Position numbers and translations under genes: made by a program. A stretch of 64,000 nucleotides of DNA. Source: Robiginitalea aurantiaca (GTDB lineage: Bacteria > Bacteroidota > Bacteroidia > Flavobacteriales > Flavobacteriaceae). The notes under the pieces are model-generated. The model did no database searches, was not told the origin of the DNA, and saw only the letters and a program-made list of their open reading frames with translations. Positions 1 to 64,000 of this stretch are shown here, one piece after another. Positions within the stretch are counted from its first letter, which is position 1. Each line of letters starts with the position of its first letter. The stretch covers positions 248,001 to 312,000 of the forward strand of contig NZ_JAUDUY010000001.1 of the NCBI RefSeq assembly GCF_030380815.1. Reading direction: 5' to 3'.

Positions 1-633
1 GATCCCGGAGACATTTTGTATTTCTTTTAGCAGAATATATTCTCCGTCATTTTTGGATTCATCGTGGAAAAATTGATAGACTTCCATCGCGTAGGTAACA
101 GGGTCAAAATAGAAATACCAAATATCCTTACCCACGGCTTCATCGTAGGTGACTTTTAAAACCAGATACGCTTTGCCCTTAAAGGTCTTCTTTTGTACAG
201 CAGGATCGAGTTTTGTGCCTTTATCCCTTAATTTCATGGGGAGTCCGTAGAGGTACGAATAATAATCACGATACATACGAGCCCGTTCACAATTCAGGCC
301 TTGTTCTTCAGCCTCAGCATCCGAAAAAGTCTCCTTTCCGTTCAGCAACAGTGTACATTTTGATCCTGAAACTTCATAGGTTTTTGTAGCTCCATTCTGT
401 TCTACGTACAGCCGAAACAGACCTGATTCCTGGTTGATAGTGATCTCGCTTATGCGGGCGGGTCGGTCCGGGGTATCCATACGAACCGTGAAAACGCCAT
501 TCATGGATCCCCAAACCCCATCGGGATCGTGGTAGGCAATACTTTTGGTCAAAAGGTCTTCAGCAGTTAAATCCTGGCTTTTGCCAATAAAAAAGCAAAA
601 GAGGAAGCAGGACAGGATCAGGAGGTTTCGCAT
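1..633 (-). CDS. DUF6503 family secreted protein, 3' end outside the window
   Basis: The frame is open from an ATG at 633 down to base 1, giving 211 residues without a stop, so the C-terminus lies beyond the window edge. Residues 1-20 form a signal peptide (hydrophobic LLILSCFLFCFF core ending in GKSQ), so the product is exported. The body, with an early AEDLLTKSIAYHDPDG segment and a late DIWYFYFDPVTYAMEVY segment, resembles the DUF6503 family of Bacteroidota, whose function is unknown. It is divergent from the Na/Pi symporter gene, with about 100 bp between the two starts. The family call rests on memory of its motifs. Confidence 0.7.
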   Translation of the reverse strand, partial: MRNLLILSCFLFCFFIGKSQDLTAEDLLTKSIAYHDPDGVWGSMNGVFTVRMDTPDRPARISEITINQESGLFRLYVEQNGATKTYEVSGSKCTLLLNGKETFSDAEAEEQGLNCERARMYRDYYSYLYGLPMKLRDKGTKLDPAVQKKTFKGKAYLVLKVTYDEAVGKDIWYFYFDPVTYAMEVYQFFHDESKNDGEYILLKEIQNVSGI

Positions 634-673
634 GGGATTTATTTCTCGGATTATTTTCCACGAGTTTAATAAA

Positions 674-712
674 TTTACATTACTCTAACGTTAAATTGAC
701 ATAATATAAACA
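674..712 (+). promoter_or_regulatory. Pho-box-like array of four 11-bp repeats
   Basis: Hexamers TTTACA (674), CTAACG (685), TTGACA (696) and TAAACA (707) start exactly 11 bp apart and read in the direction of the downstream phosphate symporter gene, whose ATG is at 737. The 11-bp spacing and TTAACA-like sequence match the direct-repeat form of PhoB/PhoP sites in other bacteria. Similar arrays precede the other phosphate genes nearby. Control by a PhoB-type regulator is inference. Confidence 0.6.
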
Positions 713-736
713 AAAAGCCTGTTTGCCGCTGAAGGA

Positions 737-2518
737 ATGACATACGGATTCACAGATATCTTACAGTTGGTTGGGGCCCTTGGCCTTTTCCTCTTTGGTA
801 TGAAAGCCATGAGTGACGCCCTGACTAAACTCGCTGGAGACCGAATGCGGTCCATCTTGGCAGGCCTGACCTCGAACCGTTTTTTCGGGGTCCTTACCGG
901 TTTTCTGATCACCTCTGTAATTCAATCATCTTCTGCCACGACACTCATGGTGGTGAGTTTTGCCAATGCTTCCCTGTTGACATTAACCGAATCTTTGAGT
1001 GTGATTATGGGAGCCAATATTGGGACAACCATAACGGCCTGGCTGATCACCTTGCTCGGGTTTAAGGTTAGCATGAGCAGTATCGCCCTTCCCCTTGTAG
1101 GGCTTGGGGTAGGACTCACCTTCTTTAAGAATAAGAACTGGGAGTATTGGGGTAGCTTTATCGTGGGGTTTGGATTACTGTTTATCGGACTTGAATTCCT
1201 AAAGGAAAACATGCCGGATATTGAGAAAACCCCTGAGGTCCTCTCTTTTTTACAGCGGTATACCCAGCACGGAATAGGATCAGTCCTGCTTTTTCTTTTG
1301 GTTGGGACCGTATTGACGGTCCTGATTCAGTCCTCCAGTGCAACTATGGCGTTGACGCTGCTAATGGCCGCAAAAGGCTGGATTCCCTTTGAAGCAGCGG
1401 CTGCAATGGTCCTGGGGGAAAATATCGGGACAACCATTACGGCGAATATCGCCGCTATGGTAGGCAATTTCAGGGCAAAACAGACAGCCCTTGCTCATTT
1501 GCTGTTCAATGTTTTAGGGGTCCTATGGATGCTTGCGGTATTCTATCCGTTCCTCCAGGGCGTCGCCTGGGTTACAGAGCGTTTGGGTTCCGGTTCTCCC
1601 TACACGGATCAGGCTGCTGTTCCGGTTGGCATCGCCCTTTTCCACACCTTTTTCAACGTGGCGAATACGTTTGTAATGATCTGGTTCATCAACCCCATGG
1701 CGAAGTTGGTAAGCTTGATCGTTCCGGAAAAAGTGCAACCGGAAAGGCCGATGGAGGAACCTAAGTTCCTGAGCAATGAGGCTCTGAATTATCCGGAGAC
1801 CGCCCTTGTTGCACTGGAGCGGGAAACCCGGTATCTTTTTGAACATGCCGTTTTTGAAATTGTCGCCCATGCCCTTAGCCTTCACCGAAAGGATATCCTT
1901 TCGGAAAGAAAGCCAAAGAAAGTGGTACACAAGTCCAGGGAAGATCTGCAGGTCGATGTCCGGGAGCTTTATTTGATTAAGGTAAAGCGCATCTACAGCG
2001 AAATCATAGCCTTCGCTGTGCATGCCCAGAGTGATTTGGAATTAAGTGAGTCCCAGCACCAGCGGATTTCGGAACTGAAAAATGCAAATCGCAAAATAGT
2101 TGAAATAATCAGGGATTCCAACGAGCTCAGCCGTAATGTGAATCACTATCTCCGGGAGCCTCATCAGGTGATGCTGAACGAATACGACGGCTTCAGAAAG
2201 AAGATGGTCAAGGTGTTCAGAGTTATACAGGGTTACCGGGAAGATGCCGATAGAAATGAATACCAGCGGAAACTCGCTAAGTTGTCCGAGCAGGCTCTCG
2301 AAAGCAGACGGGAAGGCAATCTCGGAATCGATAAGTTAATTCGGAAAAATAAAATCACCCCGGAAATGGCGTCCTCACTGGTCAATGATCACGATAACCT
2401 CAACAGTATTATTGAAAATCTCGTGGAGGTAGCGGTAATTCTCTACGGGGATCAGGAGGATACAGCCTTGACAGGAACTGGCATGCAAGAACCATATTCA
2501 AGTGCACTTCCTTTGTAA
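737..2518 (+). CDS. Na+/phosphate cotransporter with C-terminal PhoU-like domain
   Basis: This 593-residue inner-membrane protein belongs to the NptA/PNaS (YjbB) family of sodium-coupled phosphate carriers. The two inverted Na_Pi_cotrans repeats each carry the QSSSAT signature (residues 63-68 and 198-203) followed by an NIGTTIT segment (about 94-100 and 229-235). Roughly residues 370-570 form a helical PhoU-like cytoplasmic domain, which in this family is thought to tune transport. The gene runs towards the PiT gene with 18 bp between stops. A four-copy Pho-box-like array sits just upstream, pointing to induction under phosphate limitation. The direction of transport, uptake or export, cannot be read from the sequence. 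Confidence 0.9.
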   Translation: MTYGFTDILQLVGALGLFLFGMKAMSDALTKLAGDRMRSILAGLTSNRFFGVLTGFLITSVIQSSSATTLMVVSFANASLLTLTESLSVIMGANIGTTITAWLITLLGFKVSMSSIALPLVGLGVGLTFFKNKNWEYWGSFIVGFGLLFIGLEFLKENMPDIEKTPEVLSFLQRYTQHGIGSVLLFLLVGTVLTVLIQSSSATMALTLLMAAKGWIPFEAAAAMVLGENIGTTITANIAAMVGNFRAKQTALAHLLFNVLGVLWMLAVFYPFLQGVAWVTERLGSGSPYTDQAAVPVGIALFHTFFNVANTFVMIWFINPMAKLVSLIVPEKVQPERPMEEPKFLSNEALNYPETALVALERETRYLFEHAVFEIVAHALSLHRKDILSERKPKKVVHKSREDLQVDVRELYLIKVKRIYSEIIAFAVHAQSDLELSESQHQRISELKNANRKIVEIIRDSNELSRNVNHYLREPHQVMLNEYDGFRKKMVKVFRVIQGYREDADRNEYQRKLAKLSEQALESRREGNLGIDKLIRKNKITPEMASSLVNDHDNLNSIIENLVEVAVILYGDQEDTALTGTGMQEPYSSALPL

Positions 2519-2536
2519 TGTTACTGAATTAGAGCG

Positions 2537-4843
2537 TTAAGAACTAATGGGCGAATTGGGCAACGGATTCTGATTATCTGTCCCTTCATAAGCCTCCTGG
2601 TACTGCTCCAGAAGATTCATCGTCGCAGTTACAAAATCTTTAGTCTCTAACAGCAAAGAAAAATACAGGGTAGTGTTCTTTGGGCTTGATTCCTCTGTCC
2701 GCGTACGGGCCACCTGCTTTTCTATTTTTTGGGATAGCAATCCAAAAAGTTCCTGTTTTCGATCGATGATTGCGCTGAGTTTATCAAAATCTTCATTATC
2801 AAAAACCTCTCGTGTGCTGTTTAAAACTTCTTCCAGGAGCGTATCGATTTCATTCAGCTCTTTGATCTGGTTGTATTTCAGCTTTTTGTGATTGTTATTT
2901 ACATGGTTATGGCTGACCTTGCCAATATACTCAAGGGATTGAGCCATATCCTGGAGGTATCCGAGAATGTTGATATAGAAATTACTCGCACCCAGGCTTG
3001 CCTCATCCAGGTTTTTGATAAAATAGAATATACTATCTCTCAGGTCATCAATTTCAGCGCTGAGCTTAGCGCCCTGTTTCTTATTCTTATTGAGCTGTTC
3101 CAAATTCATTTTAGAGAGCCCGTTTATAGAATTTGAAAAGATCTTATTGCTTCGTTTGACTACTTTGGAAATATTGCTCGCACTTTCTGAAATGACCCCA
3201 ATTATATGGCTGCTTTCGGTACGTCTGAGACCATCTTCGGCCCGTAGCTCCTGGCTTTTCTTTCTATGGGAAATATAGTTACGGGCTATTAAAAGAATAG
3301 CGACGAACAAAAGAATTCCAATTGCGGTCGCCTTACCGAAACTAATTATTGTTAATATGGTCCCCGAAGCGATAAAGGCGATAAGAGCCGTCATGAACCA
3401 GCCTCCGATAACATTGAGGACCCCGGCAACCCGGTAAACCGCGCTTTCACTTCCCCAAGCCTTGTCAGCAAGAGAAGTTCCCATGGCCACCATAAAGGTG
3501 ACATAGGTTGTGGAAAGGGGTAATTTATAGGAAGTCGCAATGGAGATTAGGATTCCTGCCACCATAAGATTGACCGCAGCCCGCACCATATCAAAAGCGG
3601 GTAATTCGTGAACTTTCCCCTGGTTCAGTTTGATAACCGGTTTTTCGAAGCGGCTACTGATTTTTTTCTGTACGGCTTCAGGCAGGACCGTACGTGTATA
3701 GGTCCCCATCATTATGGTAAACCGAACAAGATTTCTGGAGAGGATATTGGGTTCGAAACGCTCTTTGGCTTCCCCTTCACGCGCCAGGTTGATTTCCGTG
3801 TCAGCCACATAACGCGCTTTTTTCGAAAGCCAGAGGGTAATGACCATCACAATTCCAGAAATGAAAAGCAGGAGCGTTGGTGTTGGCACCTTTTCAGTCA
3901 GGACCGACATGCTGAATTCACTTGCTGCGATACCCGATGCACTCCAGGCTTCATAGGACTGGTAGGCGGCGATCGGCACTCCGATAAAGTTGACCAAATC
4001 GTTACCGGCAAATGCAAGAGCCAATGCAAATGTACCGACGGCAATAATCAGTTTATAGATGTTTACTTTAAAAAGCGCGGTCAGTAAGTAGGAGAGGATA
4101 GACCAGAAAACCACACTTATCCCGATAATTGATACTACCTGGGCTTCAAGGAATTCCGAGATCTTCATACCGCCAATGATCTCATAGGTTTCGCCGGCAA
4201 AGGGCGTACCTTTTATCCCCTTCATAAAAATGAAATAGGTAATGGCAGAAAGGGCAATTCCTCCGAAACAGGCGGCAACCCATTTTGCTTTTTTCTCAAA
4301 GTCATATGAGAGTAGCAATCGCGACACCCATTGAACCACGGCACCGATTGTAAATGCAACTACCACAGACAAAAGAATACCCAGGATGATTTCCGTGGCC
4401 TTAGCTGTGTTGATGTAGTTCACCACATCGCCAAATGCACCGCCCTCGGCCGCGATTTTGATAAAAGACATGGCAACAGCAGCCCCCAGTAATTCAAAGA
4501 CTATGGAAACCGTCGTAGAAGTGGGCATGCCAAGGGTATTGAAGAAATCGAGCAGCAGTATGTCCGTGATCATGACGGCCATGAAGATGAACATGATTTC
4601 GTCAAAATAGAATTCCCCGGGATTGAAGATACCTTTTCGAGCCACTTCCATCATTCCGCTTGAGAAGATCGCACCAAAGGCAATCCCAAGGCTGGCCACG
4701 ATCATGATCGTGCGGAAAGAAATGGCTTTAGAGCCTACTGCCGAATTGAGGAAATTTACGGCATCATTGCTTACGCCTACTACAAGGTCTGCTATGGCCA
4801 GTACGGCCAAAGCGATAATCATCAGTAGATAAATATTGTCCAT
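2537..4843 (-). CDS. PiT-family inorganic phosphate transporter with PhoU-like tail
   Basis: This is a 768-residue membrane protein of the PiT family, low-affinity metal-phosphate/H+ or Na+ symporters. The two family signatures are visible as GVSNDAVNFLNS near residue 24 and AGNDLVNFIG near residue 280, within about ten to twelve hydrophobic segments. Residues from about 550 to the end are charged and helical (ISKVVKRSNKIF and LSKMNLEQLNKNKK stretches) and look like a PhoU-type regulatory domain fused to the transporter. Standard PiT proteins are roughly 400-550 residues, so the tail explains the length. The gene lies 68 bp downstream of the porin gene in the same direction, with its own Pho-box-like pair in the gap. 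Confidence 0.9.
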   Translation of the reverse strand: MDNIYLLMIIALAVLAIADLVVGVSNDAVNFLNSAVGSKAISFRTIMIVASLGIAFGAIFSSGMMEVARKGIFNPGEFYFDEIMFIFMAVMITDILLLDFFNTLGMPTSTTVSIVFELLGAAVAMSFIKIAAEGGAFGDVVNYINTAKATEIILGILLSVVVAFTIGAVVQWVSRLLLSYDFEKKAKWVAACFGGIALSAITYFIFMKGIKGTPFAGETYEIIGGMKISEFLEAQVVSIIGISVVFWSILSYLLTALFKVNIYKLIIAVGTFALALAFAGNDLVNFIGVPIAAYQSYEAWSASGIAASEFSMSVLTEKVPTPTLLLFISGIVMVITLWLSKKARYVADTEINLAREGEAKERFEPNILSRNLVRFTIMMGTYTRTVLPEAVQKKISSRFEKPVIKLNQGKVHELPAFDMVRAAVNLMVAGILISIATSYKLPLSTTYVTFMVAMGTSLADKAWGSESAVYRVAGVLNVIGGWFMTALIAFIASGTILTIISFGKATAIGILLFVAILLIARNYISHRKKSQELRAEDGLRRTESSHIIGVISESASNISKVVKRSNKIFSNSINGLSKMNLEQLNKNKKQGAKLSAEIDDLRDSIFYFIKNLDEASLGASNFYINILGYLQDMAQSLEYIGKVSHNHVNNNHKKLKYNQIKELNEIDTLLEEVLNSTREVFDNEDFDKLSAIIDRKQELFGLLSQKIEKQVARTRTEESSPKNTTLYFSLLLETKDFVTATMNLLEQYQEAYEGTDNQNPLPNSPISS

Positions 4844-4891
4844 AAGATTGAAAATACAATGTACAAAGATCTCTTCAAAACCCGAGCCGGG

Positions 4892-4908
4892 TGTTACCTA
4901 AAAGTTAT
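4892..4908 (-). promoter_or_regulatory. Pho-box-like pair upstream of the PiT gene
   Basis: On the minus strand ATAACT (4908-4903) and GTAACA (4897-4892) start 11 bp apart, in the sense orientation and about 50 bp before the PiT start codon at 4843. The spacing and sequence match the other arrays in the first 11 kb. It suggests the PiT gene can be transcribed separately from the porin gene. With only two copies the call is weaker than at the symporter. Confidence 0.45.
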
Positions 4909-4911
4909 TTT

Positions 4912-6123
4912 TTAAAAGTGCAGATCGAATTGAAGCCGCCACAATACGGTTCCCGTGTCGTCATCCAGATCCAGGTAATTCACATCGGTCTGTACTTTTA
5001 ACTTATGCCCTACAAAATACTTAGAAAATCCAAGTGTATACTGACTTTGAGGACCTTTTCCCGTAATGCTCTCATCCAGGTTTACATACGTGTACCTCCC
5101 TGCCACTTCCCAATTGTTTTTGAAAAGATACCCCGACTGAAAGTTTACGGAATTCCCTACTTGCACCACGATACCCGTCGGAGTGCCGTCAGAATTTAAT
5201 GCAATCGGATCATCTGCCGTACGGGAGGCGTATTCAGCCATTAAAGAAAACCCACGGTATTTAAACATGGCATCCACAAAAAGCGTTTGAATCGGGGTTT
5301 CGTGAAAGCCGTCATCGGTAATCATGTATATACCCAAATTACTGCGGTTCCTCACCGCATTGTCATTGTAATCGTAGGATGTTGCAAGCATTAATTTGGG
5401 ATGTTTTTCCCTTTCGAGATCACTTTCAAAATAGTCTCCTTTTTTTGCGAAAAGGCCAAAGGGGAGAAGCTCTATCCGTCCGGTATATTGATGTCCTCCG
5501 AGGTTTCCGGTGGTGACGTTCCGGCCCTCACCCTGGGAAAAAGCAAATATTTCCCTTATGACAAAGGTATCCGTCAGATCAATATGGTGCCGAAGTTGAA
5601 AACCAATATCGCGATCAATATTAAACTGTGCATTTAAAAGGGAGCGATCGACCAGTTGCAGGTTACCTGAAGAAACGACACGCTCGACGTTACCGGGTAA
5701 TTTGGTCTGTCCGGCCCACAAAACAAAATTTTCATAAAAATTCCATTTCACCACCGCATCCATTAAAAACCGCGGTGTATTTCCTGTGAATACCGATGTG
5801 CCGGACATATCCCTGTTGGAGAGCCCTAACTCTATTTTGTATTCCAGTTTAGGTGTAAAAGCAAAGCCGTCGAATTTAAGTCGCGACCTTCGGATCAGGA
5901 AATTGCTTTGGGGTTCTAATAAGAAGGCATCATCGTTTTCCAGTTCCAGCCATGAAGTAGAAGCCAGGAACTGCATACGAAGCCCAATTTTCATGGCCCA
6001 ACTGCTATCCTTTCCTACGAGATTGAAGAGTCCTTTTCCAAAGACGGGTGCGTTCCCTTCCTGAGCTAAACTGCTGGAAGAAAACAGGATCAGCAGAAGC
6101 GCCAATCGAAATAATGACTTCAT
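4912..6123 (-). CDS. OprP/OprO-type phosphate-selective outer-membrane porin
   Basis: The 403-residue product starts with a signal peptide (about residues 1-20, ending SSLAQ) and continues as an amphipathic beta-strand-rich chain ending in the aromatic LQFDLHF terminus typical of outer-membrane barrels. The overall pattern (RSRLKFDGFAF, YKIELGLSNRD, LWAGQTKLPGN, LVDRSLLN, DIGFQLRH) is that of Porin_O_P proteins, trimeric porins selective for phosphate or polyphosphate. Its position directly upstream of a PiT transporter gives a matched outer- and inner-membrane route for phosphate. A Pho-box-like repeat lies 40 bp upstream of the start. Confidence 0.85.
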   Translation of the reverse strand: MKSLFRLALLLILFSSSSLAQEGNAPVFGKGLFNLVGKDSSWAMKIGLRMQFLASTSWLELENDDAFLLEPQSNFLIRRSRLKFDGFAFTPKLEYKIELGLSNRDMSGTSVFTGNTPRFLMDAVVKWNFYENFVLWAGQTKLPGNVERVVSSGNLQLVDRSLLNAQFNIDRDIGFQLRHHIDLTDTFVIREIFAFSQGEGRNVTTGNLGGHQYTGRIELLPFGLFAKKGDYFESDLEREKHPKLMLATSYDYNDNAVRNRSNLGIYMITDDGFHETPIQTLFVDAMFKYRGFSLMAEYASRTADDPIALNSDGTPTGIVVQVGNSVNFQSGYLFKNNWEVAGRYTYVNLDESITGKGPQSQYTLGFSKYFVGHKLKVQTDVNYLDLDDDTGTVLWRLQFDLHF

Positions 6124-6162
6124 TAAGATTAGTTTTTGTCTGATGCAAAGGAGCGAAAATAG

Positions 6163-6190
6163 TGTTAATAAAATGTTACGAAAGGATTAT
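6163..6190 (-). promoter_or_regulatory. Pho-box-like array upstream of the porin gene
   Basis: On the minus strand GTAACA (6179-6174) and TTAACA (6168-6163) start exactly 11 bp apart, with a weaker third unit ATAATC at 6190-6185 in the same phase. The array reads towards the porin gene, whose start is 40 bp further on. This is the best match in the window to the TTAACA-N5-TTAACA form of a Pho box. Confidence 0.55.
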
Positions 6191-6207
6191 CATAAGTCGC
6201 TACAGGA

Positions 6208-6238
6208 CATAAAAAAACTGCCTTGGCCAAGGCAGTTT
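6208..6238 (-). terminator. Intrinsic terminator for leftward transcription
   Basis: A perfect 24-nt palindrome (AAACTGCCTTGG and its complement, 6215-6238) is followed on the minus strand by a run of seven T. On the plus strand only three T follow, so the signal works leftward. No annotated gene ends here. The nearest leftward source is the small ORF at 6277-6399 or a non-coding transcript. Confidence 0.7.
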
Positions 6239-6276
6239 AACGTATTCATACAATTAAAGTCGACAAAAACTAGATC

Positions 6277-6399
6277 TTATATGAAATACATGGTGTGTTT
6301 AAACACCCTCAAAACTCGGGTACTAAGGTGATATAATGGTAAACCGAATATTAAGTAATCATAAAGTTTCAGGAAAAAAATCGCTCCTTCAATACACAT
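6277..6399 (-). CDS. Candidate 40-residue small protein in the Pho gap
   Basis: An ATG at 6399 opens 40 codons ending in TAA at 6277, encoding a basic, hydrophobic peptide (MCIEGAIFFLKLYDYLIFGL followed by PLYHLSTRVLRVFKHTMYFI). I do not recognise it. It is supported by context only: a leftward Pho-box-like array ends 43 bp before the start, about the same spacing as for the porin and PiT genes, and a leftward terminator begins 39 bp after the stop. There is no clear ribosome-binding site, which is usual in this phylum. The transcript could equally be a non-coding RNA of about 200 nt. Confidence 0.35.
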   Translation of the reverse strand: MCIEGAIFFLKLYDYLIFGLPLYHLSTRVLRVFKHTMYFI

Positions 6400-6441
6400 A
6401 AACAAATCTTAAATACTAATAATCAAATACTTACGTTCTAA

Positions 6442-6480
6442 TGTAAAGAAAAGGTTAAGCAAAAGTTGAATTAAGGTTAA
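6442..6480 (-). promoter_or_regulatory. Pho-box-like array pointing leftward
   Basis: Read on the minus strand, TTAACC (6480-6475), TCAACT (6469-6464), TTAACC (6458-6453) and TTTACA (6447-6442) are spaced at exactly 11 bp. In every other array of this region the T-rich strand is the sense strand, so this one should drive transcription away from the MORN gene at 6515 and into the gap. Action on the divergent gene as well is possible. Confidence 0.5.
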
Positions 6481-6502
6481 AAATAAAGTATATTTAACCT
6501 AT

Positions 6503-6510
6503 TAAGTTTG
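6503..6510 (+). promoter_or_regulatory. TAnnTTTG -7 element directly before a start codon
   Basis: TAAGTTTG fits the Bacteroidota -7 consensus TAnnTTTG and ends four bases before the ATG at 6515. If used, transcription would begin at or next to the start codon, giving a leaderless mRNA. No good -33 element is visible at the usual distance. Confidence 0.35.
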
Positions 6511-6514
6511 AACT

Positions 6515-6871
6515 ATGAGGACTCTTATTATAATTTTTCTGCTTTCTCCTTTCATGTTTTATGCACAACAGGAAAGGGAGGTTAGTTTGTTAGAAGATAA
6601 AAATCTTATCGAGGTAGTCTACTTTCACGACAATGGAACCATAAGCCAAACAGGGACATATGATTTAAACGGTCTTCTGCATGGGAAATGGGAAAGTTTT
6701 GATGAATCGGGTAATAAGGTAGCCATGGGCTCGTATAACTTCGGTAAAAAAGACGGGAAATGGTTTTTCTGGAATAATGAGATCTTAAGGGAAGTTGATT
6801 ATAACGCTAACACCATCGCAGCTGTCCGAGAGTGGCAGGATGGGGAGAAACTGGCCTTGAACAATAAATAA
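6515..6871 (+). CDS. Small exported MORN-repeat-like protein (YwqK family type)
   Basis: The 118-residue product has a signal peptide (about residues 1-18, ending FMFYAQ) followed by MORN_2-type repeats: FHDNGTISQTGTYDLNGLLHGKW, DESGNKVAMGSYNFGKKDGKW, then a shorter third unit. Such proteins are common in Flavobacteria and are often labelled YwqK-like antitoxin, a name with little functional support when no toxin is present, as here. It is probably periplasmic or surface-exposed. It is flanked upstream by the leftward Pho-box-like array and downstream by a strong bidirectional terminator shared with the beta-helix lipoprotein gene. Confidence 0.7.
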   Translation: MRTLIIIFLLSPFMFYAQQEREVSLLEDKNLIEVVYFHDNGTISQTGTYDLNGLLHGKWESFDESGNKVAMGSYNFGKKDGKWFFWNNEILREVDYNANTIAAVREWQDGEKLALNNK

Positions 6872-6885
6872 TTAATTAAGGGAAT

Positions 6886-6920
6886 AAAAAAAAGCCGCAT
6901 TTCAAATGCGGCTTTTTTTT
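6886..6920. terminator. Bidirectional intrinsic terminator
   Basis: The stem AAAGCCGCATTT / AAATGCGGCTTT (about 6891-6915) has a run of eight or more A before it and eight T after it, so it can terminate both the rightward MORN gene and the leftward beta-helix lipoprotein operon, whose stop codons flank it. Confidence 0.85.
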
Positions 6921-6933
6921 ATGTTCTCCCATT

Positions 6934-8133
6934 CTATTGATTTATCCCCACGGTCCATCCTGCACCCCAGGAAGACACATCAGTCCCGGTACCATTACCA
7001 TCTCCGAATATAAAATCTGATTCGTCAAAAGTATATCCGGTATCGTTTTTCAATTTTGTAGTAACATTGGTAAAGGTTACATCTGTGACCCGAAGGTCTC
7101 CATCCAATACGCCCTGCCCGGTTGGGTTATTCCCTGTGTCCCCGTCAAGGTCAAAGGCCTCCTCAAAGTTGATGACCACAACATTAGTGAAAAGTCCCTG
7201 AGTCCCTGCCCTTAGGCGTATAGCCTCGCTGGGGTCGTTGGCGATAACAGTGACGTTGTTGATGTTTGGAGCAGAGAAATAGCCGCCCTCATTGCTGAAA
7301 TCAACATTGTACCCATCGCACTCAAAAGCTTTATCGTGGTTGGTTCCGTGCTGGACATAGACGTCGTTAAGGGTTCCGATATAACCCTCGGTCCAGTCAA
7401 TTGAGTCATCCTCTGAGTTCACAATGGCCACCTGGCTCACATTGACGGTTCCTCCAAAGAATTCAACCCCATCATCAGACCCTTCAAAAACTTGCAGGTG
7501 ATCAATGGTGGTTCCATTTCCAACGGCGTAGAGTGACAACCCGTTCAGCTCGGCATTCCCATCAATGGCACCCCCGGCATATTCGATGCGCACGTACTGA
7601 AGGATACCTGAATTATCAGAGGGGACATTTCCGCCATAGGAAAGGTTCCCAACTTCGGAGGTAGCTGTATCATCAGATCCATCGGCTGTTGAGTTGATTG
7701 GGGCCAATCCGCAAATGACTAACCCGCCCCAGTCTCCGGCCCCTGGCGTACTTGCGTTTGATGTGAATACAATGGGGGCATTCGAAGAACCAACGGCATT
7801 TATCCGCGCGCCCTGTTGAATGGCGATATAAGCATTGACTCCAACCGGTTGAGCCCTTATGGTTTTACCGGCAGGGATTGTCAATGTTGTACCATTGGCC
7901 ATCAGGACAGGTCCTGTTACGAGGTATTCGGTATCCGCGTCCAGCGTGAGATCCTCAGTATAAACCCCACTGAGGCCAACAACATCCTCACCCGGATTTC
8001 CGGAGCCTGGACCATTAATTACGGTATTGTTAACCGTACTGTTGTCGTTTATGACAATATCCGGAGTATCCTTACTCTCACAAGAAGCCAGCAAGCCGGC
8101 TGCAATTCCCAATGTTAATAATGTCTTCTTCAT
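6934..8133 (-). CDS. Beta-helix lipoprotein partnered with a TonB receptor
   Basis: The 399-residue product begins with a lipoprotein signal peptide ending in LLASC, so Cys18 should be lipidated. The rest is low in charge and rich in Asn, Gly and Val, with repeats such as NGTTLTIPAGKTI, YAVGNGTTIDHLQVFEGSDDG and GTVNVSQVAIVNSEDDS, which suggests a right-handed parallel beta-helix exposed at the cell surface. It follows the TonB receptor gene by 20 bp and is very likely cotranscribed. Pairing of a surface lipoprotein with a TonB receptor is the usual layout for substrate capture and import. The Pho-box-like repeats upstream of the pair suggest a phosphorus-containing substrate. The substrate itself is unknown. 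Confidence 0.6.
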   Translation of the reverse strand: MKKTLLTLGIAAGLLASCESKDTPDIVINDNSTVNNTVINGPGSGNPGEDVVGLSGVYTEDLTLDADTEYLVTGPVLMANGTTLTIPAGKTIRAQPVGVNAYIAIQQGARINAVGSSNAPIVFTSNASTPGAGDWGGLVICGLAPINSTADGSDDTATSEVGNLSYGGNVPSDNSGILQYVRIEYAGGAIDGNAELNGLSLYAVGNGTTIDHLQVFEGSDDGVEFFGGTVNVSQVAIVNSEDDSIDWTEGYIGTLNDVYVQHGTNHDKAFECDGYNVDFSNEGGYFSAPNINNVTVIANDPSEAIRLRAGTQGLFTNVVVINFEEAFDLDGDTGNNPTGQGVLDGDLRVTDVTFTNVTTKLKNDTGYTFDESDFIFGDGNGTGTDVSSWGAGWTVGINQ

Positions 8134-8153
8134 TTTTTTAAAGTTTTATTGAA

Positions 8154-10976
8154 TTAGAATTTGTAAGCGAAGGTAAGCCCAAGGTTTACCCCTAAATTGT
8201 ATTGGCGAATAACCACATCGCCGATTCCGGTATTCTCACGCACCAGAGAAACATCTGGATTTAATAGGTTTTTGGCACTAAAATTGACTTCAAAATGTTC
8301 ACCGATTTCATTGCGGAGTATAAAGTTCAGGGTGGGTACGGCCTGTTCGACAATATTTCCCAGGCTCCCCGCCCCAAGGGAAAATATCCGATCCGAAAAA
8401 TAGGAGAAAGCCAGTGTGGCCTTAGGTTGCCAATTTTCAAAATCAGGACTGTAATTTAAATCCGTATTGATAATAAAGGGGGAAGCTCCTTCCAACTGAT
8501 CCGAATCGCGGTCAAAGGAGGTTCCGAATGTGTTCTGGTCTCCGGCAGGGACATCTCTCAGATCCTGATTGGTGTAGGCATATGAGGCGTTCAGGCCAAA
8601 GGAAAGTATTGGGTTGTCGTTAGAATCCAAGAGGAGGTTTTTCCTTGCCTCCAGTTCAACACCCAGAATATTAGCCTGATCCCCAGTCCTGAAATACCTT
8701 TGGGTTCCTGTGGCGTCGGCAGCTACAACCCGGTTCACGGGGTTCTTAATCGTTTTGGCAAAAGCGGCAAGAGACAAGATTTCACCCCTGTCCATAAACC
8801 ACTCGTACTTTAAGTCGTAATTGTAAACATCGGAATAAGTGGCACCATTGCCGTCCAATCCTCCGAGAAGATCCGGGTTACCTCCTACGCGCTGGGTCAC
8901 CGACTCGTAAACAAAAGGGGCCGCTTCCTTGAATTCCGGAAAGGAGGCTGTTTTACTAAAGCCGAACCTCAGATTTGTGTCTTCGTTGAGCGCATAACGG
9001 ACATTGAGGGAGGGGACAAAAATATTCTCATAGACATCCCGGAATCCAGGGTCATCCGGACGGATATTGATCACATCGTATACTACGCTTTGGGAATAGG
9101 ATTCCATGCGAATTCCGGGGACAACCAGCCATTTTTCAGTAGGGGTCCACTGGGCATTGATATACCCTGCGTGTATATCCAGGTTCCCCTGATAGACATT
9201 TTCGGGAAGCCCGGGTCTGTTGACATTGCCAACTTCATTTGAGATCGGGTTCAGGACAATAAGATCCCAAAGACCGGATCCACTTGGGATATTTATGTTA
9301 CGAACATTGAAGATGTCATTGAAATTATTGACATCGGTAATCGGGGTGCTGTCCCGATCTACGATACGGTATCCATAACGAATACTGTTAAATCGACGCT
9401 CTTTCGTACGCCCGTTGTAACCGAAATCCAGGGATAGGGTTTCAGATGCCTTATACCCAAGGGTCATAAAGCTATTTAGCTCAACGTCTTCAATACTCTG
9501 AAAGAATCGCTGATTGTCAAAAGGAATATTGGTGTAGAAAACTGGATTGGTATTCGGGTCATCGTCCAGGGATAACTGGTAGTTCTCCAGGGTGATTCGC
9601 TTTCGATCCGGCTCATCCGAATATACATTGTTGAAACCAACTCCCCAGTCAAAGGTCAACTTGTCGTCAAAGCTGTGGGTCCCGTTCAGCTGATTTACAA
9701 AAATCATGTCCTGATTGAACTGGACATTCATGACATAGAATCCTTCGTCCGTAGTGATGATAGCGTCCCTGTTGGTTCCTTCCCCGTTTATCCCAAAATA
9801 CCCTACCCGATCTGATGCGCTGTTAATAAACAGGCTGGTAAAGCTTACCTTGTTTTGCGGATTGATCCGGTAGGTCAGATTCCCTAATGCAGTCGTATTG
9901 GTATTATAGGCGTATTCGTTTACTGCCGGAAAATTGACCTTAAGAACATTTGTAAAGTCGGCGGCGGGTCCCTCGAGGAACGTATAATTGCTGTTAAAGG
10001 CTCCTGAAATAAAGTAGCTCAACCGGGATTCCTCCCCGATATTCCAGGAATTTCCAGCCTCGAATGATCCGTTGAGGTTTATGGGATCCCAGGCACTCTG
10101 GGGGTCAACACCATGGGCCAGGACAACATTAAAGGGATTGCTGTCGTACCGGTTGTAAAAACCATAGGCGCTCGGACCTTCAGAACGAACGAAGTCCAGG
10201 CCTGAGGCATTTGTATTCAAACCACTGCCAAGGGTGATTTTTACGTACCCATCGCCCGTATACTCCTTAGAGTCAATGTTTACATTTCCGGCTGCAAAAT
10301 CAGAATAAAAGGAAGAAGAGTACGCCTTGCTCACGGCAACATTGTCCATGATTCCGGAATTGAATAAATTCAGGTCGATATTCTTTTTGTTTACATCATT
10401 CGATGGCAGGGAAAGCCCGTTCATGGTGGTATTTTGGTAACGATCTCCCAGCCCGCGGACGTAGACGTTATTGGAGCCTTGTTGTTTTGAGATTCCCGAA
10501 ATCTGCGAAACGGCTGTGGCTGCATCGTTTATCCCTTTCAGTTCCAGGGCTTCCGCGCTTATTGCCTCCTGAATAACGGTCGCCTTTTTTTGGTCGAGCA
10601 ACAATGCAACCTCTGAATCCTTGGCTGCTGAAGTTGTAATGACAACTTCATCCAATGAAACCCCCTCTGTGGCGTACATTGGGACATTGAGTTCACTTAC
10701 TTTTCCGGCTTCAATGGTAACATCCAGTTCAACCGTTTGATATCCTAGAAAACTGAATACGACAGTATACGTACCGGGTTCGAGTCCCCCGATTTCGTAG
10801 AGTCCGTCGAAATCTGAAGTGGTACCCTTTGTAGTGCCCTTGATCAGAACATTCGCAAAAGGCATTGGGTCATCGTTCATCTCCTTGTCGATGAGTTTCC
10901 CGCCAACCGATCCAGTGTCCTGGGAGTAACCGAAGAGTGATGCAAAAACAAATAAAACGAATAGAGCTAATCTCAT
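8154..10976 (-). CDS. TonB-dependent outer-membrane receptor in the phosphate island
   Basis: This is a 940-residue TonB-dependent receptor. Residues 1-18 are a signal peptide (ends FGYSQ). Residues about 22-110 are a CarboxypepD_reg-like domain (GKLIDKEMNDDPMPFANVLI, GTTSDFDGLYEI, VVFSFLGYQTVELDV). A plug domain follows at about 125-235 (SGISKQQGSNNVYVRGLGDRYQ), then the beta-barrel, which ends in the aromatic residue of YKF. It imports a substrate across the outer membrane using TonB/ExbBD energy. The downstream beta-helix lipoprotein is its likely surface partner. Several 11-bp repeats of Pho-box type lie upstream, so phosphate-starvation induction is inferred. The substrate cannot be read from the sequence. 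Confidence 0.85.
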   Translation of the reverse strand: MRLALFVLFVFASLFGYSQDTGSVGGKLIDKEMNDDPMPFANVLIKGTTKGTTSDFDGLYEIGGLEPGTYTVVFSFLGYQTVELDVTIEAGKVSELNVPMYATEGVSLDEVVITTSAAKDSEVALLLDQKKATVIQEAISAEALELKGINDAATAVSQISGISKQQGSNNVYVRGLGDRYQNTTMNGLSLPSNDVNKKNIDLNLFNSGIMDNVAVSKAYSSSFYSDFAAGNVNIDSKEYTGDGYVKITLGSGLNTNASGLDFVRSEGPSAYGFYNRYDSNPFNVVLAHGVDPQSAWDPINLNGSFEAGNSWNIGEESRLSYFISGAFNSNYTFLEGPAADFTNVLKVNFPAVNEYAYNTNTTALGNLTYRINPQNKVSFTSLFINSASDRVGYFGINGEGTNRDAIITTDEGFYVMNVQFNQDMIFVNQLNGTHSFDDKLTFDWGVGFNNVYSDEPDRKRITLENYQLSLDDDPNTNPVFYTNIPFDNQRFFQSIEDVELNSFMTLGYKASETLSLDFGYNGRTKERRFNSIRYGYRIVDRDSTPITDVNNFNDIFNVRNINIPSGSGLWDLIVLNPISNEVGNVNRPGLPENVYQGNLDIHAGYINAQWTPTEKWLVVPGIRMESYSQSVVYDVINIRPDDPGFRDVYENIFVPSLNVRYALNEDTNLRFGFSKTASFPEFKEAAPFVYESVTQRVGGNPDLLGGLDGNGATYSDVYNYDLKYEWFMDRGEILSLAAFAKTIKNPVNRVVAADATGTQRYFRTGDQANILGVELEARKNLLLDSNDNPILSFGLNASYAYTNQDLRDVPAGDQNTFGTSFDRDSDQLEGASPFIINTDLNYSPDFENWQPKATLAFSYFSDRIFSLGAGSLGNIVEQAVPTLNFILRNEIGEHFEVNFSAKNLLNPDVSLVRENTGIGDVVIRQYNLGVNLGLTFAYKF

Positions 10977-11027
10977 TATTCAATTTTCATATTCGGGTGC
11001 AAAGAACGCATACACTTGTGAAGGACC

Positions 11028-11096
11028 TGTTAACCTCAAATTAAATCCAGTTTGTGATAATGTTAGGGCAAGGTTATCAGGTTAAGACTGTGTTAC
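11028..11096 (-). promoter_or_regulatory. Extended Pho-box-like array upstream of the TonB receptor operon
   Basis: On the minus strand GTAACA (11096-11091) and TTAACC (11085-11080) are 11 bp apart, and ATAACC (11077-11072) and CTAACA (11066-11061) are again 11 bp apart. TTAATT at 11044-11039 and TTAACA at 11033-11028 continue in the same 11-bp phase as the second pair. All read towards the receptor gene starting at 10976. It is the longest array of the type in the window. Confidence 0.55.
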
Positions 11097-11162
11097 CAGA
11101 TTACAAAAGACCTTGGGGGAGACTCCGAAAAATGGGTATATTGTGGGCTTATCGAAAAGGGT

Positions 11163-12527
11163 ATGATGCAATGGGAAAAGCTCCTTTCGCTCAGGCGTGA
11201 GGGAGATACACATAAAAGACTGAGAAACGAACAGGACGAGACCCGCCTGGGGTTTGAAGTAGACTACGACCGGATTATTTTTTCTCCCTACTTCAGGAGC
11301 CTTCAGGATAAAACCCAGGTAATTCCACTTTCCAAAACCGATTTTGTCCATACCCGCCTTACCCATAGCCTCGAGGTCTCCGTAGTAGGGCGCAGCCTTG
11401 GACGCCTTGCCGGGGCCCAGATCCTGGAGAAGCACCCGCAGCTTGCCCAGATACACGGGTATCGGTTTAACGATTTTGGGGCGATTGTTGCCGCTGCCGC
11501 CCTGTCTCACGACATAGGAAACCCACCCTTTGGACATAGCGGGGAACAGGCGATTGGAAGTTTTTTTGATATCGGGCCGGGTCGGGAGTTTAAAGATTCG
11601 CTTACCGCCAAAGAATATGCGGATCTGCTGCGTTTTGAAGGAAACGCTCACGGATTTCGGCTGCTGTCGGCCAACCGTCAGGGAATCCCCGGCGGCTTAC
11701 GACTCAGTTATGCTACCCTGGGTGCCTTTACCAAGTATCCAAAGGAATCCTTGCCACATCAAAAAGGAGGACCTATTGCTACCAAAAAATTTGGGGTCTT
11801 TCAGAGTGAGGTATCCACCTTTTGTGAAATTGCAGAAGAACTCGGGCTTAAATCGATGGACCTCAAAGGAGGTATCGGATTTTGCCGGCACCCGCTGACG
11901 TATCTGGTGGAGGCGGCCGATGATATCTGTTACACCATTATTGACTTTGAAGATGGCATTAACCTGGGCCTCATCCCCGAAGAATACGCCCTGGAATACC
12001 TTATAAAACTTGTAAAGGACCGCATAAACACTGAGAAGTACAGGGGCATTCCCCATATGCCCGACCGAATCGGGTATTTGCGCGCAATCGCCATAGGCAC
12101 GCTTGTTCAGGACGCAGTACGGATTTTTATGGAGGAGGAAGAGGCGATTCTCAAAGGGGAATTCAATGTAGCCCTCCTGGATAAAAGCCGGTATAAGGCG
12201 CAGATCGAGGACATCATTAATTTAAGCGTTGACCGGATTTATCAGGCGCCCGAAGTGGTGGAAAAGGAAGTCGCAGGCTACAAAATCCTTTCGGACATTC
12301 TGGATGTGAGCACAAAGGCAATGGTGGGCAAACTCAACGGGAAGGTGTCTTCTTATGACAAGCTCATCCTCAGCATGCTTCCAATCGAAAAAGGTCAGCC
12401 CGAAGCCACCTCTGTATACGCGGCCCTCCTTCAGGCATGCTCATTTGTGGCTTCCCTTTCGGACCGGGGAGCCGTACACATACACAATAAAATAACCGGA
12501 AAACAGCTTCAGGATCAGAATCTGTAG
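11163..12527 (+). CDS. dgt: Deoxyguanosinetriphosphate triphosphohydrolase (dGTPase)
   Basis: The 454-residue protein is a cytoplasmic HD-domain dNTP triphosphohydrolase that cleaves dGTP (or other dNTPs) to the nucleoside and triphosphate, controlling nucleotide pools. The N-terminal RSLQDKTQV segment, HTRLTHSLEVS (metal-ligand His at about 68) and SHDIGNPPFGHSGEQAI (His116-Asp117) are the family's core motifs. Translation could begin at either of two adjacent ATG codons (11163 or 11166). Its last 13 bp overlap the 3' end of the convergent DUF3078 gene. No regulatory site is evident. Confidence 0.9.
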   Translation: MMQWEKLLSLRREGDTHKRLRNEQDETRLGFEVDYDRIIFSPYFRSLQDKTQVIPLSKTDFVHTRLTHSLEVSVVGRSLGRLAGAQILEKHPQLAQIHGYRFNDFGAIVAAAALSHDIGNPPFGHSGEQAIGSFFDIGPGREFKDSLTAKEYADLLRFEGNAHGFRLLSANRQGIPGGLRLSYATLGAFTKYPKESLPHQKGGPIATKKFGVFQSEVSTFCEIAEELGLKSMDLKGGIGFCRHPLTYLVEAADDICYTIIDFEDGINLGLIPEEYALEYLIKLVKDRINTEKYRGIPHMPDRIGYLRAIAIGTLVQDAVRIFMEEEEAILKGEFNVALLDKSRYKAQIEDIINLSVDRIYQAPEVVEKEVAGYKILSDILDVSTKAMVGKLNGKVSSYDKLILSMLPIEKGQPEATSVYAALLQACSFVASLSDRGAVHIHNKITGKQLQDQNL

Positions 12528-13624
12528 GTTACCCCAATCCCGAGTTGCTGCCGAAGCTGGATACGGGGTACCCCCGGGTCTAAAACGGTCCCGTCATCTC
12601 CTACTACACGGTCAAAAAGAATGTCATCGTCATAAATGACATGGGCGAGCAGTGTTGCGCTTATAAACTCATTTACCTTGAATTTCAGGGTTACCTGCCA
12701 GTCAATATCGATGTTTCCAAAATTGTTGATGTAATCAGTGTATAGTGCCAGATTGTGGTTGTAGGTAATGTTTTTGGCCAAAAGGAACTCCCATTTATGG
12801 GTGATCAGAATGCCCAGTTCCTCATAGAGCTTTTCACCCGGGACAATAACGTTTCCGGCAGCGTCCAGAACCGCTGGCTGCACTCCAAAAGCCCCTTGAT
12901 TAGCAAGGTCTTCATCCAGCACAAAAGTGCTCTTAAAAGTAAGGGGCGACAGGTATAAATTGAATACTTTCTCCTCCATAATATAAGAGACTCCCCCTCC
13001 CATGAATAAATAACCCGGGGCCATAAAACGCGAGATAGGTGATGAGCGATCCGGATATTTATACCCGTTTGCAAACTGAGTGTTGAAATTTGCCTTGGCA
13101 GAGTAGTACCAGTTACTGATTGTGTCGTTTCGGTATCCGAGCGTACTACTCAGCCGGATGGCATCATCGGTTTTGCGCCATTGCCTGCCTTCCTGGGCGT
13201 TCCATCCAAAACGCATCTCCAGGCTGTTATCCCATTGAAAGTATCGGAATTTGTAATTCCGTTCAAAAAGGAATTTTCCCAGGGCTGAAACGGCATTATC
13301 CCCCCCTGCATTCCAATTTACAAAGGCTACTTCGCTCAATTGCAGGTCAAACTCATTGATTATTTCCCAAAAAGACGGGACACGGAATTTTTTTTGACGC
13401 TTGGTCAGGGGCTTGGATTGATTGAATGAAATCCTCGGGTTCGTCAGGGAGACCCCTCTTGGAATAATAACAATTGGGGTTTGTTCTGCCCGAATGACAA
13501 TGGTGTCTATTTGGCTGGTATCCCGGGCTTGATCCGGAAGGGTTTCCTGTCCAAGTGCAGAAAAGGGATTCCAAAGCATTACAAGTATGACCCAAACAGG
13601 CAGGTAATCAGTCACTTTCCACAT
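12515..13624 (-). CDS. DUF3078 family outer-membrane-type protein
   Basis: The 369-residue product has a signal peptide (about residues 1-25, ending SALGQ). A linker follows, then a domain starting near LSEVAFVNWNAGGDNAVSALG with alternating hydrophobic strands and ending in LGIGVTYRF, the terminal Phe being typical of outer-membrane barrels. The pattern matches DUF3078, which is widespread in Bacteroidota and of unknown function. It starts one base after the dxs stop codon and is probably cotranscribed with dxs, a pairing that gives no clear functional hint. Its 3' end overlaps dgt by 13 bp. Confidence 0.75.
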   Translation of the reverse strand: MWKVTDYLPVWVILVMLWNPFSALGQETLPDQARDTSQIDTIVIRAEQTPIVIIPRGVSLTNPRISFNQSKPLTKRQKKFRVPSFWEIINEFDLQLSEVAFVNWNAGGDNAVSALGKFLFERNYKFRYFQWDNSLEMRFGWNAQEGRQWRKTDDAIRLSSTLGYRNDTISNWYYSAKANFNTQFANGYKYPDRSSPISRFMAPGYLFMGGGVSYIMEEKVFNLYLSPLTFKSTFVLDEDLANQGAFGVQPAVLDAAGNVIVPGEKLYEELGILITHKWEFLLAKNITYNHNLALYTDYINNFGNIDIDWQVTLKFKVNEFISATLLAHVIYDDDILFDRVVGDDGTVLDPGVPRIQLRQQLGIGVTYRF

Positions 13625-13625
13625 G

Positions 13626-15389
13626 CTAAAAACCGTTTAAACTGCGAATTAATCCTTCGGTATCCAGACCCTGTTCCCGATATAATTCTTGGGGACTTCC
13701 ATGGGAAATGAAATCTTCCGCGATCCCTAAACGCGAAACGGGGATAGCATACCCTTTGTCACTTATGTATTCCAGGACGGCGCTTCCAAACCCTCCGGAT
13801 AAACACCCATCTTCCAGGGTTACGATTCTTTCATACCTAGAGGCTATTTCCTTCAACATATCGGTGTCCAAAGGTTTGGCAAACCGGAAATCAAAATGTC
13901 CGAACGCCTCGGGAGTATCCACCCTGTCAAGCGCACGGGTTACCTCTTGCCCAAGGGTGCCAAAACTCAATATCGCAATCCGATTTCCGGATTTGAGCTT
14001 GCGCGCCTTCCCAAGAGGTATGGTTTCAAAAGGGTGCTCCCAATCCGGATGATCACTGTATCCTCTCGGATACCGGATAGCCATGGGTCCCCTTGCTTCG
14101 CGCTGGGCGGTGTATAGCATATTGCGCAATTCAACACCGTTCATCGGTGCCATCACGGTTATGTTAGGGATGCACCTGAGGTATGCGATATCAAAAACAC
14201 CATGGTGTGTTGCCCCATCTTTTCCGACCAGTCCTGCCCGGTCCAGGCAAAAGATTACAGGGAGGTTTTGAAGGGCAACATCGTGGATGACCTGATCATA
14301 GCCCCTTTGTAGAAACGTAGAATAAATCGCGCAATAGGGGATGAGTCCTTCACATGCCATGCCCGCAGCCAGGGTAACGGCATGTTGCTCAGCTATGCCC
14401 ACGTCAAAGGCGCGATCGGGAAAGGCATCCATCATGAATTTCATCGAACTGCCCGTTGGCATTGCAGGGGTAATTCCCACGATCTTTGGGTTCTGTGCAG
14501 CCAGGGCGACAAGCGTATGGCCGAAGATATCCTGGTATTTTGGTCCGATTTCTTTGTCCTTTTCCCCTCGGATAAGTTCGCCGGTTGTCTTGTCGAACCT
14601 TCCCGGGGCATGGTAGGTAACCTGGTTTTCTTCAGCTTGGCGGAGGCCTTTCCCTTTGGTGGTGATCAGGTGTAAGAGCCGGGGTCCTGGCTTTCCCTTA
14701 AGCCTTTTGAGTTCCTGGAGAACGGCAGGCAGGTCGTGTCCGTCCACAGGTCCCGAATAGTTGAGGTTCAGCGACTCAAAGAGATTACCTTCCCCAGGCA
14801 TCCCCTGTTTTTTCCGATTCAAAAAGGTCTTCAGCGCACCCACGCTTGGATCGATTCCGATTGCATTGTCGTTCAGGATGACCAGAAGGTTTGCCTCAGC
14901 TACCCCCGCGTGGTTAAGGGCTTCAAAAGCCATTCCCCCTGCGATGGAGGCATCTCCGATGACCGCAATGTGTTCCCGGTTTGGGGCTCCGCTCAAACGA
15001 GCGGCTAACGCCATCCCCAAAAGGGCCGAAATAGAAGTGGAGGCATGACCCGTTCCGAATGCGTCGAAAATGCTTTCATCCCTTTTCGGGAAACCGCTCA
15101 AGCCCTCCTTTTGGCGGATACTGTCAAATTGATCCCGTCTCCCGGTGAGTATTTTATGCCCGTAGGCCTGATGGCCTACATCCCAAATAAGCCGGTCTTC
15201 AGGGGTATTAAATACGTAGTGAAGTGCAATTGTGAGCTCAATTACCCCGAGGGAAGCACCCAAATGGCCTTCTTTTACCGAAACTACATCGATAATAAAC
15301 CGGCGTAATTCCCTGGCCAGATCCGGGAGCTGGTTCTCGGATAATTTCCTGAGATCTTCAGGGCTATTTATTTCAGATAGCAACTTCAT
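13626..15389 (-). CDS. dxs: 1-deoxy-D-xylulose-5-phosphate synthase
   Basis: The protein (587 residues from the ATG at 15389) makes DXP from pyruvate and glyceraldehyde-3-phosphate with thiamine diphosphate, the first step of the MEP isoprenoid pathway. The TPP-binding region is seen as IGDASIAGGMAFEALNHAG with the later ILNDN, and the N-terminal LIWDVGHQAYGHKILTGRR and the central GIAEQHAVTLAAGMA are family hallmarks. The upstream in-frame ATG at 15419 would add a Pro/Leu-rich tail not expected in the family, so 15389 is preferred. It is divergent from tadA and leads directly into the DUF3078 gene. It may feed the carotenoid genes further along. Confidence 0.92.
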   Translation of the reverse strand: MKLLSEINSPEDLRKLSENQLPDLARELRRFIIDVVSVKEGHLGASLGVIELTIALHYVFNTPEDRLIWDVGHQAYGHKILTGRRDQFDSIRQKEGLSGFPKRDESIFDAFGTGHASTSISALLGMALAARLSGAPNREHIAVIGDASIAGGMAFEALNHAGVAEANLLVILNDNAIGIDPSVGALKTFLNRKKQGMPGEGNLFESLNLNYSGPVDGHDLPAVLQELKRLKGKPGPRLLHLITTKGKGLRQAEENQVTYHAPGRFDKTTGELIRGEKDKEIGPKYQDIFGHTLVALAAQNPKIVGITPAMPTGSSMKFMMDAFPDRAFDVGIAEQHAVTLAAGMACEGLIPYCAIYSTFLQRGYDQVIHDVALQNLPVIFCLDRAGLVGKDGATHHGVFDIAYLRCIPNITVMAPMNGVELRNMLYTAQREARGPMAIRYPRGYSDHPDWEHPFETIPLGKARKLKSGNRIAILSFGTLGQEVTRALDRVDTPEAFGHFDFRFAKPLDTDMLKEIASRYERIVTLEDGCLSGGFGSAVLEYISDKGYAIPVSRLGIAEDFISHGSPQELYREQGLDTEGLIRSLNGF

Positions 15390-15466
15390 AAGCGGCGGTA
15401 AAGGTAATGGAAATTCCATTTGTTGAGGCCTGCAGGCATTTGAGAGAAATTGTATTTTTACACTCT

Positions 15467-15916
15467 ATGGAATTCAGTCTGGACGACACCTATTTTATGA
15501 AAAAGGCCCTTCAGGAGGCGGAGACCGCTTTTGAAAAAGGAGAGGTTCCTGTGGGCGCGGTCATCACTATTAGCGGTCGGATTATTGCCAGGGCGCATAA
15601 CCTTACCGAACAACTGGGTGACGTTACAGCCCATGCCGAGATGCAGGCGATCACTGCGGCTGCAAATTTCCTCGGAGGGAAATACCTGCATAATTGCACC
15701 CTTTATATCACCCTTGAGCCCTGTCAAATGTGTGCCGGAGCCTTGTACTGGAGTCAGATTTCGAAAATCGTCTTTGGGGCCTACGATCCGCAGCGGGGCT
15801 TTTCCGCCCTGGGTGGAAAGTTGCACCCGAAATCGGAAGTGGTTGGAGGTATTTTGGAACACGAGGCGTCCAGTCTGTTAAAGCGCTTTTTTATCGAAAA
15901 ACGCAATCTTAATTAG
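15467..15916 (+). CDS. tadA: tRNA-adenosine deaminase family protein (TadA)
   Basis: The 149-residue protein belongs to the cytidine/deoxycytidylate deaminase fold and most resembles TadA, which converts A34 of tRNA-Arg(ACG) to inosine. The zinc site is complete: HAEMQAI near residue 57 (His ligand and catalytic Glu) and PCQMCAGAL near 86-89 (two Cys ligands). The start at 15467 is chosen because the protein then begins MEFSLDDTYFMKKALQEAE, matching the family. An upstream ATG at 15407 would overlap the dxs promoter region. Nucleoside deaminases of guanine type are a less likely alternative. Confidence 0.85.
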   Translation: MEFSLDDTYFMKKALQEAETAFEKGEVPVGAVITISGRIIARAHNLTEQLGDVTAHAEMQAITAAANFLGGKYLHNCTLYITLEPCQMCAGALYWSQISKIVFGAYDPQRGFSALGGKLHPKSEVVGGILEHEASSLLKRFFIEKRNLN

Positions 15917-15933
15917 ATTCGGTTTCCAGGTTT

Positions 15934-15969
15934 AAAAAAAAGCACCGTACCCAGAGGGTACAGTGCTTT
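15934..15969 (-). terminator. Terminator of the cold-shock gene
   Basis: The stem AAAGCACCGTACCC / GGGTACAGTGCTTT (one unpaired position) around the loop AGA is followed on the minus strand by eight T. It lies 24 bp after the csp stop codon. On the plus strand the T-run is short, so it mainly serves the leftward gene. Confidence 0.85.
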
Positions 15970-15992
15970 GAACGATTCAAAATAAAATAAGC

Positions 15993-16187
15993 TTATCCGA
16001 TAACGTGAACGTCTGAGGCGACGATACCTTTACGGCCTTCTGTTTCTTGATATTCTACTTTGTCTCCCTGATTGAGTTGCAATCCATCAAGGGCTGTGGC
16101 ATGAACGAAGATATCCCTTCCGGTATCATCGTTTGTGATGAATCCGTAACCTTTGGATTCGTTGAAAAATTTAACTGTACCAGTCAT
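15993..16187 (-). CDS. Cold-shock domain protein (CspA family)
   Basis: The 64-residue protein is a single cold-shock domain, a small cytoplasmic beta-barrel that binds single-stranded RNA and DNA. RNP1 is present as KGYGFI (residues 12-17) and RNP2 as DIFVHA (about 25-30), with the canonical N-terminus MTGTVKFFNESKG. The gene is monocistronic, with a long A/T-rich 5' region and a strong terminator just downstream. Whether it responds to cold or is constitutive cannot be told. Confidence 0.95.
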   Translation of the reverse strand: MTGTVKFFNESKGYGFITNDDTGRDIFVHATALDGLQLNQGDKVEYQETEGRKGIVASDVHVIG

Positions 16188-16263
16188 TGTAAAAAAAATA
16201 AATATTAATAACTAACTGCGAAGTTACAGATTTTTGTATAAATCCCTTTGGAAAAATAGGTTG

Positions 16264-16515
16264 CTAGCTTTCTTTTTTCGGGTCTTTCATTTTGCGGATG
16301 TTTTCATCCGTTAGCATGTAATCCTTCATTTTTTTACCCCGACTCTCGAAAATCAGGAAGATGGGCATGGCGAGAAGAAAGATGCCGACAACCCCGAACC
16401 CAATGCACTTATTTCCAGTTACAGGAGCCTCCTCAAGGAGGGTAAAGCCATAGATAATGCTCCCCAGGGACGCCAGGACGATGAGTAACATGAGGTATCT
16501 TATTTTTTGCCGCAT
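16264..16515 (-). CDS. Small two-helix membrane protein of unknown function
   Basis: The 83-residue product has two hydrophobic segments (about residues 6-25 and 38-55) and a charged C-terminal tail (GKKMKDYMLTDENIRKMKDP), so it should be an inner-membrane protein with a cytoplasmic tail. I do not recognise the family. It starts two bases after the stop of the CLC channel gene and is almost certainly in the same transcript, which might mean it accompanies that channel. Confidence 0.65.
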   Translation of the reverse strand: MRQKIRYLMLLIVLASLGSIIYGFTLLEEAPVTGNKCIGFGVVGIFLLAMPIFLIFESRGKKMKDYMLTDENIRKMKDPKKES

Positions 16516-16517
16516 TA

Positions 16518-18308
16518 TCAGGGAGCAAAGTTAATCAACTTTCTGCGGTAAGCCGTGAGCAGTTTGGATTTGGAAACAAAACCGAGATACCGTCCTTCCT
16601 TGATGACCGGGAGATTCCAGGCCCCGCTTTCGTGGAATTTGCGCATTACTTCCTGCATGGTATCCGTCCCGTAGAAAATCAACTCAGGCGCAGCCTGCAT
16701 AAAAGAATCCACGGCTATTTTATCGTACATACTCATATCGAACATAAATTCCCGTACGTCGTCCAACAGTACAATTCCTTTGAGCTTCCCGTCCTTATCT
16801 GTGACCGGGAAGATGTTTCGCGTGGATTTGGCCACGGATTGGTGAAGCATTTCACCTAGGGTCATCTCCTGGTGCACGGCCCTGAAGTCGGTTTCAATTA
16901 CGTCATCGAGCTCCATCATACTTAAAACCGTTTGGTCTTTGTCATGTGAAATCAGGGCGCCAATGGCAGCGAGTTGACGCGTGTAAATACTGTGGTCCAG
17001 GGTGTTTTTGGCAATCAGATAGGACATGGCGGCGGAGATCATCAACGGGACGAAGAGGTCGTAACCTCCAGTAATTTCTGCAATGAGGAAGATGGCCGTC
17101 AGGGGGGCGTGAAGTACCCCGGCAATCAGGCCGGCCATGCCGACAAGGGTAAAGTTGGCTTCGCTTACGGTAATCCCGAGCCCTGAATTGTTGAGGACCT
17201 TGGCAACCACATTGCCCAGTGCACTTCCCATGACCATGGTTGGGATAAAAATACCCCCGGCTCCCCCGGCTGCAAAAGTTGTGGTCATGGCGATCGCCTT
17301 AAATATGGTAATGCCAAAAAGCAGGCCGATTACCACCCAGATTTGGTCGGTGTACGCATCAAAGGGGGTTGTACCAAGAGCCTTGAGGTGATCCCCTTCG
17401 AGCAGGCTGTTGATAAATCCAAAACCCTCCCCGTATAGCGGAGGAATGAAGTAGAGCATTACCCCAATACCGAGTCCGCCCACCAGTAATTTGTATTTGG
17501 GGCTCTTAAAACGCTTAAAAAAATCGATAATTCGGAAGTACATCTTAGTGAAGTATACCGAGGCGACCGCTGTCCCCATCCCGAGCAGGATATAATAGAC
17601 GGTGTCTTCTACCATAAATGCTTCTTCCACCGCAAAATTAAACAGGGTTTCATCCCCGAGAAAGAAGTAAGAGGTCAGCACTCCGGAAATTGAAGCGAGC
17701 AGGAGCGGTAACATGGAAAGCATTGTCAGGTCCAGGCTAAAAACTTCAACGGCAAAAATGATCGCGGCAATGGGGGCCTGGAAGATCGAAGCTATGGCGC
17801 CAGCCGAGGCACAGGCGATTAGCAGGGACCTGTCCTTTGAATTGATGTGCATCAGGCGGGAGACGTTGGAGCTCAATGCCGCTCCTGTTGCGACCGCCGG
17901 CCCAAGCAGACCGACAGACCCCCCGAAGCCTACAGTCAATGGGGCTGTGACCAAAGGGGTTATGATCTTTTTGGCCGAGATTACCCCTTTCTGACGCGAT
18001 AGGGCGAAGAGGATGGAAGAAATGGCGTGTTCCAGTTTCTCCCTGTGTACGAATTTCACGTAGAGATAGACCAGGGTAAGGCCCAGAACGGGCAGAACGA
18101 AGTATACTTCAGAACTGAGAAAAAGCACTCCCCGGTTCAGGGATGATTCGATAAAGTAGGTGGTGTTTTTAAGCGTGACCGAGGCCAGTCCAGCCAGAAA
18201 TCCGACCAGAACGCTCATCAGTTGTGTGAATGTTCTGTGCGAAATATGCCGGTAACGCCATTTGTGAAACCTGGCTAAGAGACGGCGATAATACGGACCA
18301 TGGCTCAT
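16518..18308 (-). CDS. CLC-family chloride channel with two CBS domains
   Basis: The 596-residue protein has the CLC membrane core (about residues 30-440) and a pair of cytoplasmic CBS domains (about 465-585). The filter region FAAGGAGGIFIP, matching GxFxP, is intact. The usual GREGP or GLEGP motif reads GLLGP, with Leu135 where the gating glutamate sits. The inner proton-path glutamate position (E. coli Glu203) appears to be Val189, next to Glu188. Both changes favour a passive chloride channel rather than a Cl-/H+ antiporter, by inference from characterised CLC proteins. The gene precedes a small membrane-protein gene in the same operon. Confidence 0.88.
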   Translation of the reverse strand: MSHGPYYRRLLARFHKWRYRHISHRTFTQLMSVLVGFLAGLASVTLKNTTYFIESSLNRGVLFLSSEVYFVLPVLGLTLVYLYVKFVHREKLEHAISSILFALSRQKGVISAKKIITPLVTAPLTVGFGGSVGLLGPAVATGAALSSNVSRLMHINSKDRSLLIACASAGAIASIFQAPIAAIIFAVEVFSLDLTMLSMLPLLLASISGVLTSYFFLGDETLFNFAVEEAFMVEDTVYYILLGMGTAVASVYFTKMYFRIIDFFKRFKSPKYKLLVGGLGIGVMLYFIPPLYGEGFGFINSLLEGDHLKALGTTPFDAYTDQIWVVIGLLFGITIFKAIAMTTTFAAGGAGGIFIPTMVMGSALGNVVAKVLNNSGLGITVSEANFTLVGMAGLIAGVLHAPLTAIFLIAEITGGYDLFVPLMISAAMSYLIAKNTLDHSIYTRQLAAIGALISHDKDQTVLSMMELDDVIETDFRAVHQEMTLGEMLHQSVAKSTRNIFPVTDKDGKLKGIVLLDDVREFMFDMSMYDKIAVDSFMQAAPELIFYGTDTMQEVMRKFHESGAWNLPVIKEGRYLGFVSKSKLLTAYRRKLINFAP

Positions 18309-18365
18309 ACCTTCGAAGATACGATTGATTTTTTTGCCTAAAGGGAACCTACAGCAAGCCCGGAC

Positions 18366-20114
18366 TTATTTCTTAAGCTGCAGGTGGAGTTCATCCAGCT
18401 GGTCTGAAGCGATTGAAGCCGGCGCATCAATCATGACATCCCTGCCGCTATTGTTCTTTGGGAATGCGATAAAATCCCGGATGGATTCCTGCCCGCCGAG
18501 AATGGCTACCAGCCGGTCCAGACCAAAGGCGATGCCCCCATGGGGAGGCGCTCCGTACTGGAAAGCATCCATGAGAAACCCGAATTGTTTTCTTGCCTCT
18601 TCCGGGCTGAAACCCAGATGCCTGAACATAATTTCTTGTGTTGTACGGTCGTGAATCCGTATGGAACCACCTCCAATTTCATTTCCATTCAGAACCAGAT
18701 CATAGGCGTTTGCCCTAACGGCAGCCGGATCTGTATCCAGAAGCTCCATCTGTCCGGGTTTTGGAGCGGTAAAAGGGTGGTGCATGGCGTGAAATCTCCC
18801 GGTTTCCTCATCCTTTTCAAGCAAGGGGAAATCCAGCACCCATAAAGGGGCAAATTCGCCGGGTTTTCGAAGCCCTAATTGTTGGGCGAGCTCCATGCGC
18901 AACATACTCAACTGCGTTCTAACCGCATGCGTTTCACCGGACAGTACGAGGATGAGGTCCCCTTTTTCAGCCCCGGTAATTTCAGCCCATTTGCTGAGGT
19001 CCTCGGCCGTATAAAACTTATCCACTGAGGATTTAAAAGTGCCATCTTCATTGCAGCGGACATAGACCATCCCGCTGGCACCTACCTGTGGGCGTCGGAC
19101 CCAGTCGGTAAGGGCATCAATTTGTTTTCTGCTGTAGCTATTCCCGCCCGGAACTGCAAGCCCAACGACAAGTTCGGCCTCATTGAATATTTTGAATGAT
19201 CCTTGTTGGGCCACTGCATTTAACTCCCCGAATTCCATACCAAAGCGAATATCCGGCTTGTCGCTGCCATAGCGCTTCACCGCCTCGTCATATGTCATTC
19301 TCGGTATTTCTTCGAGGCGAATCCCGTGAATCTCCTCCAGCAGATGGAGGGTAAGCCCTCCAAAGGTATCGAGGATATCCTCCTGTTCCACAAACGCCAT
19401 TTCACAGTCTATCTGGGTGAATTCGGGTTGACGATCTGCCCGTAGATCCTCATCCCGGAAGCATTTCACGATTTGAAAATACTTGTCCATGCCCCCAACC
19501 ATAAGGAGCTGTTTAAAGGTTTGAGGAGACTGAGGCAGGGCGTAAAATTCGCCTTCGTTCATCCTGCTGGGGACGACAAAATCCCGGGCACCCTCGGGAG
19601 TGGATTTAATCAGGTAGGGGGTTTCTACTTCAATAAACCCTTTTCCTGCCAGATAATTTCTGACCTCCATGGTTACCCTGGAACGGAAGATGAGGTTGTT
19701 TTTAACCGGGGTACGGCGAATGTCCAGGTACCGGTATTTCATACGGAGTTCTTCTCCGCCATCCGTAGCATCTTCAATGGTAAAAGGAGGGGTATGGGAG
19801 GCGTTTAATACTGTAAATTCCGAAACGAGGACTTCGATATTTCCCGTGGGCATTTTCGGGTTTTTTGAGGCGCGTTCGATAACCTCTCCACGTACCTGAA
19901 GTACAAATTCCCGGCCTGCCTCCCGGGCTTTTTCGAGCAGGGATTCCGAGGTTCGGTCCTGGTCGAAAACCAGCTGTGTAATGCCGTAACGGTCGCGCAG
20001 GTCGATCCAGATGACAAATCCTTTATCCCGCACTTTCTGGACCCATCCGGCCAGTTGTACGTTTTGCCCAATTTGGGTTTCGGTTAATTCACCACAGGTA
20101 TGAGTACGGTACAT
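18366..20114 (-). CDS. aspS: Aspartyl-tRNA synthetase
   Basis: The 582-residue class II synthetase charges tRNA-Asp. It shows the N-terminal OB-fold anticodon domain ([25 protein letters not shown]), motif 2 ([21 protein letters not shown]), the bacterial insertion (GAD) domain near residues 300-410, and motif 3 ([16 protein letters not shown]) near the C-terminus. The start at 20114 ([10 protein letters not shown]) matches the family. An in-frame ATG 54 bp upstream would add an unlikely leader. Whether it also charges tRNA-Asn cannot be judged here. It follows the RND efflux operon in the map but is independent of it. Confidence 0.93.
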
Positions 20115-20214
20115 AGTCCTTTGATTATGGCGGCAAAGGTACAATGCAAAGGGGGAAGTGCCCAACATTTGTCGGATTCTTCCCCTTAAGATCAGCGCTT
20201 TTTGATTCTGAAGT

Positions 20215-23200
20215 TTAAGCGGCTTTGCTCAGCGTCTGTTCGGATCGCTCTGTCCTTGATTTTTTCCCGCCTATAGCTATCTTGATGCGGTAGGTGATAT
20301 TGAAGAGTACCGGTACGATAATCAATGTAAGGAAGGTTGCCACAATAAGCCCGAAAATAACGGTCCAGGCCAGAGGCCCCCAGAAAATCACATTATCCCC
20401 ACCGATGTAAAGCTGGGAATCAAAGGATGAAAAGAGCGAAAAGAAATTGATGTTTAACCCAATAGCCAGCGGGATCAGACCCAAAACTGTGGTGATGGCA
20501 GTCAGCAAAACGGGCCGCAGACGTGCTTTCCCCCCGCGGACAATTGCTTCAGACACCTCATCAAGGGTAAGCAAGTCCTTGTCTTCCAGGCCAAGTGCCA
20601 CTTTTTTCCGGTCGATCAGGATTTGGGTGTAATCCAGGAGGACCACTCCATTGTTTACTACAATCCCTGCAAGGGCAATGATTCCCATCATGGTCATCAT
20701 GATGACAAAGGGCCATCCTGTAAGCATCAATCCGCCGAATACGCCAATAAAGCTCAGGAATATTGCGATCATGATAATAGCCGGTTTAGAGATACCCCCA
20801 AACTGGAAAATCAGGATAAGCATAATCAGTCCAAGACCTGAAAAGAAGGCCCCCATCAGGAATTCCATCTGCTTATTTTGCTCTTCAATCTGGCCGGTAT
20901 AGTCCACTTTAACCCCCGCCGGAATACCTTCGAATTCGGGCATGACATCCTGAATATCCGAAACTATGGCGCCGGCATCGGTAAACCCTGGCTGGAGGGC
21001 GGAATACACGGTAACCACTCTTTTGGCATCCCGGTGTTTAATAGCACTAAAGGATGAGGTGTTGCGCTGGCTGGCCACTGCAGAAACCGGAACTTCCTTG
21101 ATCTGGCCATTGGCCGGATCCCTGAAGATCATCTTCTGGTTAAATAAAGCACTCGTGTTATAGCGGAGGTCTTCATTAAAACGAACGTTTATATCGTAGT
21201 CCTCCCCATCTTTTTTATAAATCCCGGCTTTATCTCCGAAAAGGGATTGCCTGAGTTGTTGCCCTACCTGCCCTACAGAGACCCCTAATTCGCCTGCCTT
21301 TTCCCGGTCCACAACAACTTCCATGGCGGGTTTACTCTTGTTGACATCGATTTTGAGCTCCTCGATTCCGGCGATGCTCTTGCTGTTGATAAAGCTGCGC
21401 ATACGCTCCGCTACATTGATCAGCGTATCGTAATTCTGTCCTTCCAGTTCAATGTTGATCGGATAACCCGCAGGCGGACCTACGGCATCCTTTTCAACAC
21501 TGATGGTCACTCCGGGATAAATCCCTCTCAGACCTTCCTGAATCTCTTTGCGAAGCTGTTCACTGTTTTTGCCTTCCCGATATTTGAATTCCCTCATGGA
21601 AAGGGTCATCTTGCCCCGGTGGGGCATTTCGGCTGCAGAGCCCCCTTCGGTGAATGGGTTTTCTGCACCCTTTCCTACCTGGGAAACGGAGGACTCTACG
21701 AGCAGGTTTTTATCACCCTTCATAAAAGTGTCCCTGTCGACAATATTGTACACCCTGCTCTCAATGGCTTTGGTGATTTCATTTGTTTTTTCAATGGACG
21801 TACCCTGGGGATATTCGATGTACACAATGATCTGGTTCGGGGTATTGTCCGGGAAGAATTCGACCTTGGTCCGACCACTGCCCAACGAAGCCCCAAAACT
21901 CATAAAAGCCGCCAGCAATAAGATGACCATGGCCCCGAAATACCAGTACACATTTTTGCCCCTTAGTGCCTGTTTTAATTGTTTTTCGTACAAATTCTCC
22001 ATCTTCTTCAGCGTTCTTTGCTGGAAGCGATTCGCTGACTTTTTAATGACGTATTTGTAGAGCCAAAACAATACCGCCGTTACGAAAAGGACGGTTCCCA
22101 GGCCTCTGACCGCACCCCCGACAACAAACATGAACGTACCCATTCCGACAAGTAAAATGGTCAGGCGAATGAGTTGTTTGCGGCTGAGTTCTTTTTCGCC
22201 AATTTCCATAAACTGGGAAACCAGCATGGAGTTCATAAATATGGCCACAAATAGTGATGAGCCCAGAACCACTGAAAGTGTAATGGGGAAAAAGATCATA
22301 AACTCGCCCATAATACCGGGCCACATGCCCAGAGGAACAAAGGCCGCAACTGTTGTAACGGTGGAGATAATGATAGGTATTGCAATTTCTCCGATACCTT
22401 TTTTAGCCGCCTGTATCCTTGGCATGCCTTCCTCTTCCATTAAGCGGTAGACATTCTCAACGACCACCACACCGTTATCCACAAGCATCCCCAGACCCAT
22501 AATGAGTCCAAAAAGGATCATGGTATTCAGGGTGTATCCCATGGCGGAGAGGATCATAAAGGACATAAACATGGACATCGGAATGGCAAAACCCACAAAG
22601 AGTGCATTCCGGAACCCCAGGAAAAACATCAGGACGGTTACCACCAGGATAATCCCGAAAATAATATTGTTTACCAGGTCGTCCACCTGGTTGAGCGTTT
22701 TGCTGGAGGAGTCATTGGCAAAGGAAACACTGATGTCAGCAGGGAGGTAGGTCTGCTGGGCTTCCGCAACGATCTCACGAATTTTTTCCCCGGCCGAGAT
22801 CGCGTTTTTCCCGGAGCGCTTTTTGACGTCCAGCATCACTACGCTTTCTCCCCGCTCCCGGGCATAGGTCGTTTTGTCCTCTTCGTGAAAACGCACTGTA
22901 GCGACATCCTTGAGATAAATTGCAGATCCATTTTCGGACTTTACCACAAAGTTCTCCAGGTCCTGGGGGGTATTGATTTCACCCACGACGCGAATGGTAC
23001 GCCTTTGGCCGGAAGTCTTTAAATTCCCGGCAGACATGGTCATATTTCCATTGGCAATCGCGCCCAGAATATCCTGAAAACTGACTTTGGCAGCCATCAT
23101 CTTGTAAATATCAACGGCTACTTCCACCTCTTTGTCCTGTGCCCCCCGGATATCGACACCCTTTATTTCAGGAAGATCTTCGATGTCATCTTCCAGGAAC

Positions 23201-23721
23201 TCCGCATATTCCTTCAGTTTGTCTACAGGGTAATCCCCGGTTATATTGACATTCATTATGGGGAATGACTCGGATAGATTAAGGTCGAACACATTGGGCT
23301 CCACCTTTGCCCCATTGAAGATCGGCCAGTCCTCCCCGGCTTTTTCCCCATCGACTTCATCCTTCACCCTTTGCTTGGCGTTTTCCACAGTGATGTCCTC
23401 GTCGAATTCCACAACAATCATGGAATAATCCTCCTGGGAGGTCGAGGTAATTTCAACGACGTTGCTCAGGTTCTTTAGCCTGTCTTCAAGCGGGTCGGTA
23501 AGGAGCCGCTCCACATCTTCAGCGGTGTTCCCCGGGTAGGGGGTGCTCACGTAAATCTTAGTTTCCTCGACTTCGGGAAAATCTTCCCGCGGCATGGCAA
23601 AATAAGCCGACACTCCCATCAGGAAAAAGATTGCGATCATGACATAGACCACCGAAGGATTGTCTATCGCCCAGGATGATAGGGCGAATTCCTTGTCTGC
23701 ATTCTTTTTTAGTCTGCTCAT
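20215..23721 (-). CDS. RND-family efflux permease (AcrB/HAE-like)
   Basis: The 1168-residue protein is the inner-membrane proton/drug antiporter of a tripartite efflux pump. It begins with the usual first helix ([20 protein letters not shown]) and [10 protein letters not shown], has two large periplasmic loops, and carries the TM4 relay segment [19 protein letters not shown]. That motif has Asp415 followed by Asn416, where classic AcrB-type pumps have Asp-Asp. Many non-AcrB RND subfamilies share the DN form. It overlaps the adaptor gene by 4 bp and is the last gene of the TetR-TolC-adaptor-RND operon. Substrates are unknown. Confidence 0.9.
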
Positions 23722-24893
23722 ATCTGCTCGATTATTTCAATTTTCTGCCCTTCCCGAACCCGCCGGGCACCCTCGAGTATGATGAACTCTCCGGCCTCGA
23801 TACCACTGAGTACTTCAACGCGATTATTTTGGGATAGCCCTGTGGTAATCACTCTTTTTTCAGCTTTAGCAAGTTTGTCTTCCCCGATTTCCGAAGCCAC
23901 ATAGACGTATTGCTGTCCAGCGGAATTTTCGGAAATTACCCCGGGAGGCACCAAAACGGCTTCTGTGTTGGAGTAGTCGTTTATCTTAACCCGAACGGTA
24001 AGGTTAGGTTTGATTTGCCCATTGTTGTTAGGCACAGAAATTTCAACTTTAAAGGTACGGTTGGCCGGGTTGATGAAATTACCGGTCTGGCGCACCTTTG
24101 AAATCATGCTGTCCCCCAGGACCGGGATATACAATTCAACGCGTTTGCCTTCTGTCACTTCCCTGAGGTAACTCTCAGGAACGTCAACTTCAACATACAT
24201 GTCGGAGAGGTTTACAAGGCGGATAATGGGCGTTCCGCCCGCTGGGTTGACCGTACTTCCTTCATCCACCAGGACATCGTCTACAATTCCGCTAAAGGGC
24301 GCAGTAATGGTGGATTTGGCCAATTGGGCTTCGGCCTGCCGCACCGACTGTACCGTTGCTTCATAATTCGTCTTGGTCTGGAGGTATTGGATTTCCGACC
24401 CGATATTCTGCTCCCATAAGCGTTTTTGGCGCTCGTAGGTGGTTTGGGCGAGCGAAGCCTGGGTACGAAGCTGTTCCAGACCGGAAGACATTCCCCCATC
24501 GTCTATTTTGGCAAGGATCTGACCCTTTCGAACGGGCTGCCCTTCTTTAACGTAGACCTTAACAAGCGTACCTGCCATTTCCGGATAAAGGAGTACATTT
24601 TGTTTGGTTTGGACATTTCCCTGCAAATCCAGATAGTGCTCAAAGGCTGTTTTCTTCAATTCAAGGGTACTCACAAGGGGTACATTTCTCAGGGTTTCCT
24701 TGGATTGGATTGCAGAATCCAATCGCCTTAGTGAAGAGGCGATTTCGCGTTGTTGTTCATTGAGCGTCTGCTGTTTTGCTTTGATTTCTTCCAGGGTTCC
24801 ACCCGCCAGCACGTCGTCTACTGAGGTAGTGGACCCACCGCCACATGCTGCAAATATCAGGGCGAGAAGAGGAAGGAATATTGATTTATTCAT
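23718..24893 (-). CDS. RND efflux periplasmic adaptor lipoprotein
   Basis: The 391-residue membrane-fusion protein links the RND permease to the TolC channel. It has a lipoprotein signal (IFAACGGG, Cys17). A short coiled region with QQTLNEQQREIASSLRRLD follows, then the lipoyl/hairpin section (VYVKEGQPVRKGQILAKID at about 115-133, TITAPFSGIVDDVLVDEGSTV near 195-215) and the beta-barrel domains. It overlaps the permease gene by 4 bp and follows the TolC gene by 36 bp, so translation with the permease is probably coupled. Confidence 0.9.
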   Translation of the reverse strand: MNKSIFLPLLALIFAACGGGSTTSVDDVLAGGTLEEIKAKQQTLNEQQREIASSLRRLDSAIQSKETLRNVPLVSTLELKKTAFEHYLDLQGNVQTKQNVLLYPEMAGTLVKVYVKEGQPVRKGQILAKIDDGGMSSGLEQLRTQASLAQTTYERQKRLWEQNIGSEIQYLQTKTNYEATVQSVRQAEAQLAKSTITAPFSGIVDDVLVDEGSTVNPAGGTPIIRLVNLSDMYVEVDVPESYLREVTEGKRVELYIPVLGDSMISKVRQTGNFINPANRTFKVEISVPNNNGQIKPNLTVRVKINDYSNTEAVLVPPGVISENSAGQQYVYVASEIGEDKLAKAEKRVITTGLSQNNRVEVLSGIEAGEFIILEGARRVREGQKIEIIEQI

Positions 24894-24929
24894 GGCTGAG
24901 TGATTGTAGTTATAAGGAGCTTTTAGTAT

Positions 24930-26285
24930 TTATTGTTCTGGTGTTCCATAGGGGTTCAGAATATTCTCAAGAGCTGTTTTCTTGTTGATCACATCGATCA
25001 TGGCGTTGAGGTATTCCCCCTGAGCGGTGTACAACTGAGACTGAGCCTGGCGCAGGTCGAAACTCGAAGCGATCCCCTCGGAGTACTTTATTTCATTTTT
25101 CTTTTCGATGCGTTCGGCCAGGGAGAGGTTCTCCTTGCTCGTTTTGTAAGACTCAATCGATAAAATGTAATCGCTTTTCGCCCTGTCGTGCTGCAGTTTC
25201 AGCATTTGCTCGGTCTCTTCAAGTTGGGTCTTTGCCTGCTCGAGTGCAATTTTTGCACGTTGGGTGGAAGCACTTCTCTTAAGGGAACTGAAAATCGGTA
25301 TGTTCAGGTCAAACCCGAGGATGGAGGAAGTGAAGTCCTGCGCATCTGTCCCGACAACTGTTATCGGATCTCCGAACCCCGTATATCCATAATTGATAAA
25401 AGCATTCAGGGTAGGCAATGCCCGGCTTCGCGCTAATTTCCATTCAAAATAGCGCTGTTCATTGAGGTTGAGCACCAGTTTGTAGTCCGTGTTGTTTTCA
25501 AGGTTGAATTCCTGGTTGATAAGGTCGGGCTGTGTTTCCTGATACACCAGTTCATCAAGGCTTTGGGTGAGTTTGGTAGGATGATCCAGGGGCAGTCCCA
25601 TCACTACGTTGAGCATTTGAAGGGTAATGGTCTCCAGGCGCTCGTTGCTGTTGAGGGCATTCTTTAGGGTTGCCAGGGTGATCTGAAGTTGTTCCACATT
25701 CTCTTCTTCCCCCAGGCCGTTTTCGTACAGCTTTTCTGTTTCATAAAGGTTCTTCTCAACCGCTGCAATGTTCCGGTTTAGGATAGCCGTACTCTCCTGG
25801 GCAAGAAGAACATTGCCAAAGGATTCCACCACAGATTTCCGCACTTCCTGATCTGTTTTCTCCTTGTTGTTTTTACTGTAACTCAAAAAGGCTTTTGTAG
25901 CCTGAAGGCCTACGATATAGGAGCCATCGAAGATCTGCTGTCTCAGGGTTGCCGTAGCCGTGGTGCTCCTCGGAGGTCCGAATATAATGGGTACAAAAGT
26001 CCCCGGTTCCCCTCCGGGAAGAAAGTCTCCCGGGATAAGTGATATGGGTTGTTTGATCTGGTCCTGGTAGCTTACGCTTCCATCGATTTGAGGCAGCCCC
26101 GTGGCAATGGTCTCCCACTTTTGCTTCTCCGCGTCGTCCATGTCCCTGCTGGCATTGATAGCACTGTAATTATTTACCAGGGCGTATTGGATGGCCTCCT
26201 CCAGTGTAAATTGGGTGGGCGCGTCCTGAGCCAGGGCGGTGAAATAAGTCAAAAAAGCCAGTAGGAATAAAAGGTGATGTCGCAT
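24930..26285 (-). CDS. TolC-family outer-membrane efflux protein
   Basis: The 451-residue protein has a signal peptide (about residues 1-19, ending TALAQ) and two OEP repeats, each with the long helices typical of TolC (EEAIQYALVNNYSAINASRD early; ALEQAKTQLEETEQMLKLQHD and SYKTSKENLSLAERIEKKNEIKY late). It forms the outer-membrane exit duct of the pump encoded downstream. Its ATG directly abuts the stop codon of the TetR gene, which places it second in the regulator-led operon. Confidence 0.9.
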   Translation of the reverse strand: MRHHLLFLLAFLTYFTALAQDAPTQFTLEEAIQYALVNNYSAINASRDMDDAEKQKWETIATGLPQIDGSVSYQDQIKQPISLIPGDFLPGGEPGTFVPIIFGPPRSTTATATLRQQIFDGSYIVGLQATKAFLSYSKNNKEKTDQEVRKSVVESFGNVLLAQESTAILNRNIAAVEKNLYETEKLYENGLGEEENVEQLQITLATLKNALNSNERLETITLQMLNVVMGLPLDHPTKLTQSLDELVYQETQPDLINQEFNLENNTDYKLVLNLNEQRYFEWKLARSRALPTLNAFINYGYTGFGDPITVVGTDAQDFTSSILGFDLNIPIFSSLKRSASTQRAKIALEQAKTQLEETEQMLKLQHDRAKSDYILSIESYKTSKENLSLAERIEKKNEIKYSEGIASSFDLRQAQSQLYTAQGEYLNAMIDVINKKTALENILNPYGTPEQ

Positions 26286-26891
26286 TTAATCCTGGTTTGA
26301 GTTTATTATGGTTTTCAGTATGTTTCTTCCTTCGGGAGTTGCAATACCCCTGAGGTGATATTCCAGATAATCATTCATCCGCTTTTTCATAGGGAAATGT
26401 TGTTGTGGAAAAAGCGTTTCGTCTTTCAGGCTCGTCATTCCTGCAAAATAAATCCTGGTCACAAAATCCACATCCAGGTTTTCACGGTAGAAACCCCGCT
26501 CGATACCCTTTAGAATGTTGGTGCGCACACAATCCTTGTAGACCTCAAATTGTTTTTGATGAAGCGTTGTGTAGATCTGGGGGTAATATTTTTTAAGCTG
26601 ATATTGGGGTGAGGACTTCTCATTTTTCAGATTGAGCAAAGCAAACCGCTTAATCTCATAAAGCTCCTCAATGGGATTTTTGTCTTCCTGGCAAATGCAA
26701 TTGATGCCACTGGAAATTTTATGAAATAATCCGAGTGTACATTCCCGTACCAACTGGGTTTTGTTCTTGAAATGGGAGTAGATCGTTTTTTTGGAAATAC
26801 CCATTTCTTCCGCAAGATCATCCATGGTAACACTCTTGAATCCTAGATTCAGGAAGAGTTCCGTAGCGGTATCGCGTATTTTATCTTTCAC
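26286..26891 (-). CDS. TetR/AcrR-family repressor of the efflux operon
   Basis: The 201-residue regulator has a TetR_N helix-turn-helix at about residues 5-50 (IRDTATELFLNLGFKSVTMD, MGISKKTIYSHFKNKTQLV) and a divergent ligand-binding C-terminal domain. The start codon is GTG (26891), as no ATG gives the full HTH. It is the first gene of the operon and a 38-bp inverted repeat begins 11 bp upstream of the start codon, so it very likely represses itself and the pump until an inducer binds. Confidence 0.88.
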   Translation of the reverse strand: MKDKIRDTATELFLNLGFKSVTMDDLAEEMGISKKTIYSHFKNKTQLVRECTLGLFHKISSGINCICQEDKNPIEELYEIKRFALLNLKNEKSSPQYQLKKYYPQIYTTLHQKQFEVYKDCVRTNILKGIERGFYRENLDVDFVTRIYFAGMTSLKDETLFPQQHFPMKKRMNDYLEYHLRGIATPEGRNILKTIINSNQD

Positions 26892-26902
26892 CGGGCTAAT
26901 GT

Positions 26903-26940
26903 ACTATGGAAACTTTAGATACCACAAAAGTTTCCATAGT
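26903..26940. promoter_or_regulatory. Likely TetR operator: 14-bp perfect inverted repeat
   Basis: ACTATGGAAACTTT (26903-26916) and its exact complement AAAGTTTCCATAGT (26927-26940) are separated by 10 bp. It lies immediately upstream of the TetR start codon, the classic place for an autoregulatory operator. It also sits between this operon and the divergent polyprenyl synthase gene. Confidence 0.75.
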
Positions 26941-27018
26941 TTTACAATAATTTAACATTTTCGAAAGGGAGGGGTAATTTTTAATGCGCTTTTCCTGTCA
27001 GAAGACCCCTGTTTGTCA

Positions 27019-27026
27019 TAATTTTG
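27019..27026 (+). promoter_or_regulatory. TAnnTTTG -7 element directly before a start codon
   Basis: TAATTTTG fits the -7 consensus and is separated from the ATG at 27031 by AACC, just as TAAGTTTG and AACT precede the ATG at 6515. A leaderless transcript is implied if this element is used. No convincing -33 element is seen. Confidence 0.4.
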
Positions 27027-27030
27027 AACC

Positions 27031-28008
27031 ATGACTGACTCTATCACCGCTTACAGGCAGACTTTTCTGGCCCATCTTTCACAAGTCGATTTACCGGAAA
27101 CGCCAAAGGACCTATACAGTCCCATACAGTACATACTCGATATTGGAGGGAAGCGTATCCGTCCTGTACTTGTGCTGCTCAGTGCCGATCTCTATGGTGC
27201 TGGGGTTGAGGAAGCGCTTCCCGCTGCCACCGCCGTTGAGATTTTCCACAACTTTACCCTAATCCACGACGATATTATGGATGCAGCCCCTTTAAGAAGG
27301 GGAAAAATGACCGTACATGAAAAATGGGACACCAATACGGCCATCCTCTCAGGTGATGCCATGCTGATCGAGGCCTATCGCCAACTTGAAGCCTATCCGC
27401 CGGAGGAATTTAAGCCCATGATGAACTTCTTTTCCAAAACGGCACTGGAGGTTTGTGAAGGGCAGCGGTTTGACATGGATTACGAAACACTTGATCAGGT
27501 TGGGATTGACCAGTACCTCAAAATGATTGAATTCAAAACCGCGGTTCTCCTGGGTTGTGCCCTTAGAATGGGCGCTTTGGTTGGAGGTGCTTCTCCAGCC
27601 GATCAGGAGGCTATGTATATGTTTGGGATACAATTGGGTCTTGCCTTTCAGTTGCAGGACGACTACCTCGATGTCTATGGGGATCCGGAGACTTTTGGCA
27701 AGCAGGTTGGGGGTGATATCATTGAAAATAAAAAGACGTTCTTATACCTCAAGGCCCTCGAACTGGCCTCTGATGAGGAGGCCCGTGAACTCAGGGACCT
27801 TTATTCGATTAAAACGAGGGATCCACAGGCAAAGGTGCAGCGCGTGACCCAGATTTTTAAATCCAGTGGCTCCGCAGATGCCGCCCGCGATATGATCCGA
27901 ATGTATACCAATGAGGCATTTCAACAATTGGAATCCCTGAAACTGCCCGAAGATCGGATATCCATCCTCAAAGAATTTGGTGAGTGGCTGCTCAATAGGA
28001 ACTTCTGA
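27031..28008 (+). CDS. Polyprenyl (E-) diphosphate synthase
   Basis: The 325-residue protein is a trans-isoprenyl diphosphate synthase that extends allylic diphosphates with isopentenyl diphosphate. Both Asp-rich motifs are present: LIHDDIMD (near residue 82) and FQLQDDYLD (near 209), together with GGKRIRP near residue 43. Chain length cannot be set with confidence. Its convergent neighbour is lycopene cyclase, with a 17-bp overlap of stops, so geranylgeranyl diphosphate for carotenoids, or a longer chain for menaquinone, are both reasonable. A -7-like element lies 4 bp before the ATG. Confidence 0.88.
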   Translation: MTDSITAYRQTFLAHLSQVDLPETPKDLYSPIQYILDIGGKRIRPVLVLLSADLYGAGVEEALPAATAVEIFHNFTLIHDDIMDAAPLRRGKMTVHEKWDTNTAILSGDAMLIEAYRQLEAYPPEEFKPMMNFFSKTALEVCEGQRFDMDYETLDQVGIDQYLKMIEFKTAVLLGCALRMGALVGGASPADQEAMYMFGIQLGLAFQLQDDYLDVYGDPETFGKQVGGDIIENKKTFLYLKALELASDEEARELRDLYSIKTRDPQAKVQRVTQIFKSSGSADAARDMIRMYTNEAFQQLESLKLPEDRISILKEFGEWLLNRNF

Positions 28009-29143
28009 GCAAGGCTTTTAAAAAAGCACGGATAAACATAGCCTTGGGGGAGTTATTGATAATCCGGAAATCTTCCGCCAGATTCGTTTCCTCGTTGAGA
28101 AATTTCAGGATTATCTCCGGGTTGAGATTTCGGAAAAGCGATAAAAACACCTTGCTTCCCTCGGCATTTTCCCGGGTCAACACATCCAGAAGGAGTCGGT
28201 CATAATACCAGAATTTCGAATTTTGGGACATTTTCAGCGACTTGTCTTTTTTGAGGGCGTCAACGAGTTTGGGGACTTTCTGGCTCGTATTCCAGAAGGT
28301 GTAGCCCGTACTGGGTTTGGCCCACCCCCCTGCAATTCCAATATGCGTTATATGCGCACTATCCGCTTTGTTGAATTTATTCACCGTCATAGGAATACTG
28401 CCCTGCTCGGTCTCCAGGATTTCGTACTCCTCACAGCCCAGGTCGGAATGTATATAGGATTTGAGGGCCTCTTCGTATTCATCTTTCGCCAAAAGGGTTT
28501 CCGAAAACAGGGTGTATTCCACCAGGGCTTCGGTTGGGCTGAAAGGAAGGATATACATAAAGCGGGTGTTGCCCTTCTGAGGAATTGAGAAATCCATAAA
28601 GGTGGCGGCATCCGGATCGAAGATGGCCTCTTTGGTACGGATAAACCATCCGAGGAAATGCTGCTGAAGCAGTGGATAGGGTTGCATCAGATGCTCTGAT
28701 GGTAAAAAGGAAACGCTGCTGAATACCCTGGGCGCACAATAATCGCCTTTCTCAGTGGAAAGTCGGGCCACCTGCCCGGTATCTTTCAAGGAGGTGACTG
28801 TTTCAAAACGGACCTCGACATTCGGATAACGGGCTATTCTGCTGTGGTATTCCCTGTAAAAATCCGAACCCCTGAGCATTTTATAGGTGTAGTGCTGCAT
28901 CGGGATGCTTCGGTCATACTCAGGTCCCCGAAAACGAAGTACGCTCCATTTTCTATGCAGCAGGGCGTCAAAACGCCCGGCCTCCGGTTCCCAGAAACAC
29001 CATGTTCTGTCATTGCCTTTTTGGGGTTCCTTTTCAAAGATTGCGATGCGTTTTTCCCTGAAATAAGGGTCTGAACCCAGGGCATCCGCCAAAAGCAGAC
29101 CAGAAGCACCTCCGCCAATAATGATATAGTCGTATTCGGTCAT
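27992..29143 (-). CDS. crtY: Lycopene beta-cyclase (CrtY type)
   Basis: The protein (383 residues from the ATG at 29143) is an FAD-dependent cyclase that converts lycopene to beta-carotene. The N-terminal dinucleotide fold YDYIIIGGGASGLLLADAL and the following RTWCFWE segment are characteristic, and AGGWAKPSTGYTFWNTSQ near residue 270 matches the conserved C-terminal motif. The longer frame from 29212 adds an unrelated leader, so the start giving MTEYDYIIIGGG is preferred. Yellow pigments of the zeaxanthin type would be expected, if the remaining crt genes are elsewhere. It overlaps the polyprenyl synthase gene tail to tail by 17 bp. Confidence 0.88.
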   Translation of the reverse strand: MTEYDYIIIGGGASGLLLADALGSDPYFREKRIAIFEKEPQKGNDRTWCFWEPEAGRFDALLHRKWSVLRFRGPEYDRSIPMQHYTYKMLRGSDFYREYHSRIARYPNVEVRFETVTSLKDTGQVARLSTEKGDYCAPRVFSSVSFLPSEHLMQPYPLLQQHFLGWFIRTKEAIFDPDAATFMDFSIPQKGNTRFMYILPFSPTEALVEYTLFSETLLAKDEYEEALKSYIHSDLGCEEYEILETEQGSIPMTVNKFNKADSAHITHIGIAGGWAKPSTGYTFWNTSQKVPKLVDALKKDKSLKMSQNSKFWYYDRLLLDVLTRENAEGSKVFLSLFRNLNPEIILKFLNEETNLAEDFRIINNSPKAMFIRAFLKALLRSSY

Positions 29144-29205
29144 TGAATCTTTAGCTCCGGGATAAATGTACAAATTCAAAGTGAGTAGGTGGCAGGACGG
29201 TACCG

Positions 29206-29289
29206 GATGCATTGCACCCCTCGGGAGGGTGTCTGCGTGTTGAATAACACGGTAAATGGAGAACTGCCTTGGCAGCAGCAGGTTGCATC
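29206..29289. ncRNA. Candidate structured RNA, strand and family unknown
   Basis: Outer arms GATGCA (29206-29211) and TGCATC (29284-29289) enclose three separate perfect hairpins: CACCC/GGGTG (29215-29219 with 29227-29231), CGTGTT-GAAT-AACACG (29236-29251) and CTGCC-TT-GGCAG (29264-29275). A closed multi-branch layout of this kind in an intergenic region suggests a functional RNA, possibly a leader of crtY if read leftward. I cannot assign it to a known family. It lies between the thioredoxin-like gene and crtY. Confidence 0.4.
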
Positions 29290-29315
29290 AAAAAGCGATT
29301 TCTTTGTCTGGGAAA

Positions 29316-29795
29316 TTAGTGAAGGATTTTGCGCATTTCCTCAGGTGAAAGGTATTCAAAATACCGGTTTTGGACCCGAAACGATGCATCCAGGACGACA
29401 AGGGCCGGAAGTGTAAACGGAATCCCTTCCCTCGAGGCCAGCAATTTTGGGATTTCGTGAACCGGGTTGCGTTTCTTCCCATACTCCCTATTCACGTAGT
29501 GAACCCCTCCAAAAATTATGGTGTCCCGCGATTCCGCATTCATACGGACCGCGTAGTAGTAGTTGTTCAGGGAAGTAACCACCTCCCTGTCACGGAAGGC
29601 GGCTTCGTCCATTTTTTTACAGTAGGCACACCAGTCGGCGTAGAAATCTATAAAGACTTTTTTGGGTTTTACGGCCAGGGAATCTTCAAGTTGGGCAAAG
29701 GTTAACCAGTGCACGCCCTGTTTCTGAGCCTGAACTGCAGTACAAGCAAACAGGGAGGAAATCAAAATAAGAATGAGCAGGTTCTGACGCAACAT
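29316..29795 (-). CDS. Exported thioredoxin-fold protein
   Basis: The 159-residue protein has an N-terminal export signal (hydrophobic LLILILISSLFACTAVQAQ). It may be cleaved after AVQA or lipidated at the Cys of LFAC. A thioredoxin-like domain follows, with the redox motif DWCAYCKKMDEAAF (CAYC) near residue 56 and a later FTLPALVVLDASF segment containing the cis-Pro position. It likely acts as a periplasmic thiol reductase or in cytochrome or protein maturation. It is leftward and separated from crtY by about 170 bp that hold the candidate structured RNA. Confidence 0.75.
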   Translation of the reverse strand: MLRQNLLILILISSLFACTAVQAQKQGVHWLTFAQLEDSLAVKPKKVFIDFYADWCAYCKKMDEAAFRDREVVTSLNNYYYAVRMNAESRDTIIFGGVHYVNREYGKKRNPVHEIPKLLASREGIPFTLPALVVLDASFRVQNRYFEYLSPEEMRKILH

Positions 29796-29880
29796 TTCCA
29801 GTATTAAATCCTAAAATAAGACAGGCTTAAACAGCCTGGCCAAAAATAAACCAATTTTCATACGGCATCTTTTTAGGGCC

Positions 29881-32250
29881 TCAATGCATCTTCCCAAACT
29901 TCAGGCCAAAGAAGTATGTCCTCGGGGCTGCAGGACCATAGATGTAATCGGAATCTCTTTTGGGACCCGTATCAAAATCGTTCTGATAGCTATTGAAGAG
30001 GTTTCGTACTCCGGCAAAAAAGGTAACCATAAAGTTTTCCGTGAAATCAACATGGGATTCCAGTTTCAGGTTTAGGTCAAAGAAGGATTGTACTTCATTT
30101 AGCTGAAGAAACCCGGTTTCGCTGACCACCCTCGGAACCGTCATGGGTCCGGTATAGGTCCCGGTAACATCGAGGTTAAAAGCTTCTCCCGGAATCCATG
30201 AACCGTTCAGATACCCATAGAGTTTTGGAACCCTTACAAATTCAGTAATAAAAATATCGGTTTCACCAGGGGATCCATCGGTTTCAAAAAGGAGCTGGGG
30301 TTCATCGTATTTTGTGTCTTGCAGGGTACCCCCAAGCTGAAACTGCCACTGGGGATCCGGTGAGATTCCCAACTCAAAATTTGTTCCGTAAACCCGGGCG
30401 GGGGCTCCGTTGCGAACCTCTTCAAGGATGGACCCGTTAGGCAGGACAGCCCCGGTGCTCACAAGGGTAAAAGGGCCTTCAAGCGCAGTGTAGAATCCCT
30501 CCAGGAGGAAATCCATTTGGAGCAGCCCCTTGGTACGGGTGTAGTTCAGAGAAGCCGTAAAGGCGTTGGAGTATTCGGTCTCCAGGTCATCGGAGAGAAT
30601 GACGAATTGAGGCTCCCCCCCAACGCTCGAAATGTGAAGGTCTTCGTTGAAGGCCTGGGGGGCGCGGAACCCCCTGGCGTATCCGCCGCGTAGCCTGAGG
30701 TTTTTAAGCAATTGGTAGGAAATCGTTAATCTGGGTGAAAATGCGGTCTGGTTCAGGTCGACCTCCCGCGCTATGGTCCCCACCGTATAGTCCCCATCCA
30801 CATTTACATGGTCCAGCCGGGCTCCGAGCAGGCCGATAAACCGATCGTTGGGTTTCCATTCGTATTGGGCATAACCCCCGAGGGAATTAACACTTTGGTC
30901 GATCAGGCGGTTATAGCCGGGGATCTGGTCCTCGGTTTCGGTATGGATGAATTCTGCGCCGAGAGTCAATACATCCGAATTGCCCAGGGTTTTGGTGTGT
31001 TGTACTCCGCTGACCCATGCCAGGTCCTTGGTGTTTCCGAAAGCATTATTGGCAAGGGCGCTGTCCTGTGGGGTGCGCGATCCGCCCAGGCCCCCGTAAT
31101 AGCTGTCGCGCCCGGTGTAGGAAGCTGATGTATATAACTGGAAGAGCGCTGAATTATCCTTGCTGCTTACTTCATAGTCGGCACCAGCGATAAAAGTATC
31201 GTGATCCAGTTCCTCGGTAATATCCGTGAACTGAGGGGCGAGGTCAAGCCGGTCTCCTCCCCGGCGGTATTCCTGAATCACATTGATGTTCAATGAGATG
31301 CGACTTCGATCCGACGGCCTGAGAAAGGCTTTGGCGCCGATGGTGGTGTTGCGAAGTTTTACAACCTCAGTGAATCCGTCATTATTTGCGTCGTAGGGAT
31401 CCCTGTTGCGATAATTCCCGAAAAGCGTGAAGCCGCTTTTCAGGTCATCCGCCACGTTTGACGAATTGAAGGTAAGGATACGGTCCGGCTGCTGGCCATT
31501 GATCAGCGCCAGGGTACTCCCAATCTCCCAGGTGTTGAGGATGGGATCTTTTGTGATGATATTCACTGTACCCGCGATGGCGTTGGAGCCGAAAAGCGCA
31601 GAACCTCCGCTTCGGACCACTTCAACCCTCTCGATACTGTTACTCGGGATCTGCTCCAGACCATAGACCCCGAGGAGGGAAGAAAACACCGGCCGACTGT
31701 TTAAAAGGATTTGGGTATAACTCCCATCAAGTCCGTTGAGCCGCACCTGGGTAAAACCGCAGTTCTGGCAATTTGTTTCTACCCGTACTCCTGGGGCGTA
31801 ACTCAGCCCATCGGCGACAGAGATCGACTGGGTGGCATTCAGGAGTCTGGGTTTGAGGGTAGAGACCACAACCGGAGTGCTCTTGCGTTCCACCCGGTTA
31901 CGCGTGGCACTGATTACAACCTCGTCAAGGCCCAGGGCATCCTCAATAAGCTCAAAGTCCAGTCTGATTGACGATTGGCCTTGAACCAGAATCTCTTTGG
32001 CAAGGGTTCGGAATCCCTGGGAACGCACTGTGACTGGCCAACTCCCGTCAGGCACGCGCATTTGATATAAACCTTCTTCATCGGTCAGGACGCCTTTTAC
32101 CCCATTGCCCAAAAAGACCGAGGCAAACGGGACGCCTATGCCTTTAGATGTAACACGACCTGAAACCGGGGTGCCAGTCTCTTGTGAAAGTCCCTGGACC
32201 ACACATGCACAAATCGCGAAGAGAATGAATACAGGTCTGAGCAGCAACAT
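29881..32250 (-). CDS. TonB-dependent receptor of a metal-uptake locus
   Basis: The protein (789 residues from the ATG at 32250) has a signal peptide (ending VVQGLSQ) and a CarboxypepD_reg-like domain (about residues 28-105). A plug domain follows at about 115-225, with a CxxC in VETNCQNCGFTQVRLNG, then a barrel whose last strand (YFFGLKFGKMH) carries a short tail. It is divergent from a DtxR-type metal regulator and a ZIP transporter, and a DtxR-like palindrome lies in the shared promoter, so import of a metal ion or metal complex is likely. Which metal, iron, manganese or zinc, cannot be decided. The two plug cysteines could bind it. Confidence 0.82.
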   Translation of the reverse strand: MLLLRPVFILFAICACVVQGLSQETGTPVSGRVTSKGIGVPFASVFLGNGVKGVLTDEEGLYQMRVPDGSWPVTVRSQGFRTLAKEILVQGQSSIRLDFELIEDALGLDEVVISATRNRVERKSTPVVVSTLKPRLLNATQSISVADGLSYAPGVRVETNCQNCGFTQVRLNGLDGSYTQILLNSRPVFSSLLGVYGLEQIPSNSIERVEVVRSGGSALFGSNAIAGTVNIITKDPILNTWEIGSTLALINGQQPDRILTFNSSNVADDLKSGFTLFGNYRNRDPYDANNDGFTEVVKLRNTTIGAKAFLRPSDRSRISLNINVIQEYRRGGDRLDLAPQFTDITEELDHDTFIAGADYEVSSKDNSALFQLYTSASYTGRDSYYGGLGGSRTPQDSALANNAFGNTKDLAWVSGVQHTKTLGNSDVLTLGAEFIHTETEDQIPGYNRLIDQSVNSLGGYAQYEWKPNDRFIGLLGARLDHVNVDGDYTVGTIAREVDLNQTAFSPRLTISYQLLKNLRLRGGYARGFRAPQAFNEDLHISSVGGEPQFVILSDDLETEYSNAFTASLNYTRTKGLLQMDFLLEGFYTALEGPFTLVSTGAVLPNGSILEEVRNGAPARVYGTNFELGISPDPQWQFQLGGTLQDTKYDEPQLLFETDGSPGETDIFITEFVRVPKLYGYLNGSWIPGEAFNLDVTGTYTGPMTVPRVVSETGFLQLNEVQSFFDLNLKLESHVDFTENFMVTFFAGVRNLFNSYQNDFDTGPKRDSDYIYGPAAPRTYFFGLKFGKMH

Positions 32251-32271
32251 TTTTATGAGAGTAAATAAAAA

Positions 32272-32287
32272 TTTAGACAAATCTAAA
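32272..32287. promoter_or_regulatory. DtxR/MntR-type operator palindrome
   Basis: TTTAGA (32272-32277), CAAA, TCTAAA (32282-32287) form a perfect inverted repeat in the divergent promoter between the TonB receptor gene and the DtxR-family regulator gene. It resembles TTAGG-type half-sites of DtxR-family repressors. Binding by the adjacent regulator is inferred. Confidence 0.6.
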
Positions 32288-32311
32288 AATATGTTTTTGT
32301 AAATAAAAATG

Positions 32312-32319
32312 TAATTTTG
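32312..32319 (+). promoter_or_regulatory. TAnnTTTG -7 element for the DtxR-type gene
   Basis: TAATTTTG fits the -7 consensus and ends 8 bp before the ATG at 32328 and 17 bp before the next in-frame ATG at 32337. It would give a leaderless or very short-leader mRNA. The DtxR-like palindrome overlaps the region where the -33 element should be. Confidence 0.45.
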
Positions 32320-32327
32320 AAGTATTG

Positions 32328-32996
32328 ATGGAAATCATGACGAATTCAGAGGAAAATTATATCAAAGGCATCTACCATCTGAGTCAGGGCGGGCAGCATT
32401 CGATCGCTACCTCGGCCCTTGCAGAAAAAATGGACACCAAACCATCGTCGGTTACCGACATGATCAAGCGGCTCTCGGAGAAGGAACTCTTGCACTATAA
32501 GAAATACCAGGGGGTTCGACTAACGGAAAAGGGTACGGCCCAGGCGTTGAGGGTGATTCGCAAACACCGGCTTTGGGAAGTCTTCCTGGTTGATAAACTC
32601 GGCTTTGCCTGGGATGAGGTTCACGACATCGCCGAGCAGCTTGAACATATTGAGAGTGAAATGCTCGTGGACCGGCTCGATGCCCTTTTGAATTTTCCGG
32701 ACTTCGATCCCCATGGCGACCCCATTCCCGATAAAAACGGACGGTTTAAAACACGGGAGAAAAAACTACTGAGTGCCATGCTGCCGGGGAGTTCCGGGAT
32801 ATGTGTAGGCGTAAAGGACTCTTCTTCCCAATTCCTTAAATTCCTCGATAAACATCAAATTGAACTGGGAAAACCCATCGAAATTCTGGAACTTGAGAGT
32901 TTTGATCGCTCTATGCATATTAAAATTGGGGACCGAAAGCTGCAGATTTCACATCAGATAGCCGCCAATCTCTATGTTAAACCAAAACCGGAATAA
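32328..32996 (+). CDS. DtxR/MntR-family metal-dependent repressor
   Basis: The protein (222 residues from 32328) has an N-terminal winged helix (NSEENYIKGIYHLSQ, ALAEKMDTKPSSVTDMIKRL, KYQGVRLTEKGTAQAL). A metal-binding and dimerisation domain follows (EVHDIAEQLEHIESEMLVDRL, with FPDFDPHGDPIPD), and then a C-terminal FeoA/SH3-like domain (about residues 145-222). It senses Fe2+ or Mn2+ and represses uptake genes. A TTG three bases upstream and an ATG at 32337 are alternative starts. Its stop overlaps the ZIP gene start by one base, so the two are translated together. Confidence 0.88.
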   Translation: MEIMTNSEENYIKGIYHLSQGGQHSIATSALAEKMDTKPSSVTDMIKRLSEKELLHYKKYQGVRLTEKGTAQALRVIRKHRLWEVFLVDKLGFAWDEVHDIAEQLEHIESEMLVDRLDALLNFPDFDPHGDPIPDKNGRFKTREKKLLSAMLPGSSGICVGVKDSSSQFLKFLDKHQIELGKPIEILELESFDRSMHIKIGDRKLQISHQIAANLYVKPKPE

Positions 32997-33811
32997 TGCA
33001 GACTGTTATTGATTACTTTGAAACGATAAGCCCGATTCGGGCTGCATTATACGCCACGCTCTTTACCTGGGGTCTGACTGCTGCCGGCGCAGGACTCGTC
33101 TTTTTCTTTAAGACCATGAACAGGGCCGTGCTCGATGGGATGCTCGGGTTTACCGGGGGTGTTATGGTTGCTGCGAGTTTTTGGAGCCTGCTTGCACCGG
33201 GAATTGAAATGACCCCGGGCGAGGGATTCCAAAAGGTCATTCCGGCGGCCGTTGGATTCCTTCTCGGGGCCCTATTTATTTTTGGCCTTGACAAAGTACT
33301 GCCCCACCTTCATATCAACTTTAAGGAAAGTGAGGGGATATCGACACCCTGGAGAAGGACCACGCTGCTCACTCTGGCAATAACCCTTCACAACATACCG
33401 GAAGGTTTGGCTGTGGGGGTGCTTTTTGGTGGAGTGGCGGCTGGTTTTGAAGGCGCGTCCATTGGCGCGGCGGTTGCCCTTGCCCTGGGTATCGGTCTGC
33501 AGAATTTTCCGGAAGGCTTTGCGGTAGCCATGCCCCTGAGGCGCTTTGGTCTCAGTCGCAGAAAGAGCTTTATGTACGGCCAGGCATCTGCACTTGTGGA
33601 ACCCATTGCAGGGGTATTGGGAGCCTGGGCAGTCCTGACGTTTCAGCCTATCCTGCCCTATGCACTCTCATTTGCCGCCGGGGCCATGATATTTGTGGTA
33701 GTGGAGGAGGTGATTCCGGAAACCCAGCAAGACAAGTATACCGATATCGCCACCATGGGTTTTATCGGGGGGTTTATCATCATGATGGCCCTGGACGTAG
33801 GCCTTGGGTAA
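32996..33811 (+). CDS. ZIP-family metal transporter
   Basis: The 271-residue inner-membrane protein has about eight hydrophobic segments and the ZIP binuclear metal-site motifs TLAITLHNIPEGLAVGV (near residue 130) and GLQNFPEGFAVAM (near 167). ZIP proteins bring divalent metals (Zn, Fe, Mn) into the cytoplasm. It shares a one-base stop-start overlap with the DtxR-type regulator gene. Together with the divergent TonB receptor it forms an outer- plus inner-membrane import route under one operator. Specificity cannot be read from sequence. Confidence 0.88.
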   Translation: MQTVIDYFETISPIRAALYATLFTWGLTAAGAGLVFFFKTMNRAVLDGMLGFTGGVMVAASFWSLLAPGIEMTPGEGFQKVIPAAVGFLLGALFIFGLDKVLPHLHINFKESEGISTPWRRTTLLTLAITLHNIPEGLAVGVLFGGVAAGFEGASIGAAVALALGIGLQNFPEGFAVAMPLRRFGLSRRKSFMYGQASALVEPIAGVLGAWAVLTFQPILPYALSFAAGAMIFVVVEEVIPETQQDKYTDIATMGFIGGFIIMMALDVGLG

Positions 33812-33849
33812 TACCCCTTAAAGAAGTCTGAGACACAATCTCAGGCATG

Positions 33850-34377
33850 CTACTGCGACTGACTCCAGGGTGGTGTAACTCCGTTGGAACGGGCATATGC
33901 AATTAATTGTCCTTTGTGTTCCCCGGTGTGTTCCAATACGACCAACAAGGCAGAAAGCCGGTTCATTTTGGCAAATCCCAGATCCACCTCTTCGCCGAGG
34001 CTCCCGGAATCTATTTCCTTCATTTTTTCCCGAATAAATACAGTTGAAGCATTATAAGCTTTCATGATGTTTTCTCGACCTGTTATGGACTCCATGGTCA
34101 TGATATCTACGCCTTCCGGAGGTGGGAAACCCAGTTTCATGGCCAGGTAATAATTTGCAGATGCCACATGCAGGATGGTTTCGCCTGTAGAGCGTATCCC
34201 CGGGGCAGGTCTCCAGTCTAACTGGGCATCGTCAAAAGCATTTGCAAGGGCAGCAATCTGTCCCTGTGCCATCTGTAACATTCCATCAATACTTTTCTGG
34301 GCCAGGTCATCCTGGGAATAGCCCTGCATGCCAAAGCATAAAGCGGACAATACGATTAAGATTTTGATTTTTTTCAT
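33850..34377 (-). CDS. Exported DinB-family protein
   Basis: The 175-residue protein has a signal peptide (about residues 1-21, ending MQGYSQ) followed by a DinB-like four-helix bundle. The three His metal ligands of the fold are plausible at TILHVASANYY and in the C-terminal HTGEHKGQLIAYARSNGVTPPW, a family hallmark. Related proteins are thiol-dependent transferases or of unknown role. An exported form is common in this phylum. It is monocistronic, lying between the ZIP gene and an S9 peptidase gene on the other strand. Confidence 0.78.
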   Translation of the reverse strand: MKKIKILIVLSALCFGMQGYSQDDLAQKSIDGMLQMAQGQIAALANAFDDAQLDWRPAPGIRSTGETILHVASANYYLAMKLGFPPPEGVDIMTMESITGRENIMKAYNASTVFIREKMKEIDSGSLGEEVDLGFAKMNRLSALLVVLEHTGEHKGQLIAYARSNGVTPPWSQSQ

Positions 34378-34566
34378 CGGTGTTGTTTTTAGTTAGGTAA
34401 CGAAATACATTGGGGGACTTTTAAAAATACAACAAATAACTCAGTCCCTTCTTTTTAACAGGTGCCAATCCACAAAGAGGCCTTTCTGCTAAAAATTCAG
34501 CCATACTTCCCATTCCTGAATTACTTTGCGGTTTGCGTATCTTTAATGCTCAAAACACAAAACAGT

Positions 34567-36612
34567 ATGAAACCTTTATACTCAGTATTCCTTACCCTCC
34601 TGATGCTTCTTCTCAGTTTTCAGGGCAAGGCACAGGATAAGGCCTTTGAATACCTAGATGTCTTCGATTTGCAATACGCTTCCGATCCTCAGATTAGGCC
34701 GCAAGGCGATTGGATTGTGTACCGCCGTATGGGTTTTGATATCCTGAAAGATCGTGCTGTGGGAAACCTCTGGATGATTCGCACAGATGGCACAGGCCAT
34801 CAGAAAATGACCTCTAGAGAAGTCTCGGAAAGCAGGCCCACGTGGTCCCCGGATGGAGATCGCCTGGCATTTGTGAGCGCAACTGACGAGGGATCTGAAA
34901 TTTATATCTACTGGTTGGAGTCCGGAAAATTTGCCCGTCTGACACAGCTTCCAGCGGGTCCGGGATCCCTGAGTTGGTCTCCGGACGGGACACAGCTTGC
35001 CTTCACCATGAATGTTCCCCAAAAACCCCCGGTGATCGCAAAACTTCCGGCCAAGCCCAAGAATGCAAAATGGGCCGGGGCGCCGAGAATTACGGATCGG
35101 CTTTACCATGAGGCCGACGGACGGGGCTATATTCCTCCCGGGTTTACCCATATTTTTCTGATTCCTTCTGAGGGTGGAGCTGCACGTCAGGTTACCTCAG
35201 AGGATTACAACCACAGGGGCCCGATTTCCTGGTCTCCGGATGGAACTAAAATCTATTTTAGCGGGAACCGTTCAGAAGCATGGGAATACGATTTTCGAAA
35301 CAGTGAAATCTATAGCCTGGACCTGGAAACCGGAGGAATTGTGGCCCTTACAGACAGTCAGGGGCCGGATCGGGGAGGCGTGTCATCTCCGGACGGTAAA
35401 TATATTGCCTACACCGGGTATACAGACCGCGTGCAGGCGCATCAGACTTCCGAACTCAGGATCATGAATTCAGATGGCTCCGGCAAGCGCAGCCTGACGC
35501 AATCCCTGGACCGCAATGTGAGCAATGTGATCTGGGATTCGAAAAGCAAGGGGGTCTATTTTACCTATGACGACAAGGGAAATTCCAAGATCGGATATAT
35601 TGCCCTCTCCGGAGAAGTGCAAAAGCGCGCAGACAATCTGGGAGGCACCTCCATTGGCAGACCGTATGGGGGCGGTAGTTTTAGCGTCAGCACGGACGGT
35701 ACACTGGCGTACACCTTTACCCGACCGGAGTTCCCGGCCGACATTGCTGTACTTGGACTCAAGGATAAAGCAGCAAAGCGGATCACCCAACTCAACAGGG
35801 GATTGCTCGACCAGCGTAAACTCGGCAAGGTAGAGGAGCTATGGTATACTTCCACCTTCGATGGAAGAGAAATTCAGGGGTGGATCGTCTACCCGCCTGA
35901 TTACGATGCGAATAAAAAATATCCTTTTTTAGTTGAAAACCACGGCGGCCCGATATCGAATTACGGAGATCGGTTTACGGCTGAGATCCAGTTATATGCG
36001 GCAGCCGGCTATATTGTTTTTTACCCCAACCCAAGGGGAAGTACCAGTTATGGAGAGGAATTTGCAAACCTGCTCTATAATAATTACCCGGGAGATGACT
36101 ACCAGGATGTCATGGATGGTGTGGATGCCTGTATAGCCAAGGGCATTGCCCATGAAGATCAGTTGTTTGTCACCGGGGGAAGTGCAGGGGGCATTATGAC
36201 CGCCTGGATTATCGGGAAGAATGATCGTTTTGAGGCTGCTGTGGTCGCCAAACCCGTTATGAACTGGATCAGTAAGACCCTTGTCGCGGACAATTACTTT
36301 GGCTATGCCAATAGCAGGTACCCGGGCCAGCCCTGGGAAAACTTTGAGGGGTATTGGAAATTTTCACCCCTTTCCCTGGTAGGCAATGTCAAAACCCCAA
36401 CGATGGTAATGGTAGGGATGAATGACCTCAGGACACCACCGAGCGAGGCAAAACAACTCTATCACGCCCTTAAATTGCGAAAGATAGAGACCGTACTGGT
36501 CGAAATTCCGGAAGCCAGCCATGGGATTGCAAACCGCCCCAGCAACCTGATAAGCAAAGTCGCCCATACCCTTGCCTGGATGGACAAATACCGAACCCCA
36601 GCGAACGACTAA
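34567..36612 (+). CDS. Secreted S9 family (prolyl oligopeptidase type) peptidase
   Basis: The protein (681 residues from the ATG at 34567) has a signal peptide (MKPLYSVFLTLLMLLLSFQG, ending GKAQ), an N-terminal beta-propeller built from WD40-like/TolB-like repeats (WSPDGDRLAFVS, WSPDGTQLAFT, WSPDGTKIYFSG) and a C-terminal alpha/beta-hydrolase domain. The serine nucleophile is in FVTGGSAGGIM, with the acid in GMNDLRTPP and the His in EASHGIANRP. It is likely a periplasmic dipeptidyl or oligopeptidase. The upstream ATG at 34462 adds 35 residues before the signal peptide and is unlikely. Its stop overlaps the next start by one base. Confidence 0.87.
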   Translation: MKPLYSVFLTLLMLLLSFQGKAQDKAFEYLDVFDLQYASDPQIRPQGDWIVYRRMGFDILKDRAVGNLWMIRTDGTGHQKMTSREVSESRPTWSPDGDRLAFVSATDEGSEIYIYWLESGKFARLTQLPAGPGSLSWSPDGTQLAFTMNVPQKPPVIAKLPAKPKNAKWAGAPRITDRLYHEADGRGYIPPGFTHIFLIPSEGGAARQVTSEDYNHRGPISWSPDGTKIYFSGNRSEAWEYDFRNSEIYSLDLETGGIVALTDSQGPDRGGVSSPDGKYIAYTGYTDRVQAHQTSELRIMNSDGSGKRSLTQSLDRNVSNVIWDSKSKGVYFTYDDKGNSKIGYIALSGEVQKRADNLGGTSIGRPYGGGSFSVSTDGTLAYTFTRPEFPADIAVLGLKDKAAKRITQLNRGLLDQRKLGKVEELWYTSTFDGREIQGWIVYPPDYDANKKYPFLVENHGGPISNYGDRFTAEIQLYAAAGYIVFYPNPRGSTSYGEEFANLLYNNYPGDDYQDVMDGVDACIAKGIAHEDQLFVTGGSAGGIMTAWIIGKNDRFEAAVVAKPVMNWISKTLVADNYFGYANSRYPGQPWENFEGYWKFSPLSLVGNVKTPTMVMVGMNDLRTPPSEAKQLYHALKLRKIETVLVEIPEASHGIANRPSNLISKVAHTLAWMDKYRTPAND

Positions 36613-37049
36613 TGTCCCGACCAAAACGCCACTGGCTGCTCAACCTGTTGATTATCTTTTCTGTGATCCTAAGTGTGCTCGCATTTGCGGCCCATGCGCG
36701 AAACTGGAAACGCATTAAGGAGGACCGGGTGCAATTGCTTTCAGGGTTTTATTATGAAGAAATTGGTTTCAGCGAAATCGACAGCATGTCGTGGAAAGAT
36801 CAAATTCCCCAGATGGAGCGGGATCATGGGTTTTCGTTCTGGGCCAGAGAGAAAGGACGCTTTAAGGATTCTCTTTATCCGGAGCGTCCGATTTTGGTTT
36901 TTGTCGATGACCTCAGGCAGCCCAAACTCAAAATCAGCTATCGGGATTCCCTGAGTTTGTATTTGAATTTCCCAGATTCTCTTGAAACGCGGGCGATGTA
37001 TGAACTCCTGCTTCGCAAAACAAATGGAACGGAACCCATTGATGAATAA
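36612..37049 (+). CDS. Membrane-anchored hypothetical protein
   Basis: The 145-residue protein has one N-terminal membrane helix (about residues 9-28, LLNLLIIFSVILSVLAFAA) and a polar domain with FSEIDSMSWKDQIPQMERDH and RPILVFVDDLRQPKL. I do not recognise the family. It is translationally coupled to the S9 peptidase gene through a TAATG overlap and lies 72 bp before the DUF2141 gene. The polar part probably faces the periplasm. Confidence 0.6.
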   Translation: MSRPKRHWLLNLLIIFSVILSVLAFAAHARNWKRIKEDRVQLLSGFYYEEIGFSEIDSMSWKDQIPQMERDHGFSFWAREKGRFKDSLYPERPILVFVDDLRQPKLKISYRDSLSLYLNFPDSLETRAMYELLLRKTNGTEPIDE

Positions 37050-37121
37050 GGGTCTATTTTTGGGAAGTTGTTGGGAAAACGCAACACAAGAATCCTTAGC
37101 TTTGAGTCTGCATATTCCATT

Positions 37122-37538
37122 ATGAGATCACAACTTTTTTGGGCTATCCTGAGCCTGCCCTTTTTTCTCTCAGCCCAGACCGCTACCCTTGAAGTGCGGG
37201 TTCATGATGTGTCTTCATCAGATGGGGATATCCTGGTTGCACTTTACAAGGAAGAAAAGACGTTTTTAAAGTTCGAACACGTCTATCGTACAGAGGAGGC
37301 TCCTGCCTTGGAGGGCACAACGCATCTGATAATAGCGGATCTGCCCTATGGTGACTATGCCCTGGCCATTTTTCACGACGAAAATGGAAACGATGAACTG
37401 GACACCAATTTTATTGGGATTCCCAAAGAACCCCTGGGGTTTTCAAATGCCAGATTAAAGACATTTGGCCCACCCGGATTCAAGGAGTGCCTCGTTAGGT
37501 TCAGGGAGGATACCCTTATAGAAATAACCCTCGAATAA
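37122..37538 (+). CDS. DUF2141 family exported protein
   Basis: The protein (138 residues from the ATG at 37122) has a signal peptide (about residues 1-18, ending FFLSAQ) and a DUF2141 domain with the typical start TLEVRVHDVSSSDGDILVALY, the DLPYGDYALAIFHDENGNDELDTNFIGIPKEPLGFSN core and a beta-rich end. Function in this family is unknown, though it is often predicted to be a small periplasmic beta-sandwich. The longer frame from 37068 would place residues ahead of the signal peptide and is not favoured. It ends 8 bp before the convergent tricorn-like gene. Confidence 0.8.
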   Translation: MRSQLFWAILSLPFFLSAQTATLEVRVHDVSSSDGDILVALYKEEKTFLKFEHVYRTEEAPALEGTTHLIIADLPYGDYALAIFHDENGNDELDTNFIGIPKEPLGFSNARLKTFGPPGFKECLVRFREDTLIEITLE

Positions 37539-37546
37539 CCGCCGGC

Positions 37547-40500
37547 TTAATCCTTCTCAGGATCGTTCGGGTCAAAACCCACGGGTCTTTTCCAACGCAT
37601 AGGGGCTGCGGGTTCCTTTGACATTTCAAAACGTTGGGTTTCCAAAAGTCTTAACGCCTCTGAAATTCCGCGCTCCAATTGAGGATCATGGCCTTTGATC
37701 ACTGCGGCGGGTTCCTGTATGACTTCAATATCCGGCGCGACGCCTTCTCCTTCGACAGCCCATTTTCCATCTACATCAAAGAAACCGCCTCTGGGGGCGA
37801 CCATTCTGCCGCCATCGATAAAAGGTGGGGTGTCCCATGTCCCGACCAGACCTCCCCAGGTCCGCGTGCCGATCAGGGGTCCGAGTTCTTTCGCATGAAA
37901 CATATAGGGAAGCAAGTCCCCTCCGGAGCCCGCCCGTTCATTGATCAACATTACTTTCGGCCCCCAAATTCCCGCCATTGGGGTTGTCCAGGGTCGGTTG
38001 CTCTCGGTTTTGCTGTTAAAGTATCCAAAGAGCTCCCGGTCCATAATGTCGATCATATAATCTGCAGCAAACCCCCCTCCATTATTGCGTTCATCGATGA
38101 TCACCCCTTTCTTGTCCTGTTGGGAGAAATAGTACCGATTGAAATACTCAAAGCCTTGCGAGGAGGTATTGGGAACATACACATAGGCGAGCTGTCCTCC
38201 GGAGATACTGTCTACCTTACGCCGATTTCCCTCTACCCAATCGAACGTTCGAAGCCCGTATTCACTGGTGACCGGTTTGACCACGATTTCCCTTGGGGAT
38301 TTCCCGTCCGCTGAGGCACTGACGGTCAGGTAGATTTCCCGTCCTGCAGTTTGTTCCAGCAAAGCGTACGGGTTCATCCCGGCAGTAAGCTCCGTTCCAT
38401 CTACAGCGATAATATAGTCCCCTTCAGAAACATTGAGACCGGGGAGGGCGAGGGGTGCATACAGGTCCGGATTCCATTGTTCGCCAGAATAGATGCGATC
38501 CAGGCGATACCGTTCCTGATCAACTTTAAAATCACATCCCAGTAAGCCTACAGGGACCCGGTCTACATCCGGTTGGTCACCTCCGGACACATAGGAATGT
38601 CCTATGGCGACTTCCCCACTCAGTATATCGACCAGGTAATTGAGGTCTGTCCTGTGGCGTACGTGTTCCACCCATGGGGAATACCACTGATAAACGGCAT
38701 CCCAGGGAGCGCCGTGTACATTGTCAACATAAAGGAAATCACGCATATAACGCCAGCCCTCCCGGAAAATCTGACGGTACTCTTCGGTTGGCCTTATTTG
38801 AAGTTGTATGGAAACTTTAAGGGGTTTGGCATCGGTGGCGTCCTTATTCTTTGTCTGTCCGACTTTCCAGTCGGAGTTTTGTCGGAACAGGATGTTATCT
38901 CTGGAGTCCGAAACCACAAAGCTTTGGACGCCTTCTGCAAATGCGTTGGCCTCCAATTTTTCAACATCGTATTTATGAAGGGTCAAACCCGTATTGTTAG
39001 GAATGTTCTCGCTTATAAAAATGCTGTTTTCCGGACCTGCCACCAGGGCTGTGTAATTCCGGGCCGGCAGGGGAAGACCGACGATTCGGCTTTGAATTCC
39101 CTCCGGATCCAGGGTGACGGTAATCTTTTTTTCACCATCCCCGGATTCCCCTGCTTTGGCAGTTTTCGATTCGGTGTCTTCATCTGAGGAAGCGATCTCT
39201 GCTTCATCGCTTTTTGGGAGATTCGGAGCCGAACCTTTCCCGGACAGAACAATGGCGTATAGGCTTCTGGAAAAAGGGATGTTCAGGGAACTCATGTCCA
39301 GCCATCCGGATTGGAGGGCATAATCTGTACTGGCAAGAAAGTAAAGGTATTCCCCTCCGGCATCCCAGGAAGGACTAAGTGCATCTGCCATACCATCGGT
39401 GAGCTGCACCGTATTCCCGCTCGTAATATTATAAGCAAAGATGGCCTTGAAATGACTGTCGAGCTGTTTGGCATAGGCGATCCATTTGCTATCGGGCGAC
39501 CAGACCGGATTCATTGCCCGATTCGGATGTGCATACCCATCCGTGGCGATCTTTAGGGTTTTACCATCAGCCAGGTCGATCACCCATATGTTGTAGTGGG
39601 TGTCGGTATAGGCGATATACTTTTCATCCGGAGACCAGGTCGGCCGGAAATAAAATGTAGGGTCCGGGAGGGCATAGCTTCGCTCAATACCGCCTTTCTG
39701 GTCGGCAACCACCAGTTCATATTCTCCCTTGGCATCCCGGAACCAGGCGACGCTTGAACCTCCAGGTGACCAGACCGGAGCACGATCTGCAATGCCTGAG
39801 GATTTTGTCAGATTCCTCCAGCTGCCTTTGTCTACCGGTATACTGAATACCTCTCCCCGATGTTCGAACAAGGCGCGTTTTCCGTTAGGGCTCAGGCGTG
39901 GATTCTGCAGGTCACTACCATCTACCGTTTCCCACCTGGGACGCGCAAAATTCATATCTCCTTCCACGGTGATGCTGACCTGTTGCGTACTACCCGTTTC
40001 CGGATTCAGAATATGCAGGTAACCGCCCTGTTCATATACGATGCCCGATGGCCCGTCATCGAGGCTTTTTACATCGAACTTTTTGTGGAAGGTGTGTTGC
40101 GTCTCCGTTTTCGATGTGGGGTCATAAGACCAGATGTTGGCGGCGTAGTCCCGTTCTGAGATATAGTAAACCTTCCCGCCGTACCAGACAGGATCCAAAT
40201 GGCGTTCTTTATCCTTCTGCGGGGTCCGTTCCAGTTCCATGGTCTTCATATCGACAATCCATATGGGCATGGCCTGGCCTCCCCGATAATTTCGCCATTC
40301 CGGATCCCAGGAGGTAATCGGAGTATAAGCGATATGTGTGCCGTCAGGGGAGAATGCTCCGTAGGCCGCCCTGGGGAGAGGAGTGGGCTGTGGCAGCCCC
40401 CCTTCGAGTCCTATGAGATATAACTTGCTCATTTGGGTGGGGTGTGCCTTCCTTTGAGAGCGAAACAAAACCTTTCCATCAGGTGTCCAACCCTGAACGA

Positions 40501-40819
40501 TATCGGCCCCGGGATGCCAGGTCAATCGTTTGGGTTCTCCACCCGTGGCGGGAACTACGAAAACATCTGTATTCCCATCATATTGACCCGTAAAAGCTAC
40601 CATTGACCCATCCGGACTAAAATGGGGATTGGATTCATAACCCTCATTGGATGTGAGGCGCACCGCTCTGCCTCCTGAAATATTCGTTTTCCAAAGGTCA
40701 TTAGCATAAACAAATACGATTTCGGATTTTGAAAGTGTTGGCTGGCGCAGCAAACGCGTCTGTTGGGCACAAAGTGAAAAACAGCAGAAAAGGATCAGGA
40801 ATGTGATACTTAATTTCAT
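37547..40819 (-). CDS. Tricorn-type S41 peptidase
   Basis: The 1090-residue secreted protein has a signal peptide (about residues 1-18, ending SLCAQ), a long series of beta-propeller repeats (NPHFSPDGSMVAFTGQYDG, WSPDSKWIAYAKQ, WSPDEKYIAYTD), an acidic linker near residue 550, a PDZ domain (GDYIIAVDGTEL) and a C-terminal S41 protease domain. The catalytic serine is in INERAGSGGDLLPY, with GVIIDERNNGGGFAADY upstream. It probably degrades peptides in the periplasm as a large assembly, as archaeal tricorn does. The convergent neighbour is only 8 bp away. Confidence 0.87.
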   Translation of the reverse strand: MKLSITFLILFCCFSLCAQQTRLLRQPTLSKSEIVFVYANDLWKTNISGGRAVRLTSNEGYESNPHFSPDGSMVAFTGQYDGNTDVFVVPATGGEPKRLTWHPGADIVQGWTPDGKVLFRSQRKAHPTQMSKLYLIGLEGGLPQPTPLPRAAYGAFSPDGTHIAYTPITSWDPEWRNYRGGQAMPIWIVDMKTMELERTPQKDKERHLDPVWYGGKVYYISERDYAANIWSYDPTSKTETQHTFHKKFDVKSLDDGPSGIVYEQGGYLHILNPETGSTQQVSITVEGDMNFARPRWETVDGSDLQNPRLSPNGKRALFEHRGEVFSIPVDKGSWRNLTKSSGIADRAPVWSPGGSSVAWFRDAKGEYELVVADQKGGIERSYALPDPTFYFRPTWSPDEKYIAYTDTHYNIWVIDLADGKTLKIATDGYAHPNRAMNPVWSPDSKWIAYAKQLDSHFKAIFAYNITSGNTVQLTDGMADALSPSWDAGGEYLYFLASTDYALQSGWLDMSSLNIPFSRSLYAIVLSGKGSAPNLPKSDEAEIASSDEDTESKTAKAGESGDGEKKITVTLDPEGIQSRIVGLPLPARNYTALVAGPENSIFISENIPNNTGLTLHKYDVEKLEANAFAEGVQSFVVSDSRDNILFRQNSDWKVGQTKNKDATDAKPLKVSIQLQIRPTEEYRQIFREGWRYMRDFLYVDNVHGAPWDAVYQWYSPWVEHVRHRTDLNYLVDILSGEVAIGHSYVSGGDQPDVDRVPVGLLGCDFKVDQERYRLDRIYSGEQWNPDLYAPLALPGLNVSEGDYIIAVDGTELTAGMNPYALLEQTAGREIYLTVSASADGKSPREIVVKPVTSEYGLRTFDWVEGNRRKVDSISGGQLAYVYVPNTSSQGFEYFNRYYFSQQDKKGVIIDERNNGGGFAADYMIDIMDRELFGYFNSKTESNRPWTTPMAGIWGPKVMLINERAGSGGDLLPYMFHAKELGPLIGTRTWGGLVGTWDTPPFIDGGRMVAPRGGFFDVDGKWAVEGEGVAPDIEVIQEPAAVIKGHDPQLERGISEALRLLETQRFEMSKEPAAPMRWKRPVGFDPNDPEKD

Positions 40820-40973
40820 AGGAGGTGTAAATTGGATCGAGATGAAAAGTAGTTAAAATAGGGGCGGGTTTCAAGAATCAGCATCAAATATTCCCATGGA
40901 TCTTTACTCAGTGAGCACTTTGGGATGTACTTGAATTTCTTGTATCTTATTGCAAACCTAAAAACCGAGTATA

Positions 40974-41339
40974 ATGAACACAGATCAAATAGCGAGCACC
41001 CTGGTGGATTGCTGTCGCAAAGGAGAATGGGAAAAAGCCTATATGGAGCTATACAGCCCGGCGATTGTCAGTATAGAAACAGGGGATGACTCCGAAATGG
41101 GGCATATAGAAGGCATGGAAGGCCTTAAAAAGAAAGGGGACTGGTGGGCAGAAACTTTTGACGTACACCACGTTGAGGTATCCGATCCGATTGTTGCGGA
41201 TAATTGGTTTACAGTTCGCTTTGAAATGGATACCACACATAAACCCTCCCAGCAGCGTTCTAAGTCTTCAGAGCTTGCGGTTTATCGGGTAGCAGATGGA
41301 AAGATCGTTTGGGAACAGTTTTTTTACGACCGGGAGTAA
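40974..41339 (+). CDS. SnoaL-like / NTF2-fold protein
   Basis: The 121-residue cytoplasmic protein has the NTF2-like alpha+beta layout: N-terminal helix (TLVDCCRKGEWEKAYMELYS), then strands with SIETGDDSEMGHIEGMEGLKKKGDWW and VRFEMDTTHKPSQQRSKSSELAVYRVADGKIVWEQFF. SnoaL-like proteins of this kind have diverse or unknown activities and no catalytic set can be named. It is monocistronic and has no functional neighbour. Confidence 0.75.
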   Translation: MNTDQIASTLVDCCRKGEWEKAYMELYSPAIVSIETGDDSEMGHIEGMEGLKKKGDWWAETFDVHHVEVSDPIVADNWFTVRFEMDTTHKPSQQRSKSSELAVYRVADGKIVWEQFFYDRE

Positions 41340-41377
41340 TCCAAAAATGATTTCTTTATGGATTCAAACACGTGGGC

Positions 41378-41785
41378 TTAATTCCCTTTTTTCGTGGTTA
41401 TTTCGATAACCCCGTTGGCTCCCCTGGTGCCGTAAACCGAGGCGTTAGAGCCTGTAAGCGCTTTGATATCGGCTACATCCACAGGCTGAACGATATTCTC
41501 CACAGATCTGAAGGAATTCCCAACAATCAGTCCATCGACCACATAAAGCGGGTATGGCGGACGTCCGGAAGTCGTATTGGAGTTTTTGATAAATACCGGG
41601 ACACCACCTCTGAGGGTTACCCCGGGTAGTTTCTGTATTCGGGTCACCAGTGGAAGTACAGCTGCATTCGCGTCATCCAGTGTTTTTTCGATATCGACAT
41701 CATCGCCAGAGGCGACCTTCTTGGAATTTCCACAGGAAAGCAGGAAAGAACCTGAAAGGAGCAGGATAAGCACTTTTTTCATCAT
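41378..41785 (-). CDS. Stand-alone TonB plug-domain lipoprotein
   Basis: The 135-residue product has a lipoprotein signal (FLLSC, Cys18) and a single TonB receptor plug-like domain: LPLVTRIQKLPGVTLRGGVPVFIKN, PLYVVDGLIVG, and the C-terminal LTGSNASVYGTRGANGVIEITTKKGN. No barrel follows; the frame stops right after the plug. Such orphan plugs occur in Flavobacteria, but their role is not known to me. It could be a periplasmic partner that binds TonB or a substrate. It is not obviously a broken receptor, since it has its own lipoprotein signal and clean ends. Confidence 0.7.
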   Translation of the reverse strand: MMKKVLILLLSGSFLLSCGNSKKVASGDDVDIEKTLDDANAAVLPLVTRIQKLPGVTLRGGVPVFIKNSNTTSGRPPYPLYVVDGLIVGNSFRSVENIVQPVDVADIKALTGSNASVYGTRGANGVIEITTKKGN

Positions 41786-41888
41786 CGAAATTTTTTTACA
41801 AGGTATTCATAATGACCAAGGGAGGCAACAATAGGATCAGTTATATTTATGGGCAGATTTTAAGTGAACCTCCAATGCACCAATTCTG

Positions 41889-42281
41889 ATGGAAAATATT
41901 TTACTAACCCAGGTAATGGGATCCCTGCTGGGGTTTCTAGGGGTTTTATTCGGCGCTTTTGGCGCGCATTATTTGAAAGGGAAATTAAGCGAATCTCAAT
42001 TGCAGGCCTTTGATACCGGGGTGCGCTATCAGCTGCTACACGCGGTCTTATTGCTTGTGCTGAGTTTCAACCTCTCATTCACTTCGGACTTAGAGAGCTA
42101 TATTGTGAAGGCCTTTTTGATTGGCATACTTTTGTTCTCCTTTAGCATATACGGACTTGTACTCAGTGAGGCGTTTGGAAAAAAATGGCGGTTTCTGGGC
42201 CCTATAACGCCATTGGGAGGTTTGTTGCTGCTTGCAGGTTGGGCCTTGCTTGGCTACCATTTTATTGCCAATTTCTTTTGA
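41889..42281 (+). CDS. DUF423 family membrane protein
   Basis: The 130-residue inner-membrane protein has four hydrophobic segments and the DUF423 signature near its N-terminus (GFLGVLFGAFGAHYLKGKLSESQLQAFDTGVRYQLLHAV). Function is unknown. In this family the short AHxL and YQxxHA motifs are the conserved parts and both are present. It is convergent with the feo operon, 19 bp apart. Confidence 0.85.
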   Translation: MENILLTQVMGSLLGFLGVLFGAFGAHYLKGKLSESQLQAFDTGVRYQLLHAVLLLVLSFNLSFTSDLESYIVKAFLIGILLFSFSIYGLVLSEAFGKKWRFLGPITPLGGLLLLAGWALLGYHFIANFF

Positions 42282-42300
42282 ACAGGAAACTGATGCGGCC

Positions 42301-42453
42301 TTAGTGACATCCGCAATCCGAGCCGCCACAGCTTTTGGAAGGACCTGCCTTTTTGGTTTTTCGCACCTGTGGCCAAATGAATTTGTAGCATAAATAGCCT
42401 ACGGAGACCGCCAGGGTCAGATACATGAAAAAGTATTGCCAATTCCAGGACAT
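42301..42453 (-). CDS. FeoB-associated Cys-rich membrane protein
   Basis: The 50-residue protein starts with MSWNWQYFFMYLTLAVSVGY, has one membrane helix and ends in a Cys-rich tail (KSCGGSDCGCH). This matches the small FeoB-associated proteins found at the end of feo operons. Its ATG overlaps the feoB stop codon by one base (TAATG), so the two are coupled. A role in ferrous iron handling at the FeoB pore is inferred from linkage. A longer frame starting at 42531 overlaps feoB and is unlikely. Confidence 0.8.
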   Translation of the reverse strand: MSWNWQYFFMYLTLAVSVGYLCYKFIWPQVRKTKKAGPSKSCGGSDCGCH

Positions 42454-44687
42454 TACGAGAGTAATTGGTAAGCGGTTAAAGCAGTAAGATACGCAATGAT
42501 GGTCATAAAGCCCAACTGAAGCAAGGGCCATTTCCAGCTATTCGTTTCACGTTTAACAATAGCCAGTGTACTCATACACTGCATTGCGAAGGCGTAGAAA
42601 AGCATTAACGACACCCCGGAGGCCAGGTTAAAAAGTGGCTGTCCATCGGCTTTAACTTCTGCTGACATCCTATTTTTTATGGTTTCTTCCTCGTCATTGC
42701 CTACGCTGTAAATCGTGGCCAGCGTTCCCACAAAAACTTCTCGTGCTGCAAAGGAAGTAAGGACCGCAATTCCTATTTTCCAGTCATATCCGAGCGGGCG
42801 TACGACGGGCTCAATAAATTTTCCCATTTTCCCAATAAAGGAATGTTCCAGGCGGTAACTGGCAATTTCCTGATTGATGACCCGGGTCCTGAGATCGGCC
42901 TGGAGTATGGAAAGGGAATCCTGAACGGCTGCACTTGGTGTGAGGCTGCCATCCGCGGTAATATTCATAGGCATCGTTGCTGTGAACTCCTCCAATTTGT
43001 TTGAAACGAAAGCCTGACTATTCGGGGAAAGCCCTTCCTGTGCCACCCTTTCGGTAACGATTTGCTCTGCATTCTTAAATTCATCGGAAAACCCGTTGGA
43101 ACCCAGAAACCATAATACGATCGAAATGGCCAGGATGATTTTACCCGCCCCGTACACAAAACTCTTTGTCTTCTCCACAACGGTGTAAAAGACATTTTTC
43201 CAAAGCGGCCATTTGTAATTGGGCATTTCTACCATAAAGAAACTCCGGCTCCTGACTTTGAGGATCTGGTGAAGCACTTTTGCCGCGAGGATCGAGGCGG
43301 CAAACCCCAGCAAGTACAGCGACATAAGGGTTAAGGCCTGATAACTCAGCCCCATTAAGCGACCCTCGGGAATCACCAGGGCAATGATGATCAGATATAC
43401 CGGCAGCCGGGCGGAACAGGTTGTAAAGGGAACTACCAGAATGGTAATCAGGCGTTCTTTCCAGTTTTCGATGTTTCGGGTTGCCATTACGGCCGGAATG
43501 GCGCAGGCAGTTCCCGAGATTAGTGGAACCACACTTTTCCCGCTCAGCCCGAAAGGCCGCATCAGCCGGTCCATCAGGAAGACCACCCGGCTCATGTATC
43601 CCGATTCTTCCAGGATGGCAATAAAAAAGAATAAAAAGGCAATTTGGGGGATGAAAATGACAATACCCCCAATACCTGCAACTACCCCTTCGGCGATGAG
43701 ATTCGTAAAAACACCAGGAGGCAAGGTGTTTTTGACCCATTCACTGGCCGCGGCAAATTGCTCGTCAATAAAATCCATCGGAACGCTGCTCCAGTCATAA
43801 ATGGCCTGAAATATCGTAAGCAGAATAACAAAGAAGATCAGATATCCGAATATTTTATGGGTAAGGATTTTGTCGAGGCCGGCCCGCCAGCCCTTGGCTG
43901 CCTGCCGATCCACGCTATAGGTTTCCTTGAGGATCCCGTTGATATACTGATATCTCAGGATGGTTTCTTTATGCTGGAGTCTTTTCAATTCGGCACCAGA
44001 CTTGATCTCAAAAGGAGATTGGGACTGAATATCCTTTTTATCAAGGGGGGTAAAATTGACGTCCTGGGTAATCACCACCCATAACTTGTAAAGGTCCTCG
44101 CCCGGAAAGGCATTTTTCAGCCGTTTAAAATAAGATGGGTCGATTACCGAGATGTCGAGATTCTCCGATTTTGGGAGCTCCTTATATTTTTCAATTAGGG
44201 TTTTTAATTCTTCGATCCCGGTATTCTTGCGGGTACTCAAAAGGGCTATTTTGGTATTGAGCAGCTTCTCCATTTTCGGGATATCCAGGCTGATGCCCTT
44301 ATAATCCATCCTGTCGGCCATATTGATTGCCAGGATTGAAGGAATTTTAAGGTCCTTAATCTGGGTAAACAGCAGAAGGTTCCGCTTCAGGTTTTCCACA
44401 TCGCTGACCACAACGGCTACATCAGGAAAATCAGGGGCGTTTTTATTTAGCAGTAATTCAACGGCTACACTTTCATCGAGTGAGGTCGTATTCAGGCTGT
44501 AGGTTCCCGGGAGATCCAGGATATGTGCTTTAACGCCACGGGAGAGTTTGCAGAGCCCTATCTTTTTCTCCACCGTAATTCCCGGATAGTTTCCCACCTT
44601 TTGCTTCAGGCCGGTCAGGGTGTTGAATACGGATGTTTTTCCAGTATTGGGGTTTCCAATGAGGGCTACTTTGATGTCCTTACTCAT
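42453..44687 (-). CDS. feoB: Ferrous iron transporter FeoB
   Basis: The protein (744 residues from the ATG at 44687) is the main Fe2+ permease. The N-terminal G domain has GNPNTGKTS (about 10-18), LDLPGTYSLN (G3), and a NMAD G4 motif. The membrane domain has two Gate repeats (IPQIAFLFFFIAILEESGYMSRVVFLMDR, SGTACAIPAVMATRNI) and the conserved FTTCSARLPVY with its Cys. An upstream ATG at 44711 would enlarge the overlap with feoA from 8 to 32 bp. The gene sits between feoA and a Cys-rich partner in one operon. Confidence 0.93.
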   Translation of the reverse strand: MSKDIKVALIGNPNTGKTSVFNTLTGLKQKVGNYPGITVEKKIGLCKLSRGVKAHILDLPGTYSLNTTSLDESVAVELLLNKNAPDFPDVAVVVSDVENLKRNLLLFTQIKDLKIPSILAINMADRMDYKGISLDIPKMEKLLNTKIALLSTRKNTGIEELKTLIEKYKELPKSENLDISVIDPSYFKRLKNAFPGEDLYKLWVVITQDVNFTPLDKKDIQSQSPFEIKSGAELKRLQHKETILRYQYINGILKETYSVDRQAAKGWRAGLDKILTHKIFGYLIFFVILLTIFQAIYDWSSVPMDFIDEQFAAASEWVKNTLPPGVFTNLIAEGVVAGIGGIVIFIPQIAFLFFFIAILEESGYMSRVVFLMDRLMRPFGLSGKSVVPLISGTACAIPAVMATRNIENWKERLITILVVPFTTCSARLPVYLIIIALVIPEGRLMGLSYQALTLMSLYLLGFAASILAAKVLHQILKVRSRSFFMVEMPNYKWPLWKNVFYTVVEKTKSFVYGAGKIILAISIVLWFLGSNGFSDEFKNAEQIVTERVAQEGLSPNSQAFVSNKLEEFTATMPMNITADGSLTPSAAVQDSLSILQADLRTRVINQEIASYRLEHSFIGKMGKFIEPVVRPLGYDWKIGIAVLTSFAAREVFVGTLATIYSVGNDEEETIKNRMSAEVKADGQPLFNLASGVSLMLFYAFAMQCMSTLAIVKRETNSWKWPLLQLGFMTIIAYLTALTAYQLLS

Positions 44688-44919
44688 GGCCTGCGATGGG
44701 TTCGAGTTCAATCTGCAGGGCCACCGAGCGACGTATGGCTATATGCGAACCATTGACATTAATGTAGATCGGATCTTTCAGGGGGGCAATCTGAATAAGT
44801 TCCACCTGGTTACCCGGCAAACACCCCAATTCGAGTAGTTTGATTGGCAGCACATCTTGCCGGAATTCCTTGATAATTCCTTTTTCGCCCCTTTTGAGAT
44901 GTGCTACTGTGAAAACCAA
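44680..44919 (-). CDS. feoA: Ferrous iron transport protein A
   Basis: The 79-residue protein is a small SH3-like FeoA domain (VAHLKRGEKGIIKEFRQDVLP, LLELGCLPGNQVELIQIAPLKDPIYINVNGSHIAIRRSVALQIEL). FeoA is needed for FeoB function. The start codon appears to be TTG (44919), since the codon pair just upstream is preceded by an in-frame stop and no ATG lies near the N-terminus. Its 3' end overlaps feoB by 8 bp. A degenerate copy of the DtxR-like operator lies just upstream. Confidence 0.88.
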   Translation of the reverse strand: MVFTVAHLKRGEKGIIKEFRQDVLPIKLLELGCLPGNQVELIQIAPLKDPIYINVNGSHIAIRRSVALQIELEPIAGHE

Positions 44920-44925
44920 AGCTTA

Positions 44926-44941
44926 TTTAGATTGATTTTAA
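44926..44941. promoter_or_regulatory. Possible DtxR-type operator before feoA
   Basis: TTTAGA-TTGA-TTTTAA matches one half of the perfect palindrome found at 32272-32287 exactly and the other half at four of six positions, with the same 4-bp spacer. It starts 7 bp upstream of the feoA start codon. It may place feoAB under the same metal regulator. Confidence 0.35.
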
Positions 44942-45008
44942 TTAAGGACAAAAATACATGAATTTGCGAATTTGCAGGCTTTTAAAGTCAAAAAGCCAGT
45001 CACAATTA

Positions 45009-45680
45009 CTATTGATTGCTGTTTTTCAGGATCTTAAGATCCTCAAGAAGCCGTTCCATTTCCGCCTTTTTGGTGCCATCGTATGTCCCGCGAATGCGTT
45101 TGTCCTTATCCACCAGGATAAAATTTTCGGTATGAATCATGTCAAAGGGGCCGCCGTCCCCATCTGTTTTAACAGCGAGGTACGATTTTCGGGCCAGTTC
45201 ATAAATCTGCTTTTTATCGCCGGTGACCAGGTTCCATTTGGAATCGATAACCCCTTTTTCAATTGCGTATTCTTTCAGCCGGGCAACTGAATCTATTTCG
45301 GGTGTAACGGAATGTGAGAGCAGCTGCACTTCCGGATCGTCTGCGATCTGCTGCTGCAGGTACTCCATGTTATCCGTCATGATCGGGCAGATGGTCAGGC
45401 AAGTGGTAAAAAAGAAATCGGCTATGTAAATTTTTCCTTCGTAATCTTTTTGGGTAACGGTGTCCCCGTTCTGATTGACAAGTGAGAAATCGGCTATGGT
45501 GTGGTATTTCTTAACGTGGGAAAGCTCAGGGGCAACGAGTTCCGGGTTAAAATCTGCAGGTTGATAGACAGGCAATACCTCTTTGGGCTGCAGGGCATTG
45601 TAGAAAAGCACAATGATCACCGCAGAAATCCCAAGCATTACCAAACCAAAAATTTTAAACCTGGCGAAGAAAGCCCGCAT
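45009..45680 (-). CDS. SCO1/SenC family copper chaperone
   Basis: The protein (223 residues from the ATG at 45680) has an N-terminal membrane anchor (about residues 8-28) and a periplasmic thioredoxin-like SCO domain. The copper-binding CxxxC is in FFFTTCLTICPIM and the matching His in DMIHTENFILVDKD. SCO proteins deliver copper to the CuA centre of cytochrome c oxidase or act as thiol reductases. It is divergent from the rseP gene, 168 bp apart. An ATG 21 bp upstream (45701) would add only a few residues. Confidence 0.87.
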   Translation of the reverse strand: MRAFFARFKIFGLVMLGISAVIIVLFYNALQPKEVLPVYQPADFNPELVAPELSHVKKYHTIADFSLVNQNGDTVTQKDYEGKIYIADFFFTTCLTICPIMTDNMEYLQQQIADDPEVQLLSHSVTPEIDSVARLKEYAIEKGVIDSKWNLVTGDKKQIYELARKSYLAVKTDGDGGPFDMIHTENFILVDKDKRIRGTYDGTKKAEMERLLEDLKILKNSNQ

Positions 45681-45813
45681 ACGTGCCTGATGTTTGCACA
45701 AAGGTACATTGCGCTGCTGTCTCTATCAACTGCGAAGACAGGTACTGCTGCTAAATCTTTCTTAAAGAAGACAACGGGTGTCTATTTTCTTTTTAAAAGC
45801 GCCCTCAAAAGCG

Positions 45814-45821
45814 TAATTTTG
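45814..45821 (+). promoter_or_regulatory. TAnnTTTG -7 element upstream of rseP
   Basis: TAATTTTG fits the Bacteroidota -7 consensus and lies 27 bp before the rseP start codon at 45849, a normal position for a short leader. The -33 element is not clear. Confidence 0.4.
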
Positions 45822-45848
45822 TTCGTTTTTAATCGATTCAAGCGTTTT

Positions 45849-47192
45849 ATGTCTGCCATTGTTATCCAAGCATCAATGTTCCTGCTCAGCCTTTCTCTGT
45901 TGATTGTGCTGCACGAGCTGGGGCATTTCCTTCCTGCAAAAGCCTTTAAAACAAGGGTCGAGAAATTCTACCTCTTTTTTGATGTAAAGTTTTCCCTTTT
46001 TAAAAAGAAGATCGGGGATACGGTTTATGGTATCGGTTGGCTGCCTCTGGGGGGATATGTCAAAATCTCCGGAATGATCGATGAGAGCATGGATACCGAG
46101 GCGATGAACGAACCTCCAAAACCTTGGGAGTTTCGCTCAAAGCCGGCCTGGCAGCGTTTGATTATCATGTTGGGAGGGGTGACGGTTAACTTTATTGTAG
46201 CTCTGCTCATCTATATTTTCGCCTCCTTTTACTACGGCGATGCCGATATTTCTACAGAAAGCATTAAGGATGGGTACTGGGTGACCAACCCGGTTTTTAC
46301 AGAACTCGGCGTTAAGACAGGGGATAAACTCGTTTCGATTGACGGGGTTGCCTACGAGAATTACTCGGACCTTCGCCGCAATATGATCACAGCCGAGCGT
46401 TTTACCGTTGAACGGGATGGGCAACCGATCACCATTGAACTGCCCGTAGATTTTCTAGGCAAGCTCAGCACAGGAGACGACCTTAGTTTTTTTGAACTGC
46501 GTGTACCCTTTCTGGTAGGGAATGTACCGGATTCCTCTCACAATGCCCAGGCCGGATTGGAAAAAGGGGATATACTCAAACGCCTCAACCAAACGGAAAT
46601 TTCCTATTACGACGAGGCCATTGTTGCGCTTAAGGAAAACAAAGGGCTGGAAGTTCCGGCCGTAGTGATGCGGGATGGCCAGCCGGTGGATCTGACCCTG
46701 AATGTAAGCGAAGATGGAAAACTGGGGATACAACCCGGGGGTACCTATAAGCAGTTCGAGGAAATGGGCTATTTCCAGATCGTACAGAAGAAATACGGAT
46801 TTTTGGAGAGTTTTTCCGTTGGGGCTAAAAAGTTCAGCAACCAGCTCGGCGGCTATTGGCTGCAACTGAAGAAAATCTTTACCCCGAGTACCGGGGCATA
46901 CAAAGGTGTGGGTGGTTTTAAGGCCATTTTCGATATTTTCCCGGACACCTGGAGCTGGCAGCAGTTTTGGAGTATAACCGCGTTTTTATCCATAATGCTG
47001 GCGGTTTTAAATCTCCTGCCGATCCCGGCACTGGACGGGGGCCACGTGATGTTTTTGCTCTATGAGATGGTCTCAGGACGAAAGCCGAGTGATAAATTTA
47101 TGGAGTATGCCCAAATGGCTGGGTTTTTCATTCTACTAGCCCTGGTAGTCTTTGCCAACGGAAATGATATTTACAAGGCCTTTACGAATTAA
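45849..47192 (+). CDS. rseP: RIP zinc metalloprotease RseP
   Basis: The protein (447 residues) is a site-2-type intramembrane protease. The zinc-binding HELGH is at residues 22-26 in the first helix, a PDZ domain lies near residues 210-270 (GLEKGDILKRLNQTEISYY), and the third ligand motif PALDGGHV is near residue 395. In E. coli the enzyme cleaves RseA and signal-peptide remnants. The target here is unknown. The start at 45849 is chosen because the protein then begins just before the first membrane helix. The frame is open 348 bp further upstream, but that overlaps the SCO gene on the other strand. Confidence 0.9.
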   Translation: MSAIVIQASMFLLSLSLLIVLHELGHFLPAKAFKTRVEKFYLFFDVKFSLFKKKIGDTVYGIGWLPLGGYVKISGMIDESMDTEAMNEPPKPWEFRSKPAWQRLIIMLGGVTVNFIVALLIYIFASFYYGDADISTESIKDGYWVTNPVFTELGVKTGDKLVSIDGVAYENYSDLRRNMITAERFTVERDGQPITIELPVDFLGKLSTGDDLSFFELRVPFLVGNVPDSSHNAQAGLEKGDILKRLNQTEISYYDEAIVALKENKGLEVPAVVMRDGQPVDLTLNVSEDGKLGIQPGGTYKQFEEMGYFQIVQKKYGFLESFSVGAKKFSNQLGGYWLQLKKIFTPSTGAYKGVGGFKAIFDIFPDTWSWQQFWSITAFLSIMLAVLNLLPIPALDGGHVMFLLYEMVSGRKPSDKFMEYAQMAGFFILLALVVFANGNDIYKAFTN

Positions 47193-47205
47193 TTATCCCG
47201 TTTTT

Positions 47206-47240
47206 TTTGTTGGGCAGTTGTTTAGAAACATTTATATTTG
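47206..47240 (+). promoter_or_regulatory. Promoter of the tRNA-Asn gene
   Basis: A TTG at 47210-47212 (preceded by a T-run with TTTG at 47206) and TATATTTG at 47233-47240 are 20 bp apart, fitting the TTG/TAnnTTTG promoter of Bacteroidota. Transcription would start about 15 bp before the tRNA. Confidence 0.6.
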
Positions 47241-47260
47241 CGTCCTCCAAATGGAGACAT

Positions 47261-47334
47261 TCCTCCTTAGCTCAGTTGGTTAGAGCATCTGACTGTTAAT
47301 CAGAGGGTCCTTGGTTCGAGCCCAAGAGGGGGAG
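47261..47334 (+). tRNA. tRNA-Asn(GTT)
   Basis: The cloverleaf is complete: acceptor TCCTCCT with AGGGGGA, D arm GCTC/GAGC, anticodon arm TCTGA-CTGTTAA-TCAGA with anticodon GTT, and T arm CTTGG-TTCGAGC-CCAAG. The discriminator base is G and no CCA is encoded. Its 3' 42 bases, plus one following C, form the left repeat of an integrated element, so the functional 3' end is now supplied by the element. Confidence 0.95.
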
Positions 47335-47335
47335 C
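47293..47335 (+). repeat. attL: 43-bp direct repeat within tRNA-Asn
   Basis: The 43 bases from CTGTTAATCAGAGG to AGGGGGAGC are identical to 53034-53076. They span the anticodon loop to the 3' end of tRNA-Asn, the usual target of tyrosine integrases. This copy lies inside the intact tRNA gene. Confidence 0.92.
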
Positions 47336-47346
47336 CCAGTAAACAT

Positions 47347-47384
47347 AAAGCTTCAGCGAGTCTCAGACTTCTGAAGCTTTTTTC
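47347..47384 (+). terminator. Terminator after tRNA-Asn, supplied by the element
   Basis: AAAGCTTCAG (47347-47356) pairs with CTGAAGCTTT (47371-47380) and is followed by a run of T. It takes the place of the original tRNA terminator now displaced to 53081-53108. Confidence 0.75.
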
Positions 47385-47386
47385 AT

Positions 47387-47406
47387 TTGCAAACATTTTG
47401 CAAACA
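47387..47406. repeat. Left pair of TTGCAAACA repeats (candidate integrase arm sites)
   Basis: TTGCAAACA occurs at 47387-47395 and 47398-47406, an 11-bp step. The same pair occurs near the right end at 52907-52926 in the same orientation. Tandem sites at both ends of an element are typical arm-type binding sites of tyrosine integrases. Confidence 0.6.
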
Positions 47407-47654
47407 CCCCAAATTTTAACAGTTTCACCCCTTTTTTCTTGTTCTCCAAGGCTTTGCCGTATCATTCCCCGAGTCAATTCAAGAGCACTTTTTTAACCCA
47501 AATCTTACCAAAACTTGCCTGCTTGCGAAGGCAATCATTTAGAGAAAAATCCATTTTTTATCATAATTATTTGCTGATAATCAGCACGTTAAGGCGCTTT
47601 TGTCATAAAAACGAGGTTCTCAGGATTGCATATTACATTGTAACAAACAGAAAA

Positions 47655-47714
47655 TAAGCGGATTATGATTTAGTAACCGGCGGTAGCCGGTTACCCTCTT
47701 GCTTTATCCGCTTA
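47655..47714. repeat. Nested inverted repeat upstream of the cassette recombinase
   Basis: The outer arms TAAGCGGAT (47655-47663) and ATCCGCTTA (47706-47714) enclose an inner perfect stem GTAACCGGC-GGTA-GCCGGTTAC (47673-47694). Further out, TTGTAA and CTACAA are also partly complementary. The shape recalls the cassette attC-like sites, but the ends do not obey the same core rule. Confidence 0.55.
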
Positions 47715-47803
47715 CGCTCCTACAACGCTATATTTTGATATTCGAGGGTGGACAAATCCACATTTCTGTTGCAGAGTTATTGCAGTGCAAGCGATTAAAT
47801 TTT

Positions 47804-47817
47804 ATGGATATATCCAT
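47804..47817. promoter_or_regulatory. Palindrome at the recombinase start
   Basis: ATGGATATATCCAT is a perfect 14-bp palindrome ending two bases before the ATG at 47820. Its position suits an operator or a translational hairpin controlling recombinase expression. There is no direct evidence of a binding protein. Confidence 0.4.
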
Positions 47818-47819
47818 CC

Positions 47820-48944
47820 ATGTTAGAAAAGAGCATTACACTAAAACATATTTTAGTTGGGGATAAACGTTCCATAGGGCTTCAATTCAGAGCGGACCGT
47901 GTACTTGTTGCCCTTGTGGAACGATTGCCCGAGGTGGGGTGGTCGGATGAATTCGGCATGTATTTCATTCCCAACAGTCGAGATAACATTGCTTTGATTT
48001 TTAAAACTTTCAAAGGCATCGCCTGGGTAAATGGGAATTACTTCTTTGGTTCCCGGCCTCTCCCAACCAAAAACAATTCAGAAAAGTTCAAACAAACCGA
48101 GCATCCTACGCCTGTGAGTCGTCCGAGTATATGCCCACAGAATTATTTGGATAAACTGGAACTAAAGCAATACTCCAAAAACACAGCCAGGATCTATATA
48201 GCCTGTTTCGAGAAGTTCATGCGCTTTTTCGAAGGAATATCGCTGGCTCAAATCGATGAGAATGACATACGGGATTATTTACTTCACCTCTCCCGCTCGA
48301 ACAGATCTACCTCTTACATCAACCAAGCAGTAAATAGCATTAAGTTTTATTATGAGGTGGTTCTGGGTATGCCCAATCGCTTTTACAGTATCGAACGACC
48401 CCGGAAAAGGAAGAAGCTGCCCGAAATTCTGTCGGTAGCCGATGTTCACAGCCTCCTTGCCCAGGTTGGCAATCTCAAGCATCGCTGTATACTTGGCCTA
48501 CTGTATTCTTCAGGATTAAGGCGGGCTGAATTGTTGGCATTAATGCCTGCAGACCTTGATTTTAACCGCAAGATGGTACGGATTCATAAGGGGAAGGGCA
48601 ACAAGGATAGGTATTCTATTCTCAGTGAAACACTGATCCCTGAACTGATGGAATACCTCCACCGCTATAACCCGGATCATTACCTGTTTGAAGGCCCAAA
48701 TGGAGGTCCATATTCGGCTAGCAGTGTTTTAAAGGTTGTGAGCAGGGCAGGGGTAAGGGCGGGAATTCGTAAACACGTAACTCCGCATATGCTACGGCAT
48801 AGTTTTGCCACTCATTTGCTGGACAAAGGGGTAGATCTTCGGAAAATCCAGGTGCTATTGGGACATAATTCAAGTAAGACCACTGAGATTTATACACATG
48901 TAGCTGAGCATTCCTTCAAAGGTATTGACGATTTGCTATCTTAG
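47820..48944 (+). CDS. Tyrosine recombinase of the integron-like module
   Basis: The 374-residue protein has an N-terminal domain of about 95 residues not seen in XerC/D or IntI ([40 protein letters not shown]). It is followed by a SAM-like core-binding domain (about 110-195) and a catalytic domain. Catalytic residues are visible: Arg in SSGLRRAEL, Lys in HKGKGNKDR, HxxR in [12 protein letters not shown], His in [10 protein letters not shown] and Tyr in EIYTHV. The insertion between the beta-hairpin and HxxR regions that defines integron integrases is absent. The gene ends directly at an attI-like site and points the same way as the cassettes, unlike class 1 integrons. I infer that it moves the cassettes. 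Confidence 0.85.
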
Positions 48945-48995
48945 GCCTATAAAGGATATATAGTGCATAATGCACTATACACATACGTTACCTGC
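48945..48995 (+). other. attI-like insertion site
   Basis: Immediately after the recombinase stop codon there is a hairpin TATAGTGCA-TAA-TGCACTATA (48961-region) followed by ATACACATAC and the core GTTACCTGC (48987-48995). The last nine bases are the exact complement of GCAGGTAAC at 50501-50509. The site has no matching 5' core of its own, as expected for an attI rather than a cassette site. Confidence 0.55.
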
Positions 48996-50579
48996 AAGCA
49001 AAATATCCAATGAAGCACCTAGCCATTCTGTCTGTTTTCACTATTGCACTTTTAATGAGTTGCCAATCAAATCAAGTTAGAATTGGCCAGAATGACTTCG
49101 CCATTCAGAAAGTAAACATAGTCGATGTAAAAACTGGTGAACTACATGAAAATAGGACTGTAATCATTAGTGGGAATAAAATCAAAACCATCATTCAAAC
49201 AGATAGTATTAGCTTATCTGGTATTGGCAAATTAGTCGATGGAAGCGGAAAGTACCTTATCCCAGGTCTCTGGGACATGCATGCTCATTTATTCAATGAG
49301 TCTGATATCAGGAATGCCGGTTATCCTCTTTTTATTGCCAATGGCATTACCGGTATTAGGATAATGGCCGCAGATTGCCTTAATCCGCCGTGTGGAGATC
49401 CGGATATGACTATTGCTCAGTACAGAATATTGCAGAAGGAAATCAAAGAAGGAAAGTTACTGGGTCCCAAAACCATTTTAGCAAGTGACTATATTAATGG
49501 AACTTTAAAGGGTGAATCTACGGTGCTTAAACCCAAGACCGAGGAGCATGGAAGACAACTGGCCAGATTGCTTAAAGACCGTGATGTCGATTTTATCAAG
49601 ATATACGATGTGTTGACATCTGAGGCCTATTTCGGCCTTACCGATGAAGCGAAAAGACTGGACCTCGAATTTGCCGGCCATGTACCCCTTACTATTAGTC
49701 CCTCCATAGCCTCCGATGCCGGACAGAAAAGTATTGAACACACCGAAATTCCTTTGTTTATGGAGTGTTCGGACATTGAACATGAAGAAGTTAGGGCCAG
49801 AGTAATCCATTTATTCACCAATCAGCAGGGTGAATTGGGCTATTGGAACGCAAAAAACGTGAATGAATTGATGTACGAGTTGGTAAAATCATTTAACTCA
49901 CAAAAATGTCATGAACTCTATGAGAAATTCATAAGAAACAATACCTGGTTTGTACCCACTTTACAGCATTTGGAAATCTATTTCGATGGGGCAGAAGACT
50001 GGAAACTAGACCCTAGAATGAAGTATATGCCCAAGGAAGAATACGATTTTTTTAAAGATGAATATGAGCCGGTCATGCGAGAATTTCGCAGTCCTTTTAT
50101 CCCGGAGGTAGAAGAAATGCGAAAACGATTGGTGTTTGAAATGCAAAGAGCCGGGGTAGGCATTCTGGCCGGGTCTGACGTGGGTGAAGTCGGGCTTGTC
50201 TGTGGATTCAGCCTGCATGACGAGATCTTAAGCCTTCAAAATGCTGGCTTGACTCCTTTGCAAGCGCTGCAATCCGCAACCATAAACCCGGCAAAGTATC
50301 AGAATACTACAGATACAATAGGTAGCATTGAAAAAGGTAAAATTGCAGATCTGGTTTTACTGAATAAAAATCCACTTGAGGATATAAAGAATACACAGGA
50401 AATTGAAGCGGTATTTACCAATGGCAGGTACTTTAGCCGAAAGGATTTAGATTCCTTACTACTATCGGTAGAAAACTATATTAAGAATGAAAATTAGCCA
50501 GCAGGTAACAATGTATATAAGCCATTATTCCGATAGCTCCCGACAGCTGTCGGGACGGGATGGCTCATATACGAGACCG
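48988..50579 (+). mobile_element. Gene cassette 1 (amidohydrolase)
   Basis: Taking recombination between G and TT of the GTTxxxx core, this 1592-bp unit runs from TTACCTGC to the G of the next GTTAGGCGC. It contains one gene with little spare sequence on its 5' side and an attC-like site on its 3' side. Its two ends are 9-nt perfect complements, as required if it circularises. Confidence 0.65.
49010..50497 (+). CDS. Amidohydrolase-family lipoprotein, cassette gene
   Basis: The 495-residue product has a lipoprotein signal (LLMSC, Cys18) and an amidohydrolase (metal-dependent TIM-barrel) domain. KYLIPGLWDMHAHLF near residue 90 holds the first metal-binding HxH, VDFIKIYD and LEFAGHVPLTI are the next conserved strands, IEHTEIP holds a further His, and ILAGSDVGEVG near 390 the metal Asp. 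It ends with the typical IEKGKIADLVLLNKNPLEDI. Substrate unknown; imidazolonepropionase-like or peptide/carbamate hydrolase labels are guesses. It fills cassette 1, and its stop lies 3 bp before the attC-like site. Confidence 0.85.
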   Translation: MKHLAILSVFTIALLMSCQSNQVRIGQNDFAIQKVNIVDVKTGELHENRTVIISGNKIKTIIQTDSISLSGIGKLVDGSGKYLIPGLWDMHAHLFNESDIRNAGYPLFIANGITGIRIMAADCLNPPCGDPDMTIAQYRILQKEIKEGKLLGPKTILASDYINGTLKGESTVLKPKTEEHGRQLARLLKDRDVDFIKIYDVLTSEAYFGLTDEAKRLDLEFAGHVPLTISPSIASDAGQKSIEHTEIPLFMECSDIEHEEVRARVIHLFTNQQGELGYWNAKNVNELMYELVKSFNSQKCHELYEKFIRNNTWFVPTLQHLEIYFDGAEDWKLDPRMKYMPKEEYDFFKDEYEPVMREFRSPFIPEVEEMRKRLVFEMQRAGVGILAGSDVGEVGLVCGFSLHDEILSLQNAGLTPLQALQSATINPAKYQNTTDTIGSIEKGKIADLVLLNKNPLEDIKNTQEIEAVFTNGRYFSRKDLDSLLLSVENYIKNEN

Positions 50580-50587
50580 TTAGGCGC
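50501..50587 (+). repeat. attC-like site of cassette 1
   Basis: The 5' core GCAGGTAAC, a 3-nt spacer, then GTATATAAGCCAT (50513-50525) pairs with ATGGCTCATATAC (50560-50572) with one mismatch. A 6-nt spacer and the 3' core GTTAGGCGC (50579-50587) follow. The loop contains a perfect CCCGACAG/CTGTCGGG hairpin. This is the layout of integron attC sites: imperfect stem, unequal spacers and a GTTRRRY 3' core. Confidence 0.7.
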
Positions 50588-51639
50588 AATGTAACAAAAC
50601 CATAATCTCTTCGTCTTCCATAAACAAACCATTATTAAAACCTTATGCCAGAAAATTTATCGGAACGAAAAGAAACTTGGAAAACAATCTTTCTATTTCT
50701 TGCAATCGTTATTCTTCTTACTTCACCTTTTCATTATGCCATAGTTAATTTATATCCATCACGAATATATGTTGGAGCTATAATGTGGTGTCCTGCAATT
50801 GCTGCATTTATTACCTTAAAAATAAAAGGTCGTAAGATTTCATCTCTAAATTGGAATTGGGGAGATTGGAAATACATTCGATTGTCTTATTTTATTCCAG
50901 CTTTAGCTGGTATAATTACCTATATACTCATCTGGATTTTTGGATTTGGAAATTTAGCAAATGCAGATGTTATTACTGAATGGGCTAAAGAACTTCAATT
51001 AATGGGAATAGGAACTTTAGACACCATACCTATTGTAGTAATAGCCATACTCTTGTTAGGAACTGTTGAAGTTATTAGATCAGCCGCAACCACTTTAGGA
51101 GAAGAAATTGGATGGAGAGGTTTTTTTATTTATGAATTAAGAAAAGTGCTTTCTTTTACAAGTGTTTCTGTTTTTAGTGGAATTATTTGGGCAGCTTGGC
51201 ATTGGCCGTTGTTCGTTTACTATAGTAATAATGCAATATTGGAATTTTTAGCCTTTTTGACTACTTGTATTTTTATGTCGTTTACTATGACATACTATAC
51301 TTTTAAATCTAAAAGTCTCTGGCCAGCAGTAATTTTCCACGCAGTAAGTAATGTTTATATACAAAAAATAATGCCTCCTTTAACAACAAAAATTGAAGGA
51401 ACAGAACATTGGCTTGGAGAAAATGGAATTATGTTTACAATTGTTACTTGTGTTTTTGGAATTTACTTTTGGAAAAAAGCAATTAAAGAAAAAATGTAAA
51501 TAAAAACACAGCGCCTAACAACGTGTATATTTAATTGCTAGGTTCTCGCCTACTTGGAAATTCCTTCGGAATTTCCTCTGGTTCGTTTTCTTTTACTAAT
51601 TTAGTTGCTAGCCAACGCAACTAACCATACACGAACACG
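50580..51639 (+). mobile_element. Gene cassette 2 (CPBP protease)
   Basis: This 1060-bp unit begins TTAGGCGC and ends at the G of GTTGAAA. Its 5' end with the preceding G (GTTAGGCGC, 50579-50587) is the exact complement of GCGCCTAAC at 51511-51519. It carries one AT-rich gene in the same direction as cassette 1. Confidence 0.65.
50645..51499 (+). CDS. CPBP-family intramembrane metalloprotease, cassette gene
   Basis: The 284-residue polytopic membrane protein has about eight hydrophobic segments and all three CPBP (Abi/Rce1-like) motifs: LGEEIGWRGFFIYELRK (EExxWR), IIWAAWHWPLFVYY (with the catalytic His) and IFHAVSN. Such enzymes cleave membrane proteins or prenylated peptides. In bacteria some act in immunity to bacteriocins or in regulation. 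The coding sequence is clearly AT-rich compared with the flanking chromosome, which suggests a different origin. It lies within cassette 2, with a 57-bp leader after the cassette junction. Confidence 0.85.
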   Translation: MPENLSERKETWKTIFLFLAIVILLTSPFHYAIVNLYPSRIYVGAIMWCPAIAAFITLKIKGRKISSLNWNWGDWKYIRLSYFIPALAGIITYILIWIFGFGNLANADVITEWAKELQLMGIGTLDTIPIVVIAILLLGTVEVIRSAATTLGEEIGWRGFFIYELRKVLSFTSVSVFSGIIWAAWHWPLFVYYSNNAILEFLAFLTTCIFMSFTMTYYTFKSKSLWPAVIFHAVSNVYIQKIMPPLTTKIEGTEHWLGENGIMFTIVTCVFGIYFWKKAIKEKM

Positions 51640-51647
51640 TTGAAAAC
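51511..51647 (+). repeat. attC-like site of cassette 2
   Basis: The 5' core GCGCCTAAC (51511-51519), a 3-nt AAC spacer and GTGTAT form the left arm. Near the right end ATACAC (51628-51633), a 6-nt spacer and GTTGAAA (51639-51645) form the other. GTGTATNNTTANTTGC on the left matches the complement of the right arm at 13 of 16 positions. The centre holds GGAAATTCC-TTC-GGAATTTCC. The 3-nt versus 6-nt spacers repeat those of the first site. Confidence 0.65.
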
Positions 51648-51659
51648 TACTGCGCTAGT

Positions 51660-52883
51660 CTAAATTGCATCCACCAGCTTTTCATTATATGCATCCAGAA
51701 CGTCCGTTGGAAGTGATTTAAGATAGATTTGTGTCGTATTCAGTTTGCTATGACCCAGCATCGCTGAAATAGCCTGCAGGGGGATGTTTTGAAGCATGGC
51801 ATGGGTCGCAAAGCTGTGCCGTGAGACATAGGTGGTCAGTCTATGCCGTATCCCACACAGTGCGGCTATTTCTTTCAAACCTCTGTTGTAGCGGTGGCGC
51901 TCCCAGTCGATATCCTTGTACTGATCTTTCAGGGAAGCCCGATTAATTACGGGCAGGATGAATTCTCTCTCAGATTTTCCGTCTACATAGTATTCGAGCA
52001 ACTCCCACAAAGCGTCCGTAATCTTTATGTTGTAGTGTTTCGAGGTCTTTTTACGCCTCACCAGAATACGACCTTCTACAATATTCTCTATTTTCAGGAA
52101 GCACATATCTACAAAGGACATTCCATAGAGCATATAGGAGATCAAAAAATAATTCCTGTAATGGAAGAGTTTTGTTCCCACTTCTACTTTGAGTGCCATG
52201 ATCTTGCTAAGACTTTCGGCATCCAATGCCCTCTTGGCAGTTGGAGTCATTCGGATCTTGTAATGAAAAAATGGATAGGCCTCTCTTTCAATATACCCTT
52301 CCTTGATGCCTCTGTTGTAGATGGCTTTCAATACACGCATATAGGAGGCCACCCCGTTTAGTGTATTGCCTTCCTTGGAAAGATGGAATTGCTCGAACTT
52401 CCTGAGGAAATCGTAATTGATCTCGTTAAATCGAATGTCCCTTCCCTTGCTAAATACACGAAGTATCCCAATAAGTCCTGCATAGGACCGGGCAGTACCG
52501 AATCGTTGCGAGGCATTGAGCTCCTCAACTTTCTCATCGCCAAATGCCAGGAAGGAGTCAAAATTCTTTTTACGAGAGATCCGTTCGCGCACCTGATTGA
52601 TAGACATATAATCCAACACTCCCCGGTCGAATAGCTTGTTTAAAACATCCACCATTCGTGTTTTCTCCTTGAGCAATAAATTGTTTATCCGGCTCACGTG
52701 GCGAGAACCAGGCCAGGAGGTTTTGATCTCTGATTTTCGAACATCCCAATAGGCAGGATGTACTGAAAATCCCGTGGTGATCGAAGTGGTTTTTCGATGG
52801 TGGGTGAGGCGAAAAACTATGGGATAGGACCCGTCTTTTTTCTTCCTTCTCGTATCTTGTAAAAGGCTTAAAAATGTCTTCAC
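51660..52883 (-). CDS. Tyrosine integrase of the tRNA-Asn element
   Basis: From a GTG at 52883 the protein has 407 residues and begins KTFLSLLQDTRRKKKDGSYP, the arm-binding domain start typical of Bacteroidota integrases. A SAM-like core domain follows (about 100-205), then the catalytic domain with [19 protein letters not shown] and the Tyr nucleophile. Near residue 256 the segment GMSFVDM has Ser where most tyrosine recombinases have the first catalytic Arg, as described for IntDOT of CTnDOT. The more upstream ATG at 52916 overlaps the TTGCAAACA repeats and is unlikely. It lies about 150 bp inside the right attachment repeat and is the likely enzyme for excision and integration. Confidence 0.88.
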   Translation of the reverse strand: MKTFLSLLQDTRRKKKDGSYPIVFRLTHHRKTTSITTGFSVHPAYWDVRKSEIKTSWPGSRHVSRINNLLLKEKTRMVDVLNKLFDRGVLDYMSINQVRERISRKKNFDSFLAFGDEKVEELNASQRFGTARSYAGLIGILRVFSKGRDIRFNEINYDFLRKFEQFHLSKEGNTLNGVASYMRVLKAIYNRGIKEGYIEREAYPFFHYKIRMTPTAKRALDAESLSKIMALKVEVGTKLFHYRNYFLISYMLYGMSFVDMCFLKIENIVEGRILVRRKKTSKHYNIKITDALWELLEYYVDGKSEREFILPVINRASLKDQYKDIDWERHRYNRGLKEIAALCGIRHRLTTYVSRHSFATHAMLQNIPLQAISAMLGHSKLNTTQIYLKSLPTDVLDAYNEKLVDAI

Positions 52884-52906
52884 AAACCAGAAGGTAGTGA
52901 AAAAAA

Positions 52907-52926
52907 TTGCAAACAATTTGCAAACA
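52907..52926. repeat. Right pair of TTGCAAACA repeats
   Basis: TTGCAAACA at 52907-52915 and 52918-52926 repeats the left pair with the same 11-bp step and orientation. It sits just upstream of the integrase gene, so binding there could also regulate integrase expression. Confidence 0.6.
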
Positions 52927-53033
52927 ATTTGGTGATATCATTTGGATTCAATTGATGACAAATATTATGTAAATATCAGAAAATGAGAATTATATGAAGG
53001 ATTTTGTAATTATCAATACCTCCCTGGCCGAGG

Positions 53034-53076
53034 CTGTTAATCAGAGGGTCCTTGGTTCGAGCCCAAGAGGGGGAGC
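53034..53076 (+). repeat. attR: 43-bp copy of the tRNA-Asn 3' half
   Basis: Identical to 47293-47335. The bases before it do not continue the tRNA, so this is the partial copy left by site-specific integration. The original chromosomal terminator follows directly. Confidence 0.92.
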
Positions 53077-53080
53077 TTCA

Positions 53081-53108
53081 AAAGCCATCTAGTTTAGATG
53101 GCTTTTTT
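53081..53108 (+). terminator. Original tRNA-Asn terminator, now at the right junction
   Basis: AAAGCCATCTA-GTT-TAGATGGCTTT followed by T residues forms a strong intrinsic terminator four bases after the right repeat. It would have ended the tRNA-Asn transcript before the element entered. Confidence 0.8.
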
Positions 53109-53209
53109 ATTTGAAACAAGGCTCGAGCCCAAGAGGAATGTAATCTGTCGAAATACCAGTTAGGGTAAGGGATGAAGAGGGCTTCTATAGATCATACTGC
53201 CATTGAACG

Positions 53210-54778
53210 TTAACAGCTTTTGAAGAATTGTTTTTGCCCTAGTCGCTGCTCGATTTCTTTGGCTGTTTTGGTAATGGAAAGCCCGCCCAGATTGGTGCAC
53301 CTTAGGGTGTTTGGGATGCTTTTGCCCACTTCGTACATAGTTTCGATCACCTCGTCTAGGGGGATCAGGTGGTCGTAATCCGCCAGGGCCATATTGGCAC
53401 ATGAAAGTGCATTGGAGGCAGCCATCACATTGCGGTTCAGGCAAGGTGCCTCTACCCGGTTCCCGATCGGGTCACAGATGAGCCCCAGTGAACTTTGCAG
53501 CGCCATGGAAGCCGCTGATAGGCTCTGTGGCAAAGTGCCTCCGCCCAGATAAACCAGGGAGGCAGCCGCCATGGTTGCCCCGGCTCCGCACTCGGCCTGA
53601 CAGCCCCCCAATTCGGCTGCAAAGGTGGCATGGGCACTGATAAACACCCCGATCAGGCCGGCGATCAGTAAGGCTTTTACCGTTTCTTCCTCCGAAAGGC
53701 CAAGGGCATCGGCCACGCCCAAAATAGCCCCGGGCATCGCCCCGCAGGACCCCGCTGTAGGGGCCGCTACAATCACGCCCATGGAGCTTTTGACTTCCAT
53801 AATAGCTGAAACGTGCATAATGATCCTGTTGAGCACTTCCCCGTCCACCAGCTTCTTGTCTTCCATCATGGCCTTGAACTTCACAGATTGGGGACCCAGA
53901 ATCCGGTCTTCGAACTCGGTGCCTTTGAGGCCGGTTTCGACCGCATCCCTCATAATAATCCGAATTTCGTCCATTTTGGAGAAGACCGCTTCCTCGGAGA
54001 TGTTCCCCCGTATGCTCTCATATCGGGCAGCCAGTTGCCAAAGGGACAGGTTTTTTCCCTTGTTGTAGGCCAGCATTTCTGCGGTGGTGATAAAGGGCAC
54101 CCGGATATCTTTCGCAGCGAGGATGGGCAAAACCGGATTGAGCTGTTTGATGGATTTGACACCTTCCAACTGGCTCAGTTCCTGTAAGAGGGAATCATCC
54201 ATGGGAACCAGGGTGGTCACCAGCACAAAACAGGATGCCCCGTTATGCGTTTGAATGCCATTCACATTTGTCGACCGCTTCAGGTATTGGGAGACGCTGT
54301 CGGGATCCCCTGTGTAAATCAATGTTACGAAGCTGTCGCCGGCCAGGGAAACCTCCGTTTTATCAATTTCGATCACCTCGATCATACCGCCCCCCGTGGA
54401 AAGGGCAACCACCTGGTGCGTTTCCCAGGGGTTTTTCAGGGTAATCCTATAGGTGTTGGGATGCTCGGCCTGGAAATCGATAATGTTGATCCTGACTGCA
54501 ATCCGGGCTGCCTTGAGATGCCTTTCTGAGTCCACCAGGCGCTCATCATGGGCCTCCCAGCCCAGGAACCCGCCAAAAAGCCCCATATCGGACCCCTGGT
54601 CTTTATGGGTGGTTGCCAGGGACCCGTGGGTATCAAAATCAATTTCGATCTCCGAGATCTTCCCGTCCATCAGGTCATGGCAAATCCTGCCGATCCTGAG
54701 TGAAGCCGCACAGTGTGAGCTGGACGGCCCCCGCATTACCGGCCCGACCACATCATTAAAAATACTGGGATACGTCAT
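53210..54778 (-). CDS. sdaA: L-serine dehydratase, iron-sulfur type
   Basis: The 522-residue enzyme deaminates L-serine to pyruvate and ammonia. The N-terminal beta domain (FNDVVGPVMRGPSSSHCAASLRIG, DTHGSLATTHKDQGSD) and ACT-like region are fused to the alpha domain in one chain. Cluster cysteines are visible in TAGSCGAMPG, LGGCQAECGAG and GLICDPIGN. At 522 residues it is longer than the single-chain E. coli enzymes (about 455), the extra length being mainly in the ACT-like region near 130-220. It is the first core gene to the right of the element and is read towards it. Confidence 0.9.
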   Translation of the reverse strand: MTYPSIFNDVVGPVMRGPSSSHCAASLRIGRICHDLMDGKISEIEIDFDTHGSLATTHKDQGSDMGLFGGFLGWEAHDERLVDSERHLKAARIAVRINIIDFQAEHPNTYRITLKNPWETHQVVALSTGGGMIEVIEIDKTEVSLAGDSFVTLIYTGDPDSVSQYLKRSTNVNGIQTHNGASCFVLVTTLVPMDDSLLQELSQLEGVKSIKQLNPVLPILAAKDIRVPFITTAEMLAYNKGKNLSLWQLAARYESIRGNISEEAVFSKMDEIRIIMRDAVETGLKGTEFEDRILGPQSVKFKAMMEDKKLVDGEVLNRIIMHVSAIMEVKSSMGVIVAAPTAGSCGAMPGAILGVADALGLSEEETVKALLIAGLIGVFISAHATFAAELGGCQAECGAGATMAAASLVYLGGGTLPQSLSAASMALQSSLGLICDPIGNRVEAPCLNRNVMAASNALSCANMALADYDHLIPLDEVIETMYEVGKSIPNTLRCTNLGGLSITKTAKEIEQRLGQKQFFKSC

Positions 54779-54895
54779 GGATTGGGCTTTGGATTTGAAT
54801 CCATTGAAAATACGAAAAATACGTCAGCATCATTTCCTATTGTTATTATCAAATTCATAAAGTGCAGAAGGGCTGAGTAGCCTTGAATAAAGGGC

Positions 54896-54903
54896 TATAT
54901 TTG
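54896..54903 (+). promoter_or_regulatory. TAnnTTTG -7 element upstream of the cupin gene
   Basis: TATATTTG fits the -7 consensus and lies 63 bp before the cupin start codon at 54967. No clear -33 element is at the right spacing, so the call is tentative. Confidence 0.35.
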
Positions 54904-54966
54904 ATTACAATAAATACTACTGAAGTCATTATCGATGTTCGAGCAAGAATGAATAAACCTGAATAA

Positions 54967-55434
54967 ATGAAACACTTAGCGTTATTATTCGTATTACTGC
55001 CTCTGTCTATTTATGCCCAGAATTCCGGCTATTCTGTAAAATCTACATTGTCCGAAGGCATGAAGGCGCCCAATACTCACCATATTGGGGAAGCCTGGTT
55101 GAATTTCCTGGTCGAAGCGGGAGGGGATTTTAACTACAACATCACCCAGGCCACTTTTAGTGCAAATTCAACCCTGGATTGGCATAAACACGCCACACCC
55201 CAGGTAGTCATCATCCTTGAAGGAGAGGGCTACTATCAGGAAAGGGGCAAGGAACCCATCATCCTCAGGAAGGGAGATGTTATAAAGTGTGAAAAAGATG
55301 TTGAGCACTGGCATACTTCATCTGCCGGGTCTGAGGTTTCCTATATCGCGGTATACGGGAGTGAGCCTACTATGTGGACAGAGAAACTCACCCGGGAGTA
55401 CTACGATGGTGTGGCTCAAAAATTGAAGCAATAA
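54967..55434 (+). CDS. Exported cupin-domain protein
   Basis: The 155-residue protein has a signal peptide (about residues 1-18, ending SIYAQ) and one cupin_2 barrel. Motif 1 is seen as LDWHKHATPQVVIILEGEGYYQERG near residue 75 (two His and a Glu-like ligand) and motif 2 as CEKDVEHWHTSSAGSEVSYIAV near 115 (with further His). The metal-binding residues are therefore present. The enzyme class (dioxygenase, isomerase or sensor) cannot be decided. It is monocistronic and faces a convergent outer-membrane protein gene. Confidence 0.8.
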   Translation: MKHLALLFVLLPLSIYAQNSGYSVKSTLSEGMKAPNTHHIGEAWLNFLVEAGGDFNYNITQATFSANSTLDWHKHATPQVVIILEGEGYYQERGKEPIILRKGDVIKCEKDVEHWHTSSAGSEVSYIAVYGSEPTMWTEKLTREYYDGVAQKLKQ

Positions 55435-55518
55435 AAGGAGTTTTCCTTTCTCTTTTTTGTTTAAGTATCCAGGGGATTCCATTGTTTAATAAACACAATG
55501 GCAACACCACAAAATACT

Positions 55519-56676
55519 TTAGAGGATCTTTTCCCATGAGCGCTGAAGGTCCAGACGGATCCCCAGCGTGAATACATCCGGGGCAGTAACCCCAAAGGAG
55601 TTGACGCCTGTTCCAAAGCGGTACTCAGAATATAAATAAGCAAAGCGGGAAGGTTTGTACTCCGCCCCGATCATGTAAAATAGACGCTTGGAATCGTCGC
55701 TTATTGGGAGGCCTTCAACATCCGGGAAGTAGCCGTTGAACCCTGCTAGAATGGAATATTTTGGCTGGATGAATTTACCGAATAGTTCAAAGCCCTTTGC
55801 ATCAAAGACCACCGCCACCAATTCTTCCTCCACAACCGATCGGGTCAGGTCCCCATTCGTATGATTTGCGTAGACAGCTCCGAGAAGAAGGTGGTCGGAG
55901 TTGTAGGAGACTCCTAAGGCGAGGTATTCCGGTTGGTTTCCGAATCCAAGGGTGTTTTCAATTAGAAAATCATCAAAATAGCTTTTGTTGTAGGCCGCCC
56001 CCGCCTTTAGCCCTTGCAGGATGTCTAATTGGGCACTCAACGCGAACCCGTCGAAAAGGAAGCCATTGGATATGGAACGCATTTGTAATTGGCCTCCGAG
56101 GTGTAAGGGTCCGATTTTATTGCGGTAAGTCAGCGCCTGGTTTGCCCTGCCGGTACCTGTTTCTCCTCCGTCGGAGCTTGCCACGTAGGTTGCACTACCT
56201 TGTCCCCCGAACACATTGAACCTGTCGGTATATCCTGTGATGTCGTAATAGACACTCCATTGTTTGCCAATCCTCAGGATCCCGTATTCCCCGAAATCAG
56301 CACCCAGATACCCTAAGCGGGTCGAAAAAACCTGTAGGTTCTGGGTCTCATCAAACTTGATGAATCCACTATTGGTATTGGCATCCGCATTGAAAAGTTG
56401 GGCACTCCTAAAGAGGTTAATAGCCAGTTCTACTCCCGTAAAATAGCGAATATTGCTCTTGTAAACCGAAAATTCAAACCCTATACGCGAGGCATTCTCC
56501 TGAATTTCAGCCTGTTCCCTCAGGACGGCTATATGGCCTCGAAAGCTCCCGTAAGGTGCAATCTGGATTCTTGTGGAGTCCGAAAAATTGGGCTCCCGAT
56601 CCCCGGTCTGGCCAATACAGCAAAAAGGCACGGACAATAGCACAGTAAAAAAGACCTTACTGAGATTTCTAAACAT
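55519..56676 (-). CDS. Outer-membrane porin-like protein
   Basis: The protein (385 residues from the ATG at 56676) has a signal peptide (about residues 1-23, ending PFCCIGQ) and amphipathic strands typical of a porin: RIQIAPYGSFRGHIAVLREQAEIQENASRIGFEF, GYLGADFGEYGILRIGKQW, and the C-terminal FTLGIRLDLQRSWEKIL. The pattern around KQWSVYYDITGY resembles general bacterial porins. The pore function is inferred, and no substrate or operon partner is evident. An in-frame ATG 27 bp upstream is an alternative start. Confidence 0.65.
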   Translation of the reverse strand: MFRNLSKVFFTVLLSVPFCCIGQTGDREPNFSDSTRIQIAPYGSFRGHIAVLREQAEIQENASRIGFEFSVYKSNIRYFTGVELAINLFRSAQLFNADANTNSGFIKFDETQNLQVFSTRLGYLGADFGEYGILRIGKQWSVYYDITGYTDRFNVFGGQGSATYVASSDGGETGTGRANQALTYRNKIGPLHLGGQLQMRSISNGFLFDGFALSAQLDILQGLKAGAAYNKSYFDDFLIENTLGFGNQPEYLALGVSYNSDHLLLGAVYANHTNGDLTRSVVEEELVAVVFDAKGFELFGKFIQPKYSILAGFNGYFPDVEGLPISDDSKRLFYMIGAEYKPSRFAYLYSEYRFGTGVNSFGVTAPDVFTLGIRLDLQRSWEKIL

Positions 56677-56902
56677 GTAGGGAATTGTACTTGGCATTTC
56701 CAAAAGGTAGTAAAATTTTTAATTGAGATCTTACCAAATGTGCCTCGTTGAGGTGCATATTTATATTTCTACAAAGCATTCAAGGACCATGGGATTCTTT
56801 AAAGAAACACTAACTTTAAATGCGTACTTCAGGCTGGCCATATGGATCAAATAGAGCCCGCCGACCAAAATCAAAAGTTTAAAGAATACGGGTTTAAGCA
56901 TT

Positions 56903-58300
56903 ATGAAATACCTTATCATCACACTTGCATTGCTTTTGACGTTCGGCCTCAAGGGACAGAAAAATGTCACGATTGAACTGCCTGAGAGTTATGAACTTTC
57001 CAATATCGTTTTGGCGCTGACGCAATATGGACAAACGGACAGATGGGATGTACAAAAAATTCCACCTTATTACGACCGGGTTATGGAATATTTTGAACCC
57101 GTTAAGGACCACCCACTCCTGGACAGCGTAAACTATTCGCGAAAAAAATGGGAAAAATTTCTCGGATTCAGAACGGATGCCTATGCCTTTTCCTTCGACG
57201 ACGAAAACCAGTTGAAACGAGATTTCGAGTTCCAATCCTTCAGTTATCCCGAATTCGACAAAAATATCCACCTGGTTAACGATTTCGTTGAAGAATCGAA
57301 CTTCAGAAAATTTTATAGAGACAATAGGGGTTTCTACGACCAGATTATCGCCAATTATAAAGAATACTATTTCGTCAACAGGTCCAAAGCTTACCTTGAA
57401 AAAATTGCCGGAAAAACTTTCGAAGACCAGGTGAAATACAAAATCGTGATTTCGCCTTTGGTCGGGGGTCAGAACTGCCACAGAGATATCGACAGCCTGA
57501 CAACAGCCGATTTCCCGAACATCAGCAAGGAGTTGATTTTAGGGGACAAAAATGTGGATATGACAACCCGAATCATTGCAAACCATTCCCTGTTCACCGA
57601 AATGGACCACGGCTACCTGAACCCGATTTCCGACACGTTTGAAAAGCAGATCGAAAAATATTATAACAAAACAATTTGGGATAAAGAATCGGGCTATATG
57701 GGCATAGATTCTTTTAACGAATATATTACGTGGGCGGTCTATGACGCTTTTGTCAAAGAAGAATTTCCCGAATATGCCGATGCGGTAACGCTACCTTATC
57801 ACTACGTAAATGTCCAAAGAGGTTTTATAGCCTCCGAATTCTTCGCAAAAAAGGTGGTGGAACTGATGCAAAAAAATAAATCCGGAAAAATTGAGGATAT
57901 TTATTTGCCCCTTCTAAAATGGTGTAAAGAACAAGAGGGTAAAGTTGTTCAGCCTGCTGTAAAAAACGGAGATAAAACACAATCGATATCCCTGGCAGAC
58001 AATGCAGTCCAGATTGAGTTTACCCAGCCAATGGATGAAAATATAAAAACTTTCCAGGCGTATCTGACCGAAACAAAGGATGGGGTAGTACAAGGGAATG
58101 GAGCATTGATCGAAATTGACATTACGGAATCGAAATTGAACTGGAAGGACAATGGGACAACTGCACAGTTTTTTTTGAACACGGAATTTCAGGAATTCAA
58201 TTTGACACTTAATTACGGAAACATTCTGAAACCCATACGGTCAGGAAATCAGATATTGCTGAAACCGGTAACCCTTTATTTCAAGAGGGCGGAACAATAG
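56903..58300 (+). CDS. DUF4932 family exported protein
   Basis: The 465-residue protein has a signal peptide (about residues 1-18, ending GLKGQ). The main domain contains VISPLVGGQNCHRD, IIANHSLFTEMDHGYLNPISD and an HYVNVQRGFIASEFF segment, and a C-terminal beta domain resembles a big/fibronectin-like module (NAVQIEFTQPMDENIKTFQAYLTE). This matches DUF4932, whose role is unknown. HSLFTEMDHGYLNP is reminiscent of gluzincin-like metal sites (His and Glu), so a peptidase is possible but not shown. No operon partner. Confidence 0.7.
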   Translation: MKYLIITLALLLTFGLKGQKNVTIELPESYELSNIVLALTQYGQTDRWDVQKIPPYYDRVMEYFEPVKDHPLLDSVNYSRKKWEKFLGFRTDAYAFSFDDENQLKRDFEFQSFSYPEFDKNIHLVNDFVEESNFRKFYRDNRGFYDQIIANYKEYYFVNRSKAYLEKIAGKTFEDQVKYKIVISPLVGGQNCHRDIDSLTTADFPNISKELILGDKNVDMTTRIIANHSLFTEMDHGYLNPISDTFEKQIEKYYNKTIWDKESGYMGIDSFNEYITWAVYDAFVKEEFPEYADAVTLPYHYVNVQRGFIASEFFAKKVVELMQKNKSGKIEDIYLPLLKWCKEQEGKVVQPAVKNGDKTQSISLADNAVQIEFTQPMDENIKTFQAYLTETKDGVVQGNGALIEIDITESKLNWKDNGTTAQFFLNTEFQEFNLTLNYGNILKPIRSGNQILLKPVTLYFKRAEQ

Positions 58301-58406
58301 TAAGTCATCGCATCTTATACTGCATCTGCAAGTTCAGTGGCAGACAATTTAGTCTCACCCTGCGCGCAGACTATATCATTTGGATTAATAAAAAAAACCG
58401 AAGAAA

Positions 58407-58802
58407 ATGAAAGTAACCTTGATTAGCATTCCGGTCCTTGACCAGGAAAATGCCTTAAAGTTTTATACTGAGAAGTTAGGTTTCCTGAAAAAGAAGGACA
58501 TTCCCCTGGGTGGGGGGAATCGATGGCTGACCCTGGTCTCAGAAGAGTGGCAGGACGGGCCAGAAATACTATTGGAGCCAGCGCCCAACCATTTTGAACC
58601 TTCCAGGGTATATCAGGATGCCTTAATGAAAGCTGGGATTCCCTGGACACAATTCGATGTTCAGGACGTGGCTTCCGAATACGAACGCCTCACAAAGCTC
58701 GGTGTATCTTTTAGTGTAAAACCGACTGAAATGGGCACGGTAAAAGTTGCCGTTTTTAATGATACGTGTGGTAATAATATTCAACTTGTGGAGGAATTGT
58801 AG
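58407..58802 (+). CDS. VOC (glyoxalase/bleomycin resistance) family protein
   Basis: The 131-residue cytoplasmic protein has the vicinal-oxygen-chelate fold in two halves: VLDQENALKFYTEKLGFLKKKD with WLTLVSEEWQDGPEILLEP, and FDVQDVASEYERLTKLGVSF with VAVFNDTCGNNIQLVEEL, where the final Glu/Gln positions are typical ligands. Function could be lyase, dioxygenase or drug binding; nothing narrows it. Monocistronic. Confidence 0.85.
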   Translation: MKVTLISIPVLDQENALKFYTEKLGFLKKKDIPLGGGNRWLTLVSEEWQDGPEILLEPAPNHFEPSRVYQDALMKAGIPWTQFDVQDVASEYERLTKLGVSFSVKPTEMGTVKVAVFNDTCGNNIQLVEEL

Positions 58803-59058
58803 AACTGCTTTTTGGCAATTATTCGACGGAATGCTTATCTAGAATTCCTGGTGAAGACAGGCCTGATCTCACATTGCCTTTACCTGCAGATCTCTGGTGC
58901 GTCAGGATGTTGTGAATCATTCCATGAGTTTGGATGTTAACCGGTATTTACCAGGGGTAGGCAGGGATGCGTTTGGATACTAATGGGACTTCATATGAAT
59001 TGTAACAAATCCACCCGCAGCTCGTCTTAATTTTTGAAAACCAGCCCAACCATTTAAG

Positions 59059-60009
59059 ATGAACACACTGAATTTACTCAAGAACACCACACCGATCCTG
59101 TGGGGTCTGTGCCTGTTCCTTTGCCTGAAGGTCTCAGCCCAACCTAATTATCCAAGGACACCTGCTGAGGCAAATCTCATTTATTCGGATCTGGAACATT
59201 TTATGGAGGCTTACGCCGAACTGGCAACAAACCCGGATACCCTGCAGGTTTTGCAAACCTTGTATTTCGATCGCGGTTCTGAAGGCCTCAAAGAATACAT
59301 ACGCCGGCATAAGCTCACTCCGGAACTCATGAGGGATGCCATGCTGGCGAACCCGGAGCGCTATGCCCTGCTCCCCGCCTTCCTGGATAAAATTTCCGCG
59401 ATAGAGCAAGTCTATAAGGACCTCATGAAGGACTTCAGCACTGTTTTGCCCAACGCCATGTACCCGCCGACATACCTCCTGGTCGGGGCTAACAGAGGGA
59501 TAGGGCAGGCTTCCGGGGTAGGACAACTCATTACCGTTACCCGCCCGGCCGATAATTTGCCGAAACTCAAGAAGTTAATGGTTCATGAATTGGCCCATTT
59601 CCAGGAGGCTATGGCCATGGGTCTTCCCAAGTATGCGGCACTCTATGCCAAGCCGGACAACTTACTTGGGATGTGTTTAAGGGAGGGAGGGGCCGAATTT
59701 GTCACTTCCCTGGTCCTTGGGGACATTACCCAAACGGAGGCTCTGGAATTTATCGAAGAAGATGAAAAGCAGCTGAAAAACGAGTTTTTAAAAGATCTCG
59801 AGAAGGAAGGACAAAACAGGGATTACTGGCTTGGGGTGAACACAGACAAAAGCAAGCATCCCAATCTTCTCGGATACGCCATGGGATACAAGATCAATAA
59901 AGCGTACTATGACATGGCAACTGATAAAGCTGCGGCCCTTCAGGACATACTTCGCATGGATGATGCTGCGGTTTTCGTGACATCAAGTGGTTATTTTGAC
60001 AACCCCTAG
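59059..60009 (+). CDS. Putative zinc-dependent protease (DUF2268/DUF5700 type)
   Basis: The 316-residue protein has a signal peptide (about residues 1-28, ending KVSAQ) and a gluzincin-like domain with KLMVHELAHFQEA (HELAH, near residue 178) followed by CLREGGAEFVTSLVLGD, where the Glu is the likely third zinc ligand. The GIGQASGV and GYKINKAYYDMATDKAAAL segments resemble predicted Zn-dependent proteases of DUF2268 or DUF5700. Periplasmic peptidase activity is inferred. The gene stands alone, with a degraded region downstream. Confidence 0.7.
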   Translation: MNTLNLLKNTTPILWGLCLFLCLKVSAQPNYPRTPAEANLIYSDLEHFMEAYAELATNPDTLQVLQTLYFDRGSEGLKEYIRRHKLTPELMRDAMLANPERYALLPAFLDKISAIEQVYKDLMKDFSTVLPNAMYPPTYLLVGANRGIGQASGVGQLITVTRPADNLPKLKKLMVHELAHFQEAMAMGLPKYAALYAKPDNLLGMCLREGGAEFVTSLVLGDITQTEALEFIEEDEKQLKNEFLKDLEKEGQNRDYWLGVNTDKSKHPNLLGYAMGYKINKAYYDMATDKAAALQDILRMDDAAVFVTSSGYFDNP

Positions 60010-60374
60010 CCCCTGCAAATTACTGCAGAGACCCGGCCACCTTTAACGTACTGACTGCCCGCAATTGATTTCGATGCGGGTTCCGATTCCAGAGTCCTTT
60101 GTTCGGATTGAAATTTTAATTCAGCAACAGAGGTAAACCCACTAATGCCTCATATCCTGTCAAAGTACCGAATTCGAAACTCCCTCGCTTATTGTTGCAT
60201 TTAAGAATCCTTTGGAAAAATCCGGCAAAGTTCAATTCGGGCTGAATAAACATGCAGGTCATCGCCTTACTAAGTTGATTGCCATGATTTTGGTCATTTG
60301 GCAAAGATTTTTGAAGACGTATTTTAAGGGTTTATTTTAAAAAGGTAAACCCATGAGGACTCCAAGGAGAAGAT
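60010..60374. other. Gene-free stretch before the DUF3604 remnant
   Basis: No recognisable coding sequence is seen in these 365 bp. A 62-codon minus-strand frame (60116-60304) has no identifiable features. A weak hairpin CCCGCA/TGCGGG lies near 60057-60080. The stretch may be decayed DNA belonging with the pseudogene that follows. Confidence 0.5.
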
Positions 60375-60617
60375 TAAAAAATTCAGGAAGCTTCTTATGA
60401 CAACTCCATCGGAAGCCCCTTTTTACAGGCCTTCTGGTCGGACCCTGAATTCAGCCCGGAGGAACCTGCATTCTATTACATAAGGGTGCTCGAAATTCCG
60501 ACCCCCCGCTGGACCACCATCGATGCCAAGGTGTTTGGTGTCAAAAGACCGGAAGATGTACCGGCCAGCATACAAGAACGGGCCTATACCTCCCCAGTCT
60601 GGTACAACCCCCGATAG
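60375..60617 (+). pseudogene. Remnant of a DUF3604 protein, C-terminus only
   Basis: An open stretch ending in TAG at 60615-60617 encodes about 80 residues containing NSIGSPFLQAFWSDPEFSPE, AFYYIRVLEIPTPRWTTIDA and SIQERAYTSPVWYNP. That matches the conserved C-terminus of DUF3604 proteins, which are usually over 500 residues. The frame is closed upstream by TAA near 60373, and no upstream part of the protein is recognisable, so this looks like the 3' end of a gene lost by deletion. Confidence 0.65.
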
Positions 60618-60735
60618 GAGGTAGTTGAATCCAATATCTGAGAATATAAAGTTATCCGGCACTCATTGATCGGACGCCAACCCAGCAGACGATACATTCT
60701 GATTCAGAAAGAGTTACATTTGAAAAAACAGCATT

Positions 60736-62256
60736 ATGTGTAAAGCGGATCATAACCTTAAGTACCTCACTCTTTTCGCTGTTATCCTTTTGAGCTTGGC
60801 TTCCTGCAAGGATAAACCGAAACAGGAGAACGCTCCGGCAACAGAGGTAATAGAAGCTCTGGAGGACCCTGAATTTAATGAGACTGATGAAATATTGGGG
60901 CTCAGTGAACAATGGATTGGTGACCTGGACGGAATGATCGAGCGGGGCCAAATTCGCGCCCTTGTACCCTATAATCGCAGCAGTTACTTTATCAATGGCA
61001 CCAAAAGGGGAGGTATTATATATGAAGCCCTCACGTTATTTGAAAAAAACCTCAACGAACAACTTGGCAAGAGACCAGGGACTCCTGGTTATGTCCGGGT
61101 GATTTTTATTCCCATGACCCGTGACCGTATCCTGCCTTCCCTGAACGAAGGGTATGGGGATCTCGCTGCGGCAAACCTGGTTATTACAGAGAGCCGTAAA
61201 ACGGAATTCGATTTTTCAATCCCCTCCGTGGACAACTGGCGTGAACTGGTCGTTTCGGGCCCTGCGGCGGGGCCCATTACCAATTTTGAAGATATCCTGG
61301 GGGATACGGTTTACATCAGGCGATCCAGCAGTTACTATGAACATCTGAAGGTTTTCAACGACTCCCTTAGCAAGGCCGGGAAACCTGCGATCCATGTGGT
61401 GCCTGTTGATGAACATCTGGAAGATGACGATATCCTGGAGATGGTCAATGCCGGGATGATTCCGATCACGATATCGAATAATTTTGCAACCAGGCTTTGG
61501 AGTCAAATACTTCCTGATATCAGGGTACATGAGGATCTGGCCATAAAAACCGAAGGAAAAATCGGATGGGCGATGCGCAGTGGGAGTCCCAATCTAAAAA
61601 CGGCTGTAGATGTATTTATAAAGCAGCACCGGCAAGGCTCCCTTACGGGCAATATACTTTTAAAGAAATTTCTTGAGAATACCAATTATCTCAAAAAGGC
61701 CAATGCACCGGAAACGGTGGAGCGTTTCGCGGAAATAAGGGCTTTGTTCATAAAATACGGAGCGAAATTCAATTGGGACTGGCTTTTGCTCGCTGCCCAG
61801 GGATATCAGGAATCCCAGCTTGATAACTCAAAGAGAAGCCCGGCAGGGGCTGTTGGGATTATGCAGATCAAACCCAGTACTGCCGCTGACCCCAATGTAG
61901 GTATTGACAATGTCTACGATTTGGATAACAACATTCACGCTGCCGCCAAATACCTGGACTTTATAAGAAGCCGGTATTTTGACAGTCCGGAAATCGATCC
62001 GTTTAATGCCATGTTGTTGAGCCTGGCGGCATACAACATGGGCCCGGGAAGAATGAATCAAATTCGCAAAAAAGCTGCTCAACAGGGCCTTAATCCAAAT
62101 GAATGGTTCGGGCAGGTGGAGCTAATTGCAGCAAAGGAGATCGGAAGGGAAACCGGGCAGTATGTTAGTAACATTTACAAGTACTACATCTCATTCCGCT
62201 CCCTGCAGAGGTATGGCCAGAAAACGGGCAAAACGTATGACGCAAGGAAATCCTGA
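60736..62256 (+). CDS. MltF-like lytic transglycosylase lipoprotein
   Basis: The 506-residue protein has a lipoprotein signal (SLASC, Cys24), a periplasmic solute-binding-like domain (about residues 60-300; RGQIRALVPYNRSSYFI, YGDLAAANLVITESRKTEFDFS) and a C-terminal SLT domain. The catalytic Glu lies in YQESQLDNSKRSPAGAVGIMQIKPSTA, with AAYNMGPGRMNQIR further on. This is the MltF (YfhD) architecture. It cleaves peptidoglycan to 1,6-anhydromuramyl products during wall turnover. Monocistronic. Confidence 0.88.
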   Translation: MCKADHNLKYLTLFAVILLSLASCKDKPKQENAPATEVIEALEDPEFNETDEILGLSEQWIGDLDGMIERGQIRALVPYNRSSYFINGTKRGGIIYEALTLFEKNLNEQLGKRPGTPGYVRVIFIPMTRDRILPSLNEGYGDLAAANLVITESRKTEFDFSIPSVDNWRELVVSGPAAGPITNFEDILGDTVYIRRSSSYYEHLKVFNDSLSKAGKPAIHVVPVDEHLEDDDILEMVNAGMIPITISNNFATRLWSQILPDIRVHEDLAIKTEGKIGWAMRSGSPNLKTAVDVFIKQHRQGSLTGNILLKKFLENTNYLKKANAPETVERFAEIRALFIKYGAKFNWDWLLLAAQGYQESQLDNSKRSPAGAVGIMQIKPSTAADPNVGIDNVYDLDNNIHAAAKYLDFIRSRYFDSPEIDPFNAMLLSLAAYNMGPGRMNQIRKKAAQQGLNPNEWFGQVELIAAKEIGRETGQYVSNIYKYYISFRSLQRYGQKTGKTYDARKS

Positions 62257-62318
62257 GGGATATATTAAAAGCTGTTTGCTGGGTAACATGGGTTACATGA
62301 TCTGTGGATTTCTCTGAA

Positions 62319-62326
62319 TACCTTTG
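62319..62326 (+). promoter_or_regulatory. TAnnTTTG -7 element upstream of thioredoxin
   Basis: TACCTTTG fits the -7 consensus and lies 20 bp before the thioredoxin ATG at 62347. The -33 element is not clear. Confidence 0.45.
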
Positions 62327-62346
62327 TACTTTAAAAATGAAATAGC

Positions 62347-62709
62347 ATGCCTACTGTAAAACTTAATGCTCAAAAATTCAAAGAAGAAATCTTTGATTAC
62401 ACCACTGAAAAAGAGTGGAAATATAAAGGGGACAAACCTGCCATCATTGACTTTTATGCAGATTGGTGCGGGCCGTGCAAGATGGTTGCACCTATTCTGG
62501 AGCAATTGAGCGATGAAAACCCGGATATTATTATCTATAAGGTGGATACACAGGTAGAGCAGGAACTGGCAGCAGTCTTTCAGATCCGCAGTATCCCCAG
62601 TATTTTGTTTATCCCTATGGATAAGCAACCGATGATGCAGGCCGGGGCACTGCCCAAGCACGTTCTTGAAGAGGTCATCCAAAAGGAATTGATGACATCC
62701 GTTTCCTAG
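62347..62709 (+). CDS. trxA: Thioredoxin
   Basis: The 120-residue cytoplasmic protein is a classic thioredoxin with DFYADWCGPCKMVAPILEQL (CGPC, near residues 42-45) and the cis-proline in IRSIPSILFIP. The N-terminus is slightly longer than in E. coli TrxA (108 residues). It reduces disulfides in partner proteins. A -7 promoter element lies 20 bp upstream. It is probably monocistronic. Confidence 0.92.
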   Translation: MPTVKLNAQKFKEEIFDYTTEKEWKYKGDKPAIIDFYADWCGPCKMVAPILEQLSDENPDIIIYKVDTQVEQELAAVFQIRSIPSILFIPMDKQPMMQAGALPKHVLEEVIQKELMTSVS

Positions 62710-62851
62710 CGCGATCCACAAATACATTTCCAGGAAGCCTTCAGATTCTCTTGGAGTTTAACGGGAGCCTAATCCAATTCTAACCTGGTTTCAGAAAGCC
62801 TGTTCAGGAAGAAGGAAATCCTGTATATTTCGATTATCAATATATTTTCGG

Positions 62852-63952
62852 ATGAGGCCCTCTTGGATATTATTCCATGTTTTTTGTGTCGTATTTCTCT
62901 TTTCAGCAACTTGGTCATTTGCTCAGAATTCCAATGATTCGCTGAAAGCAGTGAAGATGCTGGGACTCAAGATTCACAAAGGATCCGTACTGATTCACAG
63001 CAGGGATCTGAGACCCATTGAAGATTCGTATCCGACCGGAATTGAATTGGATCTGGCGTGGCATAAAATATCACAGCAAGCCTGGGAAAGCTGTCTGTGT
63101 TACCCTAAACTGGGCGTTGCACTCACCTACTGGGGGTATGATAACAAAGAAGTACTTGGACAGGGGCTGACGGGGCTTTTTTACATCGAACCTGTATTTA
63201 ATACGAAAGGACGCATAAATTATTCCATTCGGGCGGGCTTTGGGTTGTCCTATCAAAACAGTCCTTATGACTCCATTCAAAACCCCAATAATTTAAGCTA
63301 TAGTACCTACCTGGGATTTCCCCTGCAATTGGGGGGAAGCGTGCATTTCAGGATTAAATCCCGATGGTTATTGAATGCCAGTCTGATGTACAACCACATT
63401 TCTAACGGGGGCATCAGGCAACCCAATAAGGGGATTAACTGGCCTTCTTTGGGAATTGGAATGGCCTATTATTTAAATGAATTTGAGTTCAGGGAAAGGG
63501 CGAATATCGACTGGAGGGCCCTGGGTCCGCCCCAAAAAAGATGGGATTTTACACTTTTTGTCGCCTATGAGGAGCCGCGGGAGAATCTGTTCCTGTTTTC
63601 CCCCGGGTTGGAGGTCAAGTGGAGCAGGCAATTTGCAAGGGTCAATGCCTATACGCTCGGAGGTGAGTTTATGTATGACAACGGAACGGGCTATGTGCTG
63701 GAGACTATGGGTAAAAAGCCTAATTCGGTAAAGGCCGGACTAGCTGCCGGACATGAGTTCTTATTGGGGAAGTTCCTGTTCAGTCAACAGTTCGGGGTCT
63801 ATCTCAGCAACCCCAATCCCGAGCATCCGCAGGTGTATCAGCGGTATGGACTGGTGTATAGATTTGACAAGACCTTTAGCGCGGGCATTAACTTAAAAGC
63901 ACATGGGCATGTAGCCAACTTCCTCGATTTCAGGATGGGTATTTCGCTTTGA
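62852..63952 (+). CDS. PagL-like lipid A 3-O-deacylase (acyloxyacyl hydrolase)
   Basis: The 366-residue outer-membrane protein has a signal peptide (about residues 1-24, ending WSFAQ). Its central barrel resembles PagL: LGFPLQLGGSVHFRIKSRWLLN is followed by MYNHISNGGIRQPNKGINWPSLGIG, whose H-x-S-NGG pattern with the later Asn matches the catalytic His-Ser region of PagL. It would trim a 3-O-acyl chain of lipid A. It is longer than PagL (about 170 residues), with an extra C-terminal half of beta strands (GGEFMYDNGTGYVLETMGKK) ending in LDFRMGISL. Activity is inferred. Confidence 0.72.
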   Translation: MRPSWILFHVFCVVFLFSATWSFAQNSNDSLKAVKMLGLKIHKGSVLIHSRDLRPIEDSYPTGIELDLAWHKISQQAWESCLCYPKLGVALTYWGYDNKEVLGQGLTGLFYIEPVFNTKGRINYSIRAGFGLSYQNSPYDSIQNPNNLSYSTYLGFPLQLGGSVHFRIKSRWLLNASLMYNHISNGGIRQPNKGINWPSLGIGMAYYLNEFEFRERANIDWRALGPPQKRWDFTLFVAYEEPRENLFLFSPGLEVKWSRQFARVNAYTLGGEFMYDNGTGYVLETMGKKPNSVKAGLAAGHEFLLGKFLFSQQFGVYLSNPNPEHPQVYQRYGLVYRFDKTFSAGINLKAHGHVANFLDFRMGISL

Positions 63953-64000
63953 GCGCGAAAGTGGGATTTATAAGGAATGTGGAAAGCGAGGTCAAACGGG

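Follow-up and report, generated by a model that had tools for sequence, protein, structure and literature searches.

How can a tyrosine recombinase without the insertion that marks integron integrases come to stand at the head of what look like gene cassettes? The excerpted text of PMC4792948 describes the I2 insertion in the catalytic domain of integron integrases, which accommodates extrahelical bases, as not identified elsewhere, and an excerpt of PMC3053210 states that the polarity of canonical attC sites is given by the extrahelical bases of the folded bottom strand. Here, we analysed a stretch of 64,000 nucleotides from Robiginitalea aurantiaca (Flavobacteriaceae; hereafter the window), in which a recombinase gene of this kind is followed by two genes, each with an attC-like hairpin behind it. 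The features of the locus are collected in Table 1, in which R1 denotes our covariance model of the hairpins.

Table 1. Features of the recombinase locus and its island, in window coordinates
Feature	Position	Strand	Basis or remark
tRNA-Asn (GTT)	47260..47338	+	ARAGORN
43-nt direct repeat, copy 1 (3' part of tRNA-Asn)	47293-47335	+	identical to copy 2
Tyrosine recombinase without I2 insertion (putative cassette recombinase)	47820..48944	+	374 aa
Extra N-terminal domain, codons 1-95	47820..48104	+	predicted folded core ~residues 1-76, AF2 mean pLDDT 89
attI-like palindrome, TATATAGTGCAT A ATGCACTATACA	48957..48981	+	behind recombinase stop codon
G|TT, putative crossover of attI-like site and start of cassette 1	48987..48989	+	sequence; cassette starts of relatives
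Cassette 1, amidohydrolase gene 49010-50497	48988..50579	+	R'/R'' pair GTTACCTGC / GCAGGTAAC
attC-like site 1, 78 nt from R'' to G|TT	50501..50581	+	R1 40.7 bits
Cassette 2, CPBP/Rce1-like membrane protein gene 50645-51499	50580..51639	+	R'/R'' pair GTTAGGCGC / GCGCCTAAC; copies elsewhere
attC-like site 2, 128-nt class	51511..51641	+	R1 97.5 bits
Second tyrosine recombinase, Arm-DNA-bind_5 + SAM_5	51660..52916	-	Pfam; presumed tRNA-Asn island integrase, from position
43-nt tRNA-Asn repeat, copy 2	53034..53076	+	other island end

The reading frame of the recombinase is intact and open throughout. Pfam assigned SAM_4 to residues 108-183 and Phage_integrase to residues 208-363, with ~105 residues preceding, and R234, K259, H323, R326, H349, and Y358, which we take to be the expected active-site residues of a tyrosine recombinase, are invariant or nearly so in the family. 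When the protein was compared with the integron integrase 2a3v, the unaligned stretch measured 21 residues (282-302) in the recombinase vs 64 (183-246) in 2a3v, which bears out the proposal of a first-pass annotation of this DNA that the IntI insertion is missing. That annotation had also described the stretch before the HxxR motif as short, as in XerC/D, and an extra domain at the N-terminus, and both descriptions hold: the distance from GLRxxE to HxxR is 91 in the window protein and 91-92 in 95 of 99 family proteins, compared with 96 in Xer (the pattern being measurable in one of five), 92-98 in IS91-side relatives (measurable in all seven), and 133 in canonical IntI (measurable in only three of 12), and the N-terminal domain is present with a predicted fold (Table 1). 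Among protein family models, TIGR02249 (integron integrase) scored 198.4 bits, below its cut-off of 265, and NF040815 (XerA-like) 232.9 bits, above its cut-off of 220, while the XerC and XerD equivalogs TIGR02224 and TIGR02225 were both far under their cut-offs (195.9 vs 335.15 and 195.4 vs 329.6 bits). The AF2 model of the whole recombinase (mean pLDDT 86) aligned with IntI 2a3v at Z 22.5 (rmsd 2.7, 267 of 317 residues), with XerH at Z 21.3 (rmsd 3.6), and with XerA at Z 24.7 and an rmsd of 15.1 over 265, a value that probably reflects a domain shift.

In the window, the two-cassette unit lies inside a 5.7-kb island between the 43-nt tRNA-Asn repeats (47260-53076), whose other open reading frames are the amidohydrolase, the CPBP gene, and the SAM_5 integrase, with no transposase among the four island genes. 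Five nt past the palindrome, cassette 1 starts with G|TTACCTGC; the amidohydrolase unit ends with GCAGGTAAC, the reverse complement of its own start, and the hairpin opened there ends in G|TTAGGCGC; the CPBP unit in turn ends with GCGCCTAAC, which opens the next hairpin. A search of the whole 64 kb with R1 at E 1 returned exactly the two expected sites, and Rfam at E 1 returned the tRNA and four sub-threshold matches. The recombinase is transcribed towards the array; canonical intI genes were found in both orientations, away from the array in L303 (10 chained cassettes) and towards it in L297 (two), so direction is not diagnostic. As a candidate for serving the cassettes, the island integrase (51660-52916) was set aside, as the attI-like sites sit behind the other recombinase. 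Separately, a tRNA-Asn lies ~490 bp before the recombinase in L037, the closest relative, and a tRNA-Met ~560-610 bp ahead of it in L084, L087, and L096.

The same order recurs in relatives of the gene, where each cassette has G|TTRNNNNN at its start and, at its end, the reverse complement of that start, which opens an attC-like hairpin. Of the 38 loci that could be tested (a GTT close to a palindrome follows the gene, with at least 400 bp downstream), 33 contain an exact match to the predicted cassette end, compared with 119 of 7433 permuted 9-mers (1.6%). A strict palindrome followed by GTT lay behind the gene in 34/54 clade-A loci vs 1/1080 shuffles; among the 20 loci that failed this strict test, inspection by eye shows the site, with palindromes that are imperfect, in several but not in L050 and L061. 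Where at least 700 bp of downstream sequence was available, chained cassettes followed the gene in 36 of 46 clade-A loci, two or more of them in 24, and of the ten loci without a chain the two that were searched, L044 and L048, hold R1 sites. Chaining over 101 loci yielded 200 cassettes in 56 of them (median length 782), and many of the other 45 were ended by the contig end or had no site behind the gene. In more distant members, at ~35-48% identity, the attI-like sites differ as judged by eye (ATATAACNAGTT among them), and the longest chain comprises 11 cassettes. Two loci, L038 and L096, were excluded from the protein set for internal stops. In nine of 55 clade-A loci (L037, L039, L042, L052, L062, L067, L080, L083, and L085), contigs end 700 bp or less behind the recombinase, as would be expected if repeated sites break assemblies.

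How often homologues stand beside the stem-loop sites, a count that the first-pass annotation had proposed, is thus answered by a chained cassette behind the gene in 56/101 loci overall and in 36/46 clade-A loci. Homologues are therefore not consistently unlinked from the sites, although some members do without adjacent ones. No attI-like site was found behind the gene in L124, L125, L128, L136, and L157, nor in L153, L158, L160, and L162. The first five belong, with L123, to a basal branch of six in the family that is mostly without sites behind the gene; in L123, inspection by eye points to a possible cassette start, and the loci of L124 and L128 contain R1 sites at other places.

The sites share a common build. 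Over the 200 cassettes, in which pairing at positions 0-8 of the cassette ends is given by construction, pairing beyond 9 nt extends to positions 11, 12, and 13 in 174, 187, and 152 cassettes, respectively, and to position 14 in 41. At position 10, A on the start side faces C on the end side in 173/200 cassettes, a combination found in 0/16 cassettes of a canonical control taken from four loci around canonical IntI genes. Site lengths are 123-133 in 154 cassettes, 60-78 in 10, and 182-196 in 24, and the 12 sites outside these three classes may be misjoined. The lengths near 60-78, 127, and 190 are roughly multiples of 63 nt, and the loop sequences vary widely. In a hairpin alignment of 49 bottom-strand sites (A2; L055:8730-8861, a row of the 50-row alignment A1, was left out as misjoined), the L stem comprises 16 pairs, of which 13 show two-sided, pair-keeping changes in at least one site, and G.U is kept at two pairs (41/49 and 48/49 sites). 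In the consensus fold of these 49 sites, the L stem lacks any conserved extrahelical base, its pairing being continuous apart from an optional single-base bulge column that is filled in 11/49 sites, and the internal loop is lopsided, with 3 nt vs 5-7 nt (alignment columns 135-137 and 4-10).

Predicted folding is asymmetric between the strands: alifold over 112 sites gave -35.4 for the bottom vs -22.6 for the top strand, and among sites folded singly the bottom strand was more stable in 190/196. The non-pairs of the R stem comprise 207 top-A.C vs 6 top-G.T and 132 of other kinds, and the bottom strand folds better because the conserved G.T pairs there are A.C on the top strand. The canonical control leans likewise, if less clearly (7 top-A.C vs 1 top-G.T and 22 others, with the bottom strand favoured in 13/16 sites), so the G.T lean itself is not new; what distinguishes the flavobacterial sites is its fixation at particular positions. 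Since the recombinase lacks the insertion and the L stem lacks a conserved extrahelical base, site recognition should differ from that of IntI, in support of what the first-pass annotation had expected.

Cassette 2 offers a view of mobility, as its CPBP gene has DNA matches in other genomes (73-93% identity in the better ones). In nine other CPBP loci, the BLAST alignments begin between query positions 3 and 10, where position 10 is the G of G|TT; GTT stands at the aligned place in eight of the nine and three bases further on in L287. The upstream flanks of the nine loci differ, and most end like an attC L box (by eye); in L284, R1 sites lie at both cassette ends. The copies in L286 and L288 start at G|TT behind sequence unlike attC or the attI-like site, and may be insertions at non-attC places. 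Were the hairpins only terminators or dispersed intergenic repeats with no part in recombination, they would be expected between genes, as they are, and many matches to the window cassette do cover the hairpin part alone, at other places. Such a reading is nevertheless highly improbable, as R'' of each hairpin matches the start of its own cassette, a match that a terminator does not need, and as homologous cassettes start at G|TT. Taken together, the chains, the covarying hairpins, and the homologous cassettes starting at G|TT indicate that the recombinase very probably moves the cassettes, as the first-pass annotation had supposed.

Across genomes, sites and recombinase were compared in 299 evenly drawn genomes of Flavobacteriaceae, of which 103 have a homologue at the search threshold of E 1e-60 or better and 261 have R1 sites at E 1e-4 (229 of the 249 genomes of good quality), numbers of sites per genome being lower bounds with 11 candidates scored in each. 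Sites occur in 101/103 genomes with a recombinase match and in 160/196 without one at 1e-60, and the latter figure lends some weight to the idea that another enzyme (XerC/XerD of the host, the integrase of the island, or an IntI at another place) moves the cassettes, with the recombinase only riding along. A profile of the family was searched in 30 site-rich genomes, picked because they had been missed at E 1e-60, and 20 of the 38 site-free ones: every one of the 50 had matches, mostly scoring 140-218 bits and taken for XerC/XerD, enzymes on which that idea could draw, but members of at least 290 bits, a threshold chosen once the score gap from 218 to 294 bits was known, were present in 23/30 site-rich vs 3/20 site-free genomes (Fisher p 3e-5), which argues against mere riding along. 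Seven of the 30 are without a member of at least 290 bits (G041 has only a 218-bit fragment), and in seven of the 23 with a member the best one (L153, L157-L162) has no site behind its gene, so linkage is looser in the genome than at the locus. These seven genomes, and the SAM_5 integrase at the other end of the array in the window, again speak for another enzyme; against it, the attI-like site and the first cassette start lie directly behind the recombinase in many clade-A loci, and an IntI elsewhere finds no echo in the search with an IntI1 query, which matched 70/247 genomes of the phylum as drawn by GTDB (E 1e-45), none of them marked as same family. We consider it unlikely that an enzyme other than this recombinase moves the cassettes.

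The family profile, searched across the phylum, matched 79/247 genomes at E 1e-80, and the equal-size draw made with it lists 27 same-family genomes. Given the IntI1 matches in 70/247 genomes, the phylum is not devoid of canonical integrons, but none was seen in Flavobacteriaceae. TIGR02249 gave no match over the 299 family genomes and was equally silent in 14 control genomes, and is hence uninformative. Canonical IntI homologues outside Flavobacteriaceae reach 56% identity to IntI1 (e.g., in L303 and L297). On viral contigs, the best relatives of the recombinase among the matches listed have 43% identity over residues 107-362 and are without the N-terminal part. The Chryseobacterium plasmid NZ_CP041688.1 carries a 36%-identical relative annotated as "site-specific tyrosine recombinase/integron integrase", which is the name of NF040815.

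Regarding descent, a quick tree of 97 rows resolved IntI (12), Xer (5), and IS91-side recombinases (7) as separate clades (SH-aLRT 100, 99, and 98) and the recombinase family as one clade of 66 (93, not starred). The comparison with other recombinases that the first-pass annotation had envisaged thus sets the family apart from IntI, Xer, and the IS91-side proteins in the quick tree, but stops short of separating it from IntI by descent, as IntI and the family as one clade are not rejected (p-AU 0.474). This last result would suit a canonical integron whose divergent IntI lost the insertion and whose sites are ordinary attC, and so would the ways in which the two systems work alike: in canonical integrons (class 1, VchIntIA) as here, the recombinase gene adjoins an attI-like site by sequence, each cassette has one hairpin site with paired R'/R'' and a G|TT boundary, and the bottom strand folds better (the 13/16 canonical sites noted above lean the same way). 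The differences weigh on the other side, and we judge such a loss within an ordinary integron improbable. The IntI and family clades are separate in the quick tree and the TIGR02249 score is below cut-off; the flavobacterial recombinase is without I2 and, in most members, has the extra N-terminal domain; and its sites, lacking the conserved L-stem extrahelical base expected of ordinary attC, have the conserved A/C (bottom G.T) at position 10 and the two L-stem G.U instead. Further, the 12 loci around canonical IntI genes (210 kb), four of which gave arrays that were kept, contain no R1 match at E 0.1. By the sequence features tested, the system is integron-like, and it fails the IntI score, the I2 insertion, and, on the consensus fold, the extrahelical bases.

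The N-terminal domain was the part through which, according to the first-pass annotation, folded sites might be recognised. Residues 1-85 of the window protein matched no Pfam family at E 1; over 52 members, HARP was matched in one (E 0.07), DUF5710 in three, and DUF7397 in six (best E 8e-4), and four N-terminal fragments gave only sub-threshold Pfam matches, HARP in one. Alignment A4, used as a profile against PDB sequences, found nothing below E 0.17, and Foldseek gave no match at E 0.001 (best E 0.04-0.13), with YciH at rank 1 and eIF1-type proteins recurring, and with archaeal XPB chains and the HARP domain of SMARCAL1 (rank 4) at ranks 2-7 (E 0.06-0.16). VIA gave Z 6.4 for T4 UvsW, 6.0 for XPB, 5.4 for eIF1-type proteins, and 3.9 over 49 residues for HARP, to be read against best Z values of 7-8 that are typical even without a clear match. 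UvsW, XPB, and HARP are DNA-remodelling helicase domains, from proteins acting on branched or damaged DNA. In L117:3284-4459, two tandem copies of the N-terminal domain motif are apparent by eye, the second with a sub-threshold Pfam HARP match.

That this domain replaces I2 and recognises the folded site would be in keeping with structural neighbours that include T4 UvsW, archaeal XPB, and SMARCAL1 HARP, and with the two copies in L117, but all fold scores are weak, the first-ranked Foldseek neighbour is YciH, and the domain and the sites do not always occur together. The relatives L119, L120, and L122 are without the domain, and nine chained cassettes, all nine with A/C at position 10, follow L119 (whose genome, G159, additionally encodes a clade-A enzyme), while R1 matches lie downstream of L120; L124 and L125 carry the domain though no site lies behind the gene. 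Since L119 and L120 have sites without the domain and L124 and L125 show the reverse, the domain is not the general key to the sites, its proposed role is not supported as a general answer, and we regard the replacement of I2 by this domain as doubtful. It may help to hold folded DNA and be dispensable in some members.

In our assessment, the recombinase probably serves as integrase in an integron-like system that does not pass the tests for the IntI family. In such a system, a cassette would consist of a gene plus one attC-like site. In the circular cassette, the end (NNNNNNAAC ...) would pair with the start (G|TTNNNNNN), as the ends of circular integron cassettes do, so that the single bottom strand could fold into a hairpin whose R stem (~13 bp) and L stem (16 bp) are separated by a lopsided internal loop. 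At G|TT, the recombinase would link this folded strand with the attI-like palindrome downstream of the recombinase gene; new cassettes would therefore enter in first place, and others would leave or shuffle by attC x attC exchange. The strand would be chosen through the conserved G.T pairs of the stem (A.C on top) and the lopsided loop, in place of the extrahelical bases read by I2. The window would present a case in which a two-cassette unit is carried on a tRNA-Asn island.

Other tyrosine recombinases share parts of this picture. XerC, XerD, XerA, and XerH have the SAM and catalytic fold without the insertion, and NF040815 accepts the window protein; they differ in that the XerC and XerD equivalog models do not and in that the tree places the Xer rows apart from the family. 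Xer proteins are not known to have such an N-terminal domain or to head cassettes. The IS91-associated recombinases, so called from what we presume to be the identity of the neighbouring transposase, are related, of similar length, and without the IntI insertion, but they form their own clade, and the window's island is without such a transposase. Finally, in CTXphi, as PMC4792948 describes, XerCD integrates on a folded strand. There too a recombinase without I2 meets a folded site without extrahelical bases, but CTXphi is a phage genome borrowing host enzymes and has no cassette arrays.

How does this system stand against known integrons of the phylum? The accessible text of the IntegronFinder 2.0 paper (PMC9024848) recalls an earlier study that found only In0 elements in Bacteroidetes and counts one complete integron in Bacteroidetes proper, in Salinibacter ruber, besides Chlorobi and Ignavibacteriae; elsewhere in the literature, in excerpts that give no detail, Bacteroidota are listed among the phyla with integrons. 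The open-access literature, as distinct from subscription journals and preprints, which lay outside the search, yielded no description of the flavobacterial system, whose novelty is likely, not certain. On balance, and with much reserve, we favour the view that Bacteroidota have a second class of integron, widespread in Flavobacteriaceae, with an integrase without I2 and attC sites whose strand is set by G.T pairs; as part of the same guarded reading, I2 would either never have been present in this integrase or have been lost. If true, cassette recombination would have arisen independently in the second class, or the class would survive from a pre-I2 stage. If the system works in the way outlined, much cassette traffic in these bacteria may be overlooked, because tools look for IntI and canonical attC. 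Further, as I2 accommodates extrahelical bases (PMC4792948, in the excerpt cited), a natural pair of enzyme and site without both makes an open question testable, and would show what else sets strand and direction.

Beyond the island, the window's own genome holds further R1 sites, four of them in G000:C33:446264-459762 (L004, L290, L292, L294, and L295), headed by a recombinase fragment of 48% identity with an internal stop and the same orientation; these are probably a second, decayed array. Two more lie at C44:106136-107102. Within the window, away from the island, a 39-nt repeat occurs three times at 39470-39778 with a spacing of 135 nt.
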